Part shown: positions 1-64,000 of the stretch, in pieces
Numbering within the stretch: the stretch's first letter is position 1
Layout of the letters: each line of letters starts with the position of its first letter
Assembly (NCBI GenBank): GCA_030429735.1
Contig: JAUIET010000005.1
Coordinates: forward strand, 263,905 to 327,904
DNA from: Gammaproteobacteria bacterium
GTDB taxonomy: Bacteria; Pseudomonadota; Gammaproteobacteria; Pseudomonadales; JAUIET01
Reading direction: 5' to 3'
Length of the DNA stretch: 64,000 nt
Notes under the pieces: generated by a model
Databases searched by the model: none
What the model was told of the DNA's origin: nothing
What the model saw: the letters and a program-made list of their open reading frames with translations, nothing else
Position numbers and translations under genes: made by a program

Positions 1-1
1 C

Positions 2-664
2 GGTCACGCCCTGCTGACGAGAGTAGACAGGGTACCCAGCGACGTGCCTACCTTTCAGTGGGCCGTGTACAGCACGCGCTCCATGATTGGCGGGCTGCAG
101 GCGTTGTGTGGCGATCAGTGGCGGCCATCCTCCATAGGCTTTATTCACCCGCCGCCAAGGGATAGCCACACTTACGATCGTCTTTTTGGCACCAAGGTTG
201 AATTCAACAGAGAGTTCAATCTAATCGACTTCCCGGCCTCTGACCTGGCCGGGAACCTTGCTGAACGCAGCAGCAGTCTTTACCATCAGATCAACAAGCA
301 AGTGCAAGCACTGGAAGATGAGTATGAGCGCCAGGAAGATTTTTGCTCGAAGATAAAGTTGTTGATTGAACAGCGCATGCATAAGGAGGAATGTACCCAA
401 ACGGGAATCGCCAAGGTGCTGTCCATGCACCCGAAAGCACTGCAAAGAGAATTACACAGTCGCGGTGCTACCTTTCGGGAATTAAAAGCTGAAGTTCGGC
501 TGGATATGGCCGAGCGCTACTTAAAAGACTCGGAAATACCACTGACAACAGTGGCGGACATACTGGGTTTTAGCGAGCTGAGCAGCTTTTCCCACGCATT
601 CAAAACCCGTCATCAGCTGTCACCTGCCGAGTGGCGGAAGAACGCCAAAGCTAAAGCGGCATGA
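2..664 (+). CDS. AraC-family transcriptional regulator, 5' end cut by window edge
   Basis: The reading frame is open from the first bases of the window to the TGA at 662-664, so the true start lies upstream; a GTG at 44 is only an internal codon. The C-terminal ~90 residues form an AraC-type double helix-turn-helix, with VADILGFSELSSFSHAFK followed by a SPAEWR ending, which is typical of the family. The preceding ~120 visible residues resemble the substrate-sensing half of the regulators that carry an 'Arabinose-binding-like' N-terminal domain (family knowledge, judged by eye). It ends 37 bp before the convergent permease gene. A role in controlling the neighbouring sugar-acid or CoA genes is possible but only inferred. 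Confidence 0.85.
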   Translation, partial: GHALLTRVDRVPSDVPTFQWAVYSTRSMIGGLQALCGDQWRPSSIGFIHPPPRDSHTYDRLFGTKVEFNREFNLIDFPASDLAGNLAERSSSLYHQINKQVQALEDEYERQEDFCSKIKLLIEQRMHKEECTQTGIAKVLSMHPKALQRELHSRGATFRELKAEVRLDMAERYLKDSEIPLTTVADILGFSELSSFSHAFKTRHQLSPAEWRKNAKAKAA

Positions 665-700
665 ATAATGGTGTTAGCGCCACGCTGTAAATCCTGGTCG

Positions 701-2074
701 TCAGCCAAGCGACGCCAGCCCCATGACACAGAAGGTGGCGAACACCGGAATAAGCACAGTGATCATACCCACATCGCGGTAGGCTTCTTTGTGGCTTAGA
801 CCTGTAATCGTCAACATGGCAACAATTGCACCGCAATGCGGCAACGAATCAAAGCCGCCGCTGGCCATAATGGAGATTCGGTGCACTGCGCCGGGAGAAA
901 TGCCCATGTCAAGATAGGCCGGCGCCATGGTTTGCATAAATATCTGCAGGCCGCCGGAAGATGAGCCCGTGATAGCTGACACCAGGCTGACCGAGGTAAA
1001 CATCGACAGCAGTGGCGGTAAGTCCATGTCCAACATAAGGTGGGTAAAGTTTTCGAAGCCAACAGTGTGGGTTACCACTCCGCCAAATCCAATCACGGCT
1101 GCGGTATTAATTAGAGGCATGACCGCATCCTGTGTTCCGTTGCCTGCAATTAACAATGCATCGCGACGCGCCACAGGAAACAAAGCGATCGCCAACAGCG
1201 TGCCGAGAAGCAGAGCAAGACACGGCCAGACGATGGGTTGGCCAATCGCAAATTGCAGCAGCTCAAAAGGCCATGCCTTCGATGCCAGCGTGCTCTCATG
1301 CAGTGAGGCGGTAAGCAGTCGTGGCAACATGATCGTCGATAAAACCAGTACCAGGGGCATGATGGCGAGTGCAAAGCGTGGGTGTTGCCCATCGTTATTG
1401 GTGTTGGCAATGCGATCCATTGGGCCTGGTACGAAGTGCTCGCCGTTTTTGGCGGCCAGCAAGCGTTGACGCTCCAGGTACCACATGCCAAGCCCGAACA
1501 TGATTGCCGCACCCGCCAAACCCAGCCAGCCACCGGCAAACAGATCTGTGCCCAGACCGACCGCTGCGATCACATTCTGGACTGATGGCGTTCCCGGCAA
1601 GGCCGTGAGAGTAAACGTTCCGGCGCCCAGTGCCAATGCGGCGCAAAACAGGCGCTTTGGAATGTCTGCTTGCTCAAGCAAGCGAAGGCCGAGAGGGTAC
1701 ATCGCAAAAATCACGACGAACGCGACCACACCACCATAGGTCAACAGACCACAAGCCAGTGTGGTAATCCACAATGCGCGGTGTGCTCCCAGCCGCCTTA
1801 CCAACGCCAGCGCGATACTGGCCGCGGCGTGGCTGTCGCCCATTACGCGGCCAAACACGGCGCCGGCAGTAAACAACAGGAAGAACTTGCCCGCAAACGT
1901 GAACGCACCGAGCGGCCCGAAAGAAAAATACTCGGTGATACCCTGGGCAACTGGCAGGCCATTGGTCACGATGACCAGCATAGAACTCAACACCGCTGCC
2001 AATACGATGTTCACTCCTCGCAAGGCTAGCCAGACCAGCAGAGCAACGCCACCCAGCAACCCCAGGTATGCCAT
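701..2074 (-). CDS. GntP-family permease (gluconate/organic acid:H+ symporter-like)
   Basis: A 457-residue, very hydrophobic protein with about a dozen membrane segments spread over its whole length. The run TALPGTPSVQNVI and the later hydrophobic hairpins ending in SGGFDSLPHCGAIV are characteristic of GntP-type permeases, which bring in gluconate and related sugar or hydroxy acids with protons. Its ATG shares one base with the stop of the upstream GH88-type hydrolase (TGATG), so the two are translationally coupled. This context suggests import of a sugar acid or an unsaturated uronate product. The actual substrate cannot be told from sequence. Confidence 0.85.
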   Translation of the reverse strand: MAYLGLLGGVALLVWLALRGVNIVLAAVLSSMLVIVTNGLPVAQGITEYFSFGPLGAFTFAGKFFLLFTAGAVFGRVMGDSHAAASIALALVRRLGAHRALWITTLACGLLTYGGVVAFVVIFAMYPLGLRLLEQADIPKRLFCAALALGAGTFTLTALPGTPSVQNVIAAVGLGTDLFAGGWLGLAGAAIMFGLGMWYLERQRLLAAKNGEHFVPGPMDRIANTNNDGQHPRFALAIMPLVLVLSTIMLPRLLTASLHESTLASKAWPFELLQFAIGQPIVWPCLALLLGTLLAIALFPVARRDALLIAGNGTQDAVMPLINTAAVIGFGGVVTHTVGFENFTHLMLDMDLPPLLSMFTSVSLVSAITGSSSGGLQIFMQTMAPAYLDMGISPGAVHRISIMASGGFDSLPHCGAIVAMLTITGLSHKEAYRDVGMITVLIPVFATFCVMGLASLG

Positions 2075-3228
2075 CAGCTGGCCAGGCCTCCCTTTTCCAG
2101 GCAGTACAGAGCTTCCATCAGATAGAAATCACCCCAGATCAGCTCGTTTCTCTCAGCAACGTGCTTTCGGCCGTTCATGCAACCGTTGAGCAGCATCCCC
2201 ACCGGGCGATCATCCTGATCGTCGACCGGTGTCAGGTGTTTACACAGACTCTCCAGCATGGGTTCTAGGCGATCAGTAAACGGTTTGGCTTCCTCCGGTA
2301 TCGGGTCCAGTACTGCCAGACGCGCAAGCGCAGAGCAGACAATGGCGGAAGACGAGGTTTCCTGCGGTGCATCCGGGTTAGGGTCGTTAAAGTCCCAGGG
2401 TGGAATGTTTGCCCCCACTCTGTCCCACCAATAGTCGAATAGTCTTCCGGCCACACGCAGGTAGTGGGTGTTACGAGTATGTTCGTAGCCCCACAAGTTT
2501 CCGGCTATCGCCCAGGATTGACCCCGTGTCCAGCAGGAATCGTCAGCGTAGCCAAGTAGCGTAGGCAGCTCGGCAATCATTTCACCCGTTTCCCAATTGA
2601 ACATGATGTTCTCAATCGTCGAACCATCCTCACGGATAAAGTGCTCTTCCAGTACCTTAAGCATTCGCTCGGCGCCAATCAGGAAGGTCTTGTCGCCGGT
2701 TTCTTTCCAGGCCCACCAATCCAGAATAAGGGGCGGATGAACGTTATCAACGCAGATGGTATTGCGAGATAGGGCGCCTTTTGCCACTTCATCGGAAAAC
2801 TCTACCGCACCTAACACCTGGCATTGGCTGCCTACCGGCATGGCGCCATTGCCTTTGTTCGCACTGGAGCGCAATGCCCACGCGGCTGCCAGGGCCAAGG
2901 TGCGCATATGTTCATCACCGGTTGTCTCATACAGGCGCGCAGCTGAGTAGGCAAACCGGTGGCCGCGAAACATGTCGTCCAGTTCCAGTTTGTAGCGAAT
3001 GGATTCAGTGCGTTGAAACGCCTCTTCAATCAACTCCGGGCGCTCAAGTAACTCACCAGTCATGCGCAGCATATCAATCCAGTGGCCATCAACCCAGTCT
3101 CCGGTGGGTACGGTGTTCCATTTGCCCGTTTCAGGGTCTGCGTTGTGCGCCCAGGCATCACCTATTTGCTCGCGGGTGCTCAGTACGCGCTGGCACAACA
3201 GCTCCAGCGCTTTTGCTCGATCGGCCAT
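2074..3228 (-). CDS. Glycoside hydrolase family 88-type unsaturated glucuronyl hydrolase
   Basis: 384 residues, the usual size for GH88/GH105 enzymes, which hydrolyse the unsaturated uronic acid left at the non-reducing end by polysaccharide lyases. Family signatures are visible: VDNVHPPLILDWWAWKETGD (candidate acidic residue in VDN), DDSCWTRGQSWAI, SSSAIVCSALARL and the C-terminal WGDFYLMEAL. No signal peptide is apparent, so it is probably cytoplasmic and acts on imported oligosaccharides. It is the first gene of a two-gene unit with the GntP permease. GH88 versus GH105 assignment is by eye. The 196 bp upstream are shared with the divergent CoA-transferase gene. Confidence 0.82.
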   Translation of the reverse strand: MADRAKALELLCQRVLSTREQIGDAWAHNADPETGKWNTVPTGDWVDGHWIDMLRMTGELLERPELIEEAFQRTESIRYKLELDDMFRGHRFAYSAARLYETTGDEHMRTLALAAAWALRSSANKGNGAMPVGSQCQVLGAVEFSDEVAKGALSRNTICVDNVHPPLILDWWAWKETGDKTFLIGAERMLKVLEEHFIREDGSTIENIMFNWETGEMIAELPTLLGYADDSCWTRGQSWAIAGNLWGYEHTRNTHYLRVAGRLFDYWWDRVGANIPPWDFNDPNPDAPQETSSSAIVCSALARLAVLDPIPEEAKPFTDRLEPMLESLCKHLTPVDDQDDRPVGMLLNGCMNGRKHVAERNELIWGDFYLMEALYCLEKGGLAS

Positions 3229-3424
3229 CAGACTTCTCCGTTGTTAGAGTGTGTGTTCTTATTATCGAGCCTGGTATTGCGCTGCTGCTTGATATGAAAG
3301 GACAAAGAAATCGGTGCTTTTAACGTGTGCGTCGCAATGTTGTCCAGTCATATCAAGCACAGTCGTCGCCGGCATTGAAATAATGCGTTGAGCGCTGACT
3401 CAAACAATGGCGAGATAACAAGGT
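3229..3424. promoter_or_regulatory. Divergent intergenic region
   Basis: This 196-bp gap separates the leftward hydrolase/permease unit from the rightward CoA-transferase cluster and must hold both promoters. The last bases before the CoA-transferase ATG contain AACAAGGT, a plausible ribosome-binding site. I could not identify convincing -35/-10 boxes or an operator. Confidence 0.4.
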
Positions 3425-4639
3425 ATGACTGGAATCCTCGATGGCATCAGAGTGGTTGAAGTGGCCTCCATGGCTGCGGCCCCTTCTGCAACTGTAATTC
3501 TCGCCGACCTCGGTGCGGAAGTGATCAAAATAGAACCGCTGAGCGGAGACCTATGGCGCTATGGGCACAAACTGACGGGAATGCCACCGAGTGATGTGCC
3601 GCATACCACCTTTATCCAGAACCGCACCAAGAAGTCTGTGGCGCTGGACCTGAAGAAGCCTGAATCTCAGGAGGTTCTGCGCAAACTGGCGGCAACGGCC
3701 GATGTTTTTCTGACCAACTCACCACGTAAGGTACAGGAACTTCTCAAACACACATACGAAGACATCAAGGCGGTCAACCCACGAGTTATTTACGCCTCGG
3801 TTAATGGTTTTGGCCTCAGCGGGCCAGACAAAGACGCGCCCGGCTTTGACATGACAGCCTGGTATGCCCGCACCGGCTTGATGGAAGAGCTGCGACCCAA
3901 AGATGGCGACCCGGTATTGATGGCCGTAGGCGGTGGTGATATGGGTACGGCAACGGCACTGTTCAGTGCGGTTATGACCGGTTTGTTCCATCGGGAGCGC
4001 ACCGGCAAAGGGTCGATGGTGTCGACCTCGCTGATGCACAATGGGCTGTGGTCGAACGCGAGTTTTCTGCAAGCGGCACTGGCCGGCGCACCGCCTATGC
4101 AAAAATACCAGCGCACCGAATGGCCCAATCCGGTGACAGGTGGTGTTTATAAGACTAAAGACGATCGTTACATCATTATCGTTGAGCTCAATCCCGATAA
4201 TTTTGACAACTTATGTGACGCGCTCGGTATCGAACATTGCAAGAGCAACGAAGCGTTTGCAACCACCGAGCAGCGAGCCAAAAATCATCAGGCGCTGTTT
4301 GATGAGATGCAGAACAGCATTGGCACTCATGAGCTTTCTAAAATAAAGCAGCGCTTGAAAAGTTTCAATGTGAACTTCAGCGTAGTGCAGACCACCGAGG
4401 AATGTACCCGCGACGAACATATGCTGGCCAACGCCTGCTTCCCTGAAGTCGAAGGCTCGGGAGGGTTTCGAACGATTGACAGCCCGATCCAGATTCAGAG
4501 TGAAGGCGTAGACCGGGTTGCACCGAAAAACCCGCCAGCAATCGGCGAACACACTCTGTCTGAACTGATGGCGCTTGGCTATAGCGAAGAAGACATCAAA
4601 GCCATGGCTGAGGATCGGGTGATAGGTGTGCCTCGCTAG
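3425..4639 (+). CDS. CaiB/BaiF family (class III) CoA-transferase
   Basis: 404 residues, standard length. The N-terminus DGIRVVEVASMAAAPSATV and the GAEVIKIEPLSGD segment (about residues 31-42) are the CoA-binding hallmarks. GFDMTAWYARTG places the catalytic Asp at about residue 142, which in this family forms the acyl anhydride intermediate. The enzyme would swap CoA between two carboxylic acids, activating a substrate for the MaoC and enoyl-CoA hydratase genes just downstream on the same strand. The acid concerned is unknown. It starts with ATG after an AAGG-like ribosome-binding site. Confidence 0.9.
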   Translation: MTGILDGIRVVEVASMAAAPSATVILADLGAEVIKIEPLSGDLWRYGHKLTGMPPSDVPHTTFIQNRTKKSVALDLKKPESQEVLRKLAATADVFLTNSPRKVQELLKHTYEDIKAVNPRVIYASVNGFGLSGPDKDAPGFDMTAWYARTGLMEELRPKDGDPVLMAVGGGDMGTATALFSAVMTGLFHRERTGKGSMVSTSLMHNGLWSNASFLQAALAGAPPMQKYQRTEWPNPVTGGVYKTKDDRYIIIVELNPDNFDNLCDALGIEHCKSNEAFATTEQRAKNHQALFDEMQNSIGTHELSKIKQRLKSFNVNFSVVQTTEECTRDEHMLANACFPEVEGSGGFRTIDSPIQIQSEGVDRVAPKNPPAIGEHTLSELMALGYSEEDIKAMAEDRVIGVPR

Positions 4640-4736
4640 CCCTTAGATACACACTTAAATTGTCGTGCCCATTGCCATTGCAAACGCCAGTTGTAAACAA
4701 ACCAAAAACTCTAGTGAATCTCAGTTGGGACATACA

Positions 4737-5192
4737 GTGAAAACAGTAGAAAAATTCTTTGAAGATTTCGAAATGGGAGAAACCCGGTCAACCAGTGCCA
4801 GGACTATTACCGAGACAGATATTGTTATGCATGCCATGCATTCGGGCGACTGGATGCCGCATCATGTCGACGCTGAATTCTGCAAAACCCAACCTTTCAA
4901 AAAACCTATTCTGCATGGCAACGCGACCTTCTCCATTGCCACTGGCTTATGCCTTCAGGGTGAGCCACTCAACCCTCATGGTATGACGTATGGATACAAC
5001 AAAGTCCGCTACCCCAACCCGGTGTTCGCTGGCGATACCATCAAGGTAGAGGTAACGGTTGTTTCAAAACAGGACGATCCCAAGCGGCCAGCTCACGGGA
5101 TCATCATTGAGGGCAAGACCACGACCAACCAGAAAGGTGAGTGTGTTTGTTATGCGGAGCATGTTCTTTACGTGGAAAAGAGAAACGTCTGA
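4737..5192 (+). CDS. MaoC-like hot-dog dehydratase/enoyl-CoA hydratase
   Basis: About 151 residues from the GTG at 4737. A longer frame begins at 4665 but its first 24 residues look unlike the family and lack a ribosome-binding site, whereas EKFFEDFEMGE is the typical MaoC start. The hydratase-2 signature is visible as SGDWMPHHVD, with Asp and His in the expected catalytic positions, followed by HGNATFSIATGL. Members add or remove water across acyl-CoA double bonds. It lies between a CoA-transferase and an enoyl-CoA hydratase on the same strand, consistent with a short acyl-CoA degradation pathway. Confidence 0.85.
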   Translation: MKTVEKFFEDFEMGETRSTSARTITETDIVMHAMHSGDWMPHHVDAEFCKTQPFKKPILHGNATFSIATGLCLQGEPLNPHGMTYGYNKVRYPNPVFAGDTIKVEVTVVSKQDDPKRPAHGIIIEGKTTTNQKGECVCYAEHVLYVEKRNV

Positions 5193-5234
5193 AATAACGT
5201 TTTCGCTGTGTATTAATCCTGGAGAGAAAGCACT

Positions 5235-6011
5235 ATGGCCGATTTCAAATATATGCACACCGAGCGCAAAGGAAACATCGGTATTGTTACCTTTAATCGC
5301 CCTGAGGCGATGAATGCGCTCAATGAGGAAGTGGCCACCGAGGTTACCGATGCACTAATGGCGTTTGACGCCGATAGCAGTATTGGCTGCATCATTCTCG
5401 CTGGCGGTGACAAAGCCTTCTGTGCGGGGGCAGATCTGAAGTGGATCGCGTCACAGGATTTTGAAAGCGCTTACCAGACTGATCTGGGCGCCTATGTGGA
5501 TAAAATTGCCGAGCTGCGCAAACCAGTCATCGCCGCCGTGAGAGGAGTGGCCTTTGGAGCCGGCACCGAAATATCGCTGATGTGCGACATGATCATTGCC
5601 GACAAAACAGCGGTATTCGGGCTGCCAGAAGTGACCCTGGGTGTTATTCCGGGTGCGGGAGGTCCGGCCCGATTGACGCGCGCAATAGGGAAAGCCAAAG
5701 CAATGTACTACGTGCTGACTGGCGCATCGATCAGCGCTGAGGAAGCAGAGGCAATCGGTATGATCACCAAGGTTGTTGATGATGGCAAACACATGGAAGA
5801 AGCGATAAAGACTGCAACACGTATCGCAAACAATCCACGGCTGGCGGTTCTGGCGGGCAAAGAATCGGTAAACCAGCAGGCGGAAGTGCCGCTGGTTCCT
5901 GGTCTCAATGTCGAGCGTCGTTTGTTCCACGGGCTGTTTGGTACGGCTGACCAACGCGAAGGCATGGCCGCGTTTGCCCAGAAGCGAAGGCCCAGGTTCA
6001 AGAAATACTGA
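5235..6011 (+). CDS. Enoyl-CoA hydratase/isomerase (crotonase family)
   Basis: 258 residues, full length. FCAGADLKW forms the oxyanion-hole and CoA region. GAGTEISLMCDMIIA supplies the first catalytic Glu and FGLPEVTLGVIPGAGG the second, so both hydratase glutamates appear present. The ribosome-binding site GGAGAG precedes the ATG. It is third in the CoA-transferase/MaoC/crotonase run. Crotonase relatives include hydratases, isomerases and decarboxylases, so the exact reaction is open. Confidence 0.9.
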   Translation: MADFKYMHTERKGNIGIVTFNRPEAMNALNEEVATEVTDALMAFDADSSIGCIILAGGDKAFCAGADLKWIASQDFESAYQTDLGAYVDKIAELRKPVIAAVRGVAFGAGTEISLMCDMIIADKTAVFGLPEVTLGVIPGAGGPARLTRAIGKAKAMYYVLTGASISAEEAEAIGMITKVVDDGKHMEEAIKTATRIANNPRLAVLAGKESVNQQAEVPLVPGLNVERRLFHGLFGTADQREGMAAFAQKRRPRFKKY

Positions 6012-6055
6012 GTGCAAGCCGGTTGGCTAAGGTTCAGGCCTACAAGGGAGGGCGA

Positions 6056-6364
6056 ATGATTAAGGTGGTGACAACAGTAGAAATACTCCCGGATTGTCTG
6101 GACGATTTCCTGTTTGTCTTGAACGAGAATATTCCCAGGGTCAAAGCTGAGGAAGGTTGCCTGGCCTATGATGCCATGCTGGATATTGCTTCTGCGTTAC
6201 CCACCCAGGGAAAACTGCGGCCAAACACCGTTACCTTGATTGAAGCCTGGGCGAATCTGGATACGCTTTATGCCCACCTGCACACACCGCATATGATAAG
6301 TTTTCGTGAAGTGGCGCAGGACTACGTGCAAGATATTGTTCACCGTGTATTGCGGCCACTGTAA
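6056..6364 (+). CDS. Small ABM-type (antibiotic biosynthesis monooxygenase-like) protein
   Basis: About 102 residues from the ATG at 6056, chosen because GGGAGG lies just upstream; a longer frame from 6023 lacks this. The sequence runs MIKVVTTVEILPDC, then EEGCLAYDAMLD, and ends in a HLHTPHMISF segment. That is the usual plan of the dimeric ferredoxin-like ABM fold: a beta strand, the ExGCxxYD core, then a histidine-rich helix region. Such proteins are cofactor-free oxygenases or simply small-molecule binders. It closes the acyl-CoA cluster, so a role in the same pathway is inferred. Confidence 0.75.
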   Translation: MIKVVTTVEILPDCLDDFLFVLNENIPRVKAEEGCLAYDAMLDIASALPTQGKLRPNTVTLIEAWANLDTLYAHLHTPHMISFREVAQDYVQDIVHRVLRPL

Positions 6365-6468
6365 GCCGTCCACCGGCAAATGCTCATCCGCCCACATCAA
6401 GCGATTATCTTTGCCTGCCAATAGCATGCACAACTGTTTAAACCGCACCCAGGTGCCAGGAGCCAACA

Positions 6469-7776
6469 ATGAATTCATTAGTTAACGCATTACTCTCTCT
6501 ATTGCTGATAGTGTCTGTACCCGCCGCGTTTGCTGTGGATGTGAAAGAGTCGCGCGACGGGTTTTCATTGGAACAAAGTCGTAAGTATGCAACGGCCACG
6601 GGGTATCGAGAGCTACTGGGTGGCGGAGAGGTCACATCCTGGTGGAGCCAGAATATTTCTCGCACCATGCGTACAGCAGTGATTCCCAACCGACTGCCGG
6701 CGAATATCTTCAAGCGCAATGAGGACGACTGGGCGAAAAAACTTGGTGCAGTAAGCGCTGAAACAGACCTTGGAACGATGACCTTATCTGATGTGATCAG
6801 TGATCCACGCGCGGCAACCAAGGCAATCATCATTCTGCGACAAGGCGAAGTGGTTTATGAGAGGTATCCTGGTTTACGGCCAGCCGACAGCCATTTGTGG
6901 GCATCGGTGGCCAAGCCAACCGCAGCCTTGCTGATAGAACAACTCATTGATGAAGGCAAATTGCGTGAGAGCGATACCGTCGATATGCACCTGCCTGATT
7001 TTGCCGGCACAGCATTGGGTGAGACCAGAATTATTGAATTACTGGACATGGTTCCAGGTACCGATACTCATGACAGCGTTAAGACGCGGCAGAATCCCGA
7101 TTCCACCGCAACCCGGTATTATCTCGCCGAGTTTGATGAAACTTATAAGAACGGAAAAATAGAAACGGTGCGCGATATTCTGAGAGGTGCTGGACGCACG
7201 GGCCCGGCCGGCGAGGTATTTGAGTACAGCTCCGGTATTACCCAGATGCTGGTCTTTATCGCCGAAGCGCTGACCGGGCAGACCTGGGCTGATGCATTCG
7301 ACGACAGGGTCTGGTCGCACGTACGGGCTGAGGGTGCTCTGCAAGTACATCTCGCACCGGATGGCATGGCGATGGCACACGGCATCGTGTCGTCGCGGCT
7401 TCGGGATTTGGCGCGCTACGGATTGCTGTACACCCCTTACTGGCCATTGGTTGCAAACCAGCAAGTAGTGTCTGATGCCGCTCTAGCCCGAATCCGTAAG
7501 CCTCATTACGACCATGATGTTTTTATCAAGGGTGATGGGAAGCGCTTTACCGCTTATCTTGGCGAAGCGCCACTTGGCAATTCGCGTCAATGGGATGCGG
7601 TGTATGCCGACGGAGGCATGTTTAAAGGCGGTATGTTTGGGCAGGGGTTGTATGTGTCACCAGACCAGGGCATTGTCATTGCCTTTTACTCAACGGTGAA
7701 TACCTCGCCATTGATGCGGTTTTTGCGACCTCTGGCGAACGCGCTTTCCAGGCAAGATATCAAAAATGTGCCATAG
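6469..7776 (+). CDS. Exported serine hydrolase, beta-lactamase class C / esterase-like
   Basis: 435 residues with an N-terminal signal peptide (hydrophobic LLSLLLIVSVPAAFA, likely cleaved after AFA). The SxxK motif of class C beta-lactamases and related esterases is SVAK, Ser146-Lys149, and a YSSG box downstream can serve as the second catalytic triplet. A GGMFKGGMFGQGLYV segment lies near the C-terminus. Family members act in the periplasm as esterases, amidases or peptidases rather than true beta-lactamases. Clear GGAG ribosome-binding site. It may process an ester substrate for the adjacent catabolic genes, which is inference from position. Confidence 0.85.
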   Translation: MNSLVNALLSLLLIVSVPAAFAVDVKESRDGFSLEQSRKYATATGYRELLGGGEVTSWWSQNISRTMRTAVIPNRLPANIFKRNEDDWAKKLGAVSAETDLGTMTLSDVISDPRAATKAIIILRQGEVVYERYPGLRPADSHLWASVAKPTAALLIEQLIDEGKLRESDTVDMHLPDFAGTALGETRIIELLDMVPGTDTHDSVKTRQNPDSTATRYYLAEFDETYKNGKIETVRDILRGAGRTGPAGEVFEYSSGITQMLVFIAEALTGQTWADAFDDRVWSHVRAEGALQVHLAPDGMAMAHGIVSSRLRDLARYGLLYTPYWPLVANQQVVSDAALARIRKPHYDHDVFIKGDGKRFTAYLGEAPLGNSRQWDAVYADGGMFKGGMFGQGLYVSPDQGIVIAFYSTVNTSPLMRFLRPLANALSRQDIKNVP

Positions 7777-7977
7777 GCTCACACCAGCAGCTGCTCGCGG
7801 CTGTAGTTTTGACTCGTAAAGCTGTCCATTCACATCAAGCACGAGGTTCCGTAACTGGTAATACTCTTGTTGGTGGCACTACCTTAACGCGCAAGAAACT
7901 CGAAAAGGCCAGTGCGACCCAGCAGCTGAGCGTGTGCTGAGATGCGCTACTCAATAACGACGTGGGAGAAAATTACG
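7777..7977. promoter_or_regulatory. Intergenic region before TonB-dependent receptor
   Basis: A 201-bp gap between the serine hydrolase and the receptor. GGGAG about 10 bases upstream of 7978 is the receptor's ribosome-binding site. I see no convincing promoter boxes, terminator or RNA structure here. Confidence 0.3.
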
Positions 7978-10224
7978 ATGAAATCAAAAACAGCTAACAG
8001 TACGACTAATTGGGCGTTACGTGCGGCCATTAGCAGCGCATTGTTGAGTTCTGCCGCTACTGTACAAGCGCAGTCTATCTTGGAAGAAGTGGTAGTAACG
8101 GCCCAAAAACGCTCGGAGCGTTTGATCGAGGTTCCGATTTCCATTACTACGTTAAGTGCCGAGACAATTAACCAGAGCGGCGTCAGAGAGCTGAAGGAAT
8201 TGGGCGACTTAACACCCAACCTGCTCGTTAGCCAGAACTCCGATTTTGGGACCAATATCGTTATTCGTGGCGTGGGTGCGAACAGCCGAAACATCGGGTT
8301 TGATAGTCGTGTTGGAGTCTATCTGGACGGTGTTTACATGGGGCAGTCGCCGGCGGCTAACCAGGGCCTGGTGGACTTGGCACAAGTAGAGGTTTTGCGT
8401 GGGCCGCAGGGTACTTTATTCGGGAAGAACACAGTTGCCGGAGCAATCAGTCTGACCTCAGTAAAACCACATGAAGAATTTGAAGGGTCTGTTGGGGTAA
8501 TTATCGGCAATTACGACAATCTGGAACTGCAGGGTTCTGCTAACGTTCCATTGACTGACTCCACCAGCGTGAAAGTGTATGCCAATAAAACGACCCGTGA
8601 TGGCTACGTTGACAACGTTTTTAATGGAGACAAAGTTAACGAAAGAGACGTTTTCTCTGGCCGTGTGCATCTGCGGACTGAGTTCAACTCTCAATTAGAG
8701 ATGAATATCTCTGCTGATTTTCTGGAACAGGACCGGATGGGGTTCAATGGTGAGCCTTTAACCGATACCTTTGGTTTCTTCCGGCCGGCACAGGGGCAGG
8801 GTAAGTACGAATTGTCCCAGCAAACCCTGCTTGAAGACAAAGAGCTTAAAGGTGGCTCACTGACCTTCGACTACGAAATGGACAGCGGTTACCTGTTGAA
8901 GTCAATCACAGCCTACCGCGACAGCGAGATTACCTATGACGCGGATCCTGATTACGATAGCGCCGAATTCCTGGGGGTGCTTTACACCGACACGTATAAG
9001 CAAACCACTCAGGAATTCCAGATTACATCGCCTGATGATTCCAGCTTTAAGTACGTGGCGGGTCTGTTTTACTATCAGCAAGACAGCACCACAGACCGTG
9101 ATGCGATTCCCGGCTCAGGTACGGTTTTCTTCCCTGGCGCTGGCGTCAACGTGCCCATATTGGCCTTTGGTATAGATCCGACGATGAAAGCCGTTGATAT
9201 TGACGGTGAGGTTGATACCGAGAGTTACGCTGTTTTTGCCAATGGCACCTATGATCTGACAGATCGTCTGACCTTAGGGGTTGGCTTTCGTTACGGCAGA
9301 GAAACCAAGGACGTTGACTGGAGCATCGACGGTTCGAATTCCGGTGCGTTTAGAATGGCAACCACCCGAGTCATAGACAGCCGCACGGATACTAGCTTTG
9401 ACCCTACCATCAGTCTGAATTACGCGGTGTTTGAAGACAGTTATGTCTATGGCCGGGTGTCCACCGGGTCCAAGAGTGGCGGGTACAACCTGGACTTTAT
9501 CAATGTGGACCAGATAGAGGCCGGTATTGAGTTTGACGAAGAAACCGTGACCAGTTATGAGCTGGGCTATAAAGGCGAGTTCCCGGAACTAAACCTGCGC
9601 TTGAGTGTGGCTTTGTTTATGTCTGAATTTGAGGACTACCAGGTTAACCAGTATGTCGACCTTGGTGGCGGTCGCACAGCCTTGTCTATCACTAATGCAG
9701 CCGAAGTAACGACGCAAGGTATAGAGATTGATCTGATGTATCAGGCCACCGAAAACCTGCAGTTGACCGCAGCCCTCGGCGTACTGGATGCGGAATTTGA
9801 CAGCTTCCCGGACGGCGACGCCGAGGGGGGAGATGCCTCGGGTAACAAGCTCCCCTACGCGCCTGAACTTACGGCGTCACTTGGAGTCCAGTACTACTAT
9901 CCACTACCGTCTCTGAGTTCCAGCCTGTTGCTGCGAGCGGACTACAGTTATGCCGATGATTACTTTATCACCGCAAGTAACGATCAGGGGCACACATTGG
10001 CCGACGGATCCCAAGTTGCGTTTGGTGAAGTTGACGGGTTCAGCACAGTCGCTGCGCGCATTGGTCTGGTGAGTGATGCGGCTGATTGGGAGGTGTCTGT
10101 CTGGGGGCGAAATCTGACCGACAGCGATCATCAGAACTACAGCTTCCGCGACTTTTTCGGTACCATTTTGGGCGGCTACGCAATGCCTCGTACTTACGGT
10201 GTCGAAGCGAAGTACAACTTCTGA
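7978..10224 (+). CDS. TonB-dependent outer-membrane receptor
   Basis: About 748 residues from the ATG at 7978; an upstream in-frame start at 7942 would add 12 residues before a normal signal peptide and lacks a better ribosome-binding site. The signal peptide ends near VQAQS. It is followed by the TonB box-like EEVVVTAQKR, the plug domain (VPISITTLSAE through LRGPQGTLFGKNTVAGAIS), and a beta-barrel ending in the C-terminal aromatic FGTILGGYAMPRTYGVEAKYNF-type strand. It belongs to the large group of receptors common in marine Gammaproteobacteria and sphingomonads that take up complex organic substrates rather than only siderophores. Substrate unknown. Confidence 0.93.
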   Translation: MKSKTANSTTNWALRAAISSALLSSAATVQAQSILEEVVVTAQKRSERLIEVPISITTLSAETINQSGVRELKELGDLTPNLLVSQNSDFGTNIVIRGVGANSRNIGFDSRVGVYLDGVYMGQSPAANQGLVDLAQVEVLRGPQGTLFGKNTVAGAISLTSVKPHEEFEGSVGVIIGNYDNLELQGSANVPLTDSTSVKVYANKTTRDGYVDNVFNGDKVNERDVFSGRVHLRTEFNSQLEMNISADFLEQDRMGFNGEPLTDTFGFFRPAQGQGKYELSQQTLLEDKELKGGSLTFDYEMDSGYLLKSITAYRDSEITYDADPDYDSAEFLGVLYTDTYKQTTQEFQITSPDDSSFKYVAGLFYYQQDSTTDRDAIPGSGTVFFPGAGVNVPILAFGIDPTMKAVDIDGEVDTESYAVFANGTYDLTDRLTLGVGFRYGRETKDVDWSIDGSNSGAFRMATTRVIDSRTDTSFDPTISLNYAVFEDSYVYGRVSTGSKSGGYNLDFINVDQIEAGIEFDEETVTSYELGYKGEFPELNLRLSVALFMSEFEDYQVNQYVDLGGGRTALSITNAAEVTTQGIEIDLMYQATENLQLTAALGVLDAEFDSFPDGDAEGGDASGNKLPYAPELTASLGVQYYYPLPSLSSSLLLRADYSYADDYFITASNDQGHTLADGSQVAFGEVDGFSTVAARIGLVSDAADWEVSVWGRNLTDSDHQNYSFRDFFGTILGGYAMPRTYGVEAKYNF

Positions 10225-10228
10225 TAAA

Positions 10229-10250
10229 GCCCGCTGTTGCGCTAGCGGGC
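10229..10250 (+). terminator. Hairpin after the TonB receptor, possible terminator
   Basis: GCCCGCT and AGCGGGC form a 7-bp stem directly after the receptor's stop codon. No run of T follows, so it is at best a weak or Rho-assisted terminator. Confidence 0.3.
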
Positions 10251-10320
10251 AAGGTCGCAGCCCTTTACGCATACGACACTGAAGTCTGTGCGCTTGTGCA
10301 ACGAAAGGCTGGATAAACGC

Positions 10321-11445
10321 ATGAGGGCAAAGCCCCGCGACGAAAGCAGACGAGGTGCTGAGCTTCTTCTACTCTCGCTGCTGGTCTTTACCCTCACTGC
10401 CTGCGTATCACCAGATTCGAGCAAGCAACAGGCTGGTGAAACATCGCCAGCTGTTACCTCAGTAGAACGCCTTTTAATAGGCGGTATTCCACAGGGAATC
10501 GTTATCCGAGGCAGCAAGGCCAGCAATCCTGTGCTGTTGTATGTTCATGGCGGGCCGGGCAGACCGGTGTATCCCGCGTTGTACAACGATTCGCAGTGGC
10601 AGGAGATGGAAAGCCTGTTCACCGTTGCCTATTGGGATCAACGTGGTACAGGTATGTCCAATCCACCGGATCTGGATATCTCCACCATTAATCTTGATCG
10701 CCTGATACAGGATACGGTAGAAGTTACTGACTACCTGAGGTCAACATTTAACAAGGAAAAGATATACCTGCTAGGGCATTCCTGGGGAAGCGTACTGGGC
10801 TCACATACTGCCATGCGCCATCCTGACCTTTTCCATGCCTACATCGGCGTTGGGCAGAGTAGCAATCAGGCACAGTCAGAAAGAGAAACTCTCGCCTGGT
10901 TAAAAGCAAAGCGCGATGCCTCAGCCAACCCGGAAATCAGGCGCTCAATCGACCAACTGCAGTTGCCGGAAACCTCGGCTGTCGGGCCATGGCTTAACTA
11001 TCTTGTTATCAATCGCCCGCTGGTCAATTACTTTCGCGGAGCGCGTTACGACAGAGTAGTAGCCGCTGGTGAGTATGTTCAGGGAATGGCCGCGTTGCCG
11101 CACTACACACAGCGCGAACGGGAGATCAACGAACTTGCGTTGAAGGTAAGTCTGGAGCAGTTGTGGCCCTACCTTATTGAAACCAACTTGAGTGACACTG
11201 TTTCCAGGCAAACCATTCCCGTATTTGTTTTCCAGGGCAAGCATGACTACCAAACCACACACAGACAGGCCAAAATCTACTTCGACAATCTGCAGGCGCC
11301 ATTGAAATGCTTCTATAGCTTCGAACAAGCTGCCCACTGGCCACATGTAGAGCAATATCAGGAATTTGAGCGCATTGTCAGGCGGGATATTTTGGGCGCA
11401 GCACCTGGTGGTCACTATTCGGGTGAATCGAACTGTAGAGACTGA
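10321..11445 (+). CDS. Lipoprotein alpha/beta hydrolase, proline iminopeptidase-like
   Basis: About 374 residues from the ATG at 10321; the alternative GTG at 10288 adds 11 residues that do not improve the signal. The N-terminus has arginines, a hydrophobic stretch and the lipobox LTAC, so it is predicted to be lipidated. HGGPGRPVYP is the proline-iminopeptidase-type oxyanion motif, GHSWGS gives the nucleophile Ser154, and FQGKHDY plus AAHWPH supply candidate Asp and His. The family cleaves N-terminal proline or hydrolyses esters and amides. Adjacent to the TonB receptor on the same strand, it may process the imported substrate. Confidence 0.85.
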   Translation: MRAKPRDESRRGAELLLLSLLVFTLTACVSPDSSKQQAGETSPAVTSVERLLIGGIPQGIVIRGSKASNPVLLYVHGGPGRPVYPALYNDSQWQEMESLFTVAYWDQRGTGMSNPPDLDISTINLDRLIQDTVEVTDYLRSTFNKEKIYLLGHSWGSVLGSHTAMRHPDLFHAYIGVGQSSNQAQSERETLAWLKAKRDASANPEIRRSIDQLQLPETSAVGPWLNYLVINRPLVNYFRGARYDRVVAAGEYVQGMAALPHYTQREREINELALKVSLEQLWPYLIETNLSDTVSRQTIPVFVFQGKHDYQTTHRQAKIYFDNLQAPLKCFYSFEQAAHWPHVEQYQEFERIVRRDILGAAPGGHYSGESNCRD

Positions 11446-11484
11446 AGCCGGGAAAGCTCTGTAACTATTGGTTCGACGGTACTC

Positions 11485-12207
11485 TCAATTTCGCGCGGGC
11501 ATTGCTACACCCACACAACGAATACGATTTACATGCCGATTGATAAGGTGGCGGACGGCATGGGCAAACAGCACCCGTCGCAGACCTTTCAGGTTTGTGC
11601 CATGTTGGCGATAAAAACTATCGGGGTCTGCAAATAGGCCAAAGTCATCAGCAATGCCTTCGCGTTGTATATAGGTGTTGTCGCCATTCCATTCGATTGC
11701 CGGCTTTTGCAGACATGGTGTTGCAATGCCGTAGCCAACGAACTCCTGCTCTGAGTCAGGGTAGGCTTGTTGGATTTTCTTGAGAAAAGGCTTGTCGATA
11801 ATAAAACCTTCCAGTTCCAGCCAACGATTCTGGTAGTGAACTTCCACCCAGCTGTGCAGAATGCGCGCGGGTGCTGCCCACATCAGGTAGTTCGGGATGG
11901 CGCCGCGTTGTAGTTCGTTGTAAATGGTAAAGCCATGCATGCGGCAGGGTATGCCTACCGCCCGCAGCAAGGCCATGAGTAGATTGCCTTTGGTATTGCA
12001 CTGACCATAGCCGTCGGTTAGTACTTCGCTTGCTGTTAGCGCATCGCTTGCATTGTAGCCAAAGGCTATTTCGTCTCGAACGAACGAATAAATGGCACCT
12101 ATTGCGTCGTATTCATTCAGTTCTTTCCAGGCGCGCTGTTGAACAAGCTGTTGAATAGACGGGTGGGAATAGTTCAGGATTGCTGTTTCCTGTAGAAAAT
12201 TGTTCAT
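11485..12207 (-). CDS. Transglutaminase-like cysteine peptidase family protein
   Basis: 240 residues. DGYGQCNTKGNLLMALLRAVGIPCR is the classic transglutaminase-core helix with the nucleophilic Cys, and ILHSWVEVHYQNRWLELEG supplies the catalytic His and the following acidic position. No signal peptide is seen. Bacterial members are usually proteases or amidases of unknown target. The ATG at 12207 has GGAG seven bases upstream. It faces the alpha/beta hydrolase gene convergently with a 39-bp gap and lies downstream of an AraC regulator on the same strand. Confidence 0.82.
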   Translation of the reverse strand: MNNFLQETAILNYSHPSIQQLVQQRAWKELNEYDAIGAIYSFVRDEIAFGYNASDALTASEVLTDGYGQCNTKGNLLMALLRAVGIPCRMHGFTIYNELQRGAIPNYLMWAAPARILHSWVEVHYQNRWLELEGFIIDKPFLKKIQQAYPDSEQEFVGYGIATPCLQKPAIEWNGDNTYIQREGIADDFGLFADPDSFYRQHGTNLKGLRRVLFAHAVRHLINRHVNRIRCVGVAMPARN

Positions 12208-12277
12208 GCATAAGCTCCAAGTTGAAAACCAAGTCTAAACCGGGAGCTGGCTATCGGCTTGAATAAACGTGTCGTCT

Positions 12278-13006
12278 TCAGCCCAATGAAATAGCGGATG
12301 GCGTAATGCCAAAAGTAGACTTAAAAGTTCGCGAAAAGTGCGCTGCGTCTGAAAAGCCTGCGGCTATAGCGGATTCAGTCAGCGGTGCCCCGTTGGCAGC
12401 AAGGAGTGCGGCATGCAATAAGCGCTGCCACAACAGCCAGGCCCGCCATGGCATATCCAGCTGGTCTCGAAACACATGTTGCAGGCGACTGCGAGACAGG
12501 TGTACTTGCGCCGCTGCCCAATCTAGATTGACCTGGTCGCCGTCACCTGCCTTGAACATGTGCAGAACCAGCTCAGTCAGCCTTTGTATACGCGGCTCTA
12601 TATGACGCTCACGACAAACAGGTAGGCCAAGTGCGCTTAGGATGGAATCGATCAATGCTTTGTCGAGCGTGCAGTTAGCGGTCATCGCTGCTCGTGCATG
12701 CGCAAAAAAATGGTGGTCACGCCCGTTTAATAACTGTTTGCCAAGTACTTTTCCCAGGTGACAGGCCGGGTCGATCAGCAATACCAGAATATCATTGGCC
12801 TGCAATGCGTGTCGGGTACGCGAATTGATAAGCGCTGCTCTGGAATCCTTTTGGCGCGTGCCAGCAATATCTAGTAGGTATTCCTGGGCTTCTATGGGCA
12901 CGATGAGCTGCAATGCTCTGTGGGTATGCCCGACCGCGTCCACCGACGTACCACGGATGGCCAGGCAGCCGACGTCATAAGTGAATTGTTGGATGTGTGT
13001 GTTCAC
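12278..13006 (-). CDS. AraC-family transcriptional regulator
   Basis: About 242 residues from the GTG at 13006, which has GAGA upstream; a TTG at 13018 is the other option. The C-terminus carries two helix-turn-helix units: VHLSRSRLQHVFRDQL, then ESAIAAGFSDAAHFSRTFK followed by GITPSAIS. The N-terminal half is a cupin-like sensing domain by position and family habit. It sits between the transglutaminase gene and the 2-hydroxyacid oxidase operon, all leftward, and may regulate either. Confidence 0.87.
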   Translation of the reverse strand: MNTHIQQFTYDVGCLAIRGTSVDAVGHTHRALQLIVPIEAQEYLLDIAGTRQKDSRAALINSRTRHALQANDILVLLIDPACHLGKVLGKQLLNGRDHHFFAHARAAMTANCTLDKALIDSILSALGLPVCRERHIEPRIQRLTELVLHMFKAGDGDQVNLDWAAAQVHLSRSRLQHVFRDQLDMPWRAWLLWQRLLHAALLAANGAPLTESAIAAGFSDAAHFSRTFKSTFGITPSAISLG

Positions 13007-13068
13007 CGTATCTCGCAAAAGTTTGAGCTTATGCAGATCGCCGCACAGATTTGCTTCGGTCGCTAACG

Positions 13069-14229
13069 CTAATCAATCAGCTCAATCAGATCCGAATTAA
13101 TCTCATCAATGCTGTTTACACCCATCAACGCCATGCCGGTTGCAATTTCCTTTTGAAACAGGTCGAGCAAATTCTCCAGTGCGACCTGGCCGCCGGCAGC
13201 AGCCGCGTACACCCAGGGGCGACCTATCAATACGCCATTCGCGCCGAGCGCGATCGCTTTTAGCACATCAATACCGTTTCGAATGCCACTATCAACGAAT
13301 ACTTCAATGTCATTACCTACGGCATCACTGATCGGCTTCAGTTTGCTGATGCTGGAAGCGATGCCATCAAGCTGACGGCCGCCGTGATTGGATACAATGA
13401 CGCCATCGGCACCTACTTCAGCGGCGGATTTTGCATCTTCCACTTCCATCACGCCCTTGATTAACAGCTTACCGTCCCACTGTTCGCGCAACCATGCAAT
13501 GTCTTTCCAGGTAACCGTGGGGTCGAACTGTGCATCAATAAATGACTTGTAGTTATCCAGATCGTTTGGATCGGCCACCTCGTCGCTGAGATTGCCAAAG
13601 GTATGCGGTTTGCCCTGTAAGCCGACACTGATCGCCCACAGCGGACTACTAACGATCTGGGCCAGTTGGGAAATCTTGCCTTTTACGCCGCCACCGAGCA
13701 TGCCGTTTTTGAAATCGCGCAGCCGCGCACCGGCCACGGGCAGGTCTACTGTAAACGCCAGCGTATCGCAGCCGGCTGTCTTTGCCCTATCCAGCAACTT
13801 TAATACCAGGTCGCGATCTCGCAACATGTAAAGCTGAAACCAGAATGGGGCATTAATGGCCTGCTGCACTTCTTCTATTGGGCAGATGCCAACCGTAGAG
13901 GTGGTGAACGGCACACCCTTGGCCTGGGCTGCACGAGCGCCAATTGTTTCCCCGCGTTGTGCCATCATACCGGCCATGCCGACTGGGGCCAGTGCCAAAG
14001 GCATACTGGCGTCGCGGCCCATAAAGCTTGTGCTGGTACTTATTGAGTCTACGTCGCGCATGACTCGCTGTTTTAGCTGCCAGCGATTAAAGTCCGATGT
14101 GTTTTTTTCCAAGGTTACTTCTGCGTTGGCACCACCCTCGATGTAATCGAATATAAAGCGTGGCAATCGCCGTCGGGCGCGGCGTCGGTAATCTTCTACT
14201 GTGATCGGTGTGACATAGAATATGCTCAT
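13069..14229 (-). CDS. FMN-dependent alpha-hydroxyacid oxidase/dehydrogenase (LldD/MdlB-type)
   Basis: 386 residues, full length for the family that oxidises L-lactate, glycolate or S-mandelate to 2-oxoacids. FDYIEGGANAEVTL near the N-terminus, LALAPVGMAGM (FMN contact), FWFQLYMLRDR and the active-site box SNHGGRQLD (catalytic His and Arg) are all present. The end GVLIGRPWVYAAAAGG binds the phosphate of FMN. It lies 10 bp downstream of a ThDP enzyme gene, an arrangement like the mandelate dehydrogenase/benzoylformate decarboxylase pair. The substrate is inferred only as a 2-hydroxyacid. Confidence 0.9.
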   Translation of the reverse strand: MSIFYVTPITVEDYRRRARRRLPRFIFDYIEGGANAEVTLEKNTSDFNRWQLKQRVMRDVDSISTSTSFMGRDASMPLALAPVGMAGMMAQRGETIGARAAQAKGVPFTTSTVGICPIEEVQQAINAPFWFQLYMLRDRDLVLKLLDRAKTAGCDTLAFTVDLPVAGARLRDFKNGMLGGGVKGKISQLAQIVSSPLWAISVGLQGKPHTFGNLSDEVADPNDLDNYKSFIDAQFDPTVTWKDIAWLREQWDGKLLIKGVMEVEDAKSAAEVGADGVIVSNHGGRQLDGIASSISKLKPISDAVGNDIEVFVDSGIRNGIDVLKAIALGANGVLIGRPWVYAAAAGGQVALENLLDLFQKEIATGMALMGVNSIDEINSDLIELID

Positions 14230-14239
14230 GATGACCTAC

Positions 14240-15802
14240 CTATCCGAGTTGTAAACAGGGAACCACGGCATCGATTAGCCGAGGGCCTTCTGTTTGAATT
14301 GCTTCCGCGAGCTGAGTGGAAAACTCTTCTGCGGTTGTGGCTCGACTCGCTTGCATGCCAAAACCTCGCGCCATTGCCACAAAATCCATGGACGGATTGC
14401 CAATGTCCATCATCGACGCGGCCTTCTTTCCTGGTTTGCCGCCACGAGCACCGGTTCGGGCAAATTCGAGCTCCAGAATATTGTATTTGCTGTTGTTGCA
14501 GATCACGACTGTCACATCCAGTTGCTCGCGCACCATGGTCCATAAGGCCTGGATGGTGTACATGGCGCTGCCGTCGCCTTCCAGGCAGATTACTTTGCGG
14601 TCAGGGCACGCTACAGCTGCACCCACCGCACAGGGCAAGCCGTAGCCTATCGAGCCACCCGTCAAGGTCATCCAGTCGTGCGGTTTTGCTTGCTCGCTAA
14701 ACGGGTAGCACGCCAGACCGGTGGTAGCGCCTTCATCCACAATAATGGCATTGTCTGGAATGAGAGCAGCCAGTGCCTGGGCCAGGGTCATCGCATCCAG
14801 GTCGCCCGTGGGCAGCTCCGGTAATTGTTCACCATTAAGCGCGGGTTCAACTGTTTCTGCATCCAGCTCTGCAACCAGAGCGTGTGCGGCCGCCAGTGAG
14901 TCTTCGTCTGTGTTGGCCAGTTCATAGATTGTGCAGCCATCTGGCTGCAGAACGCTGGGTACATTTGGATAGGCAAAAAACGACACCGGCGCGGGTGCGC
15001 CCAGCAGCACCAGGGTATCTACTTCTTTCAAATGATCGATCGCCATTTCCGCAAGATAGGGCAGCTTCTCAACTTTCGCACTGCCTGCACCGCGGCTGAT
15101 TCGGGTAGGAAACGTTTCCACACAAATGCGGCAGCCAGTTGCCTGGCTTATTCGGCTGAGTTGATGTCCCAGCTCGGTTGATATGTAGCCGCCCACAAAT
15201 ATCATGCCCGCATCGCTTTTGCTGAGCAGGTTTGCGGCTTCCTTGATTTTCTCCGGGCTCACAGGTGTTAATGTGTTTGGTGCCCGCACCTCAGGTAAGG
15301 GTGACGGATTATCACTCCATGACACATCAGCTGGCAGTACCAGGCTGGCGACATTGTTTGGCGAGGCAGCGGCCACGGCTGCGGCAGCATCATCGGCAAT
15401 TTCGGCCGACGACTGACTTTGAATCAGAGTGTCGGAAATCGAAGAAGCAATGCCTTTGAGATCGGAGGTTAAGGGAGCGTCGTATTGCAAATGATAGGTA
15501 GCGTGATCGCCAATAATATTGATCACTGGCACATTGCCTTTGCGGGCATTATGAAGATTGGCCCAGGCATTACCTAAACCGGGGCCAAGATGCAGAAGCG
15601 TGACAGCCGGTTTGCCGGCCATACGCGCGTAGCCATCGGCTGCACCGCTCGCCACGCCTTCAAACAGCGCGAGCACGCCACGCATGCCATCCACTTCGTC
15701 GAGGGCGGCCACAAAGTGCATTTCAGATGTGCCAGGGTTGCTGAAGCACACCTCAACACCATTATTTACCAGGGTTTTTATCAGGCTTTCGGCACCGTTC
15801 AT
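14240..15802 (-). CDS. ThDP-dependent enzyme, acetolactate synthase/benzoylformate decarboxylase-like
   Basis: 520 residues with the three-domain ThDP fold. FEGVASGAADGYARMAG carries the Glu that activates the cofactor, HLGPGLGNAWANLHNA follows, and GDGSAMYTIQALWT through ICNNSKYN is the Mg-ThDP binding motif. At under 530 residues it is shorter than biosynthetic IlvB proteins and close to benzoylformate decarboxylase. The segment FSNPGTSEMHF aligns by eye with the catalytic-serine loop of that enzyme but has Thr there. With the FMN oxidase gene 10 bp downstream and an SDR gene upstream, decarboxylation of a 2-oxoacid to an aldehyde is a reasonable inference. GGAG precedes the ATG. Confidence 0.85.
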   Translation of the reverse strand: MNGAESLIKTLVNNGVEVCFSNPGTSEMHFVAALDEVDGMRGVLALFEGVASGAADGYARMAGKPAVTLLHLGPGLGNAWANLHNARKGNVPVINIIGDHATYHLQYDAPLTSDLKGIASSISDTLIQSQSSAEIADDAAAAVAAASPNNVASLVLPADVSWSDNPSPLPEVRAPNTLTPVSPEKIKEAANLLSKSDAGMIFVGGYISTELGHQLSRISQATGCRICVETFPTRISRGAGSAKVEKLPYLAEMAIDHLKEVDTLVLLGAPAPVSFFAYPNVPSVLQPDGCTIYELANTDEDSLAAAHALVAELDAETVEPALNGEQLPELPTGDLDAMTLAQALAALIPDNAIIVDEGATTGLACYPFSEQAKPHDWMTLTGGSIGYGLPCAVGAAVACPDRKVICLEGDGSAMYTIQALWTMVREQLDVTVVICNNSKYNILELEFARTGARGGKPGKKAASMMDIGNPSMDFVAMARGFGMQASRATTAEEFSTQLAEAIQTEGPRLIDAVVPCLQLG

Positions 15803-15925
15803 TGTTCTCCACCTATTGAGTTTCAGTACCGCGAATATTACACCGGACTGAGGTGACGTATTGTCAGGTTAAAGACAATTCTCGCACTTATTTGTATCGC
15901 CTGCGGTGACGGGCGCTATTACCGC

Positions 15926-16702
15926 TTACCAACCTTCGAGTTTGTGGATGTAATTCCAGGTGTAGTTAGGAAGCCAGCGTCGCATCCTGTAACCCATGCG
16001 GGTACTTTTGCCGGGGAATACCCAGAACTCGCCTTTATCGAGCGACGTTTCGATTTCTTCAATGACCTCAATCGGCTGCAGCTCCGAGCCTTCTTGTTCC
16101 TGCATGAGTTTTGGCCATGCGGTGTCTTTACCCTGCTTGAGTAAGGGGGTGGCAACCGGTGGAGGGCAAACACACGCAAAGCGCACACCGCTGTCCCGGT
16201 TCTCGTGATAGACAACTTCCGTCAGCATTGCCACCGCCGCTTTGCTTGCGTTGTAGCCGCCCATCAGCAACGCTGGCTGGATACCTGCCATGGATGCAAA
16301 ACTGACGAAATCGCCGTTGCCCCGTTTCACCATATCGGGCAGCGTGGCTTTCATGATGTTGACGAAACCACCGTAGTTGATATCCATCAGTTTGTGGATT
16401 ACCGCCGTGTCTTGTTCCAGCAGGTTGCCAAACGGCATGATGGCCGCGCAGTTATACACGCGATAAATGTCACCCAAATCGGATTGAACCTGGGCTACAG
16501 TGGCGTTGACGTCTTCCGTGGAGGTAATGTCTACGGTATAGCTGTGGATATTGCTGTTGCCGTGCGACGTTTCTTGCATTCCTGACGTGTTTACGTCAAA
16601 CAAGGCAACTCGTGCGCCTTTGCTTGCAAAGGACTGGGCGGCAACACGCCCCATACCGCTGCCACCGCCTGTGATCAATGCAACTTTATCCGATAGTGGC
16701 AT
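15926..16702 (-). CDS. Short-chain dehydrogenase/reductase
   Basis: 258 residues. TGGGSGMGRVAAQSFASKG is the glycine-rich NAD(P) site, with an Asp after the second strand (VALFDVN) that favours NAD. Catalysis is by Ser in VSFASMAG and YNASK. The C-terminal part departs from short classical SDRs. It is upstream of the ThDP and FMN enzyme genes on the same strand with a 123-bp gap, so it may be co-expressed and act on the alcohol or aldehyde of the same pathway. The substrate is not predictable. Confidence 0.88.
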   Translation of the reverse strand: MPLSDKVALITGGGSGMGRVAAQSFASKGARVALFDVNTSGMQETSHGNSNIHSYTVDITSTEDVNATVAQVQSDLGDIYRVYNCAAIMPFGNLLEQDTAVIHKLMDINYGGFVNIMKATLPDMVKRGNGDFVSFASMAGIQPALLMGGYNASKAAVAMLTEVVYHENRDSGVRFACVCPPPVATPLLKQGKDTAWPKLMQEQEGSELQPIEVIEEIETSLDKGEFWVFPGKSTRMGYRMRRWLPNYTWNYIHKLEGW

Positions 16703-16825
16703 AGCTGGTTCTCACTGAAGATTTGTATTTATGGTCTTCATAGTACCGAAATTCGTATGCTGCGCAGCATGCAACGGCTTACGCTTTGTTCACCATTATC
16801 GATAATTCAGGTTGGCAAAATCTGG

Positions 16826-17377
16826 CTAGAAGGAACTGCCGGGCTGCTCTAGAAATGCCAACTCCTCTGCAGTGCTTTCACGTCCCAGAATCGCATTGCG
16901 GTGCGGGTAGCGGCCGAAGCGATCAATTATTGACTTGTGATGTTGCTCGAAACGGTAATTGCTTTCCAGGCCGGGTGCATCAAACAGCGGCAGTGCCCGC
17001 GCATGGATATAGGCAGACTCGCTGTGCATGTAGGGCATCAACAAGAAGGCCCGTTTGCTGCCTTGAAGTGCCAAGTGTTCATTGTTGGCGACGGCAACTT
17101 GCGCCAGCGCCAACGCCAGTGCGTCAGCCGCGAAAGCGTGTGCGTGGTCGCGAAATATATTACGCGAGAACTGGTCCAGCACAATGATCTCAGCCAGGCG
17201 CCCTTCGGTACATTGTCGCCAGTCGCTGAGTTCGCACGCTTTCGCAGCCGCCAGGGTGGAAGAAAAGCGCTTTTTGATAAGCTCATCAAAATCGGGGTCT
17301 TTTTTAAACCAGTTACTTTGCTCTGTTTCGTCAAACCAAAAGGTAAGAATGTCATCAAATTTTGTCTGGCTTGCCAT
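16826..17377 (-). CDS. DUF924 family protein
   Basis: About 183 residues from the ATG at 17377, preceded by AGGA; the longer frame to 17425 adds an atypical leader. ILTFWFDETEQSNWFKKDPDFDELIKK, then LDQFSRNIFRDHAHAFAADALAL and LLMPYMHSESA are the family's conserved blocks. Members are helical TPR-like cytoplasmic proteins with no established reaction. It is divergent from the glutamate dehydrogenase gene with about 90 bp between them. Confidence 0.85.
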   Translation of the reverse strand: MASQTKFDDILTFWFDETEQSNWFKKDPDFDELIKKRFSSTLAAAKACELSDWRQCTEGRLAEIIVLDQFSRNIFRDHAHAFAADALALALAQVAVANNEHLALQGSKRAFLLMPYMHSESAYIHARALPLFDAPGLESNYRFEQHHKSIIDRFGRYPHRNAILGRESTAEELAFLEQPGSSF

Positions 17378-17466
17378 TGTGGAAAATCCTTTGTTAACCG
17401 TCTTTCTCACTTTATAGTGTTGCAAAGTTCGTTTGCAAACTTAATCACGACACTGCACAGCACACG

Positions 17467-20400
17467 GTGAACACAATGCTCGACGATTCAGCGAGACAAT
17501 GGTTTAAATCTGAAGTGGATTCTGTTGCTGAACAGCAACTGGATTCAGATACTTTGCCGCTGTTCAAATCCTTCACCCAGCATTTTATCCACATCCATTT
17601 GGCCGAATCGATGCTGGCCTGGCATCCGCGGGATATGTTTGGCGCATTGCGTGGATTGTTTGAATTCGTTCGTGTACGGCGCTGCGACAACGCAGAAATC
17701 AAGATTTTTAACCCTGAACTGGATAAAGACGGCTGGAAATCGCCGCATACAGTCATTTACATCAGCCAGCGCGATATGCCTTTCCTGGTGGATTCCTTGC
17801 GCATGGCGCTGAATCGAATGGGGCTGAATATCTACTTGTTCGAGAGCCACCCGGCATGGGTACGCCGCAGTGACCAGGGTGAAGCTCTGGCTATTGTGAA
17901 ATCCGCACCTGGCGCTAATGCGTCCGAATACAGTAAAGAAGATTTCGCATTTCTCCAGATTGACCAGCAGGGTGATGAGCAGGAGCGGCAAAACATCAAG
18001 CAGGAGTTGGAGTCGGTGCTTCTTGACGTAGATCGGTGCGTCAGCGATTACCAGCCGATGCTGAAGCGCTTGAACGTCTTGATTGACGAGTTAGATGCCA
18101 GAGAAGATGTTGACCGTGAAGATATTGCTTTCCTGAGCTGGCTCAGAGATGGCAACTTTACGCTGCTGGGCATTGCCGAATTTCAGCGCTTCGATCTGGA
18201 TGGCGAAGTGTACACCCGCGAACTCAGCGATGAGCGCATGGGTTTGATGTGCATGCGCGACCCTTTACCTGATTCGAAACTGGATTCACTCAGCCCAGGC
18301 TTTGCTGACTTTCATGACTCCACTGCCAGCCTCGCGTTTACCAAATCATCACACCGCTCAACAGTGCACCGGGACATATACTCTGATTACATCTTTGTTA
18401 AACGTCGAGACAGTAACGGCGCGGCGATCGGTGAAGTGCGATTGCTTGGTCTGTATACGTCGCAGCTGTATCACCGCAGCATATGGGATATCCCTTTAAT
18501 TCGAAAGAAGGCCAGCCGGCTGGTTGATATGTCCAAATTTGAACCGGGCAGTCACGACGGCAAAGCCTATGCGGCGCTGCTTGAGGGCCATCCTCGCGAT
18601 GAGTTGATTCAGACGGATCTCAAGCAAATGTTGATGATCAGCCTGGGGATCTGGCGCATAATTGATCGGCGCACTGTGCGTATGTTTATGCGTGTTGACC
18701 CGTTCGAGAAGTTTGCCAGTTGTATCGTCTATCTGCCGCGCGAGAACTTAAGCACAAGCACCCGTGAGCGAATCGAGGGGAAACTGCGGGATGCGCTGGA
18801 TGCGGAAACCGGAGAGTACAACACGCATTTTCTGGCTGATTCTGTGCTGGTGCGTATCCACTACGTGTTTCGTATCAGTAATCGAAAATACCAAAGTATT
18901 GATGCAGCTGTGCTCGAGCAGCAAATTGTTGACCTTACCCGCGACTGGACCAGCGGTCTTCGCGAAGCAATTGTCAATCATTGGGATGACAACGAGGGAC
19001 CCGCGTTAAGCAGAAAATGGAGCAATGCATTTGACCCTGCTTACCAATATCAATTTTCACTCGCCGAAACGATTGACGACCTCACCTGCATCATTGCATT
19101 GGGTGACAATGACGAGCTTGGTATTCGCTTCTATAATGAACCCGGTTCCGCTGACGATATCATGTGCCTCAAGTTGTTTCGTCGAGACACTAGTCTTGAA
19201 TTGTCAGACATGATTCCAATGCTGGAGAATCTGGGCTTTAGAGTATTGGGGGAACATCCCCATCAGATTTTGCCGCGCGATAATTTTAAAATCTGGATGC
19301 ATGACTTCACGCTCAAGTTTACGATGGATATTCAGGGCGCGCTGGATGTTAGTGCTGTTCGTGAGCAGTTTTGTAAGGCCCTGTTGGCTGTTTGGCACAA
19401 GCAAACCGCAAACGATGGCTTTAACCGGCTGGTGCTCGGCGCGCGCCTGGATTGGCAGTCTGCCGCACTTCTGCGTGCGTATGCGCATTATCTTAAGCAG
19501 CTTGGATCACCGTTTGGTTTGGCCTTTATTGCCGATGTACTGTCGCGTCATCTTGAGATTACGCGGAATCTTATCGCTCTGTTTAAGTTTAAGCTGGACC
19601 CTAGATTATACGCGACAGAACAGAGCGAAGAGGAGAATCGACGGCTGCGTACCGAGCGAGTAGAGCGCCTTACTGATAAAATTATTCAGGAGCTGGACTC
19701 CGTTGCCAACCGCAATGAAGATGAGCTGATTCGCCACTATTTACAGCTGATGCTGGCAACGCTGCGAACCAACTTCTTTCAAACGACGCAATCGGGTGAA
19801 AATCGATCCTATCTTTCGTTAAAGCTGGCAACGCAAACGTTGGAATTCGCTCCTCCACCACGCCCCATGTTTGAAATATATGTGCATTCGCCACGTTTTG
19901 AGGGCGTGCATTTGCGTGGTGGCAAAGTTGCCCGTGGGGGCATTCGCTGGTCCGATCGTTTTGAGGACTACCGCACTGAAGTGTTAGGTCTGGTGAAAGC
20001 TCAACAGGTAAAAAACGCCGTGATAGTGCCCACCGGTGCGAAAGGCGGCTTTATTGCGCGAGAGGCCAATATGGAAGCCGGGCGAGATGCCTGGTTTAAA
20101 GAAGGCATTGAGTGCTACAAGTTGTTCATCAGTGGTTTACTGGACATCACTGATAATCGTCGCGATGGTCAGATTACCCGGCCAGAAGGTGTTGTGTGTG
20201 CAGACGGTGAAGACCCGTATCTGGTGGTTGCAGCCGACAAGGGCACGGCCAGCTTTTCAGACACAGCCAATGAGTTGTCAGCAGACTATGGTCATTGGCT
20301 TGGTGACGCATTTGCGTCGGGTGGTAGCAATGGCTACGACCATAAAGGCATGGGTATCACCGCGCGCGGCGCCTGGGTGGCGGTGCAGCGGCATTTTCGC

Positions 20401-22329
20401 GAGTTGGGCGTTAATGTGCAGCAGCAAAGTATTGATGTGATTGGCATCGGTGACATGGGCGGCGATGTATTCGGCAATGGTCTGCTGTTGAGCGATAAGG
20501 TGCGCCTGGTTGCCGCATTCAATCATTTGCACGTGTTTATCGACCCGGATCCTGATCCGGCTGCGAGCTTTGCCGAGCGTCAACGATTGTTCGATCAGCG
20601 TGGAGGCTGGGCTGATTACGATGCGACGCTCATTTCAAAAGGCGGCGGCGTGTTCCAGCGCAGTTCCAAAAAGATCCCGCTGAGTAGCGAGATGCAAACT
20701 CTGCTGGGCAGCACCGAATCAAGTCTGGCGCCCGATAAACTGATTAATCAACTGCTGAAAGCCGACGTGGATTTAATCTGGAATGGCGGGGTAGGCACCT
20801 ACGTCAAATGCAGCTCGGAATCTGACTCGGAGGTGGGCGATAGGGCGAATGACAGTGTGCGCGTCACTGGCGAACAGTTACGCTGCAAAGTATTTGGCGA
20901 AGGCGGCAACCTTGGTCTGACCCAACTGGGCAGAATTGAGTTTTGCCAACATGGCGGAATATGCAATACCGACTTTATCGATAATGCAGCGGGTGTGGAT
21001 TGTTCCGACAATGAAGTCAACATTAAGATTGTGCTGGATACGCTGGTTGACGCCCAGCAAATAAGCACAGATCAGCGCGCGGCTATTCTGCGAGATATGA
21101 CAGAAGACGTAGCCGATCTGGTTTTGCAAAGCAACTACCGGCAAACGCTGTCGATCAGTTTGGCGTTGCACAACCGTAAGCAGCACCATCATGACTACGT
21201 GCGCTTTATGCAGTTTCTTGAAGAGCGAAACTCGCTGGATAGAGCGCTCGAGTATTTGCCCGATGATGAATTGGTTAAGGAGTTGAACGGCAAGGGGCTG
21301 GCGTGGACCCGCCCTGAGATCAGTGTTCTGGTGTCGTATGCCAAAGTATGGCTTAAAGACACACTTTACCAGGCTGAACCGCACAGCGATGAGTATGTGT
21401 TGCGTTATCTGTATGCGGCCTTTCCGAAGCAGCTGAACGAGTTGGCCGCCACCGCTATCACTACGCACCAGTTGGCCAACGAAATCATCGCTACCAAAAT
21501 TGCCAATGACCTCGTCAATCGAATGGGTTTTACGTACTGTTTTCGTTTGGTCGACTCATTGGGCGTTGAGCCACTGCAGGTGGCGCGTACGTTTATCACA
21601 GTGATGAATTTGTTTGAGCTGGACGACTTGTGGAAAGATATTGAAGGTCTTGACTACACGCTAAACAGCAGCGAGCAATATGACCTGTTCAGTCGTATTA
21701 CCGAGCTTGCTCGACGTACCAGTCGATGGTACATCCGTAACCGCCGCGACATTCTTCCAGCCAGCGAAATTGAGCGCAGTAGCGCGTGCTTTAAAACCCT
21801 GATTCACAGCGCGCTTGAATTGCACCAACCCCACTGGCGGAACCTGAGTGAGCAAGAGGCAGAGCGCTGGCAAGCCAAAAATGTGCCGGCTGATGTGGCA
21901 AAACGTTGCGCGGTGATCGACAGTTACTTCTTTTTTCCCGGTGCCGTTGAAGTCGCCTTGGCAACTGAGGTCGAGGTATGCGACGTTACCCGTCTGTGTT
22001 TCTCGCTGACGTCTTGTTTGCATGTTGACTGGTTAATGATGACGTTGATTGATTGGCAGTCAGAAGGACGCTGGCAGGATTTGGCCAGAGAGTCTCATGT
22101 AGACGAGTTGGAAGCGTTAATGCGCCACTTGACGTTGAGCTTATTGAGCCGCGACGACAACAAAGATCAGAACATCGAACACATAGAGCTACAATGGCGT
22201 GAACAACGAAAGTCGGCCATTAATCGCTTTACCGAGTTGATGAACAGCTTGCAAACCGCTTCACTCACTGACTTGTCTGTGGTGACCGTTGTCTTGCGCG
22301 AGCTTAAAAACCTGGTTGAGCTGTCTTAG
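17467..22329 (+). CDS. gdhB: NAD-specific glutamate dehydrogenase, 180-kDa class
   Basis: 1620 residues, the size expected for the large NAD-GDH found in Pseudomonas, Streptomyces and relatives, which converts glutamate to 2-oxoglutarate and ammonia for catabolism. The long N-terminal half has ACT-like sensing regions. The catalytic part contains RGGIRWSDRFEDYRTE and PTGAKGGF with the catalytic Lys at about residue 859, then the nucleotide-binding GDMGGDVFGNG at about 995. The start is the GTG at 17467 or the ATG at 17476; neither has a strong ribosome-binding site. No neighbour shares its pathway. A hairpin-prone GCCGGC repeat follows the stop. Confidence 0.95.
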   Translation: MNTMLDDSARQWFKSEVDSVAEQQLDSDTLPLFKSFTQHFIHIHLAESMLAWHPRDMFGALRGLFEFVRVRRCDNAEIKIFNPELDKDGWKSPHTVIYISQRDMPFLVDSLRMALNRMGLNIYLFESHPAWVRRSDQGEALAIVKSAPGANASEYSKEDFAFLQIDQQGDEQERQNIKQELESVLLDVDRCVSDYQPMLKRLNVLIDELDAREDVDREDIAFLSWLRDGNFTLLGIAEFQRFDLDGEVYTRELSDERMGLMCMRDPLPDSKLDSLSPGFADFHDSTASLAFTKSSHRSTVHRDIYSDYIFVKRRDSNGAAIGEVRLLGLYTSQLYHRSIWDIPLIRKKASRLVDMSKFEPGSHDGKAYAALLEGHPRDELIQTDLKQMLMISLGIWRIIDRRTVRMFMRVDPFEKFASCIVYLPRENLSTSTRERIEGKLRDALDAETGEYNTHFLADSVLVRIHYVFRISNRKYQSIDAAVLEQQIVDLTRDWTSGLREAIVNHWDDNEGPALSRKWSNAFDPAYQYQFSLAETIDDLTCIIALGDNDELGIRFYNEPGSADDIMCLKLFRRDTSLELSDMIPMLENLGFRVLGEHPHQILPRDNFKIWMHDFTLKFTMDIQGALDVSAVREQFCKALLAVWHKQTANDGFNRLVLGARLDWQSAALLRAYAHYLKQLGSPFGLAFIADVLSRHLEITRNLIALFKFKLDPRLYATEQSEEENRRLRTERVERLTDKIIQELDSVANRNEDELIRHYLQLMLATLRTNFFQTTQSGENRSYLSLKLATQTLEFAPPPRPMFEIYVHSPRFEGVHLRGGKVARGGIRWSDRFEDYRTEVLGLVKAQQVKNAVIVPTGAKGGFIAREANMEAGRDAWFKEGIECYKLFISGLLDITDNRRDGQITRPEGVVCADGEDPYLVVAADKGTASFSDTANELSADYGHWLGDAFASGGSNGYDHKGMGITARGAWVAVQRHFRELGVNVQQQSIDVIGIGDMGGDVFGNGLLLSDKVRLVAAFNHLHVFIDPDPDPAASFAERQRLFDQRGGWADYDATLISKGGGVFQRSSKKIPLSSEMQTLLGSTESSLAPDKLINQLLKADVDLIWNGGVGTYVKCSSESDSEVGDRANDSVRVTGEQLRCKVFGEGGNLGLTQLGRIEFCQHGGICNTDFIDNAAGVDCSDNEVNIKIVLDTLVDAQQISTDQRAAILRDMTEDVADLVLQSNYRQTLSISLALHNRKQHHHDYVRFMQFLEERNSLDRALEYLPDDELVKELNGKGLAWTRPEISVLVSYAKVWLKDTLYQAEPHSDEYVLRYLYAAFPKQLNELAATAITTHQLANEIIATKIANDLVNRMGFTYCFRLVDSLGVEPLQVARTFITVMNLFELDDLWKDIEGLDYTLNSSEQYDLFSRITELARRTSRWYIRNRRDILPASEIERSSACFKTLIHSALELHQPHWRNLSEQEAERWQAKNVPADVAKRCAVIDSYFFFPGAVEVALATEVEVCDVTRLCFSLTSCLHVDWLMMTLIDWQSEGRWQDLARESHVDELEALMRHLTLSLLSRDDNKDQNIEHIELQWREQRKSAINRFTELMNSLQTASLTDLSVVTVVLRELKNLVELS

Positions 22330-22367
22330 TTGCGCATTCGCCGGCGTGCCAGGGCCGGCTGGCTGGA

Positions 22368-22847
22368 CTATTTTGAAGACCTGGTTTTGTCGGTCAGGTT
22401 TATTTTGCCACTGTCTTGCAAACGCAGCGCCGGTAGCCAGGTTGAGCCCAAATCCAGTTTGGTATTGAAGGCGTAGTCCAAAACCGATTTAGGATTATTC
22501 AGCATCTCGGAGAGCAGTTTAAAGCTCTGCATCAGGTTGGTTGATGCTGTGATGTGAAATTCAGCGGAACCATATGCCGGTATCTCCGGTATGTCATTAC
22601 CGACACCTTCTACTACTTTGTAGCCATCAAGCTGCAAATCATACGCCAGGCCCAACACGTTCAGTGGCATCTTGTTGGGGTTAGACACCTTAAGACCTAC
22701 ATCGAAATTGATTTGCATCCCTTCTGAGGGCAGCAACGCGATTGATGTAACCTGCATGGTTGGGTTCTGGAAATTCGGCTGCAACGTTGTGCATGCGCTA
22801 AGCCACAGTAGTAGCGCACAGAGCCAGGCCTTTGCAACACTTGGCAT
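22368..22847 (-). CDS. LEA14/WHy-type lipoprotein
   Basis: 159 residues. The signal ends in the lipobox LSAC (Cys about residue 19). The rest, beginning MQVTSIALLPSEGMQINFDVGLKVSNPN, has the alternating hydrophobic pattern and 'VSNPN' typical of the LEA type 2 / WHy domain, an immunoglobulin-like fold. Bacterial members are envelope lipoproteins of unknown role. Its start overlaps the stop of the DUF2959 gene by one base (TGATG), so the pair is co-translated. Confidence 0.78.
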   Translation of the reverse strand: MPSVAKAWLCALLLWLSACTTLQPNFQNPTMQVTSIALLPSEGMQINFDVGLKVSNPNKMPLNVLGLAYDLQLDGYKVVEGVGNDIPEIPAYGSAEFHITASTNLMQSFKLLSEMLNNPKSVLDYAFNTKLDLGSTWLPALRLQDSGKINLTDKTRSSK

Positions 22848-23488
22848 CAGACGTCTTTCATACCGGCGATAAACGCATTCGATTCCTGAATGGATTTTTC
22901 CATTGCGTTAATCAGTCGCTCTACATCCGTGTTGACCGTTTGCAGCTCGCCTCTCAAGGCAGAAATAGCGCGCGCATTGAGATTATGTTTCAAGTACAAC
23001 ACCTGATCTTTCAATGTTGCCAGCACCGGATCTATGGTTTTCTCGGCACTGCGCATGCTTTTTAACAGACCGCTGTACTGGCGCTGGGTTTGCTTGAGTT
23101 TTTGCTCGCTATCGCGACGCAAGTTTGAGCTGCTGTACTGCTGTATTTCCTTTGCCCACTCGGTAAAAAGGTCGTCAGCAACATCTTCCACTCGGTCAAT
23201 ATTTTTGCTGATCTCGGCTGCTGCTTCGGCACTGTCTTCATATTCCGAATTCAGCCGGTTGTACATTTTTTCCAGATCGCCGCCGTCAAACTCCACCACC
23301 GATCGAAATTGTTCCAGCGCGTCGGCAAACTCTTCCTGGGCATCCTCTTGCGATTCCTTGGTGTCTTCAATGCGATCCACCAGCAGGTCGCGCTTTTCTT
23401 TGCCCAGTTTTTCCCAACCGCTGTAATAGGCGGTTTCGCAGGCAGTCAGAAAGATGGCCGCAGTGGCCAATATAGCGAGTCGTTTCAT
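22847..23488 (-). CDS. DUF2959 family lipoprotein, coiled-coil rich
   Basis: 213 residues with a short signal and lipobox LTAC at about residue 17, followed by an almost entirely helical, charged protein (EKLGKEKRDLLVDRIEDTKESQ onward) with heptad-like spacing. This matches the DUF2959 family in Gammaproteobacteria, whose function is unknown. It is translationally coupled to the LEA-type lipoprotein downstream, suggesting a joint envelope role. The ATG lies 12 bases after a GGAT-type ribosome-binding site. Confidence 0.82.
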   Translation of the reverse strand: MKRLAILATAAIFLTACETAYYSGWEKLGKEKRDLLVDRIEDTKESQEDAQEEFADALEQFRSVVEFDGGDLEKMYNRLNSEYEDSAEAAAEISKNIDRVEDVADDLFTEWAKEIQQYSSSNLRRDSEQKLKQTQRQYSGLLKSMRSAEKTIDPVLATLKDQVLYLKHNLNARAISALRGELQTVNTDVERLINAMEKSIQESNAFIAGMKDV

Positions 23489-23579
23489 GGGGTATCCGTT
23501 GGTCTATCGAGTAAGAATGTGGCGCATACTCGCAACATTAGCACAGCGCAGTGGGCGAGCATAAAGCGTTACCACTATT

Positions 23580-24785
23580 TTACAAATTCGCGATCTGCTC
23601 CGCACTGAGGCCGAGAATATCGACCAGAATTTCATCCCTGTGCGAGTTTTCAGGTGGGCCAGGCCAGGCAGTCTGGCCGGGAGTATCACTGAGTTTTGGC
23701 AGAATGGCCGGTATTTCCAATGGCTTGCCATTGATCTCAACCTGTTCAAACATGCCTCTGGCGCGGTAATGTGGGTCACTGGCCATATCTGCGGCGGAGT
23801 ATATCGGTCCGGCAGGAACCCGTGCTTCTTCGAGGTCGCTTAGCAATTGATCACATGTTTGACTGGCGCACCACTTGGCCAATGCAGCATCAATTTCTGC
23901 TTCGTGAATAACTCGGCCCTGATTGTCAGCCATGGCCGGGTTGTCGGCCATATCAGGCCTGCCAGCGGCGCGCATAAGGCGCTTAAAAATTGAATCGCCG
24001 TTGCCGCCTATGATGATGAATTTTCCATCGCTGGATCGATAAGTATTGGTTGGTACGATGCCAGTGACCGTCGTTCCAGAGGGCTCGCGTTGTATGCCCG
24101 CGCCTGAGTATTCAGGAATCACGGCCTCCAATAAGTTGAACATGGATTCATACAATGCCACATCGATTTCCTGGCCACCATCAGCATTGCCGCGCTCTCG
24201 TGCGAGCAAGGCCAAACAAATACCCAGTGTTGCGTGCAGACCTGCTACGGTATCACCCGTGCTCAGGTTCGGTCTCACGGGCGCCTCGCCTGGAAATCCG
24301 TTCACATAACGAAAGCCACTGAAGCCTTCGCACACGGAGGCATAGCCTGGTTTACTGGAGTATGGACCGTCTTGTCCGTAGCCGGATATGCGAGCTGTGA
24401 TCAGCCTGGGGTTTTCCTTTTTCAGCTCCGCGGGTGACAGGCTCCATTCTTCCAGTACGCCAGGACGAAAATTCTCAATCAATACATCGGCACTTTGCAC
24501 CAATTGACGAATCACATCACGGGCTTGCTCGGTCTTCAGGTCGAGACTGATGCATTTCTTGTTTCTGGCAAGACTTCGCCACCAAAATGATGTGCCGTCA
24601 TCCACTTCACGCCAGCCACGGATAGGGTCGCCACCGGGTGGCTCTATCTTTATCACTTCGGCGCCAAAGTAAGAAAGCATGGTGCCGGCAAACGGCCCCG
24701 CCAATAACTGGCCCAACTCAATGACGCGTATGCCTTCCAATGCAGATGCCACATGAACCTCGTTGTCAGTGTTTTCTGGCTGCAA
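23580..24785 (-). CDS. CaiB/BaiF family CoA-transferase, catalytic Asp not apparent
   Basis: 401 residues. The CoA-binding features are intact: LEGIRVIELGQLLAGPFAGTML and GAEVIKIEPPGGDP. In the stretch that normally reads PGYD or GFD the sequence is PGYASVCEGFSG, so the residue aligned with the catalytic Asp appears to be Ala149 (alignment by eye). Other members of this subfamily may share that substitution, so it need not be inactive. It stands alone, divergent from the deoxyinosine glycosylase gene 53 bp away, and far from the first CoA-transferase at 3425. Confidence 0.85.
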   Translation of the reverse strand: MQPENTDNEVHVASALEGIRVIELGQLLAGPFAGTMLSYFGAEVIKIEPPGGDPIRGWREVDDGTSFWWRSLARNKKCISLDLKTEQARDVIRQLVQSADVLIENFRPGVLEEWSLSPAELKKENPRLITARISGYGQDGPYSSKPGYASVCEGFSGFRYVNGFPGEAPVRPNLSTGDTVAGLHATLGICLALLARERGNADGGQEIDVALYESMFNLLEAVIPEYSGAGIQREPSGTTVTGIVPTNTYRSSDGKFIIIGGNGDSIFKRLMRAAGRPDMADNPAMADNQGRVIHEAEIDAALAKWCASQTCDQLLSDLEEARVPAGPIYSAADMASDPHYRARGMFEQVEINGKPLEIPAILPKLSDTPGQTAWPGPPENSHRDEILVDILGLSAEQIANL

Positions 24786-24838
24786 TTAAGCCGCAGACAT
24801 CTGCTAATATCAATGCCTGATCGCAGTCTGGGTCGAGT

Positions 24839-25360
24839 ATGTTCAGTCAGAGTTTTCCACCGTTGGCCGACCGTCGCGCCAGGGTCCTGATTCTGGGCTC
24901 TATGCCCGGTGTCGCTTCGTTGAATGCGCAGCAATATTATGCGCATGCTCGTAACGCGTTTTGGCCGCTAATGTGGGCGATCTTGCACAATGGATCGAAC
25001 CTGGATGCCAAGCTTCCCGCGTACAAAGAGCGATTACGATTGCTGCAATCTCGCGGCATTGCGTTGTGGGATGTGTTGCAATCCTGCTATCGTGAAGGCA
25101 GCCTGGATTCTTCTATAGAGGAAGACACCATCGTAGGGAATGATTTCTCAGGCTTGTTTGCAACAACACCGGAGCTAAAAGCGGTGTTTTTCAACGGTGC
25201 GAAAGCTCAGCAGAGTTTTGATCGTTATGTGCAGGCAGATGTTAAACGCCAGTATGCGCACTTGAGTTTTATTCGCCTGCCGTCTACAAGTCCCGCGCAT
25301 GCGGCGATCAGTGTTCAGGAGAAACTACAGCAATGGCAAATAATAAAAAATTTTTTGTAA
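24839..25360 (+). CDS. DNA-deoxyinosine glycosylase (uracil-DNA glycosylase superfamily)
   Basis: 173 residues. VLILGSMPGVASLNAQQYYAHARNAFWPLMW is the signature of the hypoxanthine-DNA glycosylase branch of the uracil-DNA glycosylase superfamily, with Asn in the 'ARNAFW' site. RLPSTSPAHA near the C-terminus is the DNA-intercalation motif. The enzyme removes deaminated adenine (hypoxanthine) from DNA. Its last 28 bases overlap the frame of the next gene, whose ATG is at 25333. Confidence 0.85.
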   Translation: MFSQSFPPLADRRARVLILGSMPGVASLNAQQYYAHARNAFWPLMWAILHNGSNLDAKLPAYKERLRLLQSRGIALWDVLQSCYREGSLDSSIEEDTIVGNDFSGLFATTPELKAVFFNGAKAQQSFDRYVQADVKRQYAHLSFIRLPSTSPAHAAISVQEKLQQWQIIKNFL

Positions 25361-26025
25361 CCGATACCAGCCGTTTACGCTTGCCGGCAAAAACTAGGGC
25401 AGCTCTGAAAAATACCCAATGCCTCTGGCTTACAGGCGACTCCAGCATTGAGGCGCGAGTTTGCAGGCATACTGGCCGTACGTCAAAAACTCGCAACGAA
25501 AAGGCTGGAGTCGCCTGTAAGCCCCGGAGGGCGCGGCCTGTAGCGCACCGTGACTTTGTTGCGCTCCTCGCCAGGGACAACCAGCACTGGCCTTCGGAAC
25601 GCGCCTCATCACGGCACGCTACAGGCCACGCAGAGGCATTGGGTATTTTTCAGAGCTGCCCTAGCGTGTTGGTATTTTTGGGCGCGCTCATTGGCTGCGC
25701 TCCAGCAGAACAAAGTCTGGAGGTCACGGCCACCGCATACAATTCGCTGGCGTCGCAAACACACGGTAATCCGGAGGTGGGCGCGTGGGGTGATCGTCTG
25801 GACCCGGATACTCAAATAATAGCGGTATCGCGCGATCTGTTGTCTATGGGGTTAACGCATAATACAGAGGTTGAAATCGATGGCATGGCCGGCACCTGGC
25901 TAGTGCGAGACAAACTCAATCGCCGTTTTACCGAACGCATCGATATCTTTATGGGCAAAGATCTGGAAGCGGCCAGGGAGTTTGGCAAGCAGACGGTCAC
26001 AATTCGTTGGCAGCCTGACCCATAG
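25333..26025 (+). CDS. 3D-domain lipoprotein with in-frame palindromic-element insertion
   Basis: The reading frame spans 230 codons. The C-terminal ~100 residues match the 3D domain (EVTATAYNSLASQT, then DTQIIAVSRDLL, ending RIDIFMGKDLEAAREFGK), a double-psi barrel found in cell-wall lytic transglycosylases such as MltA and YuiC. Residues about 22-110 are encoded by a 267-bp palindromic insertion. Without it the N-terminus would read MANNKKFFVTDTSRLRLPAK, then TSVLVFLGALIGC, a normal lipoprotein signal with lipobox LIGC. With it, a hydrophilic 89-residue segment separates the charged start from the hydrophobic core. An internal GTG at 25666 could restart translation but would leave no positive n-region. 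Function in this strain is therefore doubtful. Confidence 0.7.
   Translation: MANNKKFFVTDTSRLRLPAKTRAALKNTQCLWLTGDSSIEARVCRHTGRTSKTRNEKAGVACKPRRARPVAHRDFVALLARDNQHWPSERASSRHATGHAEALGIFQSCPSVLVFLGALIGCAPAEQSLEVTATAYNSLASQTHGNPEVGAWGDRLDPDTQIIAVSRDLLSMGLTHNTEVEIDGMAGTWLVRDKLNRRFTERIDIFMGKDLEAAREFGKQTVTIRWQPDP
25394..25664. mobile_element. MITE-like palindromic element with 34-bp perfect inverted repeats
   Basis: The termini at 25394-25427 and 25631-25664 are exact reverse complements over 34 bp and both end in CTAG. Inside are two further hairpins: 25427-25446 pairs exactly with 25504-25523 (20 bp), and 25535-25553 pairs with 25609-25627 with two mismatches. The whole would fold into a three-way junction as DNA or RNA. 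If CTAG is the target duplication, the insertion is 267 bp, a multiple of three. No transposase is encoded, so it would be non-autonomous. A 4-bp YTAR-type target such as CTAG is typical of IS5-group transposases (family knowledge; the link is inferred). Confidence 0.75.
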
Positions 26026-26028
26026 GCC

Positions 26029-26775
26029 GTGTCATTCTTTGAAGACTTTCGCAATCGTGCGGTTGAGCCCACGTTGCTGTGCAGTGAGAATGCGGTTGAG
26101 CTTTATCAGTTCCTGCGCTATCGCTATTTTTGTTCAGGAGCGCATATCGTACAAGGCGCGGTTGATACGCAGGCGCCGGCCAAGGTGCAGTCGCCTGTTG
26201 TTGCTGCCATGTTGGCGTCGGTCCATTTGAAACAGCCATTGACCACGGTACTCAATCTAGGGCTTGGTTGTGGCGCAATTGAACGTTATTTGCATGCAAG
26301 TCATCCGGCTTTGTCTGTTGTAACAGTCGACAATTCCATTGATATGATTACTTTGTGTGCGAAAGCTGGCCTGTTGCCAGAGGGTTGCTCGCCCATATTG
26401 TCAGACGCAGCGGACTATCTTGAGCACACTACGGCACGCTTTGACGCTGTGTTTTGTGACCTTGCGATTGGCGGTCAACAGCCAGACATGTTGCGCTCTG
26501 AGGGCTTCTACCGCGGGTGCATGAAACGTATGAATAGCGGTTCGGTTCTAACAATTAATATTTTGTGCGACGATAATCAGGGCTTGCGTGAGGTCTGTTT
26601 GGCGGCCCGCCGGGTGTTTGCATGGACAGCGCTTGTAGAAGTGCCAGGCTTCGACAATATTGTGCTGTTTGCGGCCAGCTCACCGCCCGCAATTACGATT
26701 GGTGAGCACGCGTGTCATTATGCAGATGACGCCGATTCGGCGAAAATTCTGTCGCGGGTTCGGATACTGCCCTGA
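26029..26775 (+). CDS. SAM-dependent methyltransferase / spermidine synthase-like protein
   Basis: 248 residues from a GTG three bases after the previous stop. VLNLGLGCGAIERYLHASHP is motif I of the Rossmann methyltransferase fold, with an acidic residue at the end of the next strand (VVTVDNS). FDAVFCDLAIGGQQP resembles the post-I/motif IV region of spermidine-synthase-like proteins. The substrate is unknown. It is probably co-transcribed with the 3D-domain gene and faces the Gld-type operon convergently with a 7-bp gap. Confidence 0.72.
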   Translation: MSFFEDFRNRAVEPTLLCSENAVELYQFLRYRYFCSGAHIVQGAVDTQAPAKVQSPVVAAMLASVHLKQPLTTVLNLGLGCGAIERYLHASHPALSVVTVDNSIDMITLCAKAGLLPEGCSPILSDAADYLEHTTARFDAVFCDLAIGGQQPDMLRSEGFYRGCMKRMNSGSVLTINILCDDNQGLREVCLAARRVFAWTALVEVPGFDNIVLFAASSPPAITIGEHACHYADDADSAKILSRVRILP

Positions 26776-26782
26776 CACCGCG

Positions 26783-28729
26783 CTAGCGCTTGCGTGCTCT
26801 GACCGCGCGAAACAGCAGCGCTAACAGCGTGAGCAAGACAGGAATCAGCGCAATGTTTATCAGCTTCAAGCGGGTGCCCAGTGCTTCGATGTCACTACCC
26901 AGTTGGTGCTGCACTTCTCTCAACTGTTTGCGAATCGATAGTTTTTCCTGCTGGAATTTCTCAACTTCGGCCAATTGTTCCGGGCTTAAGCTAAGCACTT
27001 CGGCACCATCGTCTCCCTTTTGAGCCTGCAATTCAGCCAGCTTACTTTCGGTAGCGGCCAGGCTTTGTTGCAGTGATTCTTCCTTGGTGCGGAAGTTTTG
27101 CTCAGCGTGCAAACGAAGCTCATCAACCCGTTCAAAACGGCGTACATATTCGCCTCGGCTGCGGGTTGAGATAAGGTCTGCGTTCCCGATCATATTCTCC
27201 ACTGCATTAATCAGAAAGTGGCCGTTGTCTGCGAACGGAGATCCAATTTGCTGGCCGAAGAAATTTTGCACCTGTATCCATAGACGGTTGGAGAGGAAAT
27301 CGGTGTCGGCAACCACCAGCAGATTGATGTCTTCGCTTGATTGCGCAAGGTGTGGTCTGCTGGGCGTTTGTTCATCGTCTCTTTGTTGGGGGTCGTTTTC
27401 TTCGTTGTTTGCTGTTGAGTCCTCGCTCTGAGCAGTGTCTTCTTCACTGACTTCTGGCTGTGGAGCGCCATCCGGAAAAGCCGTATTTGCCGCGCCTCGA
27501 ATTCTGGCTGCGATAACATGGTGTTGCCCGTCGGGTACAAAGCCGTCAAACAAGGTGTTTGGGTCCAGCAGGATTTCGAATTTGCTGGCATCGAGCAGCA
27601 TGCTCTGATTGCTGGACAAGACCAAAGGCTGGAAATTCAATGCACTGTCTGCAAGTGGCTTGAGCACGCCTGCGGTACCAAAATGCAGCAGGTTCAGATC
27701 TCGAATAACAATATCATCTTTATCAAATGACGCCGGGTTATAGCCCAATATGCCAAGATGTCTGACCGGTTGCCCTGTGCGGGGCGAGCCTACCTGTAAC
27801 GCGTGCTGTGCGTCGCCCAGTACCTTGCCCTCACTGAGCTCAAAGCCCCACTGGTTAAACAGTGTTTTCAGGTTGGAGCTGCGATTGGCCGCGCCTGGGC
27901 TTGGCATCATTGGGTTGGGTCCGGCCGCTTGCTCGGCGTTCGGGTCAACAAATGCAATCAGGTTACCGCCACGCAGTACAAACTGGTCAATCGCGTAACG
28001 GCTCTGCGCCTCAAGCTCGGGCGGGTGAATGAGTATCAGTACGTCAACGTCGTCTTCAATACTGGTGAAATCGGTTTGTAAGGTGACCACGTCAAACATT
28101 TGCTGCAATTGGCTAATGGCCATCCAGGCGGGAGTAGGCTGGCGGGTTTGCATGTCAAAACCACCACTTACCTGCAGCCCGGCAAGCATGGCGACCTTAG
28201 GTGCTTTATCACGCCCGACAATATGCAGCATCTTGGCGACATCGTATTCCAGATACTGTTCTCGCTCTGGTTGCAAAAACTCGATTACTTCGGAGTGGTC
28301 ATTCGCGTTGCTGGCAGCCAGCCCAAGGTAGATTTCGGGTCCGCCGAGAGTTAATGGTGTGGATTGCAAGCCAAGTTCGGCTGCCCGGTCTTCCTCTTCT
28401 GAGAATGGCTCCGGATCAATGACCTTCAGCGTGACCTGGCCATTCGATTTGATGGCCATCTCTTCCAGTAACTCGCGTACCCGACGGGCAAAGTCACGCA
28501 ATTGGGGTAGATCTGCCGTCAGCTTATCTGAGAAATAGAGCTCCAGCGTGACCGGATTCTCAAGTGATTGCAGCATCTCTACAGTGCCGCTACTGACTGT
28601 GTAGAGCTGGTCCTCGGTCAGGTCTATGCGCACGCCGCGCAATGAGACATTCAGTAAACCAACAAGCAGTAAAGTGATCAGGGCCAATACAACAAGGCCC
28701 GCTTTGGAAAACAGTTTTGCAGTATTCAT
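26783..28729 (-). CDS. GldG-like ABC transporter auxiliary protein
   Basis: 648 residues. An N-terminal membrane segment (LVVLALITLLLVGLLNVSL) is followed by the extracytoplasmic GldG-type region (LTEDQLYTVSSGTVEMLQSL, later VAMLAGLQVSGGFDMQTRQ). Then come an acidic low-complexity stretch, a coiled coil (EESLQQSLAATESKLAELQ) and a C-terminal membrane anchor ending RAVRARKR. It completes a three-gene ABC operon with the permease 4 bp upstream. In Bacteroidetes GldAFG supports gliding; gammaproteobacterial versions have no settled role and are probably exporters. Confidence 0.83.
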   Translation of the reverse strand: MNTAKLFSKAGLVVLALITLLLVGLLNVSLRGVRIDLTEDQLYTVSSGTVEMLQSLENPVTLELYFSDKLTADLPQLRDFARRVRELLEEMAIKSNGQVTLKVIDPEPFSEEEDRAAELGLQSTPLTLGGPEIYLGLAASNANDHSEVIEFLQPEREQYLEYDVAKMLHIVGRDKAPKVAMLAGLQVSGGFDMQTRQPTPAWMAISQLQQMFDVVTLQTDFTSIEDDVDVLILIHPPELEAQSRYAIDQFVLRGGNLIAFVDPNAEQAAGPNPMMPSPGAANRSSNLKTLFNQWGFELSEGKVLGDAQHALQVGSPRTGQPVRHLGILGYNPASFDKDDIVIRDLNLLHFGTAGVLKPLADSALNFQPLVLSSNQSMLLDASKFEILLDPNTLFDGFVPDGQHHVIAARIRGAANTAFPDGAPQPEVSEEDTAQSEDSTANNEENDPQQRDDEQTPSRPHLAQSSEDINLLVVADTDFLSNRLWIQVQNFFGQQIGSPFADNGHFLINAVENMIGNADLISTRSRGEYVRRFERVDELRLHAEQNFRTKEESLQQSLAATESKLAELQAQKGDDGAEVLSLSPEQLAEVEKFQQEKLSIRKQLREVQHQLGSDIEALGTRLKLINIALIPVLLTLLALLFRAVRARKR

Positions 28730-28733
28730 CAGA

Positions 28734-29462
28734 TCAGGAAGCCTTCTTGATGTCGATTACAATCGCGGTTGCCAGTAACCAGGCGAGAATCATGACTATA
28801 AAAAACGCAACGTCTCGCAGATCCAGCACACCTCGACTGATTGCCTGGTAATGACTTAAAAAACTCAGTGATGTAATCGCATCCAGCAGCGGTAGCGGTG
28901 CCCAATCCTTGAATACATCAAAAACCAGAGTGAAGCCGGCAAGAATAAACATAAAACACACGACCACGCTCAAAATAAAAGCGATCACCTGGTTATTGGT
29001 TGCGGCTGACATGCAGGAACCCACCGCGAGGAATGCGCCTGCCATCAGCCAGCTGCCAAGATACGCTGCCAGTATCACACCATTGTCTGGTGAGCCCAGG
29101 TAGTTAACGGTGAGCCACATCGGAAACGTCAGTGCCAACGCAATACCGATGAATACCCACGCTGCCAGGTACTTACCCAGCACGGCTTGAAAAACAGTGA
29201 TCGGCAGGGTTAGCAATAGTTCAATAGTGCCGGACTTGCGTTCCTCCGCCCATAATCGCATCGCGATGGCGGGGACCAGGAACAGGTACAGCCAAGGGTG
29301 GAAACCAAAGAATGGCAGCAAGTCGGCCTGGCTGCGTTCATACCAACCGCCCAGGAAAAAAGTCAGTGCCGCTGACAGCATTAAAAAGATAACAATAAAC
29401 ACATAAGCCAGCGGTGTGGAGAAATAACTGGCCAGTTCGCGCTTGAATACTGTGGCAATCAT
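28734..29462 (-). CDS. GldF-like ABC transporter permease
   Basis: 242 residues with six membrane segments (YVFIVIFLMLSAALTFFLGG, then LYLFLVPAIAMRLWAEERKSGTIE and onward). The cytoplasmic ELLLTLPIT loop is the ABC-2 type coupling region. The ATG overlaps the stop of the ATPase gene by four bases (ATGA), showing translational coupling. Substrate unknown. Confidence 0.87.
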   Translation of the reverse strand: MIATVFKRELASYFSTPLAYVFIVIFLMLSAALTFFLGGWYERSQADLLPFFGFHPWLYLFLVPAIAMRLWAEERKSGTIELLLTLPITVFQAVLGKYLAAWVFIGIALALTFPMWLTVNYLGSPDNGVILAAYLGSWLMAGAFLAVGSCMSAATNNQVIAFILSVVVCFMFILAGFTLVFDVFKDWAPLPLLDAITSLSFLSHYQAISRGVLDLRDVAFFIVMILAWLLATAIVIDIKKAS

Positions 29463-30412
29463 GCAGCACCTCCTGCTGGAGTGGGTTGTCTTGAGTGACT
29501 GTCGACCAGACGGCGAAACACATCTTCAAGGCGCCCGCGCTCGGCAAACATTTCTTCAACGTCCCATTGTTTTTGCTTCGCGAGCGCTTGAATATCAGCG
29601 TAAAGATGGGTATCGGCGTTGGGTATTGCGGTCACGCGGCGCGCATCATCAGGATAAGTCTCAACCCGAAACACGGCTGGCAACGCCTCCAGATCGGCGC
29701 GCGGGTCGACATTACCACTCAGCTTGAGCGTCACCGCACCATGGTATTCGGATTGCGCCTCCAATTCGCCGGGTTGCGCGTCAGCAACCAGTTGACCATT
29801 GGCAATGATAATGGCCCGGCTGCACACAGCGTTTACCTCTTCAAGAATATGGGTGGACACGATGACTGTTTTATCGGCTGCGAGGTTGGTAATCAGCGAG
29901 CGCACCTCATGCTTTTGCATCGGGTCCAGCCCGTCTGTTGGTTCGTCAAGAATCAGCACCTTAGGGTCATGCAAAATGGCTTGCGCTATGCCCACACGCC
30001 GCTTGAAACCCTTGGATAGCGTATCTATGGGTTTGTGCAACACGTCGTTCAACATCAGTTGATCAACCACTTCTTCAATTCGTGCATTAGCGGCATTGCC
30101 CAGTTTACGAATTGATGCTGCGAATCGCAGGAACTGGGCCGGCGTCATGTCGGCGTAGGCAGGGGCGCCCTCGGGCAAGTAGCCCATCAAGGCTTTTGCT
30201 TTTACCGGGTCGTGGCCAACATCGTGTCCACCGACGCTGACCGATCCCGATGTTGGCGAAATAAATCCAGTGATCATTTTCATGGTGGTGGACTTGCCAG
30301 CCCCGTTTGGGCCCAGAAAGCCTAGTACCTCGCCTGGTGAGACCTCGAAGCTCAGGCGCTCTACTGCTTTGAACTGGCCAAAATACTTGCTCAGTTGCTC
30401 AACCTTAACCAT
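29459..30412 (-). CDS. ABC transporter ATP-binding protein (GldA-like)
   Basis: About 317 residues from the ATG at 30412, which has AGGA at good spacing; an in-frame ATG at 30430 lacks one. GFLGPNGAGKSTTMK is Walker A, LSKGFKRRVGIAQAI the ABC signature, and LILDEPTDGLDP Walker B. The ~90 C-terminal residues after STHILEEV form the extra domain common in ABC-2 exporters of the CcmA/GldA type. It heads the three-gene operon and powers the permease. Confidence 0.9.
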   Translation of the reverse strand: MVKVEQLSKYFGQFKAVERLSFEVSPGEVLGFLGPNGAGKSTTMKMITGFISPTSGSVSVGGHDVGHDPVKAKALMGYLPEGAPAYADMTPAQFLRFAASIRKLGNAANARIEEVVDQLMLNDVLHKPIDTLSKGFKRRVGIAQAILHDPKVLILDEPTDGLDPMQKHEVRSLITNLAADKTVIVSTHILEEVNAVCSRAIIIANGQLVADAQPGELEAQSEYHGAVTLKLSGNVDPRADLEALPAVFRVETYPDDARRVTAIPNADTHLYADIQALAKQKQWDVEEMFAERGRLEDVFRRLVDSHSRQPTPAGGAA

Positions 30413-30430
30413 TGCTCTGTTCCTGTCCAT

Positions 30431-30758
30431 TAGTGATACCGCCGCCAGCTCGATGGTTAAGCGGCGACGTGTCGCTGTTAGGAAATATGTGTTTGCTGCT
30501 TCACAGTATGGCTATACGTATGCAATACCTTGAAACGGCGCAAGATTTTAGAAATTCTACGGATAAATGCAATACCCTGGAGAGATCAGCGGCCCGTAAA
30601 ATTGCGCACTCAGGCCTATGATTCGGTCCCTAAGGGTTGTAATATTGTACCGAATTGCAGTGCGGCCGATTATGACTAATAAATGCTCGCTGTAAAGCGC
30701 CATTGATATGCAGTTTATCAGTTCGCGAAACCAAGTAATAACAAACAGAGACTCAATT
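30431..30758. promoter_or_regulatory. Divergent intergenic region between ABC operon and ExbD
   Basis: About 330 bp with no credible gene. The 30557-30772 leftward frame is short and unlike any family. The region must hold the leftward promoter of the ABC operon and the rightward promoter of the ExbD gene. It is relatively AT-rich around 30620-30750, but I cannot point to a clear promoter pair. Confidence 0.35.
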
Positions 30759-31172
30759 ATGGCAAAGCACATTGGCCGTCACGCAAATGACCAGGATGAG
30801 GGCGAAATTGATTTGACCCCGATGCTGGACGTTGTCTTCATCATGCTGATCTTTTTTATTGTGACAGCGTCGTTCGTGAAGGAAGTGGGTCTGGATGTGA
30901 ACCGTCCTGAATCAAGCGAGGCGCCGCCAAATCTTGACCAGCAGAACATTGTTTTGAAAGTGACCGGTGGCGGTGAAATATGGTTGGCTGACCGCCGCAT
31001 TGATGTTCGTTCGGTTCGGGCAAACGTGGAGCGCTTGATTGCCGAGAATCCCAAGGCGTCTGTAATTGTGCAGGCCAATGAGAAGGCGCAGACCGAGGTG
31101 TTTGCGGCGGTGATTGATTCAGCGCGTGAGGCTGGCGTATTTAACGTATCCTTGACGACGACACCTGACTGA
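30759..31172 (+). CDS. ExbD/TolR-family biopolymer transport protein (orphan)
   Basis: About 137 residues from the ATG at 30759. DEGEIDLTPMLDVVFIMLIFFIVTASFV is the ExbD membrane helix with the proton-pathway Asp in 'TPMLDV'. The periplasmic domain follows, ending DSAREAGVFNVSLTTTPD. ExbD normally works with ExbB and TonB to energise outer-membrane receptors. No exbB is adjacent, so this copy must partner with proteins encoded elsewhere. TolR (47250), with its own TolQ, is a separate paralogue in this window. Confidence 0.88.
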   Translation: MAKHIGRHANDQDEGEIDLTPMLDVVFIMLIFFIVTASFVKEVGLDVNRPESSEAPPNLDQQNIVLKVTGGGEIWLADRRIDVRSVRANVERLIAENPKASVIVQANEKAQTEVFAAVIDSAREAGVFNVSLTTTPD

Positions 31173-31483
31173 CAATTGTATTTAAGGCGCAGCTTTCTGC
31201 TGCGCCAGGTTCAGCCCTGACTGGGGCTTCTAACTAAGTAGTCTTCAGTGTGCGCTGTTCCTTTTGTGCCACTTCATCTTGTGCCACTTCATCGGTGGTC
31301 GAGAAATAGTTCCCTTCTCTGCGCAACTTGCCCCCTCCGGGGAACCAATGGCTTCACCATACCCTTGATCAGATTGTGCCTTTCTTCGAAGCTCATTTTT
31401 GTTCCTTCCGCTTTCGTCTTTTGCCTTCGCACAAGAAACTATGCATCGTTTGCCACAATTCCGTTGTAACTCGAACCTATTCG
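31173..31483. other. Intergenic region with hairpin and short tandem repeat
   Basis: 311 bp between ExbD and the convergent TRAP operon. It contains a hairpin at 31186-31206 (GGCGCAGC/GCTGCGCC, 5-nt loop, no T-run) that may help end ExbD transcription. A 15-bp unit TTGTGCCACTTCATC is repeated in tandem at 31264-31278 and 31279-31293. I see no gene here. Confidence 0.45.
31186..31206 (+). terminator. Hairpin downstream of ExbD, weak terminator candidate
   Basis: An 8-bp perfect stem with a five-base loop (TTTCT) lies 13 bases after the ExbD stop. A T-tract is absent, so intrinsic termination is uncertain. Confidence 0.35.
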
Positions 31484-32764
31484 TTATCTTGCAAGCATCA
31501 GGCTCAATTCGGGTACGTAGGTGATGATGATTACCGCGAGCATTAGCACCAGCATGAAGGGGATGCTGGCGGCGTACAGGGTAGTAATTGGCTTATTGAA
31601 GCGGTAGCTGGCGATAAACAGGTTCATGCCAACAGGGGGGGTGAAGTAGCCAATCTGCATATTGGCCAGGAAGATGATGCCCAGGTGGATTGGATCAATG
31701 CCGAACGCAATGGCAACCGGCAGTATCAGCGGAACCACGATCACTATTGCGGCAAAAATGTCGAGAATGGCGCCCAGCAGTAACAGGAAGATGTTGAGCA
31801 GAAGCAGAAAGGTGAGTTTGGAATCTACGTATTCTTGGGTAAATTCAAAAAATTGTGTGGGTATGTCGGCATCGATCAGCAGGTTGGTGAACGCGAGTGA
31901 GACACCGAGAATCAGAATAATACCGCCAACCATGGTCATGGATTTTTGAACCACGCTAGTGAGGTTCTTAAACGGTATTTCGCGGTAGATGAATACTTCG
32001 ACGATAAACACATAGAGCAAAGTGATGGCGGCGGTTTCACTGACCGCAAAAAAACCGCCATATATTCCGGCGAGCACCAGCAGTGGCAAAGGTATCTCCC
32101 AGCGCGCATCCCAGATGGCGGCACGCAGTTCCTGGCCAGAGAACGATTGCGTTGGTATAGCATGGCCGCGATTCACCCACAAGCTCCAGGCGCTGAGTAA
32201 GCCAATCATTAATCCGGCCGGCAACAGCCCGGCGAGAAACAGTTGTTGTATGGTGAACGGCTCGCCTACTTCGAGTTGCTGAGCCACTATGCCATACAAA
32301 ATCAGTGGCAATGATGGCGCCAATAACAGGCCAAGACTGCCTGAACTTGTGACCAGACCCAGGCTGAATTTTTCGGTATAGCCGACCTGGCGCAGAGCGG
32401 GGTAGAGCAGCGCACCCAGTGCGACGATGGTGACGCCTGAGGCACCAGTGAATGCAGTGAACAACGCGCAGCTTATAAATGCAATAATCGCCAAACCGCT
32501 GGGTACCCAGCCGATCAAGGCCTGGGTAATACGAACCAGACGTTCCGAGCTGTTGCTTTCTGCGAGAAGATAACCGGCCAGCGTGAAAAACGGCAGTGCG
32601 ATCAGCAAAGGAGTATCGGTGACGCGGTACAGTTCGATGGTGATGACTGACAGTTCCACGTCGCTGGCCTGGAAGCCAATCAGTGCTGCGGCCAGAATCA
32701 CGGCAAAAATGGGCATGCCGGCAACCGCCAGCAGAAGTAAGCCAATGACGACCGCGGTGGTCAT
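31484..32764 (-). CDS. dctM: TRAP transporter large permease, DctM-type
   Basis: 426 residues with about 12 membrane segments; GASGVTIVALGALLYPALRQVGY and the C-terminal FLANMQIGYFTPPVGMNLFIAS are diagnostic of DctM. It forms the sodium-driven channel of a tripartite ATP-independent transporter for organic acids. It overlaps the DctQ gene by four bases and is the last gene of the tatT-dctP-dctQ-dctM operon. Confidence 0.9.
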   Translation of the reverse strand: MTTAVVIGLLLLAVAGMPIFAVILAAALIGFQASDVELSVITIELYRVTDTPLLIALPFFTLAGYLLAESNSSERLVRITQALIGWVPSGLAIIAFISCALFTAFTGASGVTIVALGALLYPALRQVGYTEKFSLGLVTSSGSLGLLLAPSLPLILYGIVAQQLEVGEPFTIQQLFLAGLLPAGLMIGLLSAWSLWVNRGHAIPTQSFSGQELRAAIWDARWEIPLPLLVLAGIYGGFFAVSETAAITLLYVFIVEVFIYREIPFKNLTSVVQKSMTMVGGIILILGVSLAFTNLLIDADIPTQFFEFTQEYVDSKLTFLLLLNIFLLLLGAILDIFAAIVIVVPLILPVAIAFGIDPIHLGIIFLANMQIGYFTPPVGMNLFIASYRFNKPITTLYAASIPFMLVLMLAVIIITYVPELSLMLAR

Positions 32765-33252
32765 GCGGAGGGCGTGTCAGCGGCGGCTGCCACCACAGAC
32801 TGCAGACCAAAGACCAGGTAGCGAAGACCTATGACGCACAGTGCGAATGGAATGATGGCCTCGCACAGCCATATGGGTACTTGCAAAAACGCGACATCAC
32901 CGTAATCCATTTCTTCGCGCACAAAATGATACCCATACCAGGCAGCCACGCCGCACGCAGCCGCGGTGGCGAATTGAGTCAGGCTTGTCACGGTGTTCAA
33001 CCATCTGGGCGGCAAGTAGTGTTGTACAAGATCTATCGAGATGTGGTTGTTTTCGCGGCTGGCAACCAGCGCGCCGGCCATTGCAATCCACAGTACCAGT
33101 ATATTGAGCGCCTGATCAGCCCAGAGCAACGCGTCTGCGCCGGAGTTACGCAGGATGATTTGCGTCGTGGCCAGCACCACGGCACCGAGAATCAGGCTCA
33201 GCAATAAACCGTTCTCAAGCCAATGCAGTACACGAACAAAACCGTTCAGCAT
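32761..33252 (-). CDS. dctQ: TRAP transporter small permease, DctQ-type
   Basis: About 163 residues from the ATG at 33252, 13 bp after the DctP stop. An upstream in-frame start at 33315 would overlap DctP by 50 bp and is less likely. Four membrane helices are visible. WADQALNILVLWIAMAGALVASRENNHISIDL is the conserved DctQ segment between helices 2 and 3. It pairs with DctM in the membrane. Confidence 0.82.
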   Translation of the reverse strand: MLNGFVRVLHWLENGLLLSLILGAVVLATTQIILRNSGADALLWADQALNILVLWIAMAGALVASRENNHISIDLVQHYLPPRWLNTVTSLTQFATAAACGVAAWYGYHFVREEMDYGDVAFLQVPIWLCEAIIPFALCVIGLRYLVFGLQSVVAAAADTPSA

Positions 33253-33265
33253 TGTGTTTGCGAGT

Positions 33266-34297
33266 TTAGTGTGCGGCAACAGAGTCGTTGGAACTCTGCG
33301 CGCGAAACTCATCAAGAAGGCGCTTCATTTCGGAATAGAACTCTTCGCTGACCAGCCCATCAGCGATGATTTGCTTTGTGGCGTCGTCAGCCCGTTGGTA
33401 CCAGGCCTTCTGGTCTGATTCAGGAATGTTGACCACTTTGAGTCCTTGTTGCTGAAGTGCTGCGAACGCATTTTCATTGTCTTTGCGGTTTTGCCGGTCA
33501 ATGCCGGCGAAACTCTCAGCAAGGCGTTTTTTGACCACCTGCTGGTCCGCCTCGCTCAGGCCCTCAAACGCGCGCTTCTCCAGCACCAGCGTGGCGAAAA
33601 AGTACATTAATGGCAGATCACTGATGTATTTCACCTGCGTATGCCATTGCAGCGCAATGGCTGCGATTGGCGAGGTGGCAACAGAATTGATCATGCCGGT
33701 TTGCAGCGACACCAGCACGTTGGAAAGTTCGAGTGGGTAGGGACTGATATCAAAGGCGCGCATGGCCTGCAGCGCCGCTTTGTCATTTGCCGGTGCCCAC
33801 ACTTTTTTCTCGCGCAGTTGGTCGACTTGGGTGACAGGTGTGTCGCTCATCGCATAGGCCAGCCCACCTTCGGCCAGCCCGAAACTGACGAAGCCTCCTT
33901 CGGCAATACCCTTGAGCATTTTATCGTCCATGTGCTGTCGCACATAATCCACTTCTGCAAAGCTGCGAAACAGCAGCGGCAGACTGTACGCTTCAACATC
34001 CGGATAAAACTGGCGCAGGCTACCGCCGGTCAGGGCCGCGCCATGCAATTGCCGTATGCGAATTTTGCGCAGCACAGCCGAGTCGTTACCCATGACACCG
34101 CCAGGGTAGAACTTGAGTTTTACCCGGCCTTCAGTTGCTGCCTCTATATCCTTGCCAGCGGCGCGCATGGTCTTCATCCAGCCAGAGCCTTCTGGAGACA
34201 CGGTTGCAATTTTGAGTACTTTGGCAAAAGCCGCCTGGCTGGAAAGCATTAATAACAGGACTGCGAGGGTGAACAAAGGTAACACTCTGATAGGCAT
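33266..34297 (-). CDS. dctP: TRAP transporter solute-binding protein, DctP-type
   Basis: 343 residues with a signal peptide (LFTLAVLLLMLSSQAAFA). KIATVSPEGSGWMKTMRAAGKDIEAAT is the typical DctP start, and LQTGMINSVATSPIAAIALQWH contains the region where an Arg normally binds the ligand carboxylate. The periplasmic protein delivers substrate to DctQM. Its start overlaps the TatT stop by one base (TAATG). Paralogues of the TatP type work with the TatT lipoprotein, as the upstream gene suggests. Confidence 0.87.
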   Translation of the reverse strand: MPIRVLPLFTLAVLLLMLSSQAAFAKVLKIATVSPEGSGWMKTMRAAGKDIEAATEGRVKLKFYPGGVMGNDSAVLRKIRIRQLHGAALTGGSLRQFYPDVEAYSLPLLFRSFAEVDYVRQHMDDKMLKGIAEGGFVSFGLAEGGLAYAMSDTPVTQVDQLREKKVWAPANDKAALQAMRAFDISPYPLELSNVLVSLQTGMINSVATSPIAAIALQWHTQVKYISDLPLMYFFATLVLEKRAFEGLSEADQQVVKKRLAESFAGIDRQNRKDNENAFAALQQQGLKVVNIPESDQKAWYQRADDATKQIIADGLVSEEFYSEMKRLLDEFRAQSSNDSVAAH

Positions 34298-35148
34298 TAG
34301 AAATACTCCGCTGACTCGTCCAGTAATATCCGGGCTTGCTGTTTTGCTGCCAGGTTCGATAGTGTCAAACCTGGAGCCTGTGGGTCGCTGGCCATCACTT
34401 CGTTCAACAGTCGGTCATGCAATTGCTGATCAAACACCAGGCGTGCGTATTGTTGCGCGTAAATCACCTTGGCAAGCAGGTTCTTGCCCGCTGACAGGCG
34501 AATGGCTGCTTCGAAGTGTTGTTTGCCCAGCTCTGGCTGACCGCCCATGGCGGGTGGCAGCAAGGTTGCTATGCCGCCGAGATACAAATGCGCATTGCCG
34601 CCATCATGCGCCTCGTCCAATTCCACAACCCGGTCCAGGCATAATTTGGCGCGCGACAATTGAGCGACCGCGTTCCAATCATCACTGTGTGCTTGAAGCC
34701 AGCCCAGCCAGGCAACACCCAGCACATACAAAGGCTCTATGGCTGTCTCTTCGGCAACGGCCTTTTCAAGCGCGTGAAACTCGCTGATTTGCACGTCGCA
34801 CAATGCCTTATTATGAATACAGGCAGCCCGCTTGGCATACGCCAGTGCCTTCTCATTCATCGCTTTGCTGCGTGCATCGTTTTGGACAAATGCGGCTGCA
34901 TATGCGCCATTTAGCCTGGCGCCGGTTGTCAGCAGGCTGGCATCGCGCGGCGAGCTATCAATCAGGCCATCGATCAGCAACAAATACGCAGGTGCACCTT
35001 GTTCAACAGTCTGCAAGTCCTCAGAGTTCAATACCGCGTTGCTGAGACCATCCGCCAGTTTGCCAGTCTGCGCACTTATGATGCTCCCACAGGCTGACAG
35101 CGCCATAATGACGGCGCCTGCTACGCAAGATTTCAGGAGTTGATGCAC
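34297..35148 (-). CDS. TatT-family TRAP-associated lipoprotein
   Basis: 283 residues with a lipoprotein signal (VIMALSAC). The rest is helical and TPR-like: LLTTGARLNGAYAAAFVQ and LGGIATLLPPAMGGQPELGKQHFEAAIRL resemble the TatT (T-component) family described from the Treponema Tp0956/Tp0957 system. There a trimeric TatT binds the TatP solute-binding protein and may carry hydrophobic ligands. Being first in this TRAP operon fits that role. The ATG is at 35148; the promoter must lie in the 90 bp upstream. Confidence 0.8.
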   Translation of the reverse strand: MHQLLKSCVAGAVIMALSACGSIISAQTGKLADGLSNAVLNSEDLQTVEQGAPAYLLLIDGLIDSSPRDASLLTTGARLNGAYAAAFVQNDARSKAMNEKALAYAKRAACIHNKALCDVQISEFHALEKAVAEETAIEPLYVLGVAWLGWLQAHSDDWNAVAQLSRAKLCLDRVVELDEAHDGGNAHLYLGGIATLLPPAMGGQPELGKQHFEAAIRLSAGKNLLAKVIYAQQYARLVFDQQLHDRLLNEVMASDPQAPGLTLSNLAAKQQARILLDESAEYF

Positions 35149-35238
35149 AGTAAAAGATTAACTAGCGATATTCAGCAATATGACAAACTCGCTGATAGTG
35201 AGTTCAGCCCAGCCGCTATTGTAACTCAGAATGACGGC

Positions 35239-36396
35239 TTAGCCCGGTATCTGGAATCGAATAGGGATATCCAGCTGCAATTCCTCATTCTCCAGTTTTG
35301 CGGGCGCTGCCGGGAATGGAGCGGCGTCTTCCACCGCCTTGAGAGCAGCTCTGTTCAGTAAGGCAAACTCAGATTCCTGCTGCAGAGAGGCCTCAATCAA
35401 CTCGCCGTCCTTTTTCAGAAGAACTTTAAGTAGTACAGTACCTTCCTGATTCCGGTCAATCGCGCGTCCCGGGTAGACTACTCGAGAGTAAATGATCTTC
35501 ATTACATTTGAGCGGTATAGCAACGTAAGCCCGGCGGCCAATTCTTCCGCTTCCTTCGCCAGGCGTGCCTCTTCCGCTTGACGCCGCGCTTCTTCTGCCG
35601 CCGCAGCAGCAGCGGCTTCAGCTGCAGCCCTGGCTCGTGCCGCCGCTATCTGTTGTGGCGTTGGGCCCTGCGGCTGGGCGGGAGGCGAGCTGGCGGGCTC
35701 GGGTGGTGGCTCAGGTTCAGTTTCTTCTTCTGTTGACCAGCCTTGAATCGCAGCCACGCGCTCATCCGCCGGTTTCAAGCCATCAAATATCGCCAGCAGA
35801 TCGCCCGCGTCACTGGCTGCCAGCAGCATATCGCGCTTGAAGTCAGAGGAGGGCGGTCGTGCGCCAACCCATGCATTTAACAGCAAATTAAAAAATTCGC
35901 GGCCGCGGGCGGGGTCGGTCACTTGCATTAACTGTACGCCATTCACTGAAAAAGTGAGTGGCTTACCCAATGGGTTGTCGATCAGCACTTCATCACCGCT
36001 GACCAGTTTGCCTTTGACCGAGCCAGTGAAGTCCAGAATTGTGTCGGCGAATTTGGATAAGGCGTCCTGCTCGTTATTGATCAAAATGGACTGTGTCCAA
36101 TGTTGGTCAAAGCTTCGTGCCGACCAGCGGGACGCGAGCACGCGCAACACCATGCGGCGATCTTGTTCAGCATTCAGCAATTCATCTGCGCTGCTTTTTG
36201 GGACTGAGACATACAGTGCACCAATGTAAAAATCCGTGCGCAGTTCCGAATGTATAGCGATGCCGTTGAGCTGCAGTTCTTGCGCCTGAATCGTCCCCGT
36301 GCGCAGCAGCAACACGAATACGCAGCCGCACAGCACCGCATACAACGTTCTTGTCCATACGCGATCGGTGTTGTGTGTGAATCTATTCAGTAACAC
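35239..36396 (-). CDS. TonB-like protein with N-terminal chalcone isomerase-like domain
   Basis: 385 residues in three parts. The first is an N-terminal signal or anchor and a domain with LQLNGIAIHSELRTDFYIGALYV, then WSARSFDQHW and FADTILDFTGSVKGKLVSGD, the pattern of the bacterial chalcone isomerase-like family (by eye). The second is a Pro/Glu linker followed by a long Ala/Glu/Arg helix (about residues 225-295). The third is a TonB C-terminal domain, VVYPGRAIDRNQEGTVLLKVLL to LDIPIRFQI. TonB proteins normally start with a short anchor, so this fusion is unusual. It is alone on its strand just upstream of the TRAP operon. Confidence 0.75.
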   Translation of the reverse strand: MLLNRFTHNTDRVWTRTLYAVLCGCVFVLLLRTGTIQAQELQLNGIAIHSELRTDFYIGALYVSVPKSSADELLNAEQDRRMVLRVLASRWSARSFDQHWTQSILINNEQDALSKFADTILDFTGSVKGKLVSGDEVLIDNPLGKPLTFSVNGVQLMQVTDPARGREFFNLLLNAWVGARPPSSDFKRDMLLAASDAGDLLAIFDGLKPADERVAAIQGWSTEEETEPEPPPEPASSPPAQPQGPTPQQIAAARARAAAEAAAAAAAEEARRQAEEARLAKEAEELAAGLTLLYRSNVMKIIYSRVVYPGRAIDRNQEGTVLLKVLLKKDGELIEASLQQESEFALLNRAALKAVEDAAPFPAAPAKLENEELQLDIPIRFQIPG

Positions 36397-36665
36397 CGGT
36401 TAAGAGTTCCAATTCTGCAGGCGATATTTGTGGTGCTCGTATTGGCCAGAAGCCAAGATGCTGTTATCGCGTAAGTATAGAGCATGCGCCTCCTGTATTT
36501 ATAGTGCTAAACCACGGTTTGCAGTGCGCGAGCGCATTCGAGCGCTGTCTGCTCGCTTTAGTGTGACGAGCGCACAATCCAGTCTGCAAAAATGTGATCA
36601 AATACCCATCGTATTGAGCAATTCGTGACCATACTGAAGGTGCACCTTGCACGAAAGCAGAGACC
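36397..36665. promoter_or_regulatory. Divergent intergenic region
   Basis: 269 bp between the TonB-like gene and the cNMP-binding gene. It should hold both promoters; I see no recognisable operator, hairpin terminator or gene in it. Confidence 0.3.
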
Positions 36666-37310
36666 ATGCAGACGTTGAAGAAAGAGAAAGATTCGTTAAC
36701 AACCGCGGCAACCCGTGTGCCATATTTTGCCTGTTTGCTCGAACAGGACAACTCTCAATTTGAGTCTTTGCTTACGCACTGCGAGCTGCATTCGGTGTCA
36801 CCCGGTCAGCAGATATTGCGCAAAGGGGACAGTGCGCGGTTGCTGTATTTCATCGTCACGGGCAGTGTGGATGTAAGAGCAGACGGGCACTATCTTGGCA
36901 CGCTGCCGGCTGGAGAGACCTTTGGCGATATGTCGCTATTTGTCAGCAATAAACGCAGTGCAGATATTGCTGCAACAAGCAGCAACACCAGTGACACCCT
37001 GGTCATCGCATTTGATGCAGCCTGTCTCGGCGACCTTGACGATTTCTCGGTTGTGTCGATTGAGAGCAAGCTGCTCTTTTACCGCTTGCACAATCAACGC
37101 GCCCGTTGGCGTTTGGAGAAAAACAGAATTCAGTTTCCACATCATCCGTTCTTCGCACGACTTCACGACCTTCGTGATGTGGCGGCCAACGATGATCGCA
37201 CGGAATTGCAGGAGCTGCACCGGCAAGCCGTTGAACTAACCCATATGCTGATGGACTGGAATGCGCTTGGAATTGATTTTGGTTCAGTTCAGGGGGCAAC
37301 TGGTGCTTAG
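36666..37310 (+). CDS. Cyclic nucleotide-binding domain protein without an evident HTH
   Basis: 214 residues. About residues 30-130 form a cNMP-binding beta-roll: LHSVSPGQQILRKGDSARLLYFIVTGSVDV, then GTLPAGETFGDMSLFVSNKRSADIAA, where the GE...RSA part is the phosphate-binding cassette. The C-terminal ~80 residues (FYRLHNQRARWRLEKNR, later TELQELHRQAVELTHMLMDW) are helical and do not show a CRP-type helix-turn-helix. It may be a stand-alone sensor or act through a partner. The ATG has AGAGACC upstream. Confidence 0.78.
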   Translation: MQTLKKEKDSLTTAATRVPYFACLLEQDNSQFESLLTHCELHSVSPGQQILRKGDSARLLYFIVTGSVDVRADGHYLGTLPAGETFGDMSLFVSNKRSADIAATSSNTSDTLVIAFDAACLGDLDDFSVVSIESKLLFYRLHNQRARWRLEKNRIQFPHHPFFARLHDLRDVAANDDRTELQELHRQAVELTHMLMDWNALGIDFGSVQGATGA

Positions 37311-37353
37311 GCGCTAAGCTTCTGTTACTTGATGCGCTATTTAGTAGCTGGTG

Positions 37354-37938
37354 CTAGTAGTAGCTGGTGCTGGCCACACCCCAGTGCCGTTTCCATTTAA
37401 CCATGACTCGCTCTGGGTACCAGGTTTTACCCAAACTACCGTTATAGCGAGCCAGCGCGCGGGTTAAATTGCCTTTTTCCTTGTTCAGGTAGAACTTTAA
37501 TATATAGCAGCCGTAACGAAGATTGGTTTCCATGTCAGTCAGGTTGTCGTCGGGCCTGCCAATCTCTTTTTTCCAAAACGGCATAACCTGCATCAGGCCT
37601 TGTGCGCCTACGCGACTCACTGCGTAACGGTCAAACGCGCTTTCCACTTCAATTAATGCAAGCACCAGGTCAGGTTGCAGCCCGGCTGCAGTGGCTGCGG
37701 CGTGAATGCTGCGTAACAGGCTCAGTCGCTCTTCCGTATCGTCGATAAAGCGCTTCAGTGGTTCTGAAGACGCAAGCAGCCATACCTCGGCGTCAAATCG
37801 GTCCTTGAAGCTACTCGACTCAGAGATGGCTGCTTTCAGATATTCGCGTAACTCGGGGTCCGGCTTCAGTGAACGTTCGGCCGCGACTGGCCAGGCAAGC
37901 GCAGCGAGCATCATGAACGACATCAGTTTTTTGAACAC
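37354..37938 (-). CDS. Lytic murein transglycosylase (SLT domain)
   Basis: About 194 residues from the GTG at 37938, favoured by GAGGG upstream; a GTG at 37947 is an alternative. A signal peptide (MSFMMLAALAWPVAA) is followed by a helical region and the SLT core: ALIEVESAFDRYAVSRVGAQGLMQVMPFW, in which the Glu of IEVES is the catalytic acid. GCYILKFYLNKEKGNLTRALARYNGS completes the fold. It cleaves peptidoglycan in the periplasm. The C-terminus carries a small 14-bp repeat over the stop codon (37342-37355 and 37358-37371). Confidence 0.88.
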   Translation of the reverse strand: MFKKLMSFMMLAALAWPVAAERSLKPDPELREYLKAAISESSSFKDRFDAEVWLLASSEPLKRFIDDTEERLSLLRSIHAAATAAGLQPDLVLALIEVESAFDRYAVSRVGAQGLMQVMPFWKKEIGRPDDNLTDMETNLRYGCYILKFYLNKEKGNLTRALARYNGSLGKTWYPERVMVKWKRHWGVASTSYY

Positions 37939-37974
37939 GGTATCCACACCCTCAGTGTAGTCGCCGACAGCTCG

Positions 37975-39681
37975 CTATGCGCTAATCTTGCGGAGAATTG
38001 CCTCAGCGCCACCCTCTATAGGCAACAGTTCAGGCTCCGCGCCAGAGCGTGCCTTGTATTCCAGTTCATTATTTTTAAGGCTGCGCTCGCCGATGACGAC
38101 CCGGTGTGGAATGCCAATAAGCTCAAGCTCTGCAAACTTGACCCCGGGCCGCTCCTGTCTGTCGTCCAGCAATACGTCAACGCCCGCGGCGCGCAATTCC
38201 GAATACAACTGTTCAGCGTGCTCGCGAACCGCATCGGATTTATGCATGTTCAGCGGCACAATCGCGAGCGTGAAGGGAGCCAGCGCGTCAGGCCAGATAA
38301 TGCCGTGCTCATCGTGATTTTGTTCAATGGCCGCTGCCACAATACGGGTAATGCCAATCCCGTAGCAGCCCATGGTCATTTTTTGTTGCTTGCCATTGCT
38401 GTCCAGCACATTGGCATCCATCGCATCGCTGTATTTGGTGCCAAGCTGGAATATATGGCCTACTTCTATGCCACGTTTCAGAGACAGCTGCCCGTGGCCG
38501 TCGGGCGCGAGATCACCATCAACTACATTTCTGATGTCTGCTGTGCATTCCAGCTCCACATCCCTGCCCCAGTTGCAATTAATGTAGTGGGTTTCTGCTG
38601 TATTGGCGCCACAGCAAAAATTGCGCAATGCAGCGGCCGCGCGATCGACAATCACTCGCAACCCCAGATTTTTGGGGCCCAGCGTGCCAATCGTAAAGCC
38701 GGTTGCAGCCAAAATTTCCGCTTCACTGGCCATTTTCAGTGGTTGGGCCACACCCGCCTGCTGAGCCGCTTTGATGTCATTGAGCTGGTGATCGCCGCGC
38801 AGAATCAACGCGACCAGGTCGTCATTATCACCATGCACGATCATCGTCTTTATCGTCTGATTCGGGTTCAGCTTGAGACGACTGGAGACGGTTTGGATTG
38901 TTTTGGCATCGCCAGTATCCACGGCCTGCAGCTCTTGCATGGCTGCCTCGCTGGCGCGTTCAGGCAGGGCTTCTGCTTTTTCAAGGTTAGCGGCGTAAGC
39001 GCTTTCGTTACTAAACGCGATAACATCTTCGCCAGATTCAGCCAGCACATGAAACTCATGCGACCCCTCTCCACCGATGCTGCCGTTGTCCGCAATAACC
39101 GCTCTGTATTCAAGTTGTAAGCGATCGAAAATACGGCTGTAAGTGGCGTACATTACGTCGTAGGTGGCTTGCAACGATTCTTGATCAACGTGAAATGAAT
39201 AAGCATCTTTCATGCAAAACTCGCGAGCACGCATCACCCCAAAGCGTGGGCGAATTTCATCTCTGAACTTGGTCTGGATCTGGTAGAAATTGACCGGCAG
39301 CTGTTTATAGCTGTGGATTTCGTTGCGCACGATATCGGTGATTACTTCTTCGTGCGTAGGCCCCAGGCAAAACTCGCGGTCATGGCGGTCGTGCATTCGC
39401 AGAAGCTCTTTGCCGTATTCCTCCCAACGCTTGCTTTCTTGCCACAGCTCGCCGGGCTGCACCACAGGCATCAGCAATTCCTGAGCGCCACTTGCATTCA
39501 TTTCCTCGCGTACAACGGCCTCTACTTTGCGCACTATCTTCAAGCCCATCGGCAGCCAGCTGTACAGTCCGCTGGCCAACTTGCGGATCAAGCCCGCTCG
39601 CAGCATTAATTTGTGACTGACCACCTCGGCGTCGGTGGGGTCTTCCTTAAGAGTTGCGATCAGAAACTGACTAGCTCGCAT
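37975..39681 (-). CDS. proS: Prolyl-tRNA synthetase, bacterial type
   Basis: 568 residues, normal length. [22 protein letters not shown] and [19 protein letters not shown] are the bacterial ProS N-terminus. [13 protein letters not shown] is motif 2. The insertion (editing) domain, about residues 225-400, includes [29 protein letters not shown] and [25 protein letters not shown] is motif 3, followed by the anticodon-binding domain. It charges tRNA-Pro and deacylates Ala-tRNA-Pro. GAGGA precedes the ATG. Confidence 0.96.
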
Positions 39682-39744
39682 GGGTCCTCGCTGAATAAAC
39701 TATGAAAAAAAGGTGGATTTGAATTTGGCACTTAGGTGGCAGTC

Positions 39745-39856
39745 TGGGCAACTATTTCATAGACCGTTGAAAAGAGGGATCTTTTCAACGCCAACCGTAG
39801 GCCCTTTAGGGGATCCCCCAGGGATGGGTTCACGGCGAGTCCAGGAAATAGTTGCT
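39745..39856. repeat. Structured palindromic intergenic sequence
   Basis: GCAACTATTTC at 39748-39758 is the exact reverse complement of 39845-39855. Inside lies a 10-bp hairpin (CGTTGAAAAG / CTTTTCAACG, 39765-39790) and GC-rich self-complementary runs around GGGGATCCCCC. The compact nested structure between two unrelated genes looks like a repetitive extragenic palindrome. Only one copy is in the window, so this is tentative. Confidence 0.45.
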
Positions 39857-39927
39857 CAAGCTGTCGCCGGGGCTCCCAATGCCTCAATTCTATACCGTCC
39901 ATTATAAAAAGACCTCATAAGACACAA

Positions 39928-39956
39928 ACAAAAAGGGCCGCACTAGGCGGCCCTTT
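39928..39956 (-). terminator. Rho-independent terminator of the HU-like gene
   Basis: AAAGGGCCGC (39932-39941) pairs with GCGGCCCTTT (39947-39956) around a 5-nt loop. Read leftward it is followed by TTTTTGTTTGT, giving a strong intrinsic terminator 18 bases past the HU-like stop codon. Confidence 0.85.
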
Positions 39957-39973
39957 CGACTGAAGCGATGGTC

Positions 39974-40462
39974 TTACTTGACCATTTCCTTCAGTTTCTT
40001 CAGTGCAACTACCTTAACAGTAGTGCTGGCTGGTTTGGCAGCCACGTCCATTGTTTCGCCTGGGCGGAACGGATTTGGAACGTTTTTACGCGCCTTGCGG
40101 GCTGGTTTCTTGACCGTTTTGATCTTCAACAGGCCTGGCAGAGCAAACTCGCCCGCCCCACGCTTCTTGATGTGACGCTCAATCAAGTTGCTCAGTTCGT
40201 CCATTACCGCACCAACCTGGCTTTTTGACAGGTCAGTTGCTTCAGCGATATCACCCAAAATCTGAGTTTTGCTGTAGCGGGTTGATATTGCAGAAGTGTT
40301 CGCCTTCTTAGGAGCGGCTTTCTTTGCTGCTGCTTTTTTAGGAGCTGCCTTCTTCGCGGCTTTCTTAGGAGCTGCTTTCTTCTTAGGAGCAGCTTTTTTC
40401 TTCGCGGCTGGCTTGGCTTTCGCCTTGCTTACCTTCTTTTTAGCGGATTTTTTTGCGGCCAT
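39974..40462 (-). CDS. HU/IHF-family DNA-binding protein with Lys/Ala-rich N-terminal tail
   Basis: 162 residues from the ATG at 40462, which has AAGGGA upstream; the frame extends to 40606 but those codons are untranslated leader. Residues 1-~55 are a histone H1-like Lys/Ala/Pro repeat (units such as AAPKKAAKK). From SAISTRYSKTQILGDIAEATDLSKSQ onward is a complete HU fold, including GEFALPGLLKIK and the DNA-arm PNPFRPGETMDVAAKPAS. It likely compacts the nucleoid. It ends at a strong terminator and is divergent from fmdB. Confidence 0.88.
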   Translation of the reverse strand: MAAKKSAKKKVSKAKAKPAAKKKAAPKKKAAPKKAAKKAAPKKAAAKKAAPKKANTSAISTRYSKTQILGDIAEATDLSKSQVGAVMDELSNLIERHIKKRGAGEFALPGLLKIKTVKKPARKARKNVPNPFRPGETMDVAAKPASTTVKVVALKKLKEMVK

Positions 40463-40654
40463 GGTTATTCCCTTTGACTTGGTTAATTGGTTTAGTGGAT
40501 TGGAGTTATGGAAGGCGCCTGCGCTATAGCTTCCGCCTGTGCCCTCCGAGCCGTGCATATATATATAGAAAAACGGCACCAGCGGCAACAATTGATGCGA
40601 ACCCACATAGATGTTTATGCAAAAATGCCACGTTTTTCAGGCTTTTTCTGATTA

Positions 40655-40683
40655 TTTCCTCTTTGGCTACTGTGCAGTATAAT
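40655..40683 (+). promoter_or_regulatory. Candidate promoter for fmdB-aspS operon
   Basis: A consensus TATAAT lies at 40678-40683, with a poor -35 (TTTCCT) 17 bases upstream. A 6-bp hairpin, CGCCGG/CCGGCG (40690-40706), follows in the leader before the fmdB ATG at 40748. Confidence 0.45.
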
Positions 40684-40747
40684 GCCGCGCGCCGGATACC
40701 CCGGCGTCTTGTAACGTTTGTTAGAATCACATTTATTACTGAAAACT

Positions 40748-41122
40748 ATGCCTATTTACGAATACCTATGTCAGGATTGTGGTCATCAAATGGAACTCAT
40801 TCAGAAGATGAGCGACCCACCCGCCAGCGATTGCCCTGCGTGCGGCAAGCCAACGCTAAAGAAGAAAGTATCCGCTGCTGCATTTCGCCTGAAAGGGGGC
40901 GGCTGGTACGAAACTGACTTCAAAAGCGGCGACAAAAAGAAGAATCTGGTTGAAAACAAGGGCGACAACAAGGGCGACAAGTCCAAGGATACCGGAGGTG
41001 ACAGCAACACATCGGCTGCTTCAAGCGATGGTGGCTCGGAAAAGTCAGGTACCGGCAGCAAAGAGTCAACTTCCGGTGGCGGCACCAGCAAGGCATCGGG
41101 CGATTCGTCCAGTACCAGCTGA
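40748..41122 (+). CDS. FmdB-family zinc ribbon protein
   Basis: 124 residues from the ATG at 40748; MPIYEYLCQDCGHQMELIQKM is the canonical start and the upstream in-frame codons are leader. Two zinc-binding CxxC pairs are visible, CQDC and CPAC. The C-terminal ~55 residues are low-complexity Gly/Ser/Lys, longer than in many relatives. It is 51 bp upstream of aspS, a pairing often seen in Proteobacteria. Function not established. Confidence 0.88.
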   Translation: MPIYEYLCQDCGHQMELIQKMSDPPASDCPACGKPTLKKKVSAAAFRLKGGGWYETDFKSGDKKKNLVENKGDNKGDKSKDTGGDSNTSAASSDGGSEKSGTGSKESTSGGGTSKASGDSSSTS

Positions 41123-41173
41123 TACACTCCCATTATTTTCACGCTAGATACTAGCCAATCCTGAGGACAACCA

Positions 41174-42958
41174 ATGCGAAGCCACTATTGCGGTGATCTG
41201 AGACCCGAGCACATTGATGCTGAGGTCACTCTTTGTGGCTGGGTGCACCGGCGCCGTGACCACGGTGGTGTAATTTTTCTTGATATGCGTGATGTTAAAG
41301 GCATTGTTCAGGTGGTATTTGACCCGGACACTGAAGAGCATTTTCGGCGCGCAGACAAGGTGCGTAGCGAATATGTGCTGAAAGTAACCGGCAAAGTGCG
41401 CGATCGTATAGAAGGTACCTTGAACCCCGACATGGCAACGGGCGCGATTGAAGTGCTGGGCAAACAGCTCGAAATTCTCAATGTTGCTGAAACGCCGCCA
41501 TTTCAGTTAGACGAGCACACGCAGGTTGGCGAAGATGTGCGCTTGCGGCATCGCTACGTTGATTTGCGAAGGCCCGAAATGCAAGAGCGGCTGGCTATGC
41601 GCTCGCGGGTTAGTACTTTTGTTCGTAACTACCTCGATAAACACGGGTTTCATGATATAGAAACCCCGATGTTGACCCGAGCTACACCGGAAGGCGCGCG
41701 AGATTACCTGGTTCCAAGCCGGGTTCATGCCGGCAGTTTTTACGCCCTGCCACAGTCCCCACAGCTGTTTAAGCAGTTGCTGATGGTGGCAGGTATGGAC
41801 CGCTATTATCAGATTGTGAAATGTTTTCGTGATGAAGATCTCAGGGCCGATCGTCAGCCTGAGTTCACGCAAATAGACATAGAGATGTCGTTCGCCACCG
41901 AGGCCGATGTAATGGCGGTCACCGAAAGCATGATCCGGGATTTGTTTAATGAGGTGTTGCAGGTAGAACTGGGTGATTTTCCCAGGTTGAGCTACGCCGA
42001 TGCTATCAGTAAGTACGGCAGCGACAAGCCCGACCTAAGAGTGCCACTCGAGCTTCAAGACGTTGCTGATTTAATGCAAGGCGTGGACTTCAAGGTTTTC
42101 AGCGGCCCAGCCAATGACCCGGAAGGTCGTGTGGCTGTGTTGCGCGTGCCCGGTGGCGCAAGTCTGAGCCGTAAGGTCATCGATGACTACACAAAATTTG
42201 TTGGTATTTATGGCGCGCGTGGCTTGGCCTGGATAAAAGTCAATGACGTTGCGGCCGGCGCGGAAGGTTTGCAGTCGCCTATTGTCAAAAATATGTTGGA
42301 TGTGGTGCCCGAACTGCTGGCGCGCACCGGTGCGGAATCTGGCGATATTCTGTTTTTCGGCGCAGACAAAGCCAATATTGTGAACGAGGCTTTGGGCGCG
42401 TTGCGCGTCAAGTTAGGGGAAGACTTGCAACTGCACACCTGTGCGTGGGCGCCGGCCTGGGTGGTTGATTTCCCAATGTTTGAAAAAGACAGTGAAGGGC
42501 GGTGGAATTCTTTGCACCACCCGTTCACCTTGCCGGCCTGTGATGTGGCGCAGTTGCAAGCGGCGCCTGGAGAGGCTTTGTCTCACGCCTACGATATGGT
42601 GCTTAATGGTACAGAATTAGGTGGTGGTTCCTTGCGTATCCACAACGCCGAGATGCAGGCGAAAGTGCTTGAAGTGCTTGGCATCGATGCCGAAGAAGCG
42701 GAGAATAAGTTTGGTTTCCTGTTAAGGGCCTTGAAGTACGGTGCACCGCCACATGGTGGCCTGGCGTTTGGGCTGGACCGCTTATTGATGTTGATGACCG
42801 GGGCCAGTTCGATCAGAGACGTGATTGCGTTCCCTAAAACCCAGAGTGCGGCTTGCGTGATGACAGATGCCCCCAGCGCTGTGGATGACGCTCAGGTCAA
42901 GGAGCTGCACCTGCGGGTTCGAAAGCCAGTCAGCGAGAACGCTGAACACGCGGGGTAA
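41174..42958 (+). CDS. aspS: Aspartyl-tRNA synthetase, bacterial type
   Basis: 594 residues. The anticodon-binding OB fold starts with [26 protein letters not shown]. The catalytic core has [18 protein letters not shown], the motif 2 segment [23 protein letters not shown] and motif 3 [16 protein letters not shown]. The GAD insertion domain lies between them. It charges tRNA-Asp, possibly tRNA-Asn as well if the organism uses GatCAB; that cannot be decided here. The downstream yebC begins 6 bp later. Confidence 0.96.
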
Positions 42959-42964
42959 CACGCC

Positions 42965-43714
42965 ATGGCCGGTCACAGTAAGTGGGCGAACATAAAACAC
43001 CGCAAGGCTGCGCAAGACGCCAAACGGGGTAAAATCTTTACCAAGATCATTCGTGAATTGACGGTTGCCGCCAAGCAAGGTGGCGCCGCGCCCGAAGACA
43101 ATCCCAGGCTGCGAGCTGCGGTGGACAAGGCGCTTGGCGCTAATATGACGCGTGATACTATTGATCGTGCGATTGCCAGGGGTGCAGGCAACACCGAAGC
43201 GGACAACGTTGAAGAGTTGGTGTACGAAGGATATGGGCCCGGTGGAGTTGCAATATTGGTTGATGTTATGACTGATAATCGAAACCGTACGGTGGCTGAA
43301 ATTCGCCATGCATTCAGCAAGGCCGGTGGTAATCTGGGTACCGATGGCTCCGTTGCCTACTTGTTCTCTAAAAAAGGGCAAATCAGTTTTGCCAGTGGTG
43401 TGGACGAAAATCAAGTCCTGGAGGTTGCCCTTGAAGCAGGGGCCGAAGACATTGTTACCAACGATGACGGATCGATTGACGTTACCACCGGCTTTGAAGA
43501 ATTCGGCGCAGTTAAAGACGCGCTTGATGCTGCCGGACTGATTGCGGAGAATGCGGAAGTAACCATGTTAGCGTCAACCACAACAGCACTTGACGTTTCT
43601 ACCGCTGAAAAAACGCTAAGGTTGGTGGATGCGTTGGAGGATCTGGACGACGTGCAGAACGTTTATTCAAATGCCGAGATCAGTGCTGATACATTTGCCG
43701 CTATGGAGCAATAA
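42965..43714 (+). CDS. yebC: YebC/PmpR-family regulator
   Basis: 249 residues. [26 protein letters not shown] is the invariant start. [23 protein letters not shown] and [18 protein letters not shown] are core family segments. Members bind DNA in some species and have been linked to translation of polyproline stretches. Lies between aspS and ruvC, the usual gammaproteobacterial order. Confidence 0.94.
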
Positions 43715-43738
43715 GATGGCCCACCTGAAGCACTACCG

Positions 43739-44302
43739 ATGATCATTATGGGGCTGGACCCCGGCTCGCGAACCACTGGTTACGGCGTGATTGAAACGCA
43801 AGGCAATGCGCATCGTTATATAACCAGTGGTTGTATTCGTTTGCCGGAGGCAGATCTGCCAGCCCGACTCAACCATATATTTCGCGATGTAGGCGAGATA
43901 ATCGCGCGTTATCAGCCCGATCAATTTGCCGTAGAGCAAGTCTTTATGGCGCGCAATGCGCAATCGGCGCTTAAGCTAGGCCAGGCGCGCGGCGCCGCGA
44001 TAGTGGCTGCGGCAAGCGCGGGCCTCGAAATTTCCGAGTATTCTGCTCTGCAAATCAAGCAGGCGGTGGTCGGCAAAGGTGGTGCACAAAAGCATCAGGT
44101 TCAACATATGGTGCAGGTTCTGTTGTCGCTGAGCGCGCCCCCGGCCGAAGACGCGGCGGATGCGCTGGCGGCCGCTTTGTGCCATTCTCATTCTGGCCAG
44201 GTGGCCAAGCGGCTGGGCAGCAACGAGGTTCATGGCAAACAACTGGTTCGCCGCCGCTCACAACGCAAGCGCCCCAGCCGGTTGCCAGGTATGCCGTTAT
44301 GA
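43739..44302 (+). CDS. ruvC: Holliday junction resolvase RuvC
   Basis: 187 residues. [12 protein letters not shown] contains the first catalytic Asp, [20 protein letters not shown] the Glu, and [14 protein letters not shown] the remaining acidic residues. It cuts Holliday junctions in the RuvABC complex. Its TGA overlaps the ruvA ATG (ATGA). Confidence 0.95.
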
Positions 44303-44916
44303 TAGGGCGAATCATCGGTGAGCTGTTAGAGAAGCAGGCACCTGACGTTCTGGTCAATGTGCATGGGCTTTGCTATGAAATTACAGTACCCATGACCACG
44401 TACTATGATTTGCCGGAAGCTGGTCAAGTAGTACAACTGAGCACTCATTTTGTGGTTCGAGAAGACGCGCAGCTATTGTTTGGTTTTTTGCATGAATCCG
44501 ATCGAAACCTGTTTCGCCTGCTGATCAAAGTCAGTGGTATTGGCCCCAAAGTGGGTTTAGCGATATTGTCAGGTATGACAGCCAGTGAGGTGGTGAAGTG
44601 TATTCGCCAAGGAGACAAAGCGGCATTGGTGCGGCTACCCGGTATTGGCGCAAAAACCGCAGAACGTTTGATTATGGAAACCCGCGATAAACTGACCGAT
44701 GATATGATCGCGGCACCAGCGCTACCCTCTGCAAAAGACAGTGGAGCCGAGAACACATTGGCGGATGACCCTATCAGTGAGGCCGAGGCCGCTTTGGAAG
44801 CGCTGGGGTATAAGAAAGCCGAAGCGGCGCGTGCAGTGGCCAAGGCAGCGGCCAATACCGATGGCGCGTTGTGCGTGGAAGACTTGATACGCGCAGCACT
44901 TCGCAGATTGTTTTGA
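44299..44916 (+). CDS. ruvA: Holliday junction branch migration protein RuvA
   Basis: 205 residues from the ATG at 44299; the frame is open further upstream but [20 protein letters not shown] is the family start. The OB domain is followed by two helix-hairpin-helix motifs ([16 protein letters not shown] and [21 protein letters not shown]) and the RuvB-contacting domain [18 protein letters not shown]. It holds the four-way junction for RuvB. Confidence 0.95.
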
Positions 44917-44998
44917 ACTATCCTGCATACGCGCTATGCTGGCGAACACAGAGTTTCTTGGTGAGGCAACGGCCAGCTGAATGGGTTGGCCTGACAGC

Positions 44999-46036
44999 AT
45001 GATTGAATCAGATCGTATCATCTCCGCCATCGGAGAACCCGGCGAAGAACGCACAGATCGTGCGATTCGACCGTTGCGCCTGCAGGAGTACGTGGGGCAA
45101 ACCGCAGTTAAAGAGCAGATGGAAATCTTTGTGGCAGCGGCGCGCAATCGCGGCGACTCGCTTGATCACACCTTGATATTTGGCCCGCCGGGATTGGGTA
45201 AAACCACTTTGGCGAATATTCTTGCCCAGGAAATGAATGTGTCATTGCGATCCACCTCCGGTCCCGTGCTGGAACGAGCCGGTGATTTGGCCGCGATAAT
45301 GACCAATCTTGAAGCCGGTGATGTGCTGTTTATTGACGAGATACACCGTTTAAGCCCGGTGGTTGAAGAAGTGCTGTATCCGGCTATGGAGGATTTTCAG
45401 CTCGATATCATGATTGGCGAAGGGCCAGCAGCGCGCTCGATCAAGCTTGATTTGCCGCCGTTTACGCTGGTGGGTGCTACCACGAGGGCGGGTTTGCTTA
45501 CTGCACCCATGCGCGACCGTTTTGGCATTATTCAGCGCCTTGAGTTTTACACCGTGCAAGAACTGCGCACTATTGTGTTGCGTTCTGCGAAAATATTGGG
45601 TGTGGAGATTAATGACAATGGCGCTAATGAAATTGCCCGCCGTGCGCGCGGAACCCCGCGCATTGCCAACCGTCTGCTGCGCAGAGTGCGCGACTACGCC
45701 GAAGTCAAAGCCGACGGCACAATTAACTCTGCCATTGCAGATGCTGCGTTAAACATGCTGAATGTGGACCAACACGGGTTTGATCAAATGGACAGGCGTC
45801 TATTGCTCACCATGATTGAAAAATTTGATGGTGGCCCGGTTGGGCTGGACAGCATGGCCGCTGCTGTTGGCGAAGACAAAGGCACCATAGAGGAGGTGCT
45901 TGAGCCGTATCTGATTCAGGAAGGTTATATTACCCGCACGCCACGTGGCCGCGTGGTGACGGCCAGTGCCTACCGCGACTTGCAGGTAAACGCGCCCGCC
46001 ACCGGCAATGGTGTAACACTCGATCTCGACTTGTAG
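44999..46036 (+). CDS. ruvB: Holliday junction helicase RuvB
   Basis: 345 residues from the ATG at 44999, matching the usual MIES/MIEA start; an ATG at 44981 would add six residues. [17 protein letters not shown] is Walker [13 protein letters not shown] Walker [19 protein letters not shown] sensor 1 and the arginine-finger region, and [18 protein letters not shown] the sensor 2 area. It is the AAA+ motor that drives branch migration. Confidence 0.96.
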
Positions 46037-46046
46037 GAAGCCTTTG

Positions 46047-46451
46047 ATGGGCGCGCATCTCTCAATTCCGGTTAGGGTCTATATTGAAGACACTGATGCT
46101 GGCGGCATTGTCTATTATGTGAACTACTTAAAGTTCATGGAACGTGCGCGAACCGAGCTTTTGCGCTCCCTGGGTTACGCAAAAACAGCTATATTCAGTG
46201 AAGAGCTCATGTTCGTTGTGCATTCTACACAGATAAAATACCTGAGCCCTGCTAGATTAGACGAGTCGTTAGACGCTACAGCGACAGTGACCAAAACCGG
46301 GCGCAGTTATATGGTTTTCGCCCAGTCAGTCACTCGCGATGGAACGCTGCTTTGTGAAGCCACAGTGAAAATTGCATGTGTTCATCAGCACACCATGCAA
46401 CCCACTCGAATTCCACGGCCTATGCTGGAAGCGCTTTCGAAAGAACATTGA
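46047..46451 (+). CDS. ybgC: Tol-Pal-associated acyl-CoA thioesterase YbgC
   Basis: 134 residues from the ATG at 46047, with AGGAAG upstream. VRVYIEDTDAGGIVYYVNYLKFMERARTELL is the 4-hydroxybenzoyl-CoA thioesterase-type hot-dog active site, the Asp of EDTDAGG being catalytic. YbgC is the standard first gene of Tol-Pal clusters and acts on short or medium acyl-CoA or acyl-ACP at the inner membrane. Confidence 0.92.
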   Translation: MGAHLSIPVRVYIEDTDAGGIVYYVNYLKFMERARTELLRSLGYAKTAIFSEELMFVVHSTQIKYLSPARLDESLDATATVTKTGRSYMVFAQSVTRDGTLLCEATVKIACVHQHTMQPTRIPRPMLEALSKEH

Positions 46452-46495
46452 TTTACCCGGTCTGAAAATCACCGGACAGGCTTTCGGAGAACATC

Positions 46496-47227
46496 TTGGA
46501 AGAACAATTATCGATTTGGCACCTGGTGGCCAACGCCAGTTTGTTGGTGCAACTGGTGATGCTCAGTTTATTGCTGGCATCCGTTATGTCATGGACTATG
46601 ATCCTGCGGCGCCTATGGACCTACCGCGAAGCTGAGTACCAGTTGGCTGAGTTTGAGCAGCAGTTCTGGTCCGGAATTGACCTTGGAAAATTGTACCGAC
46701 AAGCGAATGCCAATGCGCACGACATGGAAGGCGCCATTGGCGTTGAGAATATTTTTCGCTCTGGTTTTAAGGAGTTTTCTCGCTTGCGACAGCAAGCCAA
46801 CGCGGATGCGGCGGCGATCATGCTGGGGGCCCAGCGCGGTATGCGCGTAGCGATGGCTCGTGAAGAGGCAAAGCTTGATAAGAACCTGCCGTTTCTGGCT
46901 ACCGTGGGTTCAACCAGCCCTTACATAGGTCTGTTTGGCACGGTATGGGGAATTATGAATGCGTTTCGTGGTCTGGCTAACATGCAGCAGGCAACAATTG
47001 CGTCGGTGGCACCCGGTATTTCGGAAGCCTTGATTGCCACGGCAATGGGATTGTTTGCCGCAATTCCAGCGGTGATTGCGTACAACCGATTCAGCGCGAG
47101 AGTGGATGGTCTGGTGGGACGTTATGAACAGTTTTCTGATGAATTTTCCAGTATTTTGCATCGGCAGGTGTACGCTTCTGCCCCTGAACCGTCGGCTACG
47201 TTAAAGAAGCCCGGCCAATTAACATAG
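46496..47227 (+). CDS. tolQ: TolQ proton channel subunit
   Basis: 243 residues starting at a TTG with CGGAG at the right distance. Three membrane helices are visible: SLLVQLVMLSLLLASVMSWTMI, then LPFLATVGSTSPYIGLFGTVWGIMNAF, then GISEALIATAMGLFAAIPAVIAY. The last two carry the conserved Thr and Gly positions of the MotA/TolQ/ExbB family. TolQ with TolR uses the proton gradient to move TolA. The rare start codon may limit its synthesis. Confidence 0.94.
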   Translation: MEEQLSIWHLVANASLLVQLVMLSLLLASVMSWTMILRRLWTYREAEYQLAEFEQQFWSGIDLGKLYRQANANAHDMEGAIGVENIFRSGFKEFSRLRQQANADAAAIMLGAQRGMRVAMAREEAKLDKNLPFLATVGSTSPYIGLFGTVWGIMNAFRGLANMQQATIASVAPGISEALIATAMGLFAAIPAVIAYNRFSARVDGLVGRYEQFSDEFSSILHRQVYASAPEPSATLKKPGQLT

Positions 47228-47249
47228 CCAAGCCAGACGTTTACTTCTG

Positions 47250-47672
47250 ATGTCCAGACAAAACGGAAAACGCCGTCCAATCGCTGAAATTAATGTGGTG
47301 CCTTACATTGATGTGATGCTGGTTCTATTGGTGATATTCATGGCAACTGCGCCGCTGCTGATGCAGGGTGTTCAGGTAGAACTGCCGAAAGCGACGACCG
47401 CGCCGGTAGACGCCAAAGAAGAACCACTGATCGTCTCAATCAAGGCAGATGGCAGCTATTACATCAATTTGGGAGACAATCACGAGAAAGCCGTTGATTT
47501 GGCCGACATCAGCCAGAAAGTGCGGGTTGTTGTAGGCCGTAAGCCCGATACGGCGGTATTGATCTGGGGCGACACCAACGTGCCATACGGCAAAGTGATT
47601 GCGTTGATGTCCAGTCTTAAGGCCGTTGGTGCTACCTCATTGGGTTTGGTCACCGAAAATCCAGAGGCCTGA
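47250..47672 (+). CDS. tolR: TolR
   Basis: 140 residues. RPIAEINVVPYIDVMLVLLVIFMATAPL is the single membrane helix with the proton-accepting Asp in PYIDVM, followed by the periplasmic peptidoglycan-binding domain. Works with TolQ. Distinct from the ExbD paralogue at 30759, which has a TPMLDVV motif. Confidence 0.94.
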   Translation: MSRQNGKRRPIAEINVVPYIDVMLVLLVIFMATAPLLMQGVQVELPKATTAPVDAKEEPLIVSIKADGSYYINLGDNHEKAVDLADISQKVRVVVGRKPDTAVLIWGDTNVPYGKVIALMSSLKAVGATSLGLVTENPEA

Positions 47673-47677
47673 GCCCG

Positions 47678-48463
47678 ATGCGATTGATGGAGGGTGTATG
47701 GGTGCCGGGTTTTCTGGCGACTCTGCTCCACGCAGTGCTGGCCTATTTGATGTTTATGAATTGGAGTACTCAATTACCAAAGCTGCACACAACGCCCAAA
47801 TTTGATCATATTGCAGCCAAACTGGTGATCTTACCGGAAAATGTGGTGGCTCCCGCACCTGCTGCTCCGCCTAAAGCAATTGTCGAGTCGTCACCTCCAC
47901 CAGAAGATCAATTCGAAGCGGCACGGGCAGAACCAATCGAAACGCCCAGGCAAAACGACCCCACTTACAACAAGAAACAGGAAAAGCCCAAGCCCAAACC
48001 GCGTGAGGAGCCCAAGCGAGTGCGTGAACCACGCCCGGACCCTCAGGCCCTGGCCAGAATGCGCGAGCGCGCGGCCCAGATACGCGCTAAACAACAAGCC
48101 AAATCGGATATGGAACAGGCGATGCGCCAGGAACAGAGCTTCTCCAACCAGCAGGCAGACGCCGAAGTCACACAAAGTTACATTGCATTGATAAAACGGG
48201 TCATAGAGAATAACTGGAGCCGGCCGCTCAGCGCGCGCAATGGCATGCAGACGGAATTACTGATTCAGTTGGTACCCAGTGGTGATATCGTGTCCGTGTC
48301 GATTGTACGCAGTAGTGGTGATGCGGCGTTTGACCGCAGCGCCGAGAATGCTGTGAAGAAAGCAGGGCGTTTTCCGGAAATACGGAAGATGCCAAGTCGA
48401 ACCTTTGAACGCGAGTTTCGACGCCTTCGATTCATTTTCAGGCCAGAGGACCTACGGAGTTAA
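47678..48463 (+). CDS. tolA: TolA
   Basis: 261 residues, shorter than the E. coli protein. An N-terminal membrane anchor ([17 protein letters not shown]) is followed by a Pro/Glu/Lys-rich periplasmic rod ([19 protein letters not shown]) and a C-terminal TonB/TolA fold from [14 protein letters not shown] to EREFRRLRF. It links the inner-membrane TolQR motor to TolB-Pal. The rod is unusually short, so the reach across the periplasm must be smaller or differently organised. Its stop overlaps the tolB start (TAATG). Confidence 0.93.
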
Positions 48464-49821
48464 TGTCAAACAACACTCTATTTGCACCGATTATGGTGAA
48501 CGAAGCGACGCGCAAATCTCAGGCCTGGTCATGTTTGTGTGCGGCAATACTGTGCTTGCTGCTGCCTGCAACAACTGCGCATGCGCAAACCACTATTGAG
48601 ATTACCTCGGGCATTGATGATCCAACCCCGATTGCTGTGGTGCCATTCGGCTGGTCAGGCAGCAAGGTGCCGAGCCAGGATGTTGCAGAGATTGTCTCGT
48701 CCGACCTGCGCCGCAGTGGCCTGTTCGCGCCGATAAAAGCCAAAGATATGCTGGGTCAGCCGCATCAATCCAGCGACGTGCATTTTCGCGACTGGCGGGC
48801 CATTGATGTGGATTACGTGGTGGTTGGCAAGGTTAAGCTGGGCGGTGGTTCACAGCCCTTGCAGGTGCAATACGAATTGCTTGATGTTGTTAAGCAGCAG
48901 CGCATATTGTTGGAGAAACTGTCAGGTACAGAGGCGCAGATTCGCGACCTTGCCCACGCTGCCAGCGACAAAATATACGAGAAAATAACCGGTATACGCG
49001 GGGCGTTCTCAACCAAGATTCTTTATGTGTCAGCAGCCAACCGAAAGAACCGCAGTTATAACTTCCGCTTGTACAAGTCGGATGCAGACGGTGCCAGAGA
49101 GCAGCTGATTGTGGAATCAGAGGAACCTTTGTTGTCACCTTCCTGGGCACCAAACGGTCGTGATATCGCTTACGTCTCGTTTGAAAGCGGCCGACCGGCA
49201 ATCTACAGACAAAATCTGGCGACTGGCGAACGTGAGAAGTTGACCAATTTCAAAGGTCTGAACAGTGCGCCGGCGTGGTCTCCAGACGGCAAAAAGCTGG
49301 CAATGGTGCTGTCCAAAGATGGCAACCCCGACATATATGTGATGGATCTGGCGAGCAAGAATTTACGACGTTTAACGCGCAGCTCAGCGATTGATACGGA
49401 ACCGAGCTGGTATCCTGACGGCAAGTCTTTAGTGTTTACGTCCGACAGAGGCCGTGCGCCGCAAATTTACAAAGTGTCCTTGGCGACCGGCGCCATAGAG
49501 CGTCTTACCTTTGATGGCAGTTACAACGCGCGTGCCAGTGTGCTGCCGGACAACAGCGGCTTGGTGCTGGTTCACCAGGAAGAAGGCCAATTTCATATTG
49601 CTGAATTTAATTTTGAATCAGAGCGTATGCGCTCTTTGACAAAAACCTCTTTGGATGAGTCACCCAGTGTGGCACCCAATGGACGAATGATCATTTATGC
49701 CACCAAGCAATACGGGCGCGGCATATTGGCGGCGGTATCAACCGATGGCAATGTCAAATATAATTTCCCACGCACGGTGCGCGATGTACGCGAGCCGGCC
49801 TGGTCGCCATGGACTGAATAG
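48463..49821 (+). CDS. tolB: Tol-Pal translocation protein TolB
   Basis: 452 residues; a signal peptide ends near TTAHAQ. An ATG at 48493 gives a more usual signal length and may be the real start. The N-terminal domain ([10 protein letters not shown] to SDLRRSGLF) is followed by six WD40-like beta-propeller repeats such as [36 protein letters not shown] and [16 protein letters not shown]. Periplasmic; binds Pal and TolA. Confidence 0.95.
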
Positions 49822-49907
49822 GCGACCGATGAATACATTCACTTTTTTTACTCACCCAGGGCACGCGACAGCCAACCCCAGACTTCTTTTTTGACAGAGG
49901 CAACACC

Positions 49908-50417
49908 ATGAACCTTATTAAGCGCTCCATTTTCTTTGCTGCGATGCTCACACTACTGGCCGCCTGCGGTGGCAGCCAACCCATAGTGGATGAGACCTCC
50001 AGCTCTGACCAGGCGGGCAGTGCCGACACCATGGGCACAGGCGCCGACTCCGGCTTTGACCGCGACGGCAGCAGCAGTGACGGTGCATTTGGCGCAGGAC
50101 TGCAAACCGTGTTTTATTTTGATTATGATCGCTCTACCCTGACTTATGAAACTCGCCAGGCGCTTGACCGTCATGCAGAGAACCTGCGTAACTCCGCTCG
50201 GGTTATTCGTCTGGAAGGTCATGCGGATGACAGGGGTACGCGGGAGTACAATCTTGCATTGGGTGAACGGCGTGCGAAATCAATCGCTGACTACCTGGTT
50301 CTGCAAGGCGTGTCGCGATCACAGCTGGAAACCATTAGCTACGGTGAAGAGAAGCCTATCGCGTTTTCTCAGGACGAAGAGTCGTACCGGTTGAACCGCC
50401 GTGTTGAATTAAAGTAG
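49908..50417 (+). CDS. pal: Peptidoglycan-associated lipoprotein Pal
   Basis: 169 residues. The lipobox LLAAC is near residue 22. A Gly/Ser/Asp-rich linker of about 45 residues precedes the OmpA-like domain: VFYFDYDRSTL, then RLEGHADDRGTREYNLALGERRAKSI, with the Asp and Arg that bind diaminopimelate. It anchors the outer membrane to peptidoglycan. Confidence 0.95.
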   Translation: MNLIKRSIFFAAMLTLLAACGGSQPIVDETSSSDQAGSADTMGTGADSGFDRDGSSSDGAFGAGLQTVFYFDYDRSTLTYETRQALDRHAENLRNSARVIRLEGHADDRGTREYNLALGERRAKSIADYLVLQGVSRSQLETISYGEEKPIAFSQDEESYRLNRRVELK

Positions 50418-50452
50418 TCGTTGATTGACCAGGATTTTTTGAGAATAAACGC

Positions 50453-51229
50453 ATGAACATCATGAACCGCAAATTTTTGATCAGTGCCGGCGGTATGCTA
50501 ATGATATCGCTGTTTGCACAGACCAGCTTTTCGCAGCAGGTGGTGGAATCTCAACAATCCCGGAATGCCAGCAATGCGGATCTGTTTTTTAAGATTCAGC
50601 AGCTGGAGCAAGAAGTGATGGGCCTGCGCGGTATAGTGGAGGAGCAGGAGCACCAGATCAGAAAACTGAGCAAGCAGCGTAGAGAAGACTATATTGATCT
50701 TGATAGGCGCATCAGCAACCTGAACCGCGGCAGTGCCCCACCTGCCGGAACCTACGGCGCGGCCATTAGCTCACCGGCAGCTTCCGCTCCCGTTTCAGCG
50801 GCGCCAATTGCCGAGCCAATCTCCGAAGGTGGTGGAGACCCGGCCATGGAGCAGGGTTCCTATCAGGCGGCCTATGATCTGGTTAAGCGGCAAAAATTCA
50901 AGGAAGCTTTACCGGCCTTCAAAGATTTTATCTTGCTTTATCCCAATGGCAGCTATGCGGCTAACGCACACTACTGGTTAGGTGAGTTGTACCTGTATGA
51001 GGCGAATCTTGATAACGCCATTCAAGAATTCGAGACGGTGGTTCAACGCTACCCGCAACATAGAAAGGCGCCAGATGCATTGTACAAACTGGGTAAAGCG
51101 CACCATGTACGTGGTGATGCGCAAACGGCGCGCATTATGTTGAATCGTGTGCTGAGCGATTACGGTCGCTCCGGCAGCAATTCTGTGAAGCTGGCCCGCG
51201 ACTACATCAGTAACGAGTTGGGACAATAG
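50453..51229 (+). CDS. cpoB: Cell division coordinator CpoB (YbgF)
   Basis: 258 residues: signal peptide (ending near FSQQ), an N-terminal trimerising coiled coil (FKIQQLEQEVMGLRGIVEEQ), an Ala/Pro/Ser linker, then C-terminal TPR units (YQAAYDLVKRQKFKEALPAF, NAHYWLGELYLYEANLDNA, DALYKLGKAHHVRGDAQ). It coordinates peptidoglycan synthesis with Tol-driven constriction. Last gene of the Tol-Pal set; queE follows after 19 bp. Confidence 0.93.
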   Translation: MNIMNRKFLISAGGMLMISLFAQTSFSQQVVESQQSRNASNADLFFKIQQLEQEVMGLRGIVEEQEHQIRKLSKQRREDYIDLDRRISNLNRGSAPPAGTYGAAISSPAASAPVSAAPIAEPISEGGGDPAMEQGSYQAAYDLVKRQKFKEALPAFKDFILLYPNGSYAANAHYWLGELYLYEANLDNAIQEFETVVQRYPQHRKAPDALYKLGKAHHVRGDAQTARIMLNRVLSDYGRSGSNSVKLARDYISNELGQ

Positions 51230-51248
51230 CGCCCTCGGTTGGGAGCTG

Positions 51249-51914
51249 ATGTCAGGTACAGGCACTGCCGCGGCTACGCTGCGGATCACCGAGATATTCC
51301 ATTCCCTGCAGGGCGAGAGTCGCAGTGTGGGTCTGCCCACCGTGTTTGTTCGTCTTACCGGTTGCCCCATGCGGTGTGTGTACTGTGATACCGCGTATGC
51401 ATTTACGGGTGGCGAGGTTCTTCCCGTTGAGCACATTATTCGTCAAGTAATGAGTTATTCAGCAAACCACATTACCGTTACCGGTGGTGAACCTTTGGCA
51501 CAGCCGAACTGCTGGTTATTACTCAGTCAGCTCTGTGACAGTGATCGTCATGTGTCATTGGAAACCGGCGGCGCTGTTAGCATTGCCGATATAGACGATC
51601 GCGTGAGTATCGTTCTTGACATAAAAACACCGGCATCGGCCGAGTTAAACCGTAACCATTGGCCAAACATCGAACGACTGCGCGCGCATGACCAGGTAAA
51701 GTTTGTGATTTGTAACCGCGACGATTACGAATGGGCACGCTTCAAACTTGATGAATTGGCGCTTGCCTCGCGGGTGGAGGAAGTGCTTTTCTCACCCAGT
51801 CACGGTGTGCTCGAGCCGCGTGATCTTGCAGAGTGGATTCTGCGGGATGGCCTAAACGTGCGAATGCAACTGCAGATGCATAAGTATCTGTGGGGTGACA
51901 AACCGGGGCATTAA
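51249..51914 (+). CDS. queE: 7-carboxy-7-deazaguanine synthase QueE
   Basis: 221 residues. The radical-SAM cluster motif is CPMRCVYC (Cys39, Cys43, Cys46). [24 protein letters not shown] and [11 protein letters not shown] are family blocks. It makes the deazaguanine core of queuosine. Its stop shares one base with the queC ATG, as expected for consecutive pathway steps. Confidence 0.94.
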
Positions 51915-52639
51915 TGACCACCAGCAAGAAGGCCAACAGGGCCGTCGTTCTGCTGTCAGGTGGGCTGGATTCCACTACTGTACTGGGAATGGCTGTAAAT
52001 CAAGGCTATGAGTGCTATGCACTCAGTTTCGATTACGGGCAACGGCATCGATCAGAGCTGCTTGCTGCGCAACGAGTTGCCTCCAGCTATGCCAACGTGG
52101 TGCATAAAACCATTCGGCTGGAGCTGGGCGATTTTGGTGGTTCAGCCCTTACTGATAACACCATCGATGTTCCCGATGCGTCGCCAGATGCCGAAGAGCA
52201 CATTCCAATCACTTACGTGCCCGCCCGAAACACCGTGTTTCTATCGCTGGCCGTTGCATGGGCCGAGGTGCTTGACGCTCAGAGTATATTTATCGGTGTA
52301 AATGCCGTGGATTACTCCGGCTACCCGGATTGCCGGCCGGAATTTATACAAGCCTTTCAACGGGCCGCACGACTGGGCACCAAAGCTGGTGTGGAAGCCG
52401 ATAACGATGAGCAGGCCCTGCGCATTGAGACTCCACTGGTCGATCTCAGCAAGGCCGACATTATTCGGGCTGGCATTGCCCATGGAGTGGACTATTCTCT
52501 GACTGTAAGCTGTTATCAGGCCGATGCCCAGGGTGCTGCTTGCGGCCGTTGCGATAGTTGCTATTTGCGCCGCAAAGGCTTTGATGAAGCGAATGTAGCC
52601 GACCCCACCATTTACACCAATGGTCCGGGGATCGGATAA
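51914..52639 (+). CDS. queC: 7-cyano-7-deazaguanine synthase QueC
   Basis: 241 residues. [17 protein letters not shown] is the ATP-pyrophosphatase loop, and SFDYGQRH and [13 protein letters not shown] follow. The zinc site is [17 protein letters not shown]. It converts carboxy-deazaguanine to the nitrile preQ0. Last protein-coding gene before the terminator and tRNA-Lys. Confidence 0.95.
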
Positions 52640-52655
52640 AAATACTTGAGTTTTG

Positions 52656-52684
52656 GGCGCATATCAGTACCATATGCGCCTTCC
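52656..52684 (+). terminator. Likely terminator after queC
   Basis: GGCGCATAT (52656-52664) pairs exactly with ATATGCGCC (52672-52680) around a 7-nt loop. Only a short, mixed T-stretch follows, so strength is uncertain; the position fits the end of the tol-pal-que transcript. Confidence 0.55.
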
Positions 52685-52689
52685 TGATT

Positions 52690-52708
52690 GGGCCGTTAGC
52701 TCAGTTGG
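52690..52708 (+). repeat. 19-nt copy of the tRNA-Lys 5' end
   Basis: GGGCCGTTAGCTCAGTTGG is identical to the first 19 bases of the tRNA gene at 52831. No anticodon or T-arm follows, so it is a fragment. The 122-bp spacer to the real tRNA contains an 8-bp hairpin (CGAATGTC/GACATTCG) and an imperfect stem next to the tRNA. It may be a duplication remnant or part of a tRNA-linked repeat family. Confidence 0.7.
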
Positions 52709-52830
52709 GTGAGGCCGACCGAATGTCAACAGACATTCGCAGCGAGCCGAACGCCGAGACAGGAAGTCGAGGCCGGTGTTGATCAAGGCACAAAAGTCGC
52801 GCCAGGATGGCAAGCGCAAAAATCCTCCTG

Positions 52831-52906
52831 GGGCCGTTAGCTCAGTTGGTAGAGCAGTTGGCTTTTAACCAATTGGTCGATGGTTCGAATCCATCACGGC
52901 CCACCA
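52831..52906 (+). tRNA. tRNA-Lys (anticodon TTT)
   Basis: A complete cloverleaf: acceptor GGGCCGT/ACGGCCC, D-arm GCTCAGTTGGTAGAGC, anticodon loop CTTTTAA with TTT at 52864-52866, T-arm with GGTTCGAATCC, discriminator A and an encoded CCA at 52904-52906. The gene follows queC as in Pseudomonas. Its antisense strand encodes the end of the recombinase to the right. Confidence 0.97.
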
Positions 52907-54419
52907 TTTCATTTATTGACTCCGAGAATCCCCGTAACACCTTGAAAGGTAAGGTGGTTTTTGCGGTTCTATAACCGTCATTTGGCACATATGTCAGGCG
53001 GTCTGAAAAAGCCATTTTTAACACGGCATGTTGGTTCTCTAATGGCCCTTTAACCCATATTTTATAGGGGTTTTCGAGGAATTCGAGACCGGTTCTATAA
53101 CTTTCGCTAAGGCCTCTCAATGGGCTGCCAGTTTTAGCCATCTTTTCCTGTAAAACGATCTTTTCATCCTCCAGTTTTTCTATCTTTCTTTCGTAGTTCT
53201 TGATGACAGAATCTGAAGTTGTCTCGACAATTCTATCCAGCAATCTCGCTATCTCAGTGTCAATTTTCCGTTCCTGTGCTTGGAGGGTTTTCACTCGTTC
53301 GCCCTGTTGCAAACTGCGATGCTTCCATAAGCTCTTAAACATGCGCTCGACTATTGAGATAACCTTTGTCGTTGGTGTCATACTTTTGAGAATCTCCCCA
53401 AACTCAGTTTCTATAACGTCGCGCTTTATAGCCTTACCGAAAAACTCACATTGCTTATTCTGGCACTGGTAATACGGATAGCGCTTGTTGCGCCCTTTTG
53501 CCCAGTAAGCTGTGAGAGGCTTCGAGCAGCGACAATCAACGAAGCCCCTCAATAGGAAGTCAGCATTGATATCGGCACGCTTTGGAGCCTTTGCACGTCC
53601 CTGCAGTATTTCTTGATTTTTCAGATAAGTCTCGAAGCTTATGAGGGCTTCGTGCTTCGCCAATCGGCGAGATACACCCCACGCGGGATATTCGAGGTAA
53701 CCTGCGTAAAACACGTAGGTCAACATGTCATGCACCGTCTGAGCTGATACTCTGCCGCTCGCACCACGCGGATACTCGGGGCATTCTTGCAGAAAGCGTT
53801 GTACTTCCGCTTTCGTCTGAAACCTTCCCTGAGAAAAACCTACCAATGCTTCGCGTACAATCGATGCTACTGGCTCCTTTAGAAGGATCTTACCGCTATC
53901 GCTCTTGGTGCCAATAAATTGGTAGCCCTTAGGCACGGGGAATTGCCAATAGCCCATTTCAAGCTGGGCTTTCATTTTTTGCTTCGTTTGACGACGACCC
54001 TGCTGGCGTTCAAGCTGGCCATTGGCAGCCATCATCGTTTCCATGAATTGCCCCTCGGGCGTATCTTCGAACTTAAAATTCAGACATTCCACGGTTGCTC
54101 CGTATTGAGCGAGTTGGGAGCGAAGTTGCCAATGAAATACTGTGTCTCTCGCAAATCGCTTGAGATCATCGAATATCACGACATAATTGGTTTTTGAATT
54201 TACATCCAGATAATTCAATAGAGAGACCATTCCAGGCCTGTTCATATAGTCTCCTCCACCTGAGGCATCGTCAGGGAATACATTTTCGACTACGTAACCG
54301 TTTCGCTCGGCATATTGACGGCACCGCAATTCCTGTGAATCGAGCCCACCGCCTTCTATGACCTGCTTGGTTGTCGAGACACGACAATAAACTAGTGCTT
54401 TCTTAGGTGTGTCATGCAT
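52842..54419 (-). CDS. Large serine recombinase (site-specific integrase)
   Basis: About 525 residues from the ATG at 54419, with AAAGG upstream; a start at 54437 is also in frame. ALVYCRVSTTKQ gives the catalytic Ser15. FDDLKRFARDTVFH and LERQQGRRQTKQKMKAQLEMGYW belong to the resolvase domain and hinge. The Recombinase domain is followed by a zinc ribbon (DCRCSK...CQNKQC) and a coiled coil (ERKIDTEIARLLDRI). The last ~21 codons, GRDGFEPSTNWLKANC and onward, are the antisense of tRNA-Lys and the stop lies in its D-arm, so the C-terminus depends on the integration site. It is the likely integrase of the island to the right. Confidence 0.92.
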   Translation of the reverse strand: MHDTPKKALVYCRVSTTKQVIEGGGLDSQELRCRQYAERNGYVVENVFPDDASGGGDYMNRPGMVSLLNYLDVNSKTNYVVIFDDLKRFARDTVFHWQLRSQLAQYGATVECLNFKFEDTPEGQFMETMMAANGQLERQQGRRQTKQKMKAQLEMGYWQFPVPKGYQFIGTKSDSGKILLKEPVASIVREALVGFSQGRFQTKAEVQRFLQECPEYPRGASGRVSAQTVHDMLTYVFYAGYLEYPAWGVSRRLAKHEALISFETYLKNQEILQGRAKAPKRADINADFLLRGFVDCRCSKPLTAYWAKGRNKRYPYYQCQNKQCEFFGKAIKRDVIETEFGEILKSMTPTTKVISIVERMFKSLWKHRSLQQGERVKTLQAQERKIDTEIARLLDRIVETTSDSVIKNYERKIEKLEDEKIVLQEKMAKTGSPLRGLSESYRTGLEFLENPYKIWVKGPLENQHAVLKMAFSDRLTYVPNDGYRTAKTTLPFKVLRGFSESINEMVGRDGFEPSTNWLKANCSTN

Positions 54420-54753
54420 TGTTTTGCCTTTCGTCATTAGCGGGTTTAACTGCTCTCTGAAACTCGTGCGCTATAGCTTCCGGTTTTACCTCTGAAGTGG
54501 AATCTCTGTCAAATCTGTTGGAACGGGATTCACTGAAGAGCTGCACTGTGTCCAATCCCCAACCCAGATCTACGAAGGCAGACATAATATTCCACAGGGT
54601 GCGCAGCATTTCGTCTTTCTGTTCGTCGCTCATATCAAATTCGGCGAGGTCGCCGCGATATTCGTCCAAGTCGAGCGAAAGCGGGGCTGTTGATTTTCTA
54701 TTATGTGCCGCGTTTTCTTTGTGCTGTTTTGTGTCTAAGGGTAAATTCATCAC
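54412..54753 (-). CDS. Small acidic protein upstream of the recombinase
   Basis: 113 residues, starting at 54753 (or the adjacent ATG at 54750) after GAGAGG. The central MSDEQKDEMLRTLWNIMSAFVDLGWGLDTVQ looks conserved; I recall similar small proteins encoded directly before recombinases in other Proteobacteria, but could not check this. It overlaps the recombinase start by eight bases, so the two are co-translated. A role as recombination directionality factor or partner is speculation. Confidence 0.72.
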   Translation of the reverse strand: MMNLPLDTKQHKENAAHNRKSTAPLSLDLDEYRGDLAEFDMSDEQKDEMLRTLWNIMSAFVDLGWGLDTVQLFSESRSNRFDRDSTSEVKPEAIAHEFQRAVKPANDERQNNA

Positions 54754-54818
54754 ACCTCTCTTTCTTTCTTCAATGGTTTAAATTCGTTTCGTCTCTCCCT
54801 TTCTAATGAGAACAAAGA

Positions 54819-54852
54819 AGGAACATCTAACGTATAATATATGGTCTGTCAA
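54819..54852 (-). promoter_or_regulatory. Candidate promoter for the recombinase unit
   Basis: On the leftward strand a perfect TTGACA (54847-54852) is followed by an AT-rich stretch and a weak -10 (TTAGAT or TAGATG) 16-17 bases on. It lies about 70 bp before the small gene at 54753. Confidence 0.4.
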
Positions 54853-54855
54853 TTC

Positions 54856-55212
54856 CTATCTCATAGGCATCGGCCCCGTGTAATCCGGATTTTGTGAGCG
54901 GATATTTGCCCCTGAGACGTTCTCGCGTTGAGCCTGAAGGCACTCGAGATGGGCGTCTCGGGCTTCGCGCAGCCACGCCTGATTAAAAATCTCTTTATCC
55001 ACATCTTTGTGGTTTTCAGGTCTGAGCTTCGGAGCTGGCACTTCCCGCTGCACCATGGCGGAGCCACTGACTATGCGTCCGCGCTCCTTAGCCAGATTGG
55101 CGGGTTCCATTCCGTGATCGGCTTCGCTTTGAGAACGACTGGCCGCATTGAAGGGAATGGCAGCAGGCGGCACCCGCTGCAAGCTGAGCGGGAGTTGATC
55201 CACGCTGCTCAT
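54856..55212 (-). CDS. Hypothetical hydrophilic island protein
   Basis: 118 residues, not recognised. It is highly charged with a conserved-looking C-terminal helix FNQAWLREARDAHLECLQAQ and ends GPMPMR. Its strand, codon pattern and position 30 bp after the next leftward gene support it over the longer rightward frame across the same bases. The start at 55212 lacks a strong ribosome-binding site. Confidence 0.58.
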   Translation of the reverse strand: MSSVDQLPLSLQRVPPAAIPFNAASRSQSEADHGMEPANLAKERGRIVSGSAMVQREVPAPKLRPENHKDVDKEIFNQAWLREARDAHLECLQAQRENVSGANIRSQNPDYTGPMPMR

Positions 55213-55242
55213 GCTCTAGCGTTGGGAATGCAGCATATGCAC

Positions 55243-55527
55243 CTAGCGGGCATAGCTGCGGCTACGCTTAGCAGCAGGTTCGGGCGCAGGTTCCTGCGCT
55301 GCGCGATCTTTGGCGTATTCATCCATACGCTCTTCACGCATCTCTCGCAGCGTGACACGCCCATTGACAGGCACGCTGTGTAAGTCGATGTCAAACCCGC
55401 GTCCATCGCGATGTTGCCATGCGGCGCCGACCTTCTCCCAATGTACCTTACCATCGCGCGACGGGCTGACATTGTAGGCGAGGTGATCGGGCTTACGTCC
55501 ACCTTCATCTTTACTGTGTTCGCTCAT
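55243..55527 (-). CDS. Small hypothetical protein of plasmid/ICE type
   Basis: 94 residues from an ATG with GAGGA upstream. GKVHWEKVGAAWQHRDGRGFDIDL is a compact beta-rich core that I associate with small proteins on proteobacterial conjugative elements; the tail is Glu/Ala/Pro/Arg-rich. No function known. Same leftward direction as its neighbours. Confidence 0.72.
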   Translation of the reverse strand: MSEHSKDEGGRKPDHLAYNVSPSRDGKVHWEKVGAAWQHRDGRGFDIDLHSVPVNGRVTLREMREERMDEYAKDRAAQEPAPEPAAKRSRSYAR

Positions 55528-55614
55528 TGTTAATCCTCAGTGAGTAGCCTTCGGTGAAGAAAATGATGACCGCAAGCCGAAGGCGCACTTGCGGGGTCTC
55601 TGAGTTGGGCTCTC

Positions 55615-55896
55615 TTAGCGCATGCCTTCGGCGTTAAGCATCATGAATACGGGGCAGTCTCCGTAGAGATCGTATTTGATCCAGCCATGAACGCCCAGAT
55701 AGTCGCAATCGAGCATGTAACGCATCGAACTGCGCCACTCATACGTATATTGCATTCGAATATGCGGCGACGTGGGAAACATGAATATTGCGCCAATCAG
55801 CAGCAGCGGCCAGATCCTGAGCAATCCCGCAAGCGCGCGTATGCTCCCGCTCACAAACCGCCACGGCCTGATCTTTCTGTTTTTATACGGCTCCAT
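55615..55896 (-). CDS. Small single-pass membrane protein next to the coupling ATPase
   Basis: 93 residues with GGAG before the ATG. A basic N-terminus (KNRKIRPWRF) is followed by one membrane helix (LLRIWPLLLIGAIFMFP). The short outside part, MRYMLDCDYLGVHGWIKYDLYGDCPVF, has two Cys that could pair. Lies 11 bp downstream of the VirD4/TraG gene, so it is probably part of the transfer apparatus. Function unknown. Confidence 0.72.
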   Translation of the reverse strand: MEPYKNRKIRPWRFVSGSIRALAGLLRIWPLLLIGAIFMFPTSPHIRMQYTYEWRSSMRYMLDCDYLGVHGWIKYDLYGDCPVFMMLNAEGMR

Positions 55897-55907
55897 AAAA
55901 TTCTCCT

Positions 55908-57650
55908 TTATCGGCCAAGGTTGATTTTGACTTTCTTTAGAAACGGCTTGCCGTGAAACGGATTGATCCCAGCCTTACTTCTCCAAGGCTCTATTTCCGC
56001 ATAAGAAACAGGCTCAAATAAGATCGGTGGGGAATTACGCACCATCAATATTCCGTATTCAGTGCGGCGGATCGCATCGGCCTCCATGAGCGATCTTGAA
56101 GATTCTGAAACCTGTTCCTGCAATCCGCCGTCTTGCGCATGCCCCGATGTGCTGGTGACAATCACGGCCTGCTTGCCAAACATTCTTTCAAGCAATTCGA
56201 GCGTCTTGGGTGAACGTTGCCCTGGCAATATCTGCTTTATTTCCGTCTCGGACAGAAGTGTTTCAACAGCAGTTTCGCCGTAAATCCGTTCGAACGCATT
56301 TATGTCCTGAAAGATCAGGTGAAGACGGATGCCGTAGGATCGACCCCAAGTCAGCAAATTGACCAGATCATGAATTTTGTAATTCGTTGCCTCATCCATA
56401 ATGAAATACACGGGCTTATTCTTATCGGGATGCCGTTTCATTGTGGTCAGAGCACACCACTGAATGAGGCCGACATAGGGCTTGTAAATTTCCATGCGGC
56501 TTGAATCAGCGACGATAAAAAGGCTCATAATCCCTTCCTTCAATTCATCCATACGGAATGTGGAGCGCCCCATAGCTGGAGCCAAGCGCCCGAAGGCAAA
56601 AGGCGCAAGTGATTGCTGTGCGCCAACCACAAAGGAATCAAAGGTGCGTGTGTCTGGCCTGTTCATGAGGTTCAGGAGGTTCTGTGCTCGCGCTCGGAAC
56701 CAATGACAAAACTCCCCCAAATCCTGAGGATCGTGTTTTTGTGCCCAAGCGGTTTGCTCAATGGGCATCGGGCCATCGGGTAATGGTTTGCCCTTCATAT
56801 CCACACCAACAACCCAGCGCAGATTGGCGTCTAATGATTGCTGGTTTTGTATCAAGAGTGCGACGGAAGAGAGCGTCGCGTCATATTCTTCGACCATAAC
56901 CTGCAAGAGGGCGGCATCAGAGATAATGTCGCGCCCACCTTCACGGAAATAGGTGTTATCACTGCTGCTTTCCGCAGGCTCAGGGAATATCTGAGAGGCG
57001 ATCTCTCTCAGATCGTCAGGGATATCACGAAGGCCACCTTCGCGATGCAGGCTGTCGGTAATCATGTCCAGTGGGTTGTAACTGTCCCCCTGCCCAAGGA
57101 TCGCGCTCCAGAGCTTGCTGGGATTGAGCACTCTAACGCTCTCGCCCATGGCTCTGAGTGCCAGCAGCATGATGCATGCAAGCTCTCCCTTAAAATCCGC
57201 AATCACCTTGGAATTTCGGATGGAAAAAATATTTGTGATGACCGCATAAATGCCTTTTCCAGATCCGGCGGGTGCTATCGTAACTGCATTGGAGGCGTAT
57301 TCTATGAACAGCGAGAACTTTGAACGAAGCGCCGAGCGGCCCCAGAATGGCCCTTCCTTGGGCCTGCTGAGCATTCCTTTCAGATCTCCGCGATTTGCCC
57401 AGCGGGCAGTGCCTTCTCTGCCCGTTGTTGTGCGTGCGCCGTTCCAGTCGATGGCCATTGCAATGAGTTTCAGCCCTTCTGTGAGCAAGCGCATGAAGCA
57501 TATCGCTCCGATACCGCCAATAAGCGCAGGCAATGGCTGCAACTGCCCATCTATTCGCAATGGGCCTAGTTTGGAATAGAGCCACAGGCTCAGACATAGA
57601 TAAATCAGCGGCAGAATAATGCTCGGGCGCGAGCGATCATGTGGGTGCAT
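55908..57650 (-). CDS. Type IV secretion coupling protein (VirD4/TraG-like)
   Basis: About 580 residues from the ATG at 57650, better spaced from GGGAGG than the ATG at 57656. Two N-terminal membrane helices (SIILPLIYLCLSLWLYSKL and LIGGIGAICFMRLL) precede the ATPase domain. Walker A is APAGSGKG (near residue 130) and Walker B is VYFIMDEATN. GRSYGIRLHLIFQDINAFERIYG resembles the Gln-containing motif of coupling proteins. It would bring DNA-protein substrate to a mating channel. Relaxase and channel genes are not in the window. Confidence 0.88.
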   Translation of the reverse strand: MHPHDRSRPSIILPLIYLCLSLWLYSKLGPLRIDGQLQPLPALIGGIGAICFMRLLTEGLKLIAMAIDWNGARTTTGREGTARWANRGDLKGMLSRPKEGPFWGRSALRSKFSLFIEYASNAVTIAPAGSGKGIYAVITNIFSIRNSKVIADFKGELACIMLLALRAMGESVRVLNPSKLWSAILGQGDSYNPLDMITDSLHREGGLRDIPDDLREIASQIFPEPAESSSDNTYFREGGRDIISDAALLQVMVEEYDATLSSVALLIQNQQSLDANLRWVVGVDMKGKPLPDGPMPIEQTAWAQKHDPQDLGEFCHWFRARAQNLLNLMNRPDTRTFDSFVVGAQQSLAPFAFGRLAPAMGRSTFRMDELKEGIMSLFIVADSSRMEIYKPYVGLIQWCALTTMKRHPDKNKPVYFIMDEATNYKIHDLVNLLTWGRSYGIRLHLIFQDINAFERIYGETAVETLLSETEIKQILPGQRSPKTLELLERMFGKQAVIVTSTSGHAQDGGLQEQVSESSRSLMEADAIRRTEYGILMVRNSPPILFEPVSYAEIEPWRSKAGINPFHGKPFLKKVKINLGR

Positions 57651-57713
57651 AGGCATAGCCCTCCCGTAGTGAGAATGTTCAGAGATTGGAATCCGCGCGA
57701 GAGCGCGGAGGTT

Positions 57714-59024
57714 TTATTGAGTTTGAATTCCGACGATCTTTTGCAGATCGATCATTACGCGCTCGAATTTGGCGTATTCGGGGTTGTCCAGAAGGCTATC
57801 TGTATCGCTCGCAATATTGCCTTGGGTTGCGGGGATATGAAAGGGCGCGGCATAGGTTTTATCATTCACCGATACGCGAACTTCACCATTAACGCCTTTT
57901 TCGGCATGTCCGCTATAGAAATGCACGGCGGCATTGAGAGCGCGAAGATCAAGCGGTATGTTGAACGCGATGGTTTCATAGCCGTTCTCAGTTTGTGGGG
58001 AGCTTTTATAGTCCTTCCAATACTGACCTTCCTCTGATTTCGTATTGCGGAAGAAAAGTATCGGCGCATCGGGAAATGGTCGGGCATAGAGATCAAGATC
58101 GCACTCTATGCAATCCCATGAGATCGCAATGCTCACGCGCTCGGCACGGCGAAACTCCTCCCTAGACAATGGCTCAACGCTGAGGGGACGATCAAATATC
58201 GATTGCGCCATTTTGGCTGATACAAGCTTTATCATCTCTAGCTTATCGGTTTGCTTGAGAGTGTGGGGGTGGCTTGGCGCGGGCGCGCCTCGCGCAATGT
58301 TTTCGATAGCCGCGCTGAGATCATCCGTGAAGCTCACCAACTTCGCCCCTTGTGCCTCGGCATATAGCGTCCAGAAACGCTCGACAAAAAACTGTAGCCG
58401 ATCTTTTGATTGCACGCCCCTATCGGCATAAACGATATGGATGCGTGCATTTGTTAGGGCGTCTTTTTGTTCCTTGAGCCCGAATGGCGTGTCCGAACGC
58501 GATGAGCGAATATGACCATCGCCAGGAATCTTCTCCTGAGCCATGCTTGAAGCCGGAGCATTCGGGTCGTCATAAAGCGCGGAACCAATCACCAGAATAT
58601 CCGCATGCCCAGACGCTGCACTGGCTTTACCAATCACGCGCAGCAATTGCGGTAAGCGAACCGCACCTTTAATTGTTGGATGCTTGCTCCGTTGAGCTAT
58701 TGGTGGTGATTTTACGAAGCGCAGCAGCGCGGCTACGGCATGGGTGTTGGCCGCCAATCGAGCCTTTGGGGATTTGTAGATGGGATCGGTTGGAACTTCG
58801 AATACGCCAATGCGCTTCAATCCGTAACCGTCATAAAACACAACGCGATCACCTCCGTCGCGTTCAAGCGAAAAACCGATTAACACCTTTGTTTGTTGCT
58901 CCAGCTCAGTGGTTGAGCTGTACGGCGAGATTGCGACAAAATAGTCTTTGGCTATGGATGGCTGAGCCATGCCAAAACCAAGTATCAATACGATTGCTGC
59001 TATAGTGGGTGCGAATTTTCTCAT
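57714..59024 (-). CDS. Exported protein with C-terminal beta-sandwich-like domain
   Basis: 436 residues with a clear signal peptide (IAAIVLILGFGMAQPSIA) and GGAG before the ATG. Not recognised as a named family. About residues 75-235 have alternating sheets and helices (ADILVIGSALYDD, IHIVYADRGVQ) that recall a vWA-like or Rossmann arrangement. About residues 300-415 contain VSIAISWDCIECDLDLYARP, FFRNTKSEEG and VHFYSGHAEKGVNGEVRVSV, reminiscent of periplasmic DUF2135-type domains. Placed between the coupling ATPase and a membrane coiled-coil protein, it may be an envelope part of the transfer system. Confidence 0.7.
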   Translation of the reverse strand: MRKFAPTIAAIVLILGFGMAQPSIAKDYFVAISPYSSTTELEQQTKVLIGFSLERDGGDRVVFYDGYGLKRIGVFEVPTDPIYKSPKARLAANTHAVAALLRFVKSPPIAQRSKHPTIKGAVRLPQLLRVIGKASAASGHADILVIGSALYDDPNAPASSMAQEKIPGDGHIRSSRSDTPFGLKEQKDALTNARIHIVYADRGVQSKDRLQFFVERFWTLYAEAQGAKLVSFTDDLSAAIENIARGAPAPSHPHTLKQTDKLEMIKLVSAKMAQSIFDRPLSVEPLSREEFRRAERVSIAISWDCIECDLDLYARPFPDAPILFFRNTKSEEGQYWKDYKSSPQTENGYETIAFNIPLDLRALNAAVHFYSGHAEKGVNGEVRVSVNDKTYAAPFHIPATQGNIASDTDSLLDNPEYAKFERVMIDLQKIVGIQTQ

Positions 59025-59041
59025 TCAGTATCTCCGTGTAA

Positions 59042-60049
59042 TTAAAATTTGTAGTTCTGGGCGGCGTTAAGTTTCGAGCGATAGGCTCTGAACTCCATCT
59101 CGCGGTTGTTGATCTCCGCCTGCCTGTCCGCGTCGTACTGGACCAGCTCTCCATCAATGTCGGCCATCTGCTCCAGTAACTCTTTATGCTCTTCTTCCTT
59201 GGCGTCGCGCGCTTTACGCAGCTCGGTGTATTCGTGCGATTCATCGAAATAGCTGGGGTTGTATTTGAGGTAGATGCTCTCAGCAGCAAGAGCAAGCGAG
59301 GTGCCCGAAAGCATCTCGGCCATGAACTGGCTCCATACAAGGCCTTGAGCGTTAGAGTCGGCTTTAAAGAGGGCATCAAGATTGATTTGACCCGATACGC
59401 CTTGGAAGCTCTCGGAAAACAGCCATACCCAGATCATGAGCACGATAAAGGTCAGCCCGTATATTGATTGCGCGTAGAATTTGCGCGTGCTGCCATAATC
59501 CATCGAATTAGTCACGAACTTGAGAGCCAGACTTCCTAAAGGAAGGATCATCGAGAGGCTTCGCGCGAGCGCAGGGCTCTCAAGAAAGACCGCCTCGCCA
59601 GAGGCCATGAGGCTGCTATAGACGTTGGCAGAACCTAGCGCCATCGCTAACAACGCACCACCGACTGCGAGAATGAGCAGCGTGATATCTTTTGTAGACC
59701 AATCTGACCACAGCGCTTGCTGCGCTCCGCCAGCATTCGAGTTCGGAACGAACCCCTGGACGTGCTGTTTCGTATTGGCGATCTTGGTCTCCAGTTTTTT
59801 AATCTCTTTGGCAGATGCTGCGTATCGATTGTTAATATCTTCACGGCGGTGCTTGATATTCACGAGTTTTTTTCCGTGATCCCGTGTCCATTGCAGCGAC
59901 GCTTGCCGCGCCACGGCTTCGATTGACTCTTTCTCATCAGGAATTTGGGCGGCGGCGTGCATGTAACTGCTGGTCTGGGCGCGCCTTTGGTTCTCATCTT
60001 TTGGTGGCGCATCGCTGCTATGCGCCTTGCGTTTCGTGTTTTTAGTCAT
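59042..60049 (-). CDS. Membrane protein with flanking coiled coils
   Basis: 335 residues, not recognised. The N-terminus is charged, with a helix HRREDINNRYAASAKEIKKL. Then come three or four membrane segments (DITLLILAVGGALLAMALG, SLSMILPLGSLALKFV, IYGLTFIVLMIWVWLF, FMAEMLSGTSLALAAES) and a C-terminal coiled coil (KARDAKEEEHKELLEQMADI) ending NYKF. The start has AGGATC upstream. It is separated from the exported protein gene by 17 bp and both are likely one operon with the coupling protein. Confidence 0.7.
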   Translation of the reverse strand: MTKNTKRKAHSSDAPPKDENQRRAQTSSYMHAAAQIPDEKESIEAVARQASLQWTRDHGKKLVNIKHRREDINNRYAASAKEIKKLETKIANTKQHVQGFVPNSNAGGAQQALWSDWSTKDITLLILAVGGALLAMALGSANVYSSLMASGEAVFLESPALARSLSMILPLGSLALKFVTNSMDYGSTRKFYAQSIYGLTFIVLMIWVWLFSESFQGVSGQINLDALFKADSNAQGLVWSQFMAEMLSGTSLALAAESIYLKYNPSYFDESHEYTELRKARDAKEEEHKELLEQMADIDGELVQYDADRQAEINNREMEFRAYRSKLNAAQNYKF

Positions 60050-60127
60050 AAATGATCCTGTAATTGGATGCGGCTACGATGGGTAAGTTTGCGCCGCTTG
60101 TAATACGAGTTTGGGAAATAGAAATTC

Positions 60128-60499
60128 CTATCGCCCAAAATGCCGCCAGATTTGTGGGTGCTTGATCTGAAAATACGCGTCGATTAGCTGCAACCTTGCT
60201 GGGCTGCGAAGGCAATAGCGGCGTGGCTCGCTCGTGCTGGGATCACTCTCGAGGTAATAGCTCATCCAGCGGTTTTCAGAGTCGAAAACCTTATCCACTT
60301 CGGGTACGGGGATCGGGCGGCCATCGGGCGCCCGCAACGTGCCCGGATAGAAATAGAGTGCCTCGGCAATCTCATTCAGCCATTCACGACGTGATATACG
60401 CTGATTGACCGCTGCCAGCCATAGGCGGCGATAATAGTGGGCATTCGATAGGCGCTCGATTGAAAGAAGGGATATAGACAGTTTTGGATTGTGATTCAT
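60128..60499 (-). CDS. Hypothetical protein, island
   Basis: 123 residues with a strong AGGAG before the ATG. SNAHYYRRLWLAAVNQRISRREWLNEIAEALYF is helical and basic/aromatic; the rest has no recognised motif. It begins the leftward run of the membrane/coupling genes. Function unknown. Confidence 0.65.
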   Translation of the reverse strand: MNHNPKLSISLLSIERLSNAHYYRRLWLAAVNQRISRREWLNEIAEALYFYPGTLRAPDGRPIPVPEVDKVFDSENRWMSYYLESDPSTSEPRRYCLRSPARLQLIDAYFQIKHPQIWRHFGR

Positions 60500-60588
60500 G
60501 GCGAATCTCCTAATTCAATGTTTTCGGGTATTCGGTTAGAGCTTGGGCGTTGCTGCGCCCAAGCTCATCGGATAGCGGGAATGGCGAG

Positions 60589-60951
60589 TTAGAACTCACT
60601 CGCCAGAGGGTCACGGTGTTTCCCTGGAAACACTTTTCTAGTAACGCGTGGCCAGCAATCGTACTCTTCTAGAACACTTTCCCAATGACCACGCCTCCAC
60701 ACTTCTGGAGTTTCGGCAATATTCTTTGCGTCTAGCATCCGGCATCGAAGAACCAAGATTTGATCCTGCCAAACGAGTATCTCTGGTCGGCTCGAGCCGC
60801 AGCCTACTGCTTCAATGCGAATACCTTTTTCGAGAGTGGCATAGCGATCATCGAAAAGCCGGGGCATCGCCTTGCTCTTTGTATCGATAATCTGAATTGC
60901 TTTATTAAGAAGTTGTAGAACTTTTAAATGCTCCGAGTCTGAATATCTCAT
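60589..60951 (-). CDS. Hypothetical cytoplasmic protein, island
   Basis: About 120 residues from the ATG at 60951, which overlaps the upstream gene's stop by four bases (ATGA); an earlier ATG at 60966 would overlap more. It shows mixed helix and strand (KVLQLLNKAIQIIDTKSKA, then ILVWQDQILVLRCRMLDAKN). Not recognised. Coupled expression with the gene at 60948-61298 suggests that the two products act together. Confidence 0.65.
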   Translation of the reverse strand: MRYSDSEHLKVLQLLNKAIQIIDTKSKAMPRLFDDRYATLEKGIRIEAVGCGSSRPEILVWQDQILVLRCRMLDAKNIAETPEVWRRGHWESVLEEYDCWPRVTRKVFPGKHRDPLASEF

Positions 60952-61298
60952 GATCGATTCTCCCAAGCTTCTAAGCGCAAAATGAGGGTGTTGATTTTTG
61001 AACTCTCTGTCTTAAGACCGGTTGACGCATTTGTAAAAGTTGCCGACGGATCTTCTACTTCAAAATTCGATGATCCGCCTTCTTGGTCAATCTCAGCGGT
61101 GAATGCAACATCACCATTGATATGGATTTCTAGCCACTGGGGATCGGCAGTATCTTTCGATGTCCTGAGAGTGATGAGCGAACGGTGATCGCCAAGTTCG
61201 AGTTGACGGTCGAAAGTCTCTCCTTCGGCATATTCGCCATAGTCATCTAACAGGGTGATCGCGAGGCTTATGATTTTCTGATAATCTTGAAGCACCAT
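60948..61298 (-). CDS. Hypothetical acidic protein, island
   Basis: 116 residues with AGGA before the ATG. A helical start (YQKIISLAITLLDDYGEYAEG) leads into a beta-rich acidic part (LEIHINGDVAFTAEIDQEGGSSNFEVEDP). Not recognised. First gene of the leftward transcription unit; the 127 bp to the rightward gene at 61426 is AT-rich and should hold both promoters. Confidence 0.65.
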   Translation of the reverse strand: MVLQDYQKIISLAITLLDDYGEYAEGETFDRQLELGDHRSLITLRTSKDTADPQWLEIHINGDVAFTAEIDQEGGSSNFEVEDPSATFTNASTGLKTESSKINTLILRLEAWENRS

Positions 61299-61425
61299 GA
61301 CAATTTCCTTGTGGGTTGTTGTTTGTGCTAGGTATTGAATATCAGGAAAATATGTCGATTTTCAGAATTTGTTCAAAATTGATGAAAACAGAGAACCAAA
61401 ACGGTGAGATTTCAGGCTCAAATCT
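61299..61425. promoter_or_regulatory. AT-rich divergent region inside the island
   Basis: 127 bp between the leftward and rightward halves of the island. It is clearly AT-rich (runs such as GATTTTCAGAATTTG) and probably carries back-to-back promoters. I cannot assign exact boxes. Confidence 0.4.
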
Positions 61426-62826
61426 ATGATCGACCGCTTAATTTCAAAGCGACTTGACGAAATTTTTTCGAGTGCACCAAGTTCCCAATCAATTCAATTC
61501 CTCCAATCTGCGCTTTCGGAATATGTGGAAATCGACTTGGTGGGAGCATATGATCAAGCTGCAATCGAGATGAAGCGTTGTATTGGCATAGAAATCAGCC
61601 GACATACCATAAGGCGTTTTGCTACAAATGATAGTGGAGATGATGAAAACGAAGGTTACCCTTCAACACCTAGACGAAGAAGGCAGTTCGCAGAGTTTCT
61701 ATCCCTGAAGAAGATCATAGACCCTGAGAATTTAGTTAAAGGAGAATTTAGTAGCTCGCAGGCTGCACTCAGACTTGCAGATTTTTTTTCGACCAATGAT
61801 CTTCAAATCTGCCATGGTTATACTGGCACGTTCGCCTTTAATCTAAACCAGAAAAGACCTGACTACCAATACCTCGTTGAACTTAATTTTCTGCAAGTAA
61901 AGGGCTCGCACATTTTATCAGTATCTGAGCGTAGCTTTCTAAGTGTGGATCATCGATTGAATTGGAGTGAAAATAGAGACCATGCCAAGCCTGCACTATC
62001 ATTCCAAGGATGGGGGGTCTTTGAAAAGCCAGATGTATTGATTTTGTTTCTGCAGGGCTCCATCCACGAAGACGGTAAAAAAACGTACTTTTCAATTAAA
62101 TCCCCGCAGCGTTATGTGGGAACAAGAAATGTATCTAGTATTTTTCTATACAATCGAAATCATTCTTTGGAGACAAGTGCAGCTAATTTTGAAAAGGACA
62201 GAATTGATCATTTAGGACTGCCTCCAATTTCCATGGAATTTCAAAGGGTTGACGATTTTTCTCGTAAAAAATCTCAAGGTGTGGACATAATGAGTGATAA
62301 TTTAACGGATGCTGAGAGAAAGAAAAGACAAAAGGATTTAAAAAAGAAACGCTTAGCACGCAATTTGTTTGTCGATGAACGAAGCCAGGTAACCGAGGAC
62401 AATAAAGAACAAGAAGAAAGGGTCGTCATGGAAGACGAATTTGAAAAGCCTGATCCGCAGGAAATACTGGGTAAACGCCTATTCCAAGCTGCGCAATATT
62501 TAGACGAGTCTAAGGTTCGAGAGCTTGTGGAGCAAGGTGCTCCCATTAACTATGTTGATCTGCAAACCGGAGCAACCGCGATATTTCCTCTTGCTGTTCA
62601 TGAGCAATGGGACGCAGTTCAGTATCTGCTCGATACTGGAGAATGCGATTTACTCATCAGGAATTCAATGGGGAGGCTTCTATCTACTAGAATTGGTGAG
62701 GAAACAGGCAACATGGCTTGGGCGAGTAAAATAAGGGCACTTGAGGTTGAGCAAGGTAAGAAGGTTGGTATTTTACCTCGTATGCGAGGCGATGAGCCAA
62801 TCGAATCTTCGCCGGATTTAGACTAA
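61426..62826 (+). CDS. Putative regulator with N-terminal HTH-like part and C-terminal ankyrin-like domain
   Basis: 466 residues. The first ~120 residues include EMKRCIGIEISRHTIRRFA, which could be a DNA-binding helix pair. The middle (about 125-280) is beta-rich and unrecognised. A Lys/Arg-rich patch (AERKKRQKDLKKKRLARN) leads into the C-terminal ~130 residues with two ankyrin-like repeats (KVRELVEQGAPINYVDLQTG, WDAVQYLLDTGECDLLIRN). That last part is nearly the same as the next gene. An internal ATG at 62428 sits in the same sequence context as the start of that gene and could produce the domain alone. The region is visibly AT-rich compared with the core genome. Confidence 0.68.
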   Translation: MIDRLISKRLDEIFSSAPSSQSIQFLQSALSEYVEIDLVGAYDQAAIEMKRCIGIEISRHTIRRFATNDSGDDENEGYPSTPRRRRQFAEFLSLKKIIDPENLVKGEFSSSQAALRLADFFSTNDLQICHGYTGTFAFNLNQKRPDYQYLVELNFLQVKGSHILSVSERSFLSVDHRLNWSENRDHAKPALSFQGWGVFEKPDVLILFLQGSIHEDGKKTYFSIKSPQRYVGTRNVSSIFLYNRNHSLETSAANFEKDRIDHLGLPPISMEFQRVDDFSRKKSQGVDIMSDNLTDAERKKRQKDLKKKRLARNLFVDERSQVTEDNKEQEERVVMEDEFEKPDPQEILGKRLFQAAQYLDESKVRELVEQGAPINYVDLQTGATAIFPLAVHEQWDAVQYLLDTGECDLLIRNSMGRLLSTRIGEETGNMAWASKIRALEVEQGKKVGILPRMRGDEPIESSPDLD

Positions 62827-62853
62827 GAATCAATAACAAAAGAAAGGGTCGTC

Positions 62854-63252
62854 ATGGAGGGCGAATTCGAAAAAGTTGACCAAGAAGAAATTCTTGGCAA
62901 ACGTTTAATATACGCTGCAAAGAGTTTTAACGAGGAAAGCATCCGCGAATTAGTTGCACAGGGTGCGCCCGTTAATTATGTGGATGAACTGAGCGGCAAT
63001 ACAGCAATTTTTTATTTTGGTGTCTCTCAGCGCTGGGATACAGTTCAATTCCTGCTTGATACTGGTGAGTGTGATTTGTTGATACGAAACAAGCAAGGAC
63101 GACTACTATCTACCCGTATTGGCGAGGAAACTGGTAACATGGAATGGGTTGGCAAAATTATGGATATCGAGTTAGAGCAAGGTCGTAAGGTCGGCATTGT
63201 TCCACGAATTCGAGGAAACGATGAGATCGATCCCTTCCCAGATATAGATTGA
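62854..63252 (+). CDS. Stand-alone ankyrin-like protein, duplicate of the preceding gene's C-terminus
   Basis: 132 residues. It matches the last ~130 residues of the upstream protein along its length (for example LLSTRIGEETGNM is identical and the end is RIRGNDEIDPFPDID versus RMRGDEPIESSPDLD). The 18 bases AGAAAGGGTCGTCATGGA around its start recur at 62415-62432. It has two ankyrin-like repeats and probably binds a protein partner. It could be an immunity or adaptor protein, which is a guess. Confidence 0.72.
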   Translation: MEGEFEKVDQEEILGKRLIYAAKSFNEESIRELVAQGAPVNYVDELSGNTAIFYFGVSQRWDTVQFLLDTGECDLLIRNKQGRLLSTRIGEETGNMEWVGKIMDIELEQGRKVGIVPRIRGNDEIDPFPDID

Positions 63253-63344
63253 TCATTCAATCTAACTTTTTCGAAATCCCCTCAACAAATCATAACATAT
63301 TCTGTTAATCTCGTTGTGACCAGTAGAGCTTCGAGAGAAAGGCG

Positions 63345-63875
63345 ATGGCTTTTTGGAATAAGCGCAGTAAACTATCTGAAAGTGAACGGAGTGCAATTCT
63401 AGCGTCCCTTATGGGTACGGGCTGCCTGTTCATATTCATGGTGTCGAGACGCATCAACGACAGTCAAGTTTATTTGCTGCTTGACACTCTCCAAAGGATC
63501 ACTGGAAACGACAACTTTGAATCTCTGGCTCACACCTTGATTGATCAGTTGGCGTATATCAACCAAATGGACCCATGGGATATCGTCGCCAGCTTTCAAC
63601 GGGGACAAGATTTGCACAAGCAAGATAAACATGGCGTGCTCTTAACCTGCGTTACTTGTGCTTTGCTCGATCAAGACCAGACTCTTGTTGGCCTCACTGG
63701 CGACTACGCGAGAGAGATGGGCGTCAGCAGGGAAGTTCTCATAAAACGTATTGCACCCGAAGCAATGGAAAACCTCGACATATATAAGATCATGGCGCAC
63801 TCACGAGAGCATCAGCAGTTCCACGCGTTATTTGAAGAGGCTTTGTCGCGGACAACGCCTCCACCTGAGCCCTGA
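63345..63875 (+). CDS. Hypothetical helical protein, island
   Basis: 176 residues; GAGAAAGG precedes the ATG. Entirely helical with SRRINDSQVYLLLDTLQRI and DQDQTLVGLTGDYAREMGVS. A resemblance to TerB-like helical folds is possible but weak. The tail ends TPPPEP. It is followed 10 bp later by another gene on the same strand, so it is part of a rightward operon. Confidence 0.62.
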   Translation: MAFWNKRSKLSESERSAILASLMGTGCLFIFMVSRRINDSQVYLLLDTLQRITGNDNFESLAHTLIDQLAYINQMDPWDIVASFQRGQDLHKQDKHGVLLTCVTCALLDQDQTLVGLTGDYAREMGVSREVLIKRIAPEAMENLDIYKIMAHSREHQQFHALFEEALSRTTPPPEP

Positions 63876-63885
63876 GTTCAGCGGT

Positions 63886-64000
63886 ATGGCACTGTTTGGA
63901 AGCTCCAAGTATCGTAGATTCAAAAAGCACTACGCAGATCTATTTCGGTTATTCGAAACGGGGCAATATGAGAGCGTTATCCCAGCGGCGACAGAAACAT
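63886..64000 (+). CDS. Partial hypothetical gene at the right edge
   Basis: ATG at 63886 starts MALFGSSKYRRFKKHYADLF and the frame stays open to the window end (38 codons). It is too short to classify. The basic start is reminiscent of cytoplasmic helical-repeat proteins. Same strand and close spacing as the gene at 63345. Confidence 0.5.
   Translation, partial: MALFGSSKYRRFKKHYADLFRLFETGQYESVIPAATET

Follow-up and report, generated by a model that had tools for sequence, protein, structure and literature searches.

Antisense tRNA ends and T-loop-like internal repeats in the genes of a family of large serine recombinases

The locus analysed here raises the question of why the gene of a large serine recombinase ends inside a tRNA gene, and whether the protein tail encoded in this way has a meaning of its own. 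In the window (the whole stretch of DNA that was analysed, 64,000 nucleotides), an intact tRNA-Lys gene, the target gene, is located at 52831-52906 on the forward strand (ARAGORN 52831-52906, Rfam 52831-52903), its lysine identity and its anticodon TTT being those assigned by ARAGORN. On the reverse strand, an open reading frame with a PF00239 domain encodes a large serine recombinase of 531 aa (52842-54437), for which a second methionine at 54419 may be the true start. The C-terminal codons of this frame are antisense tRNA-Lys (52842-52906, reverse strand): the frame crosses the 3' half of the tRNA gene, and its stop codon corresponds to tRNA positions 12-14 in the D-arm. The overlap of 65 nt with a stop in the D-arm, as described in the initial annotation, was confirmed by the ORF and tRNA calls.

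The PF00239 resolvase domain of the recombinase was found with an E-value of 7e-25. In 55 sequences the residues Y17, R19, V20 and S21 of the YxRVS motif, the serine of which we take to be the catalytic nucleophile, were invariant, as were the Zn-ribbon cysteines C302, C304, C325 and C330. The scores for PF07508 (20.8, cut-off 21.1) and PF13408 (20.9, cut-off 25.3) both stayed under threshold. In the structure model, which was good for the protein as a whole (mean pLDDT 84), long helices at residues 357-405 and 409-435 were counted as the coiled-coil feature. Serine integrases were the top fold matches over a whole-length alignment, with an E-value of 2e-18, a TM score of about 0.4 and a large rmsd.

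For the family survey, a search of 390 genomes of the order gave recombinase matches in 8, including the window's own genome, which carries a second family copy at a tRNA-Arg. An alignment-based scan of public genomes gave at least 522 relatives at E 1e-3, the best 80 of which were used, and a scan of viral contigs gave 24 matches, the 14 strongest of which were used; with 7 loci from the order search, these make 101 family loci. Two of the loci come from one genome and some are near-copies (L057/L060, L076/L078, L141/L142), and the tRNA share given below applies to these 101 top loci rather than to more distant relatives. An intact tRNA gene was present antisense at the recombinase 3' end in 78 of them, the window's included, and ten isotypes were represented (Arg, Ala, Leu, Thr, Val, Met, Tyr, Lys, Phe and Ser). 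ARAGORN called 77 of these genes as tRNA; the remaining one (L131), called as tmRNA, is Tyr-like and was relabelled tRNA-Tyr. The overlap opens with TGG, the CCA of the tRNA, in 78/78 loci, and the tRNA is read in one codon phase in 70 of the 78, in a second in 8 and in the third in none. Of the 23 loci that lack an intact tRNA, 20 still have a tRNA 3' end in this position, either partial or cut off by the contig end, by a criterion of at most 4 mismatches of 18 to a family core, the count being one without a shuffled baseline.

At one further locus (L012, L037 and L038), about 10 kb (G106:C6 32462-42475) with an integrase-like ORF, taken by eye for the tyrosine type, part the family recombinase from what is probably its tmRNA target. 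The recombinase of the L012 region keeps a 25-nt remnant of the tmRNA as its tail, the tmRNA identity being judged by eye. At another locus (L095 5526-5806), three tRNA-Thr copies with a spacing of 103 bp are found directly behind the recombinase, and at the sibling element in the window's own genome (L019, C22) a decayed second 5' half of tRNA-Arg adjoins the intact gene.

As a contrast set, 26 loci of other PF07508 recombinases of the order were fetched, 23 of which were readable, no ORF being chosen in three. A tRNA lay within 300 nt of the 3' end in 5 of the 23, so a second lineage has a similar tRNA habit. These serine recombinases (L254, L255, L256, L257 and L258), which end at or in an antisense tRNA (Met, Leu or Asn), apparently form a separate lineage. 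Like the recombinase of the window family, those of L254, L256 and L257 (tRNA-Met) and of L255 (tRNA-Leu) have a C-terminus that enters the antisense tRNA, and in the three Met loci the frame is like that of the family, with tails ...VAGAGFEPTTFGL and the like. They differ from the family in their strong PF07508 match, and no T[CA]GAAC hexamer, a repeat of the window family discussed below, was found at the corresponding internal positions.

According to the initial annotation, the attachment site was probably inside the integrase gene. Far ends were searched in 22 elements, over 19-137 kb of the island side each, and in five of them the tRNA 3' end recurred as a direct repeat, at 19.0, 26.1, 35.6, 38.9 and 50.5 kb; one of the five is the tRNA-Arg sibling in the window's own genome. 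The far-end copy spans the part of the tRNA that the frame enters first, from the CCA into the T-loop (18-21 nt), and is exact over 18 nt in four cases, with one mismatch in the fifth. Reversed cores, used as a control in the 22 elements, gave 0 matches at up to 2 mismatches and one at 3. When 60 family cores were compared with the 22 elements, the only matches outside tRNA genes at up to 1 mismatch were the five self matches, and six further matches at 2 mismatches were taken as chance. In the other 17 of the 22 elements no far-end core was found, nor did the six that were extended to 97-157 kb give a core at up to 2 mismatches. In the tRNA-Arg sibling, a terminator-like sequence, taken as that of the tRNA itself, now stands at the far end of the element. 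As far-end tRNA copies were found in these five relatives, their attachment core is shown to be the last 18-21 nt of the tRNA, inside the recombinase gene, and their tail would be swapped on excision. A crossover at the CCA end rather than in the T-loop would make target switching simpler, but it would leave the exact 18-nt identity in four of the five pairs unexplained.

For the window itself, the core is placed by analogy with the five relatives at 52889-52906 (reverse strand), 18 nt from the CCA end to the first T-loop bases. The contig stops 6,998 bp beyond the window, and no second copy of the 18-nt core was present in the window's assembly at up to 2 mismatches; at 3 mismatches there were two matches, against three for the reversed control. 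Since its own far end is missing from the assembly, the integration of the window's island rests on analogy, which likewise supports an attachment site within this integrase gene. That no second site was found for the window would suit a mere database curiosity, in which a random frame enters a neighbouring tRNA and no island exists. Against this stand the same orientation at ten isotypes and the far-end copies in five elements, and chance overlap is excluded because an intact antisense tRNA occupies the same place in 78 of the 101 loci. The family data thus already contradict the curiosity, which we regard as having almost no probability.

The chromosomal left flank of the tRNA carries a gene at 51914-52639 (forward strand) which we take, from its sequence, to be queC-like. 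In a genome of the same genus (G003), a tRNA-Lys is located about 50 bp after the gene matching this one. In the window, a 19-nt copy of the tRNA-Lys 5' end is present at 52690-52708, where the native gene would be expected after queC, and an insert of 122 bp (52709-52830) lies between this copy and the intact tRNA-Lys. In G003, a similar insert (81%) is flanked by a truncated tRNA-His on one side and an intact one on the other, and among the 390 genomes searched, inserts of this type were found only in these two, both of one genus, with a weak match in a third. G003 does not provide a clean empty site, as a tyrosine integrase gene (PF00589; L243 1628-2722) is situated 25 bp from its tRNA-Lys. 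Because this integrase adjoins the same tRNA, tRNA-Lys looks like an integration hot spot used by more than one element.

Of the genes that would mark an integrative and conjugative element (coupling protein, relaxase and mating-pair genes), the island side encodes a VirD4/TraG-like coupling protein at 55908-57656, and no relaxase was found among the window proteins scanned (8 in one scan, 7 in another), the contig covering only the near part of the island. Further along the contig (L009 11656-18784, about window positions 63,751-70,879 and so mostly beyond the window), a gene for a CHAT-domain protein precedes QatA, QatB and an incomplete QatC, of which the first 256 residues are present, and the contig ends 119 bp after this partial QatC. 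The Qat genes on the island represent an antiphage system.

The initial annotation had further claimed that on excision the tail of the protein would be replaced by sequence from the other end of the island, and that this could switch integrase activity. The first of these claims holds by reconstruction in five relatives, where the C-terminus would be replaced on excision. In 77 integrated loci (L130, which has no stop before its contig end, was left out), the position of the stop codon relative to the core end ranges from 25 codons ahead of it to 328 codons past it, with a median of 15, and the stop precedes the core end in only four. In the other 73 the frame stays open as far as the core end, so that the target tRNA lends the tail and the stop codon while the element is integrated; in the circular form they would, according to the reconstructions, be taken from the other end of the element. 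The second claim, a functional switch of recombinase activity or stability in the integrated form, has a precedent in phage Mx8, whose target is said to be a tRNA. In this phage a tail of 112 residues is replaced by 13 residues and the enzyme becomes less active (PMC4701971, citing Magrini 1999, in the part of the paper available), and in the family the tail does change on excision in the five reconstructed cases. However, besides the wide scatter of stops in the integrated loci, the recombinases of the five reconstructed circles end 0-19 residues past the core (6-17 in the integrated forms), and no common feature was seen in the circular tails. Model confidence in the window's tail is also low, with a pLDDT of 61 for residues 511-520, 47 for 521-530 and 30 for 531. 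Since no feature of tail length or sequence is shared, the switch was rejected and is considered unlikely. The tail swap follows from the anatomy in the relatives, which does not indicate a switch.

The part of the gene that precedes the tRNA is under strong synonymous-site constraint across the family, over codons 441-510 (52908-53117, reverse strand). With the expectation taken from each gene's own codon usage, the mean z of third positions per 20 codons stayed at 0.9-3.9 through codon 440 and rose to 6.7-11.7 beyond it; the last of these bins include the tRNA itself, while codons 441-510 lie before it. Many codons of the stretch remained high when the codon usage was taken from the same stretch. 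At residue 490, in a G-x-R-T motif, arginine is encoded by CGA in 63 sequences, by AGA in 23 and by the other four codons in none, these four making up 82% of the arginine codons gene-wide, and the codon just before it, for Tyr or Phe, has T as its third base in 72/73.

These preferences coincide with copies of a hexamer, T[CA]GAAC, that is also present in the T-loop. In the window it occurs (all on the reverse strand) as TCGAAC of the tRNA T-loop at 52883-52888 (site I), and within the recombinase coding sequence as TAGAAC at 52966-52971 (site II, 83 bp from site I) and at 53092-53097 (site III, separated from site II by 126 bp and from the T-loop by 209 bp). Across the 78 loci with an intact tRNA, T[CA]GAAC was present at site III (about -192) in 62, at site II (about -65) in 69 and at the T-loop in 62; all three sites occur in 54 and none of the three in 5, while elsewhere in the genes 26 copies were counted in 101,588 nt. 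The spacing is kept as well, with 126 or 127 bp between sites III and II in 60/61 and 83 bp between sites II and I in 49/58. The frame crosses site III in either of two codon phases (29 and 34 loci), the translation being Y-R-T in one and I-E-P or similar in the other, and therefore it is the DNA and not the protein that is kept there. The T[CA]GAAC repeat is a cause of the synonymous constraint. Sites II and III were both at their usual places in 18/20 loci that are displaced from, or without, a tRNA (taken from the 23 loci without an intact tRNA, L017, L128 and L141 being left out). On the other side of the core, T[CA]GAAC near +92 and +200 was found in only 2/5 far ends, and in none of the 20 displaced loci. 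Other codons of 52908-53117, among them 455, 457, 459 and 498, are strongly constrained and are not explained by sites II and III.

Other possible sources of the constraint are an RNA element, an overlapping gene and a terminator that serves the tRNA on the opposite strand. A terminator-like hairpin is indeed formed at 52938-52956 (forward strand) by the codons of the TTLPFKVL motif, and hairpins with a dG of -5 or lower occur in 36/78 loci, compared with 25.4 +- 2.9 in 20 synonymous-recoding sets. With near-copies removed, however, the excess amounts to 31/69 versus 22.3 (z 2.4), and is no stronger than in other segments of the gene, which give z values of 2.4, 2.1 and 2.2 at offsets of 150, 600 and 1200; it is also weaker than the excess on the other strand. 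As these segment and strand controls show it to be unspecific, a tRNA terminator encoded opposite the recombinase was rejected as a general explanation. RNAalifold on 50 sequences found no conserved fold except the T-arm, and an alternative frame was open in at most 12/78 loci, so that an RNA structure or an overlapping gene behind the constraint is unsupported. Taken together, we hold these origins of the constraint to be very unlikely.

Sites II and III change together. The comparison covered the 94 of 98 loci in which the sites were clear. In 92 of these, II and III share the base that precedes the hexamer, although the tree implies 14-15 changes of this base; they share the second base of the hexamer in 84. 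In phylogenetically independent pairs, II and III agree in 5.9/6 for A, and likewise for T, before the hexamer, and in 8.0/9 for A as the second base. The T-loop and site II match at the base before the hexamer in 58/94, and the independent-pair tests for this comparison were not significant. The internal sites thus do not follow the T-loop at each base, and the way in which they are read may differ from that of the T-loop.

Which protein reads the two internal sites was approached through the residues that predict their varying bases, with the two site-encoding columns excluded (92 loci for the first base, 82 for the second). The best predictors of the base before the hexamer were residues 326 and 306 of the recombinase, near the Zn-ribbon cysteines, with MI/H values of 0.56 and 0.46. 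For the second varying base, columns 291, 295, 306 and 309, in or just before the Zn ribbon, lead, with columns 136 and 57 of the catalytic domain close behind. In plain accuracy, 326 (0.84) and 306 (0.83) compare with 0.82 for column 459 and 0.81 for column 487, the median column reaching 0.61. None of the independent-pair tests on these predictors reaches 0.05; residue 326 is never opposite, and one test on 306 was mixed (1.5 vs 0.7). The link of sites II and III to Zn-ribbon residues is therefore one of correlation only, and from the sequence data we infer that the two sites are putative accessory recombinase sites inside the recombinase's own gene.

A different protein could be involved. 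A 113-aa ORF (54412-54753, reverse strand) overlaps the recombinase start, and a homologue is found just upstream of the recombinase in 83/97 family loci, counting that of the window; under a simple rule for choosing starts, the two genes most commonly overlap by 4 nt. No match to this ORF was obtained in Pfam, PHROGs or NCBIfam, and its product is a candidate directionality factor or partner of the recombinase. Sites II and III might then be operators for this partner, or for a host regulator, rather than accessory sites. The conservation of the partner ORF would agree with this, as would the fact that II and III co-vary with each other and not tightly with the T-loop. On the other hand, the columns of the partner protein have little power to predict the site base (best MI/H 0.27, compared with 0.56 for residue 326 of the recombinase), and the hexamer is that of the T-loop, the target of the recombinase. 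We therefore consider operators rather unlikely, and retain the reading of sites II and III as putative accessory sites of the recombinase.

The architecture is kept while the target changes. On the best quick tree of the 101 recombinases, with 79 labelled rows (including L131, relabelled tRNA-Tyr, and L012, a tmRNA labelled from sequence), 32 isotype changes were counted, against a mean of 54.9 after shuffling, and 0 of 200 shuffles were as low. The targets are therefore inherited over short spans and change often. A pair from Stappia illustrates this: the recombinases differ at 7/504 residues and yet sit at tRNA-Met and tRNA-Ala, and the 46 nt of DNA that directly precede the core do not differ within the pair.

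That a serine recombinase at a tRNA 3' end is less usual, as the initial annotation had remarked, is supported in print (PMC4383910, PMC3218068): in the parts of the papers available, serine integrases were not known to target tRNA genes according to the Islander study (PMC4383910), and tRNA-targeting serine integrases are rare according to later work. As in the window family, the attP of phage Mx8 lies within int and integration replaces the C-terminal sequence, but the Mx8 enzyme is an unrelated tyrosine recombinase and its 112-residue tail is lost with a change of activity (PMC4701971, available part), whereas tail length in the window family is variable and seemingly unconstrained. The streptococcal ICEs at rumA share with the family a single serine integrase, an attachment site within the gene and a swapped C-terminus; their target is a protein gene, and no tRNA or isotype switching is described in the available part of the source (PMC4701971). 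Serine recombinases at tRNA genes are also described, in the accessible text of the respective papers, for the filamentous phage phiRSM1 at tRNA-Ser (PMC4471427), for eight Mycobacterium AICEs at tRNA-Leu (PMC3218068) and for the Paracoccus phage Pami6 at tRNA-Met (PMC6536676). Unlike in the window family, the attP of phiRSM1 is situated between two ORFs, outside int (PMC4471427, available part). For these three cases one target each and no internal repeats are mentioned in the text available, and they are set apart from the family by description only. The tyrosine-integrase islands of Islander at the T-loop sublocation of tRNA genes resemble the family in that the target gene is restored and targets are switched frequently (PMC4383910, available part). 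No account of the family, or of internal accessory sites in its gene, was found in the titles and abstract openings of the literature searched, which covered few subscription journals.

The results are probably best accounted for if the window contains the tRNA-side end of an integrated genomic island carrying a member of a tRNA-targeting family of large serine recombinases, with the family attachment core at the 3' end of the tRNA, the internal repeats as putative accessory sites and the tail as a by-product. The recombinase would recognise the T-arm at the core and may bind the two internal repeats via its Zn-ribbon domain. These repeats, as accessory sites, could set synapsis, directionality or autorepression, possibly together with the product of the small upstream ORF, which may be a partner, for instance a directionality factor. 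The tail encoded by the tRNA would be a tolerated feature and would not act as a switch. More tentatively, and with a likelihood that we place short of even, the family may have an extended attachment site within its own coding sequence, where two accessory sites that mimic the T-loop co-evolve with the Zn ribbon and serve as a topological filter as in resolvases. With 10.5 bp per turn of the helix, the distances of sites II and III from the T-loop correspond to about 8 and 20 turns. To our knowledge, large serine integrases are held to need only an attP of about 50 bp and no accessory sites, and for this reason an extended site would be a new mode of control.

The 101 loci belong to one family which is almost always found at tRNA genes, and which changes isotype yet keeps one architecture. 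The family thus provides a natural set of serine integrases whose targets differ and are conserved; enzymes of this class are employed in genome engineering. In view of the internal repeats, it may be asked whether accessory sites, on which resolvases rely, can also serve a large serine integrase; if this is true, control by accessory sites would be combined in this family with easy switching among tRNA genes.
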